From: Albidovulum sp.
GTDB taxonomy: Bacteria > Pseudomonadota > Alphaproteobacteria > Rhodobacterales > Rhodobacteraceae
Length of the DNA: 33,096 bases
Assembly (NCBI GenBank): GCA_015491895.1
Contig: WFVA01000107.1
Span: 1 to 33,096, forward strand
Direction of reading: 5' to 3'
Part shown: positions 1-33,096 of the stretch, piece after piece
Layout: each line of letters begins with the position of its first letter
Position numbering within the stretch: the stretch's first letter is position 1
Translations under genes and position numbers: made by a program
The notes under the pieces: model-generated
The model's input: the letters and a program-made list of their open reading frames with translations, nothing else
Told to the model about the DNA's origin: nothing
Databases searched by the model: none

Positions 1-1063
1 AGAGCAGCGTCTGCACGTAGCAGGTCTGGGCCGAGTTGGAGGGCGGGCGGCCGTATTTCTCGCCGAAGGATCTGACGAAGGCCTTGGTGCCCGGGTTGTC
101 GAGCTGCCAGTTCCAGTTCATCGAGCCGTAGACGCCCTTGATCGCCTCGCCGGCACCCTCGGCCATCAGCTCCGAATAGAGCGGCACGACGATCTCGAAC
201 TGCTTGCCGTTCACCATCTTGTCGCGCAGGCCGAACTGCACGGCCTGGGTGATCGAGTTGATCATGTCGCGGCCGTAGTGGTTGAGCACCAGCACATCGG
301 CGCCGGAATTGAGCACCGGGGTGATGTAGGAGCTGAAATCGCCGGCGCCCACGGGCGTGCGCACGGTCTTCACCGTCTGCCAGCCCACGGCCTCGGTGGC
401 GGCCTTGATCGATTCCTCCTGGGTCCAGCCCCAGGTGTAGTCGGCGGTCAGGTGATAGGCCCTGCGATCGGTGCCATAGGCCTTGGCCAGCACCGGCGCC
501 AGCGCCGCGCCCGACATGTAGGCGTTGAAGAAGTGGCGGAAGCCGTTCTTCTTGCGGTCCTTGCCGGTGGTGTCGTTGGAGTGGGTGAGGCCGGCCATGA
601 AGATGATTCCGGCTTCCTGGCAGAGCCCCTGGACGGCAATGGCCACGCCCGAGCTTGATCCGCCGTTGATCATGATCACGCCGTCCTTCTCGATCATCGA
701 TTTGGCCGAGGCACGGGCGGCGTCGGATTTGGTCTGGGTGTCGCCGGTCACGTAGGTGACCTTCTTGCCCAGAAGCCCCGTGCCGTCGAGCGCCTTCGAG
801 GAGAAGCTGTTGAGCATGCCGCCGTCACCCTCGCCGTTGATGTGCTCCACCGCGAGCTTCTGGGCGCGCAGCTCGTCGAGCCCCTCATCGGCATAGGGGC
901 CCGATTGCGGCACGTTGAAGCCGAAGGTGACGGTATCGCCCTTGGGCTCGTTGGTGAAGGCCGAGGCCGAGCCGGCGGTGAAGATGGTGGGCAGGGCAAC
1001 GCCCGCGCCGGCCACGGCGCCGGTCTTGAGCACGCCGCGGCGTGTGAATCTGGATGAAGTCAT
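1..1063 (-). CDS. ABC transporter substrate-binding protein (LivK-like, Peripla_BP_6), partial
   Basis: This is the N-terminal ~354 residues of a periplasmic solute-binding protein; the gene runs off the left edge of the window. The start at 1063 is preceded by a good purine-rich SD (GGGAGGAAAG). Residues 7-13 read TRRGVLK, a twin-arginine-type signal, followed by a hydrophobic Ala/Gly stretch and an Ala-rich cleavage region near residue 34, so Tat export is likely. The mature part begins with a beta strand and GFNVPQSGPYADEG, typical of the branched-chain amino acid/amide binding family (Peripla_BP_6). The ligand cannot be read from sequence; recalled roseobacter relatives are annotated only as substrate-binding proteins. 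It diverges from the ScfR-like regulator at 1313, which may control it (inference). Confidence 0.85.
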   Translation of the reverse strand, partial: MTSSRFTRRGVLKTGAVAGAGVALPTIFTAGSASAFTNEPKGDTVTFGFNVPQSGPYADEGLDELRAQKLAVEHINGEGDGGMLNSFSSKALDGTGLLGKKVTYVTGDTQTKSDAARASAKSMIEKDGVIMINGGSSSGVAIAVQGLCQEAGIIFMAGLTHSNDTTGKDRKKNGFRHFFNAYMSGAALAPVLAKAYGTDRRAYHLTADYTWGWTQEESIKAATEAVGWQTVKTVRTPVGAGDFSSYITPVLNSGADVLVLNHYGRDMINSITQAVQFGLRDKMVNGKQFEIVVPLYSELMAEGAGEAIKGVYGSMNWNWQLDNPGTKAFVRSFGEKYGRPPSNSAQTCYVQTLL

Positions 1064-1234
1064 TTCTTTCCTCCCTTCGGGGGCGCGCGCTTTGGGTGGT
1101 GCGCGATTTCCCCGTGGTTTCGGTTTGCGGGTATCCCCGGCGCCTCCTCGCGCCGCGGAAAGCCTCCTCAGGCCTGCCCATTATCGCGCCTGAAATGAAA
1201 AAATCGCAACAATCCCTTTTTATTGCAGGGAAGT

Positions 1235-1266
1235 TTTGTAAAGATATGCACAGGTAATTTTGTAAA
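1235..1266. promoter_or_regulatory. Two TTTGTAAA direct repeats, candidate operator
   Basis: TTTGTAAA occurs at 1235-1242 and again at 1259-1266, in the AT-rich half of the divergent intergenic region. The repeats lie 24 bp start to start, about 47 bp before the ScfR-like start codon. From memory, the related regulator PccR of Rhodobacter sphaeroides recognises TTTGCAAA-N4-TTTGCAAA. These copies differ by one base per unit and by spacing, so operator function is inferred. Confidence 0.4.
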
Positions 1267-1312
1267 AGAGTAAAAATCTTTTCAGATCGGGCGGAGAGCG
1301 GACCATAAGGCG

Positions 1313-2773
1313 ATGAAAGAACGCGGAAAATTCACCGGCCGGGCGGGGCTTACCGGCACCCGCATCCGCCAGCGCCGCCTCGATCTGGGGATCAGGCAAT
1401 CCGAACTGGCGAAAAAATGCGGAATTTCGCCCGCCTATCTCAATCTGATCGAGCACAACAAGCGCAGAATCGGCGGCAGGCTGCTTCTCGATATCGCGAG
1501 GGCGCTCGGCATTGATCCCGCTCTTCTGGGCTCCGAGCCGGATGCCTCGCTCATGGAGTTTCTCGCTCTGGCCGCGCAGCAGCATGGCGGCGCGGTGCGG
1601 GGGGATGTGGAGGGGGCCGATGATCTCATGGCGCGCTTTCCCGGCTGGGCCCTCGTCATCTCCCGCCAGCAACAGAGGATCGAGGCGCTGGAAAGGATGG
1701 TCGAGGCCCTCGGCGATCGCCTCTCCAACGATCCGCAGCTTTCGGGGATCCTGCACGGCATGATTACCAGCGCCGCGGCGATCAGGGCCACGGCCGCCAT
1801 CCTCGCCGAAGCCGATGGCGCGGATGGTGCGGATGGGGGGCTCGATCCCGCCTGGCGGGCCCGCTTCCAGCGCAATCTCGACGAAGACGCCGGCACCCTG
1901 GCCACCCGCGCCCGCGCTCTTGCCGATTACCTCGAGGAAGCCGCCAACATCCAGCGCGAGCCGCTCTCTCATCTCGATCAGCTCGAGCGGTTCCTCGCCG
2001 CGCATGGCTGGCATTTTCCCGCGCTCGAGGGGCAGGGCGGCGCGGAGCCCGGCCCCGGGGGCGAAAACCTGATCGAAAGCCTGCTCGACACCGCGCCGGA
2101 CTGGCTCGCCGCGCCTGCCCGCGCGAAAGCCCGGACATGGCTTGGCGTGATCGCGCAGGATGCCCGCGCGCTGCCCGCCCGCCCCTTCCTCGAAGCCGCG
2201 CGCGAACTGCATTTCGATCCCGCGGCACTGGCCGCGCGTTTCGGCTGCGAAACCGGCCGGGTGATGCGCCGGCTTGCCTTCGTGCCCTGGGATCGGGCGC
2301 CTGCCGGCAGCGGGAAGGCCGGCGGCACCCCGGGCCAGGCGGCGGGAGCGGAGGCGGCGCAGGGCAGCGGCGCTTCTCCCTTCGGGCTGGTGATTTGCGA
2401 TGGCGGGGGCGGGATGCTCCTGCAAAAGCCCGTGCCGGCCTTCGCCCGGCCGGGGATTGTCTCGGCCTGCCCGCGCTGGCCGCTTTATCTGGCCTTTTCC
2501 CGCCCGGCCCAGATCCTCGCGCGCGAGGTTGCGTTTCACGGCAACGAGGCCATGCGCTTTCGCATCTGCGCCATTGCCGAGCCCCTCGCGCCGGGCGCCG
2601 TCGGCGAGGATCCCCTGCTGCGGGGCACCATGCTCATCATCCCGCCCCAGGTCGCCGGCGCGCTGCCGGGCCGGGCGCAAGAGCCGATTGCACCCGTCGA
2701 GGTTGGCCCCGGCTGCCGCATCTGTCCGATCGAGGGATGTCCGGCGCGCCGCGAGCCGCAGCTCCTGGCCTGA
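1313..2773 (+). CDS. XRE-family short-chain fatty acyl-CoA regulator (ScfR/RamB/PccR-like)
   Basis: A 486-residue transcriptional regulator. Residues ~15-70 form an XRE helix-turn-helix (RQSELAKKCGISPAYLNLIE). The C-terminal half has the features of the ScfR/DUF2083 group: an LHFDPAALAARFG segment, then a domain containing SACPRWPLYLAF, and a terminal Cys motif C468-x2-C471-x4-C476 (CRICPIEGCPARREP). Known family members (RamB, PccR, MccR) sense short-chain acyl-CoAs and control propionate or acetate assimilation. I see no HExxH metallopeptidase motif. The middle (residues ~155-360) is Ala/Gly/Pro-rich and less conserved. It stands alone on the plus strand, diverging from the ABC binding-protein gene, so that transporter or the regulator's own gene is a plausible target (inference). 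Effector unknown. Confidence 0.85.
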   Translation: MKERGKFTGRAGLTGTRIRQRRLDLGIRQSELAKKCGISPAYLNLIEHNKRRIGGRLLLDIARALGIDPALLGSEPDASLMEFLALAAQQHGGAVRGDVEGADDLMARFPGWALVISRQQQRIEALERMVEALGDRLSNDPQLSGILHGMITSAAAIRATAAILAEADGADGADGGLDPAWRARFQRNLDEDAGTLATRARALADYLEEAANIQREPLSHLDQLERFLAAHGWHFPALEGQGGAEPGPGGENLIESLLDTAPDWLAAPARAKARTWLGVIAQDARALPARPFLEAARELHFDPAALAARFGCETGRVMRRLAFVPWDRAPAGSGKAGGTPGQAAGAEAAQGSGASPFGLVICDGGGGMLLQKPVPAFARPGIVSACPRWPLYLAFSRPAQILAREVAFHGNEAMRFRICAIAEPLAPGAVGEDPLLRGTMLIIPPQVAGALPGRAQEPIAPVEVGPGCRICPIEGCPARREPQLLA

Positions 2774-2962
2774 GTGCCGGGGCCTTCCTGAAGGCGATTC
2801 CCGAAAATTCTAACGAACGAAGGCCCGGCCCCCGTTTGCCGTAAGCGTTTTTTTAATACTGGGGCTCTAGACCGGATCCGCAAACATTCGAAACAGGGGC
2901 CTGCACATGCAGCACCGCAAGGAAAACGGATCCTGCACAGGAGAAGCTTCGGGAGGGGCGCA

Positions 2963-3238
2963 ATGGCGGAAATGATCGTGCTCGCAAGGCGGCTCGGCCT
3001 TGAGGAGGCCGCGCCGCTGAAGATGGAATTCCTCTCCAGCCGCGGCAAGGATATCGAAGTGGACGCAAGCCAGGTCGGCCATCTGGGCACGCTCTGCCTG
3101 CAGGTTCTCCTCGCCGCCGCACGGGAGCGGGCCGGAAGCGGGAATGCCTTCCGCCTGAAGGATCCGAGCGAAGCCATGCTGTCGGCACTCGCCCATTTCG
3201 GTCTCACCCAGGAAAATTTCGCCGGAGGAAACGCATGA
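2963..3238 (+). CDS. STAS-domain protein, first gene of the chemotaxis operon
   Basis: A 91-residue single-domain protein of the STAS/MlaB-SpoIIAA type. The core reads DIEVDASQVGHLGTLCLQVLLAAA, followed by a PSEAMLSALAHFG helix, as in STAS anti-sigma antagonists and lipid-asymmetry MlaB proteins. A strong SD (GGGAGGGG) precedes the ATG at 2963, and the gene overlaps cheY1 by 4 bases (ATGA), so it is translated with the che genes. Its role in chemotaxis is not known from sequence. By position it resembles the small gene (cheS/orf2) ahead of cheY1 in rhizobial che operons, where CheS assists the CheA/CheY1 interaction; this is analogy, not proven homology. Confidence 0.8.
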   Translation: MAEMIVLARRLGLEEAAPLKMEFLSSRGKDIEVDASQVGHLGTLCLQVLLAAARERAGSGNAFRLKDPSEAMLSALAHFGLTQENFAGGNA

Positions 3239-3606
3239 GCCTCAACATTCTGGCCGTTGACGACAGCCGCACCATGCGTGACATGCTCAATCTGACGCTC
3301 ACGCAGGCCGGTTTCACCACCCATCTCGCCGAGGATGGCCAGGACGGGCTCGAGGTGCTGGAAAGCCTCGATCCCGAGCCCGATGTCATCATCACCGATA
3401 TCAACATGCCGCGGCTCGATGGCTTCGGCTTCATCGAGGCCGTGCGCAGCCGCGACAGGCACCGCAGCGTGCCGATCCTTGTGCTGACGACGGAAAGCGC
3501 GCCCGAACTCAAGCAGCGCGCCCGCGAAACCGGCGCCTCGGGCTGGATCGTCAAGCCCTTCGATCCCGAACGGCTCGTGCGGGCGCTGAAGATGGTTGCC
3601 GGGTGA
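3235..3606 (+). CDS. cheY: CheY-type single-domain response regulator (CheY1)
   Basis: 123 residues, a bare receiver domain with no output domain. The acidic pocket is D9/D10, the phospho-acceptor is D55 (ITDINMPRLDG), and the conserved switch residues are T85 and K107 (VKPF). CheY-P normally binds the flagellar motor switch; where two CheYs exist, one is often a phosphate sink. The ATG overlaps the stop of the STAS gene, and the stop lies 4 bases before cheA, so the three are coupled. Which of the two CheYs in this operon drives the motor cannot be told from sequence. Confidence 0.93.
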   Translation: MSLNILAVDDSRTMRDMLNLTLTQAGFTTHLAEDGQDGLEVLESLDPEPDVIITDINMPRLDGFGFIEAVRSRDRHRSVPILVLTTESAPELKQRARETGASGWIVKPFDPERLVRALKMVAG

Positions 3607-3610
3607 CATC

Positions 3611-5956
3611 ATGAGCATTGAAAACGATCCCATGGCGGAAATCCGGGCCACGTTCTTCATCGAATGCGAAGAACTGCTCGAAGCGCTCCAGGATGGCCTG
3701 CAGGCCATGGAGGAGGGCGGCACCGATGACGAAACCATCAATATCGTGTTCCGGGCGGTGCATTCGATCAAGGGCGGGGCGGGGGCCTTCGGGCTCGAGG
3801 ATCTGGTGCGCTTCGCCCACCGCTTCGAATCCGTGCTCGATGCGGCGCGCTCGCATCAGCTGGAAATCGATGGCGAGGTGCTTTCCGTTCTTTTCCGCGC
3901 CGGCGATATGCTGAACGATCTGGTCAGCGCGGCGCGTGACGGCGAGGCGGTCGATCCATCGCTTACGGAGGAGGCGGGAAAGGCGCTTGATGCTCTGATC
4001 GGCGCGGATGGGCCCGATGGCGATGGGGCCGAAGAGGAGGAGGTGGCGGATTTCGCGCCGATGGCCCTTTCGCTCGATCTCGGGCCTCTGGATGCGGGGG
4101 AAGGCGCGGAGGAGAACGCTGCGGGATCGGATGTTCCGGCCGCGCCTGGCGAGGCCGGTGCGCCCGGCGGGCCCATGGCGGGCCCGGATGGCTCCCCCGT
4201 CTCGGCCGGCACCGGCTTCCGTATCCGCTTCAGGCCCCATTCGGCGCTCTTTGCCAGCGGCAACGAGCCGCTCCACCTGCTGCGCCTGCTCGATGAAATG
4301 GGAACGATGACCACCCTGTGCCGTGCGGAAGATCTCCCGCCGCTTGGCGAGATGGATTGCGAGAAATCCTATCTGCACTGGGATATCTTCCTCGAGACAT
4401 CGGAAGAGGAAAACGCGATACGCGAATTGTTCGATTTCGTGGAGGATGTCTGCGATCTGACGATCTCGCCGCTGACGGGAGAGGACATGGCCGAGCTTGT
4501 CCGCCATGCCGAGGCGATCGCGCGGGAAGAGGTGTCACCGGGCGGAACTGCCGGCGATGGGGCCCTCATGGCTGGTGATGCCCCCGGATCATCCGGCGAG
4601 GTTGCGTCGGGAAAGCCTGAGGCCGAGGGTTCCCCGCCTCCTTCGGCCCCGAAAACACGGAAGGCGGGCGGAAGGAGCGTGGGATCCGGCCGGAATGAGG
4701 GCGGCAGCAAGGCTGCGGGCAAGGGCAAGGCGACGGGCGGCGTCAAGACCAAGCCGACCGTGCGGGTGGATCTGGAGCGGATCGACCGTCTGGTCAATCT
4801 CGTCGGCGAGCTTGTCATCAACCAGGCCATGATCTCGCAGAGTGTGGAAAAGGCGGGGCTGCTCACCAACCCGGAGATAGACAGCGGCCTGAATGAATTC
4901 ATGCAGCTGACGCGCGATATTCAGGACAGCGTGATGATGATCCGCGCCCAGCCGGTCAAATCGCTGTTCCAGCGCATGGCGCGGATCGTTCGTGAAAGTG
5001 CAGCGGCCGTCGGCAAGAACGTGCGCCTGCGCACCGAGGGCGAGGGCACCGAGGTTGACAAGACGGTGATCGAGAACCTGGCCGATCCGCTTACGCACAT
5101 GATCCGCAATGCCGTGGATCATGGCCTCGAATCCCCGGAAGAGAGAGTGGCGGCAGGGAAACCGGCCCAGGGCGTTGTCACCCTTTCGGCCGGGCATCGC
5201 TCGGGCCGGGTTGTCATCACGGTTTCCGATGACGGGGGCGGGATCAACAGGGAGCGGGTTCTCCGGATAGCGATTGACAAGGGGCTGATCCCCGAAAACG
5301 CCGAACTTTCCGACAACGAGATCGACAATCTTCTCTTCCTCCCAGGTTTTTCGACAGCGAACGAGGTCTCCGATCTTTCCGGCCGCGGTGTCGGGATGGA
5401 TGTGGTGCGAAGCGCCATCCAGGCGCTGAGCGGACGCATCACCATCCAGTCCCGCCCCGGCGAGGGCACGACCTTCACCATCAGTCTGCCGCTCACCCTT
5501 GCCGTTCTGGACGGCATGGTCGTGGAAGCCGCCGGTCAGACCCTCGTCGTGCCGCTCAACACCATATCCGAGACGCTGACCCTTGGCGCCCGCGATATCC
5601 GGGTTCTCGGCCCGGAGACCAGGATGGTCCAGATCCGCGATACATTCGTGCAGCTTTTCGATCTGGGCGCGGAGATGGGATACAGGCCCCCCCTCGAGAG
5701 CTTTGCCGGCAAGGTGGTGCTGCTCGTCGCACTGGAGGATGAGAGCCGGGCGGCTCTCGTGATCGATGGCATCGTGGACCAGCGCCAGGTGGTCATCAAG
5801 GGGCTTCAGGATACGTTCGGCCGCGTGCCGGGCGTTGCCGCGGCAACGATCCTTGGGGATGGCAAGATCGCCCTTATTCTGGACCCCGCCGATATCGTTG
5901 CCAATTCCCGCAACAAGGCGCCCAATACGCAGGCGGATCTTTCACTAGCAGGATGA
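3611..5956 (+). CDS. cheA: Chemotaxis histidine kinase CheA
   Basis: 781 residues with full CheA architecture. The Hpt (P1) domain has the phosphorylated H51 in VHSIKGGAG. A long acidic/Gly-Ala linker and a P2-like CheY-binding region (residues ~205-300, with YLHWDIFLET) follow. After a Lys/Gly-rich linker come the P3 dimerisation segment (RIDRLVNLVGELVINQ), the ATPase with N box (MIRNAVDHGLE), G1 (DDGGGI) and the GRGVGMDVV box, and a C-terminal CheW-like P5 domain. ATG at 3611 is chosen over upstream TTG 3596 because it lies just after the cheY1 stop and gives the usual N-terminus. CheA autophosphorylates and passes phosphate to CheY. The next gene, cheW, starts within 6 bases. Confidence 0.95.
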   Translation: MSIENDPMAEIRATFFIECEELLEALQDGLQAMEEGGTDDETINIVFRAVHSIKGGAGAFGLEDLVRFAHRFESVLDAARSHQLEIDGEVLSVLFRAGDMLNDLVSAARDGEAVDPSLTEEAGKALDALIGADGPDGDGAEEEEVADFAPMALSLDLGPLDAGEGAEENAAGSDVPAAPGEAGAPGGPMAGPDGSPVSAGTGFRIRFRPHSALFASGNEPLHLLRLLDEMGTMTTLCRAEDLPPLGEMDCEKSYLHWDIFLETSEEENAIRELFDFVEDVCDLTISPLTGEDMAELVRHAEAIAREEVSPGGTAGDGALMAGDAPGSSGEVASGKPEAEGSPPPSAPKTRKAGGRSVGSGRNEGGSKAAGKGKATGGVKTKPTVRVDLERIDRLVNLVGELVINQAMISQSVEKAGLLTNPEIDSGLNEFMQLTRDIQDSVMMIRAQPVKSLFQRMARIVRESAAAVGKNVRLRTEGEGTEVDKTVIENLADPLTHMIRNAVDHGLESPEERVAAGKPAQGVVTLSAGHRSGRVVITVSDDGGGINRERVLRIAIDKGLIPENAELSDNEIDNLLFLPGFSTANEVSDLSGRGVGMDVVRSAIQALSGRITIQSRPGEGTTFTISLPLTLAVLDGMVVEAAGQTLVVPLNTISETLTLGARDIRVLGPETRMVQIRDTFVQLFDLGAEMGYRPPLESFAGKVVLLVALEDESRAALVIDGIVDQRQVVIKGLQDTFGRVPGVAAATILGDGKIALILDPADIVANSRNKAPNTQADLSLAG

Positions 5957-5961
5957 TCAGG

Positions 5962-6429
5962 ATGACGGATACCGAGGACAAGGCCAAGGCCGATCAGACG
6001 GAGCTGCTCTCCTTTCGGGTGGGTACGCAGGAATATGCGGTCGACATCATGACCGTGCGCGAAATACGCGGCTGGACGAATGCGACCCCGCTTCCGCATG
6101 CGCCGCCCTTTGTGCGAGGCGTGATCAATCTTCGCGGCACCGTTCTCACCATCGTCGATCTTTCCGATCGTCTGGGGATGGGGCCGATCGAATTCAGCGA
6201 GCGCAACGTGATCATCGTTGTCGAGGCCGGCAGGCAGCTTGTCGGGCTCCTCGTGGATGCCGTCTCGGATATTCTGACGGTATCGGCCGAGGATCTGCAG
6301 CCTCCCCCGGAAATGCTGACAGAGGGGCCGAGGACATTCGTCAACGCCCTGACGATCGTTCAGGAGCGCATGGTGCGCATCCTTGATCTTGATGCGGCAT
6401 TGCCCGCGGCGGAAATCGAAGCGGCCTGA
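5962..6429 (+). CDS. cheW: Chemotaxis adaptor CheW
   Basis: 155 residues, a single CheW SH3-like domain that bridges CheA and chemoreceptors. Recognisable segments are LLSFRVGTQEYAVDIMTVREIRG, PFVRGVINLRGTVLTIVDLSDRLG and GLLVDAVSDILTV. The start is placed at ATG 5962, which has AGGA at 5950-5953 with 8-base spacing; an alternative ATG at 5953 overlaps the cheA stop but has no clear SD. The stop is one base before cheR, so translation is coupled. Confidence 0.94.
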   Translation: MTDTEDKAKADQTELLSFRVGTQEYAVDIMTVREIRGWTNATPLPHAPPFVRGVINLRGTVLTIVDLSDRLGMGPIEFSERNVIIVVEAGRQLVGLLVDAVSDILTVSAEDLQPPPEMLTEGPRTFVNALTIVQERMVRILDLDAALPAAEIEAA

Positions 6430-6430
6430 G

Positions 6431-7297
6431 ATGAGTGATATCGCGTCCACCCCCAATCCACGGCAGATGAGCGAAGAGCATTTCCGTTTCATCGCCGATC
6501 TGGCGCACAAGGAGGCCGGGCTGGTTTTCCCTGAGAGCAAGGCTCCGCTCGTGCGCACCAGGCTGAACCGGCGCATCCGGGCCCTGAAGCTGCCCGGTTA
6601 CGATGCCTATTGTGCCCTGCTCAGGAGCCCGGAAGGGGCGCGGGAGCGGCGGATGATGATCTCTTCGCTCACCACCAATGTCTCGAGCTTCTTTCGCGAG
6701 GCGCATCATTTCGATCTCCTGCGCGGCGAGATCCTTCCGCCCCTGCTGGAGGGGGCAAGAAGGGGAGAGCGCCTGCGCCTGTGGTCAGCCGGTTGTTCCT
6801 CCGGTCAGGAGGCCTATTCGATTGCGATGGTGCTCGCCGATCTGGAGCCGGATTATCTGCAGATGGATATCCGTATACTGGCCTCGGACATTGATCTCAA
6901 CGTCATTGAGACAGGGCGGGCGGGCATCTATGACGCAGGTCAGCTGGCGAATGTGCCGGAGGAATACAGGGAGAGATATTTCCAGCCGGCCGAGGACAAC
7001 GGAAAGGAAGCCGTCAGAATCATCGAGCCCCTGCGCCGGATCGTCTGCTTCCGTGAGCTCAATCTCCTCCATGAATGGCCGATGAAGCGGCAGTTCGATG
7101 TGATCTTCTGCCGCAATGTCGTGATCTATTTCGATGCCGAAACCCAGAATTCGCTCTGGCGAAAGTTCGAAAAATACACGGCACCCGGGGGCTGGCTGAT
7201 ACTGGGCCATTCCGAGCGTCTTTCGGAGGATGTCGCCGGGAAATTCGTCGTTGCCGGCCCCACGGCCTATCGCCTTTCACCAACCGAAACAGCATGA
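6431..7297 (+). CDS. cheR: Chemoreceptor glutamate methyltransferase CheR
   Basis: 288 residues. The N-terminal helical domain (ALKLPGYDAYCALLR, then MMISSLTTNVSSFFREAHHFDLL) and the SAM-binding methyltransferase domain (LRLWSAGCSSGQEAYSIAMVL; later DVIFCRNVVIYFD) are both intact, matching CheR length. It methylates receptor glutamates to tune adaptation. It begins one base after the cheW stop. The usual partner methylesterase CheB (and deamidase CheD) are not in the operon; demethylation must be encoded elsewhere or be absent. The next gene, cheY2, follows 16 bases downstream with its own SD (GGAAGAGG). Confidence 0.94.
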   Translation: MSDIASTPNPRQMSEEHFRFIADLAHKEAGLVFPESKAPLVRTRLNRRIRALKLPGYDAYCALLRSPEGARERRMMISSLTTNVSSFFREAHHFDLLRGEILPPLLEGARRGERLRLWSAGCSSGQEAYSIAMVLADLEPDYLQMDIRILASDIDLNVIETGRAGIYDAGQLANVPEEYRERYFQPAEDNGKEAVRIIEPLRRIVCFRELNLLHEWPMKRQFDVIFCRNVVIYFDAETQNSLWRKFEKYTAPGGWLILGHSERLSEDVAGKFVVAGPTAYRLSPTETA

Positions 7298-7313
7298 ACC
7301 GGAAGAGGCAGTC

Positions 7314-7700
7314 ATGGCACTCAGAGATCAATTGCGCATCATGGTCGTGGATGACATGTCCACAAGCCGCGGGCTCATAACCCAGGCGCTGGATGCATTC
7401 GGAATCCGTAATGTGGCAGCGGTGGCTGACGGAAAATCCGCGCTCGAGGCGATTGCGCGCTCTCCGGTGCATCTGGTGATTTCCGATTTCAACATGCCGG
7501 GCATGAGCGGGCTCCAGCTGCTCCAGCATCTGCGCCAGAATGCGGCCACGAAAGGCACCGGTTTCATCCTGATCACGGGGCGGGCAGATCGTGAAACAAT
7601 CGAGACGGGCCGCAGACTCGGCATGAACAACTTCATCAAGAAGCCGTTCACGCCACAGGATCTTCGCGCCTGCATCGAAGCGGTTGTCGGACGGTTGTGA
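7314..7700 (+). CDS. cheY: CheY-type single-domain response regulator (CheY2)
   Basis: 128 residues, a lone receiver domain. Acidic pocket D13/D14, phospho-acceptor D58 (ISDFNMPGMSG), switch T88 and K110 (IKKPF). The start is ATG 7314 behind a GGAAGAGG SD. It is clearly diverged from the other CheY of the operon, as in two-CheY systems where one acts on the motor and the other drains phosphate. Its stop codon shares bases with the start of the following small gene (TGATG), so the two proteins are translationally coupled. Confidence 0.93.
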   Translation: MALRDQLRIMVVDDMSTSRGLITQALDAFGIRNVAAVADGKSALEAIARSPVHLVISDFNMPGMSGLQLLQHLRQNAATKGTGFILITGRADRETIETGRRLGMNNFIKKPFTPQDLRACIEAVVGRL

Positions 7701-8116
7701 TGACTGAGGCCAGGCAATGCGAACGAGCCCCGGAACTTTCTGAAGAGGCTCCTGACCGGATCGGTCTCGAGGTGCTCCATGAGAGACTGGCGGGTGAATT
7801 CTGCCGGATGAGCATCCTTGTGGGAACGGTCGAACATGCTGTCGGAGAATGCCTTGATGCCAATGCCGGCAACATTGCGGTGCCGGTGATCGCATTGCAG
7901 GGGCTTGATCGGGTGCGCCAGACGCTCGAGGATTTTCATCGCCTGGCAAGCAGGGTTTCTCGGCAGCTTCAGGAGAACGGCAATCAGGCGCTTGAAATCC
8001 CCGACCTGCGCGAAGCATTCCTGATGCGGGAGAATGCGGACCGGCTTCTGGCACCGGCGGTGGGCGGACATGGAGCACGGGAAGAGCACGGCTCGCACGA
8101 GCTGTGGGATCCTTAG
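7700..8116 (+). CDS. Small helical protein with CheZ/CheT-like DxxxQ motif, probable CheY phosphatase
   Basis: 138 residues, last gene of the che operon, starting at ATG 7700 inside the cheY2 stop (TGATG); GTG 7697 is an alternative. It has no membrane segment and appears mostly helical. Residues 66-76 read LQGLDRVRQTL, with D70 and Q74 spaced as in the catalytic D143/Q147 helix of E. coli CheZ (QDFQDLTGQ). The small last gene of the rhizobial che operon, cheT, is recalled to carry the same DxxxQ motif and to speed CheY-P dephosphorylation. Homology was not tested by search. Family and function are inferred from motif, helical character and location; a hypothetical Che-associated protein is the fallback. 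Confidence 0.6.
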   Translation: MTEARQCERAPELSEEAPDRIGLEVLHERLAGEFCRMSILVGTVEHAVGECLDANAGNIAVPVIALQGLDRVRQTLEDFHRLASRVSRQLQENGNQALEIPDLREAFLMRENADRLLAPAVGGHGAREEHGSHELWDP

Positions 8117-8429
8117 TTCCTGCCCCGGGCGGGAGCAGGCATGGCAGCTATCTGAAATGACAGGAAATTCCTGTGGCCCCAGGGTTTTTGTCTGGGCGAC
8201 GCGGGTAGTTCGGTATCAAGGCGTCGGCTCAGATCTAACCATCGGTGCTCCTTTGCGGAAAAGACAGGTACCGGGCAGATGGGTGCGGGGGCTGTCTCGG
8301 GTCGCCCGGATTTTGCGGGTGTCCGGGGCACTTGGAGAACATGGCACTGGGGGTAGGGCAGGGCATGGGCCAGCGCTGACCCATCCGGCTGGCCATCCTG
8401 CTTTCCTGGCGGCAGTCTGGCCAGCCGGA
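8117..8429. other. Intergenic region with several hairpins, no gene seen
   Basis: About 310 bases between the convergent che operon and rhlE hold no convincing coding frame. Just after the last che gene there is a GC-rich hairpin (CCTGC 8119-8123 with GCAGG 8135-8139), and another at 8305-8327 (CCCGGA/TCCGGG). Neither has a U tract. The strongest structure, at 8383-8430, is listed separately. No tRNA-like cloverleaf was recognised. Confidence 0.6.
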
Positions 8430-8430
8430 T
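8383..8430 (-). terminator. Long inverted repeat at the rhlE 3' end, candidate terminator
   Basis: ATCCGGCTGGCCA (8383-8395) and TGGCCAGCCGGAT (8418-8430) are perfect 13-base arms. A 2x2 mismatch and an inner CTGC/GCAG stem extend the hairpin. The right arm touches the first base of the rhlE stop codon. There is no run of T on either side, so it may act as a Rho-dependent or 3'-protecting structure, or serve both convergent operons. Confidence 0.55.
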
Positions 8431-10031
8431 CAGGTTTCGTTGCGTTCGGAGAAGCTGCGGGCGATGAAATCGGGCATGTGATCCCCCATTCCGACAACGG
8501 ATTTTCCGCCGCCGCCCTGGCGCTGCCCGCTTCCGCGGGTTTCACGCCCGCGTTTCTTCTGCCTGCCTCGTGATGCGCGATCCTGCGATTTGCGGGGCGG
8601 TTCGCCTTGAGATGCGGGGCGGACGCCTTCTTCGCCCCCGCTTTCCCTGCGCGGGGCGTTTGCCGTTTCCTCTCCGGGAGGGGGCTCATGGGCGGGCCTG
8701 GCCTCGCCATCGTCTTTGCGCCGGCTGCGGGGGCGGCGCCTGCGCCTTTGCCTGCGCGCGCCCTGTTCCTCTTCGCCCGCCCTACCGGCTGAGGGTGCCT
8801 CGGGCCCGGATGTTTCGGGCCCGGATGCCTCGGTCGCGGAGCCTTCCTTGCCGCCGGCATCGCTCCCGCCACCCGCTTCGAGGGGGTTGGGCAGGCGCGG
8901 GATTTCCTGCTTCACCAGCCGCTCGATCGCGGCGAGGTTCTTTTCGTCCTGGGGGGCGCAGATCATCAGCGCCTTGCCCGAACGCCCCGCGCGTCCGGTG
9001 CGCCCGATCCGGTGCACGTAATCCTCCGCATGGCTCGGCACGTCGTAATTAAACACATGGCTCACGTTGGGGATGTCGAGCCCGCGCGCGGCCACGTCCG
9101 AGGCCACGAGGAAGGGGATGGTGCCATCGCGAAAGCCCTGCAGCACCTCCATGCGGCGCGATTGTTCGAGATCGCCATGGATCGGCTCGGCATTGTAGCC
9201 GTGCTTCTTCAGCGATTTCGCCACCACATCCACATCCGCCTTGCGGTTGCAGAAGATGATGGCATTGGAGCAGCCCTCGCCCTCGCCCTCGATCAGGGCG
9301 CGCAGGAGGGCGCGCTTTTCCTTCGCGGCAATGGCGCGATCGCGCTTGCCGGGGCGGAACATCACCACGCCCTGTTCGATGTTTTCGCCCGTGGTGGCGG
9401 CGCGCGCCACTTCCACCTTCACCGGGGCGGAGAGGAAGGTATTGGTGATGCGCTCGATCTCGGGGGCCATGGTGGCGGAGAAGAAGAGCGTCTGGCGGGT
9501 GAAGGGGGTGAGTTTGAAGATGCGCTCGATATCGGGGATGAAGCCCATGTCGAGCATCCGGTCGGCCTCGTCCACCACCATGATCTGCACGCCCGTGAGC
9601 AGGAGCTTGCCGCGCTCGAAGTGATCCAGCAGGCGCCCGGGGGTGGCGATCAGCACGTCCACGCCGCGATCGATCAGGCGATCCTGCTCCTTGAAGCTGA
9701 CGCCCCCGATCAGAAGCGCCTTGGTGAGCTTGGTGTATTTGGCGTATATGTCGAAATTCTCGGCCACCTGGGCGGCAAGCTCGCGGGTGGGGGCGAGCAC
9801 CAGCGAGCGGGGCATGCGCGCGCGCGCGCGCCCCTTCTGCAGGCGGGTGATTACGGGCAGGGTGAAGGCGGCTGTCTTGCCGGTGCCCGTCTGGGCGATG
9901 CCGAGCACGTCACGCCCTTCGAGGGCGGGCGGAATGGCGCCGGCCTGGATCGGGGTGGGTGTTTCGTAGCCGGCTTCTTCAACCGCCTTGAGGACCTTGG
10001 GATCGAGATCGAGATCTGAAAATTTTGTCAT
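8430..10031 (-). CDS. rhlE: DEAD-box ATP-dependent RNA helicase, RhlE type
   Basis: 533 residues from ATG 10031; upstream in-frame codons are not needed. Visible motifs are the Q motif (TPIQ, Q29), Walker A (AQTGTGKT, 46-53), Ia (PTREL), DEAD within VVDEADRMLDMGF, III (SAT), and VI (HRIGRTGRAG). The helicase core ends near residue 380. The remaining ~150 residues form a low-complexity tail rich in Arg, Gly and Glu, with one strongly basic block (RRQRRRRRPRSRRK), as in RhlE proteins that bind rRNA or the degradosome. It unwinds RNA duplexes, probably in ribosome assembly or cold adaptation. An alternating CG run at 9814-9831 codes for RARAR before motif Ia. Confidence 0.92.
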   Translation of the reverse strand: MTKFSDLDLDPKVLKAVEEAGYETPTPIQAGAIPPALEGRDVLGIAQTGTGKTAAFTLPVITRLQKGRARARMPRSLVLAPTRELAAQVAENFDIYAKYTKLTKALLIGGVSFKEQDRLIDRGVDVLIATPGRLLDHFERGKLLLTGVQIMVVDEADRMLDMGFIPDIERIFKLTPFTRQTLFFSATMAPEIERITNTFLSAPVKVEVARAATTGENIEQGVVMFRPGKRDRAIAAKEKRALLRALIEGEGEGCSNAIIFCNRKADVDVVAKSLKKHGYNAEPIHGDLEQSRRMEVLQGFRDGTIPFLVASDVAARGLDIPNVSHVFNYDVPSHAEDYVHRIGRTGRAGRSGKALMICAPQDEKNLAAIERLVKQEIPRLPNPLEAGGGSDAGGKEGSATEASGPETSGPEAPSAGRAGEEEQGARRQRRRRRPRSRRKDDGEARPAHEPPPGEETANAPRRESGGEEGVRPASQGEPPRKSQDRASRGRQKKRGRETRGSGQRQGGGGKSVVGMGDHMPDFIARSFSERNET

Positions 10032-10141
10032 GTGGTTCCGCGTGTTACGGCATTTCATCTTGCCGCTTTTCTTCGCGGCCCCGCATCCGGATCGATGCTT
10101 TCCTTCGATTAGCTGTGGTCTTACGCTTTTGGCGCCAAGAG

Positions 10142-10975
10142 TCAACCTGAGAGGCCGTGCGGCCCTGTTTTCCGGCTGTTTTGCAGCCGTTTTCCTGCTT
10201 TTTGCCCCGAGGGCGGCGGCGAAGGCGAAGCTGCCGGTGACGTGCCCTTGTGATCTTCCCAGAGAAGGCCGCGATAATCGAAGCCCTCCTCGATCGTGGG
10301 TTTGACGATCCGAAAATAGGGCGAGAGATCGAAATCGCGCGGCGTGAAGAGGGAGTGATGGCGGATGCGCAGCACCTCCTCGCGCATTTTTCGGGAGGCG
10401 CCCTCGGCGAGCTCCGGCAGGATCGGATAGCGCACGCTCTGGAAGGCTTCGGCGATCAGTGTCGAGCAGATGGCGCGGGTGGGATCGCCCGAGCCGAGCT
10501 CGAGCATGCGCCGCCGCCAGCGCTGGGGCACGGGCGGATTGGGCAGGAGGTAGCGCATCAGATCGAACACGTTGCGCAGATCGTAGCTGCGCCCGATGCT
10601 CCGGCGCATATGGGCGATCACCTTGCGGCAATCGGCATCCGCAAGCCCGACGGGGCGGCAGATCCGGGTATTGAGATGTGCATGGCGCGCCAGCGAAACC
10701 GCCTGCACGCCGTTTTCGAGATCGGCTTCGATCAGAACTGCGGCAGGGTCATCGCCCCCCGCATAGAAGGCGGAATGGGACCAGGTGGAATGGGTGAGAT
10801 ACTTGATCGCGGAAGAGATGCGCGAATTGCCCTCGACAAGGAGCACATCGCCCGGCCGCAGCGCAGCTTCGAGGCGATCGAGAGGGATGACGGAAAAGGC
10901 CGTGTAGCCCGGCCTTTCCCTTTCGAGAAAATGCGCGAGCCTGCGCCCGATGGCGGTTGCAACCCTGCTGAACAT
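10142..10975 (-). CDS. YiiX-like permuted papain-fold (NlpC/P60 superfamily) hydrolase
   Basis: 277 residues. The catalytic pieces occur in permuted order: H67 in THSTWSHSAFY, an acidic segment IEADLENGV with E83, then C170 in AICSTLIAEAF. This His-before-Cys order is typical of the YaeF/YiiX permuted papain-fold group, whose members hydrolyse amide or lipid-like bonds, often at the envelope. PGDVLLVEGNSRISSAIKYLTHS is the usual entry to this domain. No signal peptide is clear. The last ~30 residues are a Pro/Lys-rich tail. ATG 10975 has a GGGAGAG SD. It lies 110 bases upstream of rhlE on the same strand. The true substrate is unknown. Confidence 0.75.
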   Translation of the reverse strand: MFSRVATAIGRRLAHFLERERPGYTAFSVIPLDRLEAALRPGDVLLVEGNSRISSAIKYLTHSTWSHSAFYAGGDDPAAVLIEADLENGVQAVSLARHAHLNTRICRPVGLADADCRKVIAHMRRSIGRSYDLRNVFDLMRYLLPNPPVPQRWRRRMLELGSGDPTRAICSTLIAEAFQSVRYPILPELAEGASRKMREEVLRIRHHSLFTPRDFDLSPYFRIVKPTIEEGFDYRGLLWEDHKGTSPAASPSPPPSGQKAGKRLQNSRKTGPHGLSG

Positions 10976-11068
10976 TCACGGGCTCTCCCTGTGAAACCGT
11001 GAAAGAAGCCTGACAGCCCGGCGAAACGCGGTAAATTCAACTTGGCGTGATCGTCCGGGGCGCAGGGC

Positions 11069-12610
11069 TCACTGATCGGCGAGCGCCTTTTCGGCCTGAG
11101 GGGCGAAGGGGGCCTCAGGGGCAAGCGCCAGGGAGCGTTGCAGCGCCTTTCGTGCGCCCGTTTCATCGCCTGCGGCCTTCAGGATCATGCCGAGGCGGAA
11201 GAAGGCCTTTGCATTTTCCGGGTTCTTTTTCGTGAGGCTCTCAAAGATCGCGCGCGCCTCCTCGGTTTGCCCGGCATGGAAGAGTGCCCAGCCGAGCGTA
11301 TCGCGCACCTCATCCATTCCGCCCGAGGCGGCATCGGCCCCGCGCGCCAGCGCCACCGCGCGGGCGGGATCGCGGGGCGTGAGCAGGGCGGCGAGATTGT
11401 TCCGGACAAGCCAGCTTTCGGGGGCGAGCAGGAGGGCCTTCTCGTAAGCGTCTATGGCGTCTTGCGTCTGTCCGCGCCTTTCATGAAGCGTGGCGATCAG
11501 GAGGAGCGTGCCGGCGTTGCGGGGATTGGCGGCGTTGGCCTTGCGGGCATAGGCGAGCGCATCCCCGTGCCGGCCGAGGCGCTGGCTGGCGATGGCGGCG
11601 GCGTGCAGGAGCGCGGGATTGCCGGGCGAAGCTGCGAGGCCCTTCTTGTAGAAGGCAAGCGCCTCTTCGTAGCGGCGCAGCGCGCCCCTCAGGTTGCCCC
11701 GTTCGAAGGCGATCTGCGCGTCACCGGGAAAGGCCGCATCGGCGCGCGCAAGGAGCGCCTCGGCGCTTTCAAAATCCCGCCCGGCCATGGCCATGCGGGC
11801 AAGCTCGATGAAGGGGGCAGGGGATTTCGCGTTTTCAAGCCGGGGGGCAAGGAGGGCGCGCGCCGTCTCCGGCGCGTTCAGTGCGAAATGGCCGCGCGCC
11901 AGCAGCAGGGCGACGCTTTCCGGCGCGCGGGGATCGCCTTCCCAATGCCCGAGCAGGGCGAGCGCATCTTCAGGCCGGTTCTGCGCGAGATAAAGGCGCG
12001 CGAGATCGAGCTTCACGCCGAGATAGCCCGGGGGGGTGCCGCGCAGGCCGGCCTCGAAATGGGAGATCGCGGCCGCCACATCTCCGCGGGATTCGGCGAT
12101 AAGGCCTAAATTCTGATGCGCGCGCCGATCTTCGGGATCAAGCGCAAGGGCCTTGCGAAAATGCGCCTCCGCCTCCCCGATCCGCCCGATCGCCTTCAGC
12201 ACCAGGGCCATGTTGGTATGGGCGGAGGGGCTTTCGGGATCAAGCGCGAGGGCGGCCCTGAAGGCGGCGAGGCTCTTTTCGATTTCCCCGAGTTTCGCAT
12301 GGGCGATGCCCAGAAGCTCCTGGACCACCGGGCCATCGCGCCCTTCGGCTATTTCCGCGCGCAGCCGGGCGATGGCGGCATCCGGCCGGCCCGCCTCGAT
12401 CAGGCCGAGGATTTCGCGCATCGGCGCGGATTTCGGCGGTGCGATCTGCAGGAACTGATCACCGGTTTCGGGATCGAGACTTTCTGGATCATAAGTGGCC
12501 GCGGTGAGGGGCGAGGCCCCGAAAAGCGGCACCAGCAGCGCGGCCAGAAGCGCAAGGGCGCCGGGGCGCAGGACGAAAAAGGAAGGGGCGGGGCCCCTTC
12601 CTTTCCTCAT
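11069..12610 (-). CDS. Secreted or membrane-anchored TPR-repeat protein
   Basis: About 513 residues from ATG 12610. The N-terminus is basic and then hydrophobic (LALLAALLVPLFGASPLTAA), a signal peptide or anchor. The rest is a run of tetratricopeptide repeats (for example ALALDPESPSAHTNMALVLKAIGRIGEAEAHFRKAL, quoted here as ALALDPESPSAHTNMALVLK), giving a protein-binding solenoid probably in the periplasm. An upstream GTG at 12637 overlaps the stop of the VWA gene (GTGA) and would add nine residues; either way the two genes are coupled. TPR proteins often accompany PEP-CTERM-type secretion loci, so a role in handling the neighbouring sorted protein is possible but unproven. Confidence 0.82.
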   Translation of the reverse strand: MRKGRGPAPSFFVLRPGALALLAALLVPLFGASPLTAATYDPESLDPETGDQFLQIAPPKSAPMREILGLIEAGRPDAAIARLRAEIAEGRDGPVVQELLGIAHAKLGEIEKSLAAFRAALALDPESPSAHTNMALVLKAIGRIGEAEAHFRKALALDPEDRRAHQNLGLIAESRGDVAAAISHFEAGLRGTPPGYLGVKLDLARLYLAQNRPEDALALLGHWEGDPRAPESVALLLARGHFALNAPETARALLAPRLENAKSPAPFIELARMAMAGRDFESAEALLARADAAFPGDAQIAFERGNLRGALRRYEEALAFYKKGLAASPGNPALLHAAAIASQRLGRHGDALAYARKANAANPRNAGTLLLIATLHERRGQTQDAIDAYEKALLLAPESWLVRNNLAALLTPRDPARAVALARGADAASGGMDEVRDTLGWALFHAGQTEEARAIFESLTKKNPENAKAFFRLGMILKAAGDETGARKALQRSLALAPEAPFAPQAEKALADQ

Positions 12611-12633
12611 GTCCCTTGCGCGATTGGCGCGGA

Positions 12634-13683
12634 TCACTTCTTGCGGCGGCGCAGGAAGGCCCCGCCGCCCAGAAGCGCGCCGAGCAGGAGCGGCAGCGAG
12701 GCCGGCACCGGAACCGGCGCCGGGCCGCCGCGCACCTTGAAGCTGTCGCTCTCGGTAGCGACGATGCCGCCATCCACCAGCGCGTTGATATCGAAGCTGC
12801 AGCTTCCCGGCGTGGTGCCGGTGAAGGTCACGTCGAAGGTGAAATCGCGATCCACATCGCGGGTGAAGCTGCCGTTGTGGCTGGCGGGATCAAAGCTCAC
12901 GTCCACGCAATCGGCGCCAGCGCCCACGGCCAGCGAAACGGTGCTGTAGCTGGCGAAGGTGGCGTCGATCGCGTCCAGAATTGCGGTGGTGACGTTGCCC
13001 GTCCCGCTGCCAAGATCACCGAGAGTGCCGCCGGTGGCCGTGGTGATGGCCGTGGCCTGGCCGGTGCTGTCGAGCGAGCCGGCATCAAGCGCGTGTACGG
13101 TGATGTTTTCGCCAAGAAGCGCGTTGATCGCATCGGCCTCGGTCACGCCGTTGCTCGGATCATGGCCCGGCGCATCGCCGAACCACACCACGATGCGGGT
13201 GGAGTCGGGGCGCCATTCCATGCCTGTCGCCACCTGATCAAGGGCGTAGAGATTGGCCTCGGGGAAATCGCCGCCGCCGCTGGCCGACCAGCTGTCGATC
13301 GCCGCCTGCACGGCGGTGTCATCGGCAGTGAGATCGGTAAGCTCGCGATAGGTGAAGGCATCGGTGGTGTCGCGGTAGCCGCCCACCCCCCATTGCACAT
13401 CGCCAAGGCCGGAGGTGGCCGTGAGGATCGCGCCCGCGGCATTGCGCACATCGGCAATCTCACCGCCCATCGAGCCGGTTTCATCGGCGAGGAACACGAT
13501 ATCGACGATCGCCGATGTCGGCCCGCCGGCGCTCACCGTGACGGTTTTCTGAATGGTGACGCTTTCGCCCACGTCAAGCGTATCGGAATAGGAAACGGGA
13601 TCGATCGAATCCGCGCTGGCCATTCCGGCTGCGAGCATGAAGAGCGGCGCGCTCCAGCCCAGGATTCCGGATTTCATCTGCAT
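12634..13683 (-). CDS. Secreted VWA-domain protein with VPLPA-CTERM sorting signal
   Basis: 349 residues (343 or so if the second Met, at 13677, is used). Residues ~1-24 are a signal peptide ending ASA. A von Willebrand A domain follows, with an MIDAS-like DETGS at residues 67-71 (DxTxS, Thr in the first Ser place) and a later VVWFGDAPGHD strand. A beta-rich region with two Cys comes next. The C-terminus reads PVPVPASLPLLLGALLGG followed by Arg/Lys: a VPLPA-type motif, hydrophobic helix and basic end, the three-part signal processed by exosortase D-type enzymes (known for the family). The product is probably surface-anchored or released and binds a metal-dependent ligand. No exosortase gene is in the window. 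Three TTAAC elements lie upstream. Confidence 0.85.
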   Translation of the reverse strand: MQMKSGILGWSAPLFMLAAGMASADSIDPVSYSDTLDVGESVTIQKTVTVSAGGPTSAIVDIVFLADETGSMGGEIADVRNAAGAILTATSGLGDVQWGVGGYRDTTDAFTYRELTDLTADDTAVQAAIDSWSASGGGDFPEANLYALDQVATGMEWRPDSTRIVVWFGDAPGHDPSNGVTEADAINALLGENITVHALDAGSLDSTGQATAITTATGGTLGDLGSGTGNVTTAILDAIDATFASYSTVSLAVGAGADCVDVSFDPASHNGSFTRDVDRDFTFDVTFTGTTPGSCSFDINALVDGGIVATESDSFKVRGGPAPVPVPASLPLLLGALLGGGAFLRRRKK

Positions 13684-14017
13684 TTCAAATATACTCCCAC
13701 CTTAATGAACTCCCGCCGCTCCGGCTTTCCTGTTGAAATGATATTTGCGTCAAGCAGGGTCGGAAATCGAAGCAGGACCAAACAGGGGCAGGTTAACACA
13801 ACATTAACTTCTTTTTAACTTTATTCGTGCGCAATAGCGCACATTTCCGGCCAGAAATGCCATTCTTTTCTGGCTTGGAAGCGAACTATTCACGTATTGC
13901 GGGAAAGTATCAATCAGACGGCGAGTTCGGCTCGCCCAATGCACCGCGCCTTCAGCCCCGGCGCCGGCCATAGCGAATCTGCTGCAACGCTACCGCATCC
14001 CCGCATTCGGGCAGAGA
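13684..14017. other. Intergenic region upstream of the VWA gene
   Basis: About 330 bases between the VWA gene and prfC, both on the minus strand. I find no gene. The half near the VWA gene is AT-rich and carries the TTAAC array listed separately. A small GGCGAG/CTCGCC hairpin at 13920-13936 may be part of the prfC 3' end, but it lacks a T tract. Confidence 0.6.
13793..13819 (-). promoter_or_regulatory. Three TTAAC elements at 11-bp spacing, candidate CtrA sites
   Basis: TTAAC begins at 13793, 13804 and 13815, so TTAA-N7-TTAA occurs twice in overlapping register. TTAA-N7-TTAA is the recognised full CtrA box of alphaproteobacteria. The array is 110-136 bases upstream of the VWA start codon and on one helical face. 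Binding by CtrA is inferred. Confidence 0.6.
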
Positions 14018-15625
14018 TCACACCATCATTTCCTTGGTCTTGCTCAGCGTGAGCTCGGGATAATCGCGCTCGATCCTGTCGATATCCCACTGCAGGCGGG
14101 TGAGATAGACGAGATCGCCGTCATTGTCATAGGCCACATGGCCCTTGTTGGCGCTGACGAAGCGATTGACCACATCCTCGGGGCCGGTGATCCAGCGCGC
14201 GGAGGTGAATTGCGAGGGCTCGAAGCGCACCGGCAGGCCGTATTCGAGCTCGATCCGGCTGGCCAGCACCTCGAATTGCAGCGCCCCCACCACGCCCACG
14301 ATATGGCCCGAGCCGATCATCGGCTTGAACACCTTCGCCGCGCCCTCCTCGGCGAACTGCATCAGCGCCTTGTCGAGATGCTTGGCCTTCATCGGATCGC
14401 CGGCGCGCACGCTCTGCAGAAGCTCGGGCGCGAAGGAGGGGATGCCGGTGACGCGCAGCGCCTCGCCCTCGGTCAGCGTATCGCCGATGCGCAGCTGGCC
14501 GTGGTTGGGGATGCCGATGATATCACCCGCCCAGGCCTCCTCGGCGAGTTCGCGGTCCGACGCGAGGAAGAGCACCGGATTGGAGACCGCCATCGGTTTT
14601 TTCGAACGCACATGCATCAGCTTCATGCCGCGTTTGAAATGGCCCGAGGCGAGGCGCAGGAAGGCCACGCGATCGCGGTGTTTCGGGTCCATGTTGGCCT
14701 GCACCTTGAAGACGAAACCCGTCACCTTCGCCTCCGCCGGGTGGATCTGGCGCGGCTCGGCGCGCTGGGGCTGGGGCGGGGGGGCGTATTGTGCGATGCC
14801 GCGCATCAGCTCCTTCACCCCGAAGCTGTTGATCGCCGAGCCGAACCAGATCGGCGTCAGCGTGCCTTCGTGGAGCGCCTGCATGTCCAGGGGCGGCAGC
14901 AGTTCGCGCGCCATCTCCACCTCCTCGCGCAGCTGCTCCAGAAGATGCGCGGGCACGTGCTCTTCAAGGCGTGGGTCATCCAGCCCCTCGAGGCGGATGC
15001 TCTCGGCCACCACGTTGCGATCGGCGCGGTCCATCAGTTCGAGGCGGCCATTGAGCATGTCGTAACAGCCGATGAAATCGCGCCCCATGCCGATCGGCCA
15101 GCTTGCGGGGGTGACGTCGATCGCCAGGCTCTGCTGGATTTCATCGATGATGTCGAAGGTTTCGCGCGCCTCGCGATCCATCTTGTTGCAGAAGGTGAGG
15201 ATCGGCAGATCGCGCAGACGGCAGACCTCGAAGAGCTTCTGCGTCTGGCTTTCCACGCCCTTGGCGCCGTCAATCACCATGATGGCGGCATCCACCGCGG
15301 TGAGGGTGCGGTAGGTATCCTCGGAGAAATCCGAGTGGCCGGGGGTATCGACGAGATTGAAGCGGTGGCCATCGAAATCGAAGCTCATGGCCGAAGCGGA
15401 GACGGAAATTCCCCGCTCCTGCTCCATCTTCATGAAATCCGAGCGCGTGCGCCGCGCCTCGCCCTTGGCGCGCACCTGGCCGGCCATCTGGATCGCGCCG
15501 CCGTAAAGCAGGAATTTCTCGGTCAGCGTGGTTTTCCCCGCATCCGGGTGCGAGATGATGGCGAATGTGCGCCGGCGGGCGATTTCGGGCGGCAGGGCGG
15601 GCTGGTTGGTGGCGGTATCTGGCAT
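14018..15625 (-). CDS. prfC: Peptide chain release factor 3
   Basis: 535 residues from ATG 15625, the usual RF3 length. It is a translational GTPase that recycles RF1/RF2 from ribosomes after termination. The G1 loop is HPDAGKTT, the switch region contains MEQERGISV, G3 is DTPGHSDFSEDT and G4 is NKMD; RF3-specific segments include GGAIQMAGQVRAK and RFEPSQFTSARWI near the C-terminus. The reading frame is open further upstream to a TTG at 15661, but the added residues look non-conserved. No strong SD is visible. It diverges from the SnoaL-type gene across ~118 bases that include an SOS-like box. Confidence 0.95.
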   Translation of the reverse strand: MPDTATNQPALPPEIARRRTFAIISHPDAGKTTLTEKFLLYGGAIQMAGQVRAKGEARRTRSDFMKMEQERGISVSASAMSFDFDGHRFNLVDTPGHSDFSEDTYRTLTAVDAAIMVIDGAKGVESQTQKLFEVCRLRDLPILTFCNKMDREARETFDIIDEIQQSLAIDVTPASWPIGMGRDFIGCYDMLNGRLELMDRADRNVVAESIRLEGLDDPRLEEHVPAHLLEQLREEVEMARELLPPLDMQALHEGTLTPIWFGSAINSFGVKELMRGIAQYAPPPQPQRAEPRQIHPAEAKVTGFVFKVQANMDPKHRDRVAFLRLASGHFKRGMKLMHVRSKKPMAVSNPVLFLASDRELAEEAWAGDIIGIPNHGQLRIGDTLTEGEALRVTGIPSFAPELLQSVRAGDPMKAKHLDKALMQFAEEGAAKVFKPMIGSGHIVGVVGALQFEVLASRIELEYGLPVRFEPSQFTSARWITGPEDVVNRFVSANKGHVAYDNDGDLVYLTRLQWDIDRIERDYPELTLSKTKEMMV

Positions 15626-15711
15626 GAGGGCGCGTATAGGCGGGGATTTCCGCCGAGGCAAGCCAAAGGGGAGCCCGGGGGGTGGATCGAATCAGTTTGC
15701 CGCGCCAATGT

Positions 15712-15726
15712 GAACATATAGTGAAC
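15712..15726 (+). promoter_or_regulatory. SOS-like LexA box overlapping a -10 element
   Basis: GAACATATAGTGAAC at 15712-15726 is a perfect GAAC-N7-GAAC, the alphaproteobacterial LexA half-site arrangement and the same as before recA in this window. TATAGT (15717-15722), one base from the -10 consensus, sits inside it, about 22 bases before the start codon at 15744. No good -35 is seen. LexA control is inferred. Confidence 0.5.
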
Positions 15727-15743
15727 AAAATCGGAGTTGAGTC

Positions 15744-16115
15744 ATGGAACTGAAGGAAATTGCCGAAGAGCTTGTGGCGGGCTGCCGCGAAAACCGGGCG
15801 AAGGAAAATCTGGGCCGGCTTTATGCGGAGGATGCGGTTTCGGTGGAAGCGGTGGATAACAAGGGCATGGGGCGCGCGGCGCAGGGGCTTGATGCGATCC
15901 GCGGCAAGCATGACTGGTGGGAGAATGCCACGGAGGTGAGCCGCGCGAGCGTCAGCGATCCGATGCTGCACGGGGATGACCGCTTCGCGGTGATCTTCGA
16001 GGTGGCGGGGAAGATGAAGGAGAGCGGCGAAAGCTTCGAGATGCGCGAAGTGGCGGTTTACCACGTGGCCGGCGGCAGGATCGTGCGCGAGGAATTCTTC
16101 TGCCGAGCCTCCTGA
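15744..16115 (+). CDS. NTF2/SnoaL-like fold protein of unknown function
   Basis: 123 residues, predicted cytosolic. The pattern is that of the SnoaL/NTF2-like superfamily: an N-terminal helix (ELKEIAEELVAGCRENRAKE), LYAEDAVSVEAVD, GLDAIRGKHDWW, then long strands (FAVIFEVAGKMKESGE; EVAVYHVAGGRIVREEFF). Such proteins range from isomerases to binding proteins, and no activity can be assigned. GGAG at 15733-15736 gives a normally spaced SD for ATG 15744. It is single, with an SOS-like box over its likely promoter; the SDR gene begins 72 bases downstream and may be co-transcribed. Confidence 0.8.
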   Translation: MELKEIAEELVAGCRENRAKENLGRLYAEDAVSVEAVDNKGMGRAAQGLDAIRGKHDWWENATEVSRASVSDPMLHGDDRFAVIFEVAGKMKESGESFEMREVAVYHVAGGRIVREEFFCRAS

Positions 16116-16187
16116 GGCGCCCGCTTGTGCTTCACGGGGGCGCGCCTTAGGTATTGTCGCGAATGGTGGCAATAGGGGAGGGGCGCA

Positions 16188-18615
<2,428 letters not shown>

Positions 18616-18660
18616 TGATAACAGCATGTTGCGCCCCGTTTCTCACCCGTCCCTGAAAGC

Positions 18661-19830
18661 ATGACGCCGGCCGCGCGCATCGCGGCCGCGATCGGAATTC
18701 TCGATCGCATCGAGGCCGGAGAGCCTGCGGAAAAGGCGCTGACGGGCTGGGCGCGGCGGAGCCGTTTCGCCGGCTCGAAGGATCGCGCGGCGGTGCGCGA
18801 TCACGTGTTTGACGTGCTGCGCTGCCGCCGCTCCTGCGCCGCGCTCGGGGGCGGCGAGAGCGGGCGGGCGCTGATGCTCGGCCTTCTGCGCCGCAAGGGT
18901 CTTGATCCGGGTGAAGTCTTCACCGGCGAGGGCCACGCCCCGGCGCCCCTCACCCCCGAAGAGCGCCGGGCCGGGCGCCCGCCCGAAGGCGCCGAGGCGC
19001 TCGACATGCCCGATTGGCTCCTGCCCGGTCTCACCGCCGCGCTCGGCGGGGATCTTGAGGAGGTCTGCCGCCTGTTTCAGGCCCGCGCGCCGGTCTGGCT
19101 GCGGGTGAACGAGCGGCGGTGCAGCCGTGAGGAGGCGCGGGCGCTGCTGGCGCGGGAGGGGATTGTGGCGCGCCCGTCCGAAAGGGTGAAAACTGCCTTG
19201 GAAGTTATTGAAAATGCACGCCGTATAAAGCAGTCGGAAGCATGGAAGACCGGCTGCGTGGAACTTCAGGATCTGAATTCCCAGGCGCTCTGCGCGGATC
19301 TTCCGCTCGGGGCGGCGCGGGTGCTCGATTACTGCGCCGGCGGCGGCGGCAAGGTGCTGGCGCTCGCGGCCCGCGCGCCGGAGGGGCAGTATCTTGCCCA
19401 TGACGCCGATTTCGCCCGCATGAAGGATCTGCCGATCCGCGCCGCACGGGCCGGGGCCGAGGTCCGGCTTGTCAAGCCCGGCGAGGCCGGGGCGGCGGCG
19501 CCCTTCGATCTGGTGCTGTGCGATGTGCCCTGTTCGGGCTCCGGCGCCTGGCGGCGCAGCCCGGAGGGGAAATGGCGGCTGGATGCCGGGAGGCTTGAGG
19601 AATTGATGAAGACCCAGTCGGAAATCCTTGATAAGGCGAAAAAACTCGTTTCCGAGGCCGGTGAGATCGCCTATGCCACCTGCTCGCTTCTCACCGGCGA
19701 GAACGAGGCGCGTATCGATGCCTTCCTGGCGGCCAATCCCGGCTGGGAATGCCGCGAAAGCCGCCGCTATTCCCCCCTTTCCGGCGGCGACGGCTTCTTT
19801 CTCGCAAGGCTTGTGCGAAAGCCACGCTGA
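18661..19830 (+). CDS. RsmB/NOP-family RNA m5C methyltransferase
   Basis: 389 residues. The SAM site reads VLDYCAGGGGKVLALAA, and the two family cysteines are C291 in DVPCSGSGAWRR (motif IV) and C341 in YATCSLL (motif VI), so the enzyme should form 5-methylcytosine in RNA, probably rRNA. There is an N-terminal helical region, but I cannot tell whether it is a full NusB-like domain as in E. coli RsmB. The start ATG 18661 has only a weak SD, suggesting read-through from guaB 45 bases upstream. The exact RNA target is not deducible. Confidence 0.9.
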   Translation: MTPAARIAAAIGILDRIEAGEPAEKALTGWARRSRFAGSKDRAAVRDHVFDVLRCRRSCAALGGGESGRALMLGLLRRKGLDPGEVFTGEGHAPAPLTPEERRAGRPPEGAEALDMPDWLLPGLTAALGGDLEEVCRLFQARAPVWLRVNERRCSREEARALLAREGIVARPSERVKTALEVIENARRIKQSEAWKTGCVELQDLNSQALCADLPLGAARVLDYCAGGGGKVLALAARAPEGQYLAHDADFARMKDLPIRAARAGAEVRLVKPGEAGAAAPFDLVLCDVPCSGSGAWRRSPEGKWRLDAGRLEELMKTQSEILDKAKKLVSEAGEIAYATCSLLTGENEARIDAFLAANPGWECRESRRYSPLSGGDGFFLARLVRKPR

Positions 19831-19884
19831 AAGAAACATTTTGAAACAACCTTCAGTTGTGATTTCATTGTTTTCGCCCGAGGG

Positions 19885-19899
19885 TTAATCCTGGATTAA
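19885..19899 (+). promoter_or_regulatory. Perfect CtrA-type box upstream of cckA
   Basis: TTAATCCTGGATTAA at 19885-19899 is TTAA-N7-TTAA and also a perfect 7+1+7 palindrome. It lies 65 bases upstream of the cckA start. The spacing is exactly that of full CtrA sites; control of cckA by CtrA would make a feedback loop. Inference from motif only. Confidence 0.6.
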
Positions 19900-19964
19900 G
19901 GTTTTCGCGCGGAAATGTCCTTGCCCGCGAATCGCAAGGGCATGTTTTGCAAGGGAGGGTCCAG

Positions 19965-22949
19965 GTGGCGAATTCCACGGCGGCAGCTGAAAACCGGGCG
20001 GATGATCGGCAGGGTGCCCCGGCAGCCTTCTTCCCGCGCCCGGCTCTCGCCGCGATACCGGGTGTGGGGCTGATGGCGGCGGCCTGGTTCGTGGAGAGCG
20101 CCATGCTGGCAATGATCCTCCTCGGATCCGGGGCGGCGATCTTGTTCATGGTGATGATCGCGCTTGCGCTTTCGGGCTGGCGACGGCGTCTGGAAAAGCG
20201 TGAGGCGGCGGCGCTCACGCGCTTTGTCGAGCATGATACGTCCCCGGGTTTCCTCACCGATGCGGAAGGCGAGATCCGCTATCAGAACGAAGCCGCGCGT
20301 GAACGCTTCGACGATCAGATCGGCCGGACGCTCGCCCATGCCCTGCGCGACAATTTCGCCAATCCCGGCGCCATCATCTACCGCCTCCAGATGCGCGCCG
20401 GCGCACAAGGCGCCGCGCGCGAGGATATCGTCACCCGGCGCGGCCACATCCGGCTGGCCGTGCATCAGGTGGGCGAAAGCCGTTTCCTGTGGCGGCTGGA
20501 AGACATGGGGCTGCGCAACATGAACAGCCGCGGTGCCGAGACCCTCAGCCTGCCGATGCTGACGGCAAGCCGCTCCGGCACGATTCTCTTCATGAACGAA
20601 GCCATGCGCACGCTCGTGGGCGGGCGGGTGAAGACGCTCGATCGGGTCTTCAACGAACTGCCCGTGAAAAACGGCCAGGAAAACGTGATCGCCTCGGCGG
20701 AAGGCCCGATCCGCACCCTGGTGGCAGAGCTGGAGGGGCCGTGCGGGCGGCGCGAGATCTATCTCCTGCCGGGAAGCGAGGGCGGGCTTTCGCATGACGG
20801 AAGCTGGCAGTTCTTCGATCAGCTTCCCGTGCCGCTCATGAAGATCGCGCCGGGCGGTAAGGTGCTGCTTGCCAACAGACGGGCGCGCAAGCTTCTCGAT
20901 TACAACGAGAGGCAGGGGGAGGAGGATGTATATCTCTCCGACCTCGTGGAGGGGCTTGGCCGGCCGATCGGCGAATGGCTGCGCGAAGCGGCCTCGGGGC
21001 GCGGGCTCGGTCGCAGTGAGGTTCTTCAGGCCAAGCGCCCCGAGCAGGAGATCTTCCTGCAGTTCAGCCTCAGCCGGGTGATCGAGGATGGCGAGCCGGT
21101 GCTGGTTGCCGTCCTGACGGATGCGACCGAACTGAAGACTCTGGAGGCGCAGTTCGTGCAGAGTCAGAAGATGCAGGCGATCGGCCAGCTGGCCGGGGGG
21201 GTGGCCCATGATTTCAACAATCTGCTGACGGCGATTTCCGGCCACTGCGATCTCCTTCTGCTGCGCCATGATCAGGACGACATGGATTATGCCGATCTCA
21301 TGCAGATCCATCAGAATGCCAATCGTGCGGCCAGCCTCGTCGGTCAGCTGCTCGCCTTCTCCCGCAAGCAGAACCTGCGCCCCGAGATGCTGGATCTGCG
21401 CGAAACACTTTCCGATCTTACCCATCTGCTCAATCGTCTGGTGGGGGAAAAGGTCACGCTCTCCTTTTCCCACGATCCCGGCCTGCATCCGATCCGGGCC
21501 GACAAGCGCCAGCTCGAGCAGGTGCTGATGAATCTCGTTGTCAATGCGCGCGATGCGATGCCCGGGGGCGGAGAAATCCGCATCGAAACCTTCGATACCA
21601 CCCTGCGCGAGCCGCTGAAGCGCGATCGTGCCACGGTGCCGGCGGGGAATTATGTCGTCGTGAAGGTTTCCGATCAGGGCGTGGGTATCGCGCCCGACAA
21701 GATCAACAAGGTTTTCGAGCCCTTCTACACGACCAAGCGCACGGGCGAAGGCACCGGGCTCGGGCTCTCGACCGCTTACGGCATTGTCAAGCAGACGGGG
21801 GGCTTCATCTTTGTCGACAGCGTGCCGGGCAATGGCACCTGTTTCACCCTCTATTTCCCTGCCTGTGAGGGGGAGGGGGCCGTGGCACCCTTGTCCGGGA
21901 TCGCGGATCAAGAGCATGATTCCCCCGAGGTTGTCCCTCCTGAAGAAAATGGCGGGCGCCCGCAGGCCCGGCTCCTTCAGGCGGAGGGAGATCAGATTGC
22001 GGAAGATCTTTCGGCAAAATCCGCAGAACTTTCCCAATGGCCGGCTCAGGCCCGGAACGGGGCTGATGATCCGGCGCATGTCCCGGCAGAAGCCATGGAC
22101 TCCGGCCCCGAAATGCCCCCCGGCGGGGAAGAACCGGCAGATGTGCCATTCGTACTGACCGATGCGTTTGCCGTAGAGGGCGGCAAATGGAGAGAGGAAG
22201 GCGAGGAAAGTGAGGCACCACCTTTGAAGGGAAGCCGGGGGCAAGAAGAACCGGGTGATGGGGAAATCGCATTGTTTTCGCGCCATCTTGCCGATCGCGG
22301 GAAAGATGCATTCGAAAGTGAAACGGCTTCCTTGCAAAGCGATACGGAAGATGCTTCTTCAGCCTGCCCGCCGGATGATGAAGCTTATGAAATAGGCCCG
22401 CCGCAGCCGGCCTTGCTGCCGCCGGGAGCGCAATCCGCCGGTGCCGCCCAGGATGTGAAATCCGGAATGCTCCCGCATGGCGAAATGGCGAAGGGCCAGA
22501 AAAGCGAAGAGGAGTGTGTTTCGCGTGCTCTGGCCGGAATCCTGGAACAACAAGGTAATCAGGATGCGGACCGGGGCGCGCAGGCCGGGGCGGTTGTGCT
22601 CCTGGTGGAGGATGAGGCGCCGGTGCGTGCTTTCGCCTCCCGCGCTCTCAGGATGCGCGGCTTCACGGTGCTTGAAGCGGAAAGTGCGGAAGAAGCCCTG
22701 AAGATACTCGATCAATCCGATCTGTCGGTAGACATATTCGTGACCGATGTCATCATGCCGGGGATGGATGGGCCGAGCTGGGTGCGAAAGGCGCTGGAAA
22801 AACGCCCCGGGGTGAAGGTCGTGTTCGTATCCGGTTACGCCGAGGATGATTTCTCGGAGAACCAGGCCAGGATACCGAATTCCGTCTTCCTGCCCAAACC
22901 GTTCTCTCTGAGCGAGCTGACGAGCACCGTGCAGCAGCAATTGCACTGA
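19965..22949 (+). CDS. cckA: Hybrid histidine kinase CckA with unusually long linker
   Basis: 994 residues from GTG 19965, chosen for its AAGGGAGG SD at 19951-19958. Two membrane helices (~28-71) are followed by PAS-like regions (~85-390), a DHp domain with H415 in [17 protein letters not shown], an ATPase ([40 protein letters not shown]) and a C-terminal receiver with D928 ([11 protein letters not shown]). This is the CckA pattern: the enzyme feeds phosphate through ChpT to CtrA. Residues ~632-872 between ATPase and receiver are an acidic, Pro/Gly/Gln-rich linker with no recognisable domain, far longer than the few tens of residues usual in CckA. The frame stays open, so I do not think it is a frameshift. 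Confidence 0.92.
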
Positions 22950-22974
22950 GGGCAGCTTGCGCGCGCTCAGTGCA
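22942..22974. terminator. Shared stem-loop over two convergent stop codons
   Basis: TGCACTGAG (22942-22950) and CTCAGTGCA (22966-22974) are perfect 9-base arms around a 15-base loop. Each arm contains the final His codon and stop codon of one gene, cckA on the plus and the sulfotransferase-like gene on the minus strand. It probably acts as a bidirectional terminator or 3' protection, though no T tract follows. Confidence 0.55.
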
Positions 22975-23563
22975 GGGCCTTTTCCCAGAGTTCGAAATCC
23001 GGCTGCAGGGCCGTGCGCAGGCATGCCGCCGTTTCCGGGGAAAGCCTGCCGGTGCGTGGAGGCGAGGCGTTCACGTTCGGCAGAGAGATCTCCATGCCGA
23101 GGCGTTCGGCCAGAAAATCCACGAGTCTTTCAAGTGTCTCGTAACGAAAAAGGTGATCGACCCCGGCCTTGCCCTGGCGGGCGTCTAGGAAGCGCGCCTG
23201 GGAGCCCACTCGTGCATGTTCCGGTTGCGGTTCACGGAGATAATCCCTTACGAAATCATCGAAATCCAGTTCCCCGGCATATTGCGGTCTTCCGGCGATT
23301 TCGGGGCGTGAGCGATATCGCCACCAACTGGCGAGCCAGCTTTCCGGGTTGCGAATCACGGCAACGGTTTCGTACCGGCCAGATTTTTCCTCCTCGAGCA
23401 GATGGCGGAAATGGCGCTCGAATCTGCGCAGAGGCATGTGTTTCATGCGTGGGGGCGCGGTGAGTGCAATCTCCGCATGTGGCGCAAGCACATTTTCGAG
23501 CGCCGAACTTGCGGTTTTGGGCACTGCCAGCAGCACCAGGCGCGCCTTGGGAAAGATCAGCAT
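22967..23563 (-). CDS. Small sulfotransferase-like protein
   Basis: 198 residues from ATG 23563, which has a GGGAGG SD. The N-terminus has a beta strand and a P-loop-like VPKTASSALENVL (residues ~14-26), the 5'-phosphosulfate motif of sulfotransferases. VIRNPESWLASWWRYRSR matches the 3'-phosphate motif. It is shorter than most sulfotransferases, and the acceptor is unknown. In roseobacters I recall close relatives next to recA, often mislabelled gamma-glutamyl kinase; I do not accept that name since no kinase motif is seen. No signal peptide. It converges on cckA, with 17 bases between the stops. Confidence 0.7.
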   Translation of the reverse strand: MLIFPKARLVLLAVPKTASSALENVLAPHAEIALTAPPRMKHMPLRRFERHFRHLLEEEKSGRYETVAVIRNPESWLASWWRYRSRPEIAGRPQYAGELDFDDFVRDYLREPQPEHARVGSQARFLDARQGKAGVDHLFRYETLERLVDFLAERLGMEISLPNVNASPPRTGRLSPETAACLRTALQPDFELWEKALH

Positions 23564-23652
23564 TCGGCCTCCCTTGTGGTGCAAGAAGGGGGATATTCAT
23601 CGGTAACTACTCGTTAAAATCTCGTCGATAAAGATGGATGTGTAAAATTATA

Positions 23653-23681
23653 TTGAAATGTTCTCTTTTTGGTCCCATAAA
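23653..23681 (+). promoter_or_regulatory. Candidate recA promoter
   Basis: TTGAAA (23653-23658), a 17-base spacer and CATAAA (23676-23681) form a sigma70-like promoter about 75 bases upstream of recA. A degenerate LexA half-site pair GTTC-N7-GGTC (23660-23674) lies in the spacer. Confidence 0.5.
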
Positions 23682-23690
23682 GGCGCAAGA

Positions 23691-23705
23691 GAACAACATA
23701 AGAAC
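23691..23705 (+). promoter_or_regulatory. SOS (LexA) box of recA
   Basis: GAACAACATAAGAAC is a perfect GAAC-N7-GAAC direct repeat, the alphaproteobacterial SOS box, placed just downstream of the candidate -10 and 49 bases before the recA start. LexA bound here would block recA transcription, as is established for alphaproteobacteria. Confidence 0.8.
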
Positions 23706-23753
23706 ACATGCGAGATTGCCGTTTCGCGGCGGCTGTGAAATAAGGATGGAAAG

Positions 23754-24839
23754 ATGGCAATGGCGGAAGTTCTGAAGATGAGCGAAAAACGTAACCCCGA
23801 CAAGCAGAAGGCTCTCGATTCCGCATTGGCGCAGATCGAGCGGCAGTTCGGCAAGGGCTCGATCATGAAGCTTGGCGGCGAAAACCCCATTGCCGAGATC
23901 GAAGCCACTTCCACGGGCTCGCTCGGGCTTGATATCGCGCTGGGCATCGGCGGCCTGCCCAAGGGGCGCATCATCGAAATCTACGGCCCCGAAAGCTCGG
24001 GCAAGACGACGCTGGCGCTGCATGTGATCGCCGAGGAGCAGAAGAAGGGCGGGGTATGCGCCTTCGTGGATGCCGAACATGCGCTCGATCCCCTTTATGC
24101 GCGCAAGCTCGGCGTGGATCTCGACGAGCTTCTGATCAGCCAGCCCGATACCGGCGAGCAGGCGCTCGAAATCACCGATACGCTGGTGCGCTCGGGCGCG
24201 GTTTCGGTGGTGGTGGTGGACAGCGTTGCCGCGCTCACCCCCAAAAGCGAGCTTGAGGGCGACATGGGCGACAGCAGCGTGGGCGTGCACGCCCGCCTGA
24301 TGAGCCAGGCCATGCGCAAGCTCACCGGCTCGATCAGCCGCTCCAACTGCATGGTGATCTTCATCAACCAGATCCGCATGAAGATCGGCGTGATGTTCGG
24401 CAGCCCCGAAACCACCACTGGCGGCAATGCGCTGAAATTCTATTCCTCCGTGCGCCTCGATATCCGCCGCATCGGCCAGATCAAGGATCGTGATGAGGTT
24501 GTGGGCAATACGACCCGCGTCAAGGTGGTGAAGAACAAGGTCGCGCCGCCCTTCAAGCAGGTGGAATTCGATATCATGTATGGCGAGGGCATCTCCAAGA
24601 TGGGCGAGCTGATCGATCTCGGCGTGAAGGCCGGGGTGGTGGAGAAATCCGGCGCCTGGTATTCCTATGGCGACGAACGTATCGGCCAGGGGCGCGAAAA
24701 CGCCAAGGCCTTCCTGCGCGAACACCCCGCCATGGCCCATGAGATCGAGGACAGGATCCGCGCCGCCCACGGGCTCGATTTCGATGCCCCCCCGCCCGAG
24801 GCGGAAGGGGCCGGCGGCGGGGATGTGCTCGAGGTCTAG
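23754..24839 (+). CDS. recA: Recombinase RecA
   Basis: 361 residues. RecA forms filaments on single-stranded DNA, drives strand exchange, and triggers LexA cleavage. Walker A (GPESSGKTT) begins near residue 78, [25 protein letters not shown] and the L2 loop region ([22 protein letters not shown] split over residues ~190-215) are all present. The C-terminal tail is acidic and Gly-rich as in alphaproteobacterial RecA. The ATG at 23754 has AGGA at 23743-23746. It is transcribed alone, between an SOS-type promoter and a strong terminator. Confidence 0.98.
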
Positions 24840-24868
24840 GCCCGGGCCGCCTTGCTCCGCTCAATTGA

Positions 24869-24892
24869 AGGCCGGGCACGCATGCCCGGCCT
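24869..24892 (+). terminator. recA intrinsic terminator
   Basis: AGGCCGGGCA (24869-24878), loop CGCA, TGCCCGGCCT (24883-24892): a perfect 10-base GC stem, followed by TTTCGCGTTTC. It is 30 bases after the recA stop. Confidence 0.85.
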
Positions 24893-24981
24893 TTCGCGTT
24901 TCTCCTTCCCTGTGGACACCCGCCCGCCTTGGCGATAATCAGGGCAAAGCCAGAGAAACCCCCGACAAAGAGCCAGAAAAC

Positions 24982-27642
24982 ATGCCGAGTCTGAACGAAA
25001 TCCGCTCGAGTTTCCTCGATTTCTTCGCCAGGAACGATCACGAGGTGGTGCCAAGCTCGCCCCTCGTGCCGCGCAATGATCCGACGCTGATGTTCGTCAA
25101 TTCCGGCATGGTGCAGTTCAAGAATCTCTTTACCGGCGTCGAGACCCGCGATTACAGGCGCGCCACCACGGCGCAGAAATGCGTGCGCGCCGGGGGCAAG
25201 CACAATGATCTCGACAACGTCGGCTACACGCTGCGCCATCACACCTTCTTCGAGATGCTCGGCAATTTCTCCTTTGGCGATTACTTCAAGGAGCGTGCCA
25301 TTCCGCTCGCCTGGGAGATGCTGACGAAGGAGCTCGACATCCCGAAAGAGCGCCTTCTGGTGACGGTCTATCACACCGACGACGAGGCGGCGGCGCTCTG
25401 GAAGAAGGTCGCTGGGCTCCCTGACGAGCGCATCATCCGCATCGCCACGGACGACAATTTCTGGATGATGGGCCCCACCGGCCCCTGCGGGCCTTCCTCC
25501 GAGATCTTCTTCGATCACGGCGAGGGGATCCCGGGCGGCCCGCCGGGCAGCCCCGATGAGGATGGCGATCGCTTCGTCGAGATCTGGAACCTCGTGTTCA
25601 TGCAATACGAGCAGTTCGGGGACGGCCGGCGCGAATCGCTCCCCAATCAGTCCATCGATACCGGCATGGGGATCGAGCGGGTGGCGGCGCTTCTTCAGGG
25701 CACGCCCGACAATTACGCCACCGATCTGATGCGCGCCCTGATCGAGGCCTCGGCCAATGTGACCTCCACCGATCCCGATGGCGCGGGGCGCATCCATCAC
25801 CGGGTGATCGCCGATCACCTGCGCTCCACCTCCTTCCTGATCGCCGACGGGGTGATGCCCTCCAACGAGGGGCGCGGCTATGTGCTGCGCCGCATCATGC
25901 GCCGCGCCATGCGCCATGCCCATCTGCTGGGGGCGAAGGATCCGGTGATGCACCGCCTCGTGCCCGAACTGGTGGCGCAGATGGGGCAGGCCTATCCCGA
26001 GCTTGGCCGCGCCAAGCCGCTGATCGAGGAAACGCTTCTCCTCGAGGAAACCCGCTTCAAGCAGACGCTCGATCGCGGCCTGCGGCTGCTGGACGAGGAG
26101 CTTTCGCGCCTCCCCGAAGAGGCCCCGCTTCCCGGCGAGGCGGCCTTCCGGCTTTACGATACCTACGGCTTTCCGCTGGATCTGACGCAGGACGCGCTGC
26201 GAGAGAAGGGCCGCGCGGTGGATGTGGCGGGCTTCGATGCGGCGATGGCGGCGCAGAAGGAAAAGGCGCGCGCGGCCTGGGCCGGCTCGGGCGAGGCGGC
26301 GGATGCGAAGATCTGGTTCGAGCTGGCCGAAGAGCACGGGGCGACGGAATTCCTCGGCTATGACACCGAGATCGCCGAGGGCCAGATCCTCGCGCTGGTG
26401 AAGGATGGCAAAGAGGTCAAATCCGCGAAGGCGGGCGAGCAGGTGCAGATCGTGGTGAATCAGACGCCCTTTTACGCCGAAAGCGGCGGCCAGGTTGGCG
26501 ATACCGGGCTTCTCGCCACCGAAACAGGCAGTGCCCGCATCACCGATACGCAGAAGGCGGCGGGGGTGTTCATCCATTTTGCCGAGGTGCAGAGCGGCGA
26601 AATCGCGCGCGGTGAGGCGGCGAAGCTCGAGGTGGATCACGCGCGCCGCAGCGCCATCCGGGCGCACCACTCGGCCACGCATCTCCTGCACGAGGCGCTG
26701 CGCGAGACGCTGGGCGAGCATGTGGCCCAGCGCGGCAGCCTCAATGCCGAGGATCGCCTGCGCTTCGATTTCAGCCACAACAAGGCGCTGACGGGCGAGG
26801 AAATGCGCAAGATCGAGTGGGAGGTCAATGAATACATCCGCCAGAACACCCCGGTCGAAACCCGGATCATGACCCCGGACGAGGCCCGCGAGATCGGCGC
26901 GCAGGCGCTTTTCGGCGAGAAATACGGCGATGAGGTGCGGGTGGTTTCGATGGGCCGGAAGGCCAATTCCGGCAAGGGGCTCGATCGTGAAACCTACTCG
27001 ATCGAGCTTTGCGGCGGCACGCATGTGAAGCGCACCGGGGATATCGGCATGTTCGTGCTCCTGGGCGACAGCGCCTCGAGCGCAGGCGTGCGCCGGATCG
27101 AGGCGCTGACGGGCGAGGCGGCGCAGCGCCATATCGATGAAACCCGCCGCCTGCTGGCCGCGGCGGCGAATGCGGCCAGGGCGCCCGCGGGCGAGCTGCC
27201 GGAGCGGGTGAAGGCGCTGCAGGAGGAGCGGCGCACGCTTTCGGGCGAGGTGGAGCGGCTGCGCCGCGAAGTTGCGCTCGGGGGCGGTGGCGGCGCGGGG
27301 CCAGGGCCCGAGGAGGTGAACGGCATCCCCTTCCTCGCGCAGAAGCTTGAAGGGGTTTCGGGCAAGGATCTGCCCGCGCTCATCGATGCGCAGAAGGAGA
27401 AGCTCGGCTCGGGCGTGATCCTGCTGATCGCCGAGGCGGGGGGCAAGGCGGCGGTGGCCGCGGGGGTGACGGAGGATCTGACGGATCGCGTCTCTGCCGT
27501 GGATATCGTGCGCGCGGCGGTGGCGGCGCTTGGCGGCAAGGGCGGGGGCGGGCGCCCCGACATGGCGCGCGGCGGTGGCCCAGATGCGGCGAAGGCCGAT
27601 CAGGCCATTGAAGCGGCGAAGAAAATTCTGGAGGAGGTGTGA
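24982..27642 (+). CDS. alaS: Alanyl-tRNA synthetase
   Basis: 886 residues, full length for the family. It charges tRNA-Ala and clears Ser/Gly mischarging. The class II catalytic domain starts at [21 protein letters not shown] with motif 2 around [13 protein letters not shown]. The editing domain has the zinc-type residues H563-SAT-H567 and C677-GGT-H681. The C-terminal region has a coiled coil ([20 protein letters not shown]) and a Gly-rich C-Ala domain ([15 protein letters not shown]). A start at 24982 has only a weak SD. It lies 142 bases after recA, behind that gene's terminator, and is coupled closely to the small DUF1330 gene. Confidence 0.97.
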
Positions 27643-27644
27643 AG

Positions 27645-27929
27645 ATGGCTGTCTATGCGATGGTGCATATCGATGTGAAAGATCCCGAGGCCTATGCGCG
27701 CTATGCCGAGCTTGCCGGCCCGGCGGTGGCGAAATACGGCGGCGAGTTTCTGGCGCGGGGCGGAGAATGCCGGCAGATGGAAGGCAAGGGGCGCGCGCGC
27801 AACGTGATCATCCGTTTCGCGGACATGGACACGGCGCTCGCCTTCTACAATTCGCCCGAGTATCAGGAGGCGCTTGCGCACGGGCTTCCGGCCTCGGAGC
27901 GGGAATATTGCTTCGTCGAAGGCGTTTAG
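27645..27929 (+). CDS. DUF1330 family protein
   Basis: 94 residues, a dimeric ferredoxin-like alpha/beta fold typical of DUF1330 (YAMVHIDVKDPEAYARYAEL, then VIIRFADMDTALAFYNSPEYQEA). Its molecular function is not known. The ATG at 27645 sits two bases after the alaS stop, with GGAGGAGG at 27630-27637 inside the end of alaS, so it is co-expressed with alaS. I recall the same neighbour pair in many Rhodobacteraceae. It is followed by a hairpin at 27937-27957. Confidence 0.9.
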   Translation: MAVYAMVHIDVKDPEAYARYAELAGPAVAKYGGEFLARGGECRQMEGKGRARNVIIRFADMDTALAFYNSPEYQEALAHGLPASEREYCFVEGV

Positions 27930-27936
27930 TGCAGAA

Positions 27937-27957
27937 GCGGGGGCTCTCTGCCCCCGC
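27937..27957. terminator. Hairpin between alaS-DUF1330 and typA
   Basis: GCGGGGGC (27937-27944), loop TCTCT, GCCCCCGC (27950-27957): a perfect 8-base stem between two convergent genes. No T run follows on the plus strand, so Rho-independent termination is uncertain. Confidence 0.5.
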
Positions 27958-27994
27958 ACCCCCGAGGATATGTATGGACCAATGACGAAGGCGA

Positions 27995-29818
27995 TCAGCC
28001 CTGTTCGCTGCGCGCGGCGCGTTTGCGCTCGTGGGGATCGAGGTGGCGCTTGCGCAGGCGGATCGCATTCGGGGTGACTTCCACAAGCTCGTCATCGTTG
28101 ATATAGGCGATGGCTTCCTCGAGGCTCATCTGCACCGGGGGCGTGAGGCGCACGGCTTCATCCGAGCCGGCGGCGCGGATATTGGTGAGCTTCTTGCCCT
28201 TCAGGGGATTCACCTCGAGATCGTTTTCGCGGTTGTGCTCGCCGATGATCATGCCCTGATAGACGGGATCCTGCGGCTTGATGAAGAAGCGGCCGCGATC
28301 CTCGAGGTTGAAGAGCGCATAGGCCACGGCGGTGCCGTTTTCCATCGAGATCAGCACGCCCCTGCGCCGGCCGGGGATCGGGCCCTTGTGGGGCGCCCAG
28401 CCGTGAAACACGCGGTTGAGGATGCCGGTGCCGCGGGTATCGGTGAGGAATTCGCCATGATAGCCGATGAGGCCGCGTGAGGGCACATGGGCGATGATGC
28501 GGGTCTTGCCGGTGCCGGAGGGCTTCATCTCGGCCAGCTCGCCTTTGCGCGGGCCGGTCAGCTTTTCCACCACCACGCCGGTGTATTCGTCGTCCACGTC
28601 GATGGTGACTTCCTCGATCGGCTCGAGACGCACGCCATCTTTCTCGCGAAACAGCACGCGCGGGCGCGAGATCGAAAGCTCGAAGCCCTCGCGGCGCATG
28701 TTTTCGATCAACACGCCCATCTGCAATTCGCCCCGCCCGGCGACCTCGAAGGCCTCGCCGCCGGGCGTATCGCTCACGCGGATGGCGACGTTGGTTTCGG
28801 CTTCCTTCATCAGGCGCTCGCGGATCACCCGGCTTTGCACCTTCTTGCCGTCGCGTCCGGCGAGGGGGCTGTCGTTGATGCCGAAGGTGACGGAGATGGT
28901 GGGCGGATCGATCGGCTGGGCGGGGATCGCCGCCTCCACCTCGGGGGCGCAGAGCGTATCGGCCACGGTGGCCTTGCTCATGCCCGCAAGCGAGACGATA
29001 TCGCCCGCCTCCGCCTCCTCCACCGCGGCCTGCTCGAGCCCGCGGAAGGCAAGCACCTTGGAGACGCGGAACTGCTCGATCTTCTCGCCCTCGCGCGAGA
29101 GCGCCTTCACCGTATCGCCGGCCTTCACACGCCCGCTTTCGATGCGCCCCGTCAGCAGGCGGCCGATGAAGGGATCGGCGCCAAGGGTGGTGGCGAGCAT
29201 CGAGAAGGGCTCATCGCGCCGCGCGATCTGGGCCGGCTCGGGCACGTGTTTCACGATCAGCTCGAACAGCGCATCGAGATTTTTGCGCGGCCCCGCAAGC
29301 TCTCTGTCGGCCCAGCCGGCGCGGCCGGAGGCGTAGAGATGGGGGAAATCGAGCTGTTCGTCCGTTGCGCCGAGATTGGCGAAGAGATCGAACACCTCAT
29401 CAAGCGCGCGGTCGGGCTCGGCATCGGGCTTGTCCACCTTGTTGAGGACGACGATAGGCTTCAGCCCCAGCGCCAGCGCCTTCTGGGTGACGAATTTCGT
29501 CTGCGGCATCGGGCCTTCGGCGGCATCCACCAGCAGCACCACGCCATCGACCATGGAGAGGATGCGCTCCACCTCGCCGCCGAAATCGGCGTGGCCCGGG
29601 GTGTCGACGATATTGATCCGCGTATCGCCCCACTCCACGCTTGTGGCCTTGGCGAGGATGGTGATGCCGCGCTCGCGCTCGAGATCGTTGCTGTCCAGCG
29701 CGCGCTCGGCCACGGCCTGGTTTTCGCGGAAGGCGCCGGATTGCTTCAGAAGCTGATCGACGAGGGTTGTCTTGCCATGGTCCACATGGGCGATGATCGC
29801 AATATTGCGCAGGGTCAT
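27995..29818 (-). CDS. typA: Ribosome-associated translational GTPase TypA/BipA
   Basis: 607 residues, the normal BipA length. G1 is HVDHGKTT, switch ERERGIT, G3 [12 protein letters not shown]4 NKVDKPDA; the C-terminal TypA-specific region includes [28 protein letters not shown]. BipA binds 70S ribosomes and aids 50S assembly and stress or cold growth. ATG at 29818 gives the canonical start [17 protein letters not shown]. It is alone on the minus strand, diverging from the first small VPLPA-CTERM gene across 304 bases. Confidence 0.97.
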
Positions 29819-30122
29819 TGCTTCGGCCTTTTCGGGAATGTCCGGGGGGCAATAGCCTGCGGGAGGGAGAATTGCCAGCCCCTTTTATCAGAGGCCTGTG
29901 TGGATTGCCGATCCGTGTTGGAAACGCACCGAGCGGAAACATTCATCGGCGAGTACCCGTGTATTGTTTCGATATTGGAAACCCAGGGGAACGCGCGCGC
30001 CCGGGGCATTTGACAGAAAGGCCGTTAACCTTCACAATGAGGGCGGTATTTCCGTGTTTGTCAATTATCCGTTCATTCCGGTTTTTTCATGTAAAACATG
30101 CTTTCACGAGGGGATTTGAACC
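29819..30122. other. Divergent promoter region, typA and VPLPA-CTERM gene
   Basis: No gene is seen. A candidate sigma70 promoter for the plus-strand gene is listed separately. A small CATGT-AAA-ACATG dyad lies at 30088-30100, in the leader of that gene. Confidence 0.55.
30010..30038 (+). promoter_or_regulatory. Candidate sigma70 promoter
   Basis: TTGACA (30010-30015), 17 bases, then CACAAT (30033-30038). The -35 is perfect and the -10 matches at four of six bases. It would give a leader of about 75-80 bases for the gene at 30123. Confidence 0.5.
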
Positions 30123-30674
30123 ATGCGCCTTTCCGCTGCCGCTGCCGCCCTGGCAATGTCAATAACCGCAAGCGCCGCCCAGGCGGTGCCTGTCATCTGG
30201 ACGTTCGATGATCTCCTGCTCGTGCCGGATCCTGCGATTTCGGATCCGGGCGTGGGGGCGGCCCTTGGATACGGGGCCTTCATCTATGATGCCGACATCA
30301 CCGATTTCAGCGCCATTTCCCTCACCACCACGCCGGTGAGCGCCGGCGATCCGATGGGCGAGATCACCTATGATACATCTGTCGGCATCTTCGCCAACAC
30401 GCTCGTCTTTTCAAGTTCCGCCGATCTCACCCGTCAGATCGTGCTGGTGCTCGATGCGGATCTGACCAATGCCGGCGGCGTGGTGACGGCCGGTTTCGGC
30501 GAGGAGAGCGTGGATGGCGATGCGAGCCTCGTGCGGTTTTCCGCATTTGCGACCCTCAGCGGCGTGCCGATCCCGATCAGCCCCGTGCCGCTGCCCGCGG
30601 GCCTGCCGCTTCTGGCCGTTGCGCTTGGCGGGCTCGGGCTCGCGGCGCGGCGCAGGAAGCAGAGCGCCGGGTGA
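30123..30674 (+). CDS. Small secreted VPLPA-CTERM protein
   Basis: 183 residues, no recognised domain. Residues 1-21 are a signal peptide (ending ASAAQA). The mature part is a Ser/Thr/Asp/Gly-rich beta-type region resembling many PEP-CTERM proteins. The C-terminus is VPLPAGLPLLAVALGGLGLAA then RRRK: VPLPA motif, hydrophobic helix, basic tail. By family knowledge this is a sorting signal cut by an XrtD-type exosortase, sending the protein to the envelope or outside. The function is unknown. SD GAGGGGA precedes the ATG. The core is unlike that of its neighbour at 30831, though the tails are nearly the same. Confidence 0.8.
   Translation: MRLSAAAAALAMSITASAAQAVPVIWTFDDLLLVPDPAISDPGVGAALGYGAFIYDADITDFSAISLTTTPVSAGDPMGEITYDTSVGIFANTLVFSSSADLTRQIVLVLDADLTNAGGVVTAGFGEESVDGDASLVRFSAFATLSGVPIPISPVPLPAGLPLLAVALGGLGLAARRRKQSAG
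30585..30616 (+). repeat. 32-base direct repeat, copy 1 (VPLPA tail)
   Basis: Bases 30585-30616 are identical to 31290-31321. Both code for the VPLPAGLPLL core of the sorting tail in the same frame. Distance between copies is 705 bases. Confidence 0.85.
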
Positions 30675-30749
30675 TCGCAGGCCGGCCATGCATGAGTACG
30701 TGGCGTGATTTCTGTGTGAATCTTTACATTTCTGCAGGTATGACAACGG

Positions 30750-30771
30750 GCTTACCCCAAATGGGGTAAGC
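30750..30771. promoter_or_regulatory. Perfect 9-base dyad between two VPLPA-CTERM genes
   Basis: GCTTACCCC (30750-30758), AAAT, GGGGTAAGC (30763-30771). A G:U and a G:C pair could extend it in RNA. No T run follows, and it lies 60-80 bases before the next start codon. It may be an operator for that gene or a terminator of the preceding one; sequence alone does not decide. Confidence 0.55.
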
Positions 30772-30830
30772 TCTGATCTTGCAGCTTCTATATGCTGAAA
30801 ATTGTTTGTAATTGAAGAAAGAGGATCGGG

Positions 30831-31370
30831 ATGAAGATTTCTGTGATTGCGGCAGGGTTTGCCGCAGCAATGGCGCTGGGTGCGCCGGCGAGCGCCGCGC
30901 TGATCGAGTTCGATGTGAGCGGGCTTTACATGTCGAAGGATTCGGGGGAGGTCTATGCGCCAACCGGCACTTTCCGCTGGGACAATGCCTCCTTTACGAT
31001 CAGCGATGTGAACGTGACATCGCCGTTTTCGACCTATACGAGCGGCCTCTATGACAGCACCGCTGAGGAGTTTACCCTTTTCGGCAGCGGGTCATCCGGG
31101 GCGACGGAGCTTGCGATCAGCGTGTTCGGCACGTGGTTCAACGATCTTGAATCCGGCGCGCCGGGCGATACTTTCTTTTTCGGCGCCGATCCGCGAGAGA
31201 CTCTCGCAGGGAGTCCGTCGATACTTGGTTTTGGAATCGATCCCACGCTTTACGCCAGGATCCTGCCCGATCCGGGTGGCCCGGCGCCGGTGCCGCTGCC
31301 CGCGGGCCTGCCGCTTCTGGCAGCCGCGCTCGGCGGGCTTGCGTTCTTCAGGAAACGCGGGAAGGCCTGA
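30831..31370 (+). CDS. Small secreted VPLPA-CTERM protein
   Basis: 179 residues. A signal peptide covers residues 1-22 (ALGAPASA). The mature part starts ALIEFDVSGLYMSKDSGEVY and is a beta-rich, Gly/Ser/Thr-rich region without Cys. I recognise no enzyme motif. The C-terminus PVPLPAGLPLLAAALGGLAF then RKRGKA is a VPLPA-CTERM signal. AGAGGA at 30821-30826 gives a good SD. It follows the other VPLPA-CTERM gene by 156 bases in the same direction, with the dyad at 30750 between them, so each may have its own promoter. It ends before a strong bidirectional terminator. Confidence 0.8.
   Translation: MKISVIAAGFAAAMALGAPASAALIEFDVSGLYMSKDSGEVYAPTGTFRWDNASFTISDVNVTSPFSTYTSGLYDSTAEEFTLFGSGSSGATELAISVFGTWFNDLESGAPGDTFFFGADPRETLAGSPSILGFGIDPTLYARILPDPGGPAPVPLPAGLPLLAAALGGLAFFRKRGKA
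31290..31321 (+). repeat. 32-base direct repeat, copy 2 (VPLPA tail)
   Basis: Identical to 30585-30616, coding for the sorting-tail core of the second small VPLPA-CTERM protein. Identity drops directly outside the repeat, but the tail continues to be similar as protein. Confidence 0.85.
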
Positions 31371-31392
31371 TTTCCCCGAGACCGGAATGCGA

Positions 31393-31418
31393 AAAGGCCG
31401 CCCTGCGGGGCGGCCTTT
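31393..31418. terminator. Bidirectional intrinsic terminator
   Basis: AAAGGCCGCCC (31393-31403), loop TGCG, GGGCGGCCTTT (31408-31418): a perfect 11-base stem with A- and T-ended arms. It serves the VPLPA-CTERM gene on the plus strand and icd on the minus strand, which ends at 31440. Confidence 0.85.
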
Positions 31419-31439
31419 GTTCTTTCGCGAAGGCGCTGC

Positions 31440-32660
31440 TCAGGCGTTGCCGGCAAGCGCCGCCTTGAGGTTTTCGTCGATCTTTTCGAGGAAGCCCTCG
31501 GTGGTGAGCCATTTCTGATCGGGGCCGACGAGAAGCGCCAGATCCTTCGTCATGTAGCCGCTTTCCACGGTTTCCACCACGATGCGCTCCAGCGTTTCGG
31601 CAAACAGCATCAGCGCCGGGTTGTCATCGAGCTTGGCACGATGCTTGAGCCCGCCCGTCCAGGCGTAGATCGAGGCGATGGAATTGGTGGAGGTCGCCTC
31701 GCCCTTCTGGTGCTGGCGGTAGTGGCGCGTCACCGTGCCATGCGCGGCCTCGCTCTCCACCACCTTGCCGTCGGGCGTCATCAGGATCGAGGTCATCAGC
31801 CCCAGCGAGCCGAAGCCCTGCGCCACCGTATCGGACTGCACGTCGCCGTCGTAATTCTTGCAGGCCCAGACGAAGCCGCCCGACCATTTGAGCGCGCTGG
31901 CCACCATGTCATCGATCAGGCGGTGCTCGTAGGTGATGCCCTTTTCCTCGAATTTCTCGCGGAATTCCTGATCGAACACCTCCTGGAAGAGATCCTTGAA
32001 GCGGCCGTCATAGGCCTTGAGGATGGTGTTCTTGGTGGAAAGATAGAGCGGCCAGCCCTTGGCATAGGCGTAGTTCATCGAGGCGCGGGCGAAATCGCGG
32101 ATGCTTTCATCGAGGTTGTACATGCCCATCGTCACGCCCGAGGAGGGGGCATCGAAGATCTCGTGCTCGATCACCGTGCCATCGGCGCCCTCGAATTTCA
32201 TGGTGATCTTGCCGGCGCCGGGGAAGCGGAAATCGGTGGCCTTGTACTGATCGCCGAAGGCGTGGCGGCCGATGACGATCGGCTTCGTCCAGCCCGGCAC
32301 GAGGCGCGGCACGTTCTTGCAGATGATGGGCGCGCGGAAGACAACGCCGCCGAGGATGTTGCGGATGGTGCCGTTGGGCGAGCGCCACATCTTTTTCAGG
32401 CCGAATTCCTCGACCCGGGCCTCGTCGGGCGTGATGGTGGCGCATTTCACGCCAACGCCGTATTTCTTGATCGCAAGGGCGGCGTCCACGGTGATCTGAT
32501 CGTCGGTCTCGTCACGCTTCTGGATCGAGAGATCGTAATATTTCAGATCGATATCCAGATAGGGCAGGATCAGCTTCTCGCGGATGAAATGCCAGATGAT
32601 GCGGGTCATTTCATCGCCGTCGAGTTCGACGACGGGATTCTCAACCTTGATCTTGCTCAT
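31440..32660 (-). CDS. icd: NADP-dependent isocitrate dehydrogenase (eukaryote-like homodimer type)
   Basis: 406 residues, a TCA-cycle enzyme converting isocitrate to 2-oxoglutarate with NADPH. The start [19 protein letters not shown] and segments [47 protein letters not shown] and [12 protein letters not shown] are typical of the IDH group shared with eukaryotes and alphaproteobacteria, not the E. coli type. ATG at 32660 has a GGAGG-like SD (GGGCCTCC on the plus strand reads as GGAGGCCC). It is monocistronic. A GTAT-N8-ATAC element upstream (32737-32752) may be regulatory. Confidence 0.96.
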
Positions 32661-32781
32661 GGAGGCCCTCTCTTCCTTGGGTGGCTGGATGAATCACTTG
32701 CCTGCCTTCTAGCGCAAAGCGGGCGGGGGCGAAAGATGGTATGCAGATGTATACTGAAAGGCCGCCGCCATGGTGGGCCGA

Positions 32782-33096
32782 TCAGGCCTCACTGTCGTCT
32801 GCGATGAGCCCAAGGCCGCGCAGGTAGATGCCGATGCCGCTTTCCAGCAGATCCTCGGGCGGGAAGGGGGAGCGGGTGCCGGGGGAGCCGCGGGCAAACA
32901 GCTCCACCACCCCGTGGCTCATCGCCCAGACATGCGCCGCCACCATGGAGGCGGGCGGGCGCGCCTCGGGCGGCAGGGCGGAAAGGAGCGCCCCGGCGTG
33001 GCGCTCGAGCGTGGCCTGTGCGGCGAGCGCGAGGCGGGCCAGCTCGGGATCGCGGTTGATTGGCAGGCCGCTTTCGAACATCGCCATGTAATGGCC
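32782..33096 (-). CDS. TetR/AcrR-family regulator, C-terminal part
   Basis: The last ~104 residues of a gene that runs off the right edge. The frame is open to the end (GHYMAMFESGLPINRD...), and residues such as HVWAMSHGVVELFARG are the WHG-type ligand-binding C-terminal domain of TetR regulators (TetR_C_33). The DNA-binding N-terminus lies outside the window, so target and ligand cannot be judged. Its stop is 121 bases upstream of icd on the same strand; nothing shows that it regulates icd. Confidence 0.75.
   Translation of the reverse strand, partial: GHYMAMFESGLPINRDPELARLALAAQATLERHAGALLSALPPEARPPASMVAAHVWAMSHGVVELFARGSPGTRSPFPPEDLLESGIGIYLRGLGLIADDSEA

Follow-up and report, generated by a model that had tools for sequence, protein, structure and literature searches.

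CtrA, which governs the cell cycle and motility, is a response regulator of the OmpR/PhoB class, whose half-sites are bound head-to-tail, one helical turn apart. The pho boxes of PhoB are likewise 11-bp tandem repeats read head-to-tail by a regulator of the OmpR/PhoB family. In Caulobacter, activating CtrA sites are located near -35, as described in the available text of two reports (PMC6180460 and PMC4287350). At the Caulobacter pilA promoter, additional CtrA sites upstream have a repressing and delaying effect; activity was lowest in a pilA construct that carried the activating site three times at close spacing, and three copies at the native positions behaved differently, without giving the lowest activity (PMC11264516, in its available portion). 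The predicted CtrA targets of Dinoroseobacter shibae include ctrA, cckA, divL, and luxR2, and the luxR2 promoter carries two perfect CtrA sites, according to the available part of the corresponding paper (PMC4046655). The terms "von Willebrand" and "VPLPA" are absent from the main text of that paper, and the open-licence PMC literature yielded nothing linking CtrA with von Willebrand proteins in Rhodobacter, with PEP-CTERM or with exosortase, and nothing on CtrA half-sites arranged as TTAAC at 11 bp.

Here we analyze a candidate CtrA-type site whose three-part form is uncommon but recurs; the site precedes a poorly known, putatively exported VWA-TPR pair and, as judged from its sequence, is probably functional. 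It is located in the window, i.e. the whole stretch of 33,096 nucleotides of Albidovulum sp. under analysis. Four genomes of the genus were compared, the window's own genome (G000) and three others (G001 to G003).

The phased TTAAC array and the genes around it

Three TTAAC words are present on the forward strand between prfC and the VWA gene, at positions 13793-13797, 13804-13808, and 13815-13819, with a spacing of exactly 11 bp. They form two overlapping exact TTAA-N7-TTAA boxes that agree with the TTAA-N7-TTAA(C) consensus, as the first-pass annotation had described. Read in the sense of the VWA gene, the array is GTTAA-N6-GTTAA-N6-GTTAACC, with the TTAA words at -135, -124, and -113 from the ATG, and it ends 109 bp upstream of this codon. 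Its gene-proximal element is the palindrome GTTAAC, so that the TTAA-N7-TTAAC box also reads toward the VWA gene.

Table 1 Coordinates of the array, of the neighboring and relay genes, and of the other promoter elements discussed in the text
Feature	Position	Strand	Basis
Triple-phased TTAAC array, three half-sites, proposed CtrA-binding site	13793..13819	.	pattern search and shuffles
Gene-proximal full box in gene sense, TTAATGTTGTGTTAAC	13792..13807	-	pattern search
prfC-VWA intergenic region, 334 bp, with the array and presumed promoter	13684..14017	.	ORF coordinates
Putatively exported VWA-domain protein, 349 aa	12634..13683	-	PF00092, 30.7 bits (cut-off 23.8)
TPR-repeat protein, conserved partner, directly downstream of VWA	11069..12637	-	listed ORF overlaps VWA stop codon
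prfC, peptide chain release factor 3, upstream neighbor in the same orientation	14018..15661	-	NF001964, 710.5 bits
Second full CtrA-type box, preceding the CckA-like gene	19884..19899	.	pattern search
CckA-like hybrid histidine kinase (PAS, HisKA, HATPase_c, receiver), ORF of 1000 aa	19947..22949	+	NF046020
Exosortase/EPS divergent-promoter elements	L122 14659-14706; L120 13273; L121 1780		

The unusual part is the arrangement and not the word. TTAAC alone occurs in the window about as often as expected (8 times for 7.92). TTAACN6TTAAC has two matches there, for none in 100 dinucleotide shuffles. The exact triple was found once in the 2,788,544 bases searched of the own genome. When the intergenic region was submitted to 20,000 dinucleotide shuffles, a single TTAA-N7-TTAA pair appeared 151 times and the triple never, so the array is not a chance product by this test. 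The improbability claimed at first for high-GC DNA is therefore upheld by the shuffles but overstated in its argument, as the intergenic stretch has a GC content of only 52%, compared with 64% for the window.

The translated VWA protein has a signal-like N terminus, a DETGSMG motif, and a C-terminal sorting tail of the PEP-CTERM/VPLPA type. Beyond its VWA domain, it passes the threshold of the PEP-CTERM model TIGR02595 (20.3 bits, cut-off 16) and stays under the curated one of the VPLPA-CTERM model TIGR03370 (17.1 bits, cut-off 25.35), the type to which the first-pass annotation had assigned it. A cognate-type exosortase (TIGR04152, exosort_VPLPA) is encoded in the own genome, with 705 bits, and such an exosortase is present in three of the four genus genomes. 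The gene order is shared with relatives: a TPR homolog directly follows the VWA gene in G002 (53%), G001 (50%), and Litoreibacter roseus (41%), and in the same three genomes prfC is found upstream in the same orientation, with an extra ORF in between in L. roseus. Another homolog, in genome G038, has prfC downstream in the opposite direction and a weak TPR match divergently upstream. The TPR gene of the window is followed by a gene for a C92 papain-like (YaeF/YiiX) protein (10142-10975, reverse strand), and an unscanned ORF is similarly placed in G001 (L043:8082-8849). The putative VWA-TPR operon may hold this C92 papain-like gene, or the similarly placed ORF, as a third member. Farther away, the window contains a chemotaxis cluster (3596-7700) with cheA, cheW, cheR, and a CheY-like receiver.

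CtrA relay genes, their boxes and the preferred spacing

CtrA was identified in all four genus genomes with the NF045991 model (429.9-433.5 bits, cut-off 350), and a ChpT-type HPTransfase in three of the four, including the own genome. The window itself encodes a CckA-like kinase, whose top NCBIfam match is the CckA model NF046020, at 527.5 bits, below its full-length cut-off of 1000. The second full CtrA-type box of the window precedes this gene. An exact box also occurs before cckA in G001 (L026), whose protein is 71% identical to that of the window, and in G002 a box (L042:229) lies just past a 1031-aa receiver-bearing frame, the assignment to cckA being made from position in G002 and from an identical site in G003. 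Exact boxes are located before luxR-luxI in the four genus genomes (L009, L032, L033, and L028), with a short ORF beginning between box and luxR in the own genome, and before a divL-like PAS gene beside regB in the three genus genomes read (L004, L021, and L022). A box with one mismatch, GTAA-N7-TTAAC, is shared by the four ctrA promoters, at -66 to -68. These boxes run into TTAACCAT in three cases and into TTAACCAA in one; for Caulobacter, TTAACCAT has been reported as the ungapped variant in the available text of PMC6180460.

The 7-bp spacer is strongly preferred in the genus. Of 22 matches to TTAA-N0..20-TTAAC in the own genome, 14 have a spacer of seven. When distinct places are tallied by hand, against an expectation of 1 in 21, N7 accounts for 10/17 in G000 (p = 8.6e-10), 11/44 in G001 (p = 5.1e-6), 6/17 in G002 (p = 9.1e-5), and 9/16 in G003 (p = 1.1e-8), and without the array itself the G000 share is still 8/15 (p = 1.3e-7). 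An unbiased 400-kb sample of G002 with 66 TTAA words contained only one pair at 11 bp and two at 21 bp, which counts against the CtrA reading; a G000 sample, biased since its contigs were chosen for known sites, contained ten TTAA pairs at 11 bp. With mechanical gene calls, exact boxes were found in 1/208 upstream regions of G002 and in 7/178 of the biased G000 sample, and the best box had one mismatch in 9/208 and 11/178, respectively. A reversed-pattern control is commoner than the pattern itself (92 against 22 in the own genome, 26 against 14 in G001), and for the triple it matched in dozens of family genomes, which is unfavorable at face value. We did not use this control as a yardstick, since it is not a matched one: AATT greatly outnumbers TTAA, with 612 occurrences against 71 in a 379,618-bp sample of G000.

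A second frequent spacing of TTAA words is 21 bp, i.e. two turns, as seen at G000:C7:16226-16251, G003:C5:2201-2226, and G001:C7:14601-14626. The 21-bp-spaced sites share the conserved element TTAACACTA(C/G)CTAACAAATGGTTAAC, the middle of which resembles a degenerate half-site. Among the matches listed, the sequence TTAAATGGTTAAC occurs once in each genus genome (G000:C61:12483-12495, G001:C61:10278-10290, G002:C18:53761-53773, and G003:C98:2669-2681).

Boxes in relatives and recurrence of the triple form

Homologs of the VWA protein are rare, with 9 of the 394 family genomes at E <= 1e-40. Measured from the VWA ATG, exact boxes start at -135 and -124 in the own genome and at -127 in G002, and a one-mismatch box starts at -121 in G001, where the VWA upstream region has no exact N7 box. 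The G001 box is preceded by ATGG, as are the divL-like boxes. In L. roseus, an exact box is located at -47. A further exact TTAA-N7-TTAA box of this species was observed between the VWA and TPR genes (L044:7030-7044). Over the nine homologs, the best box is exact in three and has one mismatch in six; for each of these six, between 4.6% and 28% of 500 shuffles did as well. The nine best-box scores together beat dinucleotide shuffles in a Fisher test that counts related genomes as independent (p = 2.9e-5, and 2.3e-4 without G000). A tenth homolog outside this panel is split into two fragments in G129; the one fragment that includes upstream DNA lacks any TTAA in the 400 bp before the gene. G003 is uninformative on conservation because neither prfC nor VWA was found in its 450-contig assembly. 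The exact triple is present at the VWA gene in G000 only, among the nine homologs. The refuting case named by the first-pass annotation, absence of the array in close relatives, thus applies by half: the exact triple is missing there, but a CtrA-type box is located at nearly the same place in both readable congeners, one with a mismatch.

The triple form itself, TTAA-N7-TTAA-N7-TTAAC, was found in 63 of the 394 family genomes. Among the 30 triple loci listed, 15 belong to three kinds: nine to an MshEN-domain glycosyltransferase (L127, L129, L134, L143, L146, L147, L150, L151, and L153, from nine different genomes), five to the interval between regB and the divL-like PAS gene (L131, L139, L145, L149, and L154), and one to luxR-luxI. 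For a further 14, no match to any of the 16 probe proteins was obtained, and L125 holds only a prfC end, which is distant. The carA gene is found in the same locus in eight of the nine listed glycosyltransferase cases. Within the genus, the luxR promoter carries an exact triple in G001, a triple with one mismatch in G000, and one with two mismatches in G002. Since triples recur in the family, the one before the VWA gene is a case of a recurrent arrangement; the glycosyltransferase and divL-like triples are 13-56 bp from mechanically called starts, compared with 109 bp at the VWA gene, a difference that counts against the CtrA reading of the latter.

The first-pass annotation had also tied surface-protein display in general to CtrA, and this broader link is not borne out. 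Exact boxes are missing from the 350 bp upstream of all six other VPLPA-CTERM genes found in the own genome, so that a common CtrA box for all VPLPA-CTERM genes is not supported; one of the six has a single GTTAAC upstream. A CtrA box at the divergent exosortase/EPS promoter was rejected as too weak, its elements being partial and unconserved: the box is exact in G001 and has one mismatch in G000, and G002 shows a single TTAA. The window also encodes two tandem VPLPA-CTERM proteins (30123-30674 and 30831-31370), with 29.6 and 28.1 bits, over the cut-off. Upstream of the gene at 30123-30674, by about 98 bp, is a lone GTTAAC (30024-30029).

Proposed regulation, alternatives and comparison with known systems

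We consider it likely that the response regulator CtrA binds the array and thereby controls the VWA-TPR pair, a putative operon. This reading is supported because CtrA, ChpT, and a CckA-like kinase are encoded, the N7 spacing is preferred, and boxes are present at cckA, luxR, and the divL-like gene. As a predicted CtrA target, the array has in its favor the in silico evidence of sequence, spacing, company, relay genes, and congener boxes, but the general surface-display tie proposed along with it is not supported. That the target is a strong one, as the first-pass annotation had put it, goes beyond what sequence is able to show, and the additional CtrA sites of Caulobacter pilA act to repress and delay. 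In the proposed mechanism, phosphate would pass from the CckA-like kinase to ChpT and on to CtrA, and CtrA~P would bind TTAA half-sites spaced by one helical turn of 11 bp. On three phased half-sites, a dimer could choose between two registers, or three DNA-binding domains could line up side by side. The most likely role of the array would be to determine when, or above which threshold, VWA-TPR is transcribed, in concert with quorum-sensing and further CtrA genes. CtrA occupancy, three-subunit binding, and the operon structure of VWA-TPR are what we infer for this promoter.

CtrA might instead mainly repress or delay the VWA-TPR genes, the array acting as a roadblock or a multi-site brake downstream of, or beside, the true promoter; we hold this to be possible though rather unlikely. 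A promoter-consensus scan near the array gave no clear -10, and the sole promoter-like match of the region (13913-13885) is upstream of the array in gene sense, which would place the array inside the transcript and favor repression, but this match is weak, at 9/12. The Caulobacter pilA promoter can be read both ways, as its upstream CtrA sites repress or delay and three close copies gave the lowest activity, whereas three copies at native positions behaved differently (PMC11264516, available portion). The location of activating Caulobacter CtrA sites near -35, given in the available text of PMC6180460 and PMC4287350, argues against repression, and activation appears somewhat more likely than repression as the sign of VWA-TPR regulation.

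The other two alternatives dispense with CtrA. That the real user is a different TTAA-reading regulator, either an OmpR/PhoB-family response regulator or a factor in SciP-type competition, seems improbable: related regulators do exist in the own genome, as testified by 28 matches to the CtrA model with just one over the cut-off, and TTAACAT motifs have been reported at Caulobacter SciP ChIP peaks (PMC4287350, available text), but the N7 spacing and the company of ctrA, cckA, luxR, and divL-like genes fit the published CtrA predictions. A functionless cluster of TTAA words, arisen by chance in a relatively AT-rich upstream region, is very improbable. One-mismatch boxes are indeed frequent in shuffles of the AT-richer homologous upstream regions, and the triple is absent at the VWA gene of congeners; on the other hand, no triple arose in the 20,000 shuffles, N7 is strongly preferred in all four genus genomes, and two congeners keep boxes at nearly the same position although their flanks have diverged.

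Under the favored reading of the array as a CtrA site, the unstudied exported VWA-TPR pair would be a likely, predicted addition to the CtrA regulon, through a variant architecture and not a new kind of system. The recurrence of triples before the same few genes makes it possible to ask, in testable form, how more than two half-sites are read by CtrA. We put forward, only tentatively, that three helically phased half-sites may constitute a distinct class of Rhodobacteraceae CtrA promoters, in which three stacked CtrA DNA-binding domains would make the response to CtrA~P steeper, or delay it, relative to a single box; the class would be concentrated on a few signaling and surface genes (the divL-like kinase, the MshEN glycosyltransferase, luxR, and the VWA-TPR pair). 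If this were true, CtrA timing or threshold would be dialed simply at the sequence level, by how many phased half-sites a promoter contains.

Compared with the pho boxes of PhoB, the array has the same organization in 11-bp tandem repeats, and its half-site word differs. The closest likeness in sequence is to the full CtrA site of Caulobacter and Rhodobacterales, TTAA-N7-TTAA(C), with which the array has in common the half-sites, the 7-bp spacer, and a place before the start codon, as well as the accompanying relay genes and boxes at cckA, luxR, and the divL-like gene, in line with the predictions for D. shibae (PMC4046655, available part). The array, as a candidate CtrA site, differs by its three phased half-sites, the middle one being common to both boxes, and by its distance of 109 bp from the start codon. 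As with the array, CtrA sites are multiple at the Caulobacter pilA promoter and lie upstream of a gene whose product is exported, but these are four separated, degenerate, and irregularly spaced sites (PMC11264516, available portion), in contrast to three consensus half-sites in strict 11-bp phase. The luxR2 promoter of D. shibae, compared by its description in the available part of PMC4046655, also combines two boxes in one promoter, and the likeness is extended by the luxR promoter of the genus member G001, which is an exact triple array; luxR2 is a quorum-sensing gene, whereas the array precedes the gene of a putatively exported VWA protein.
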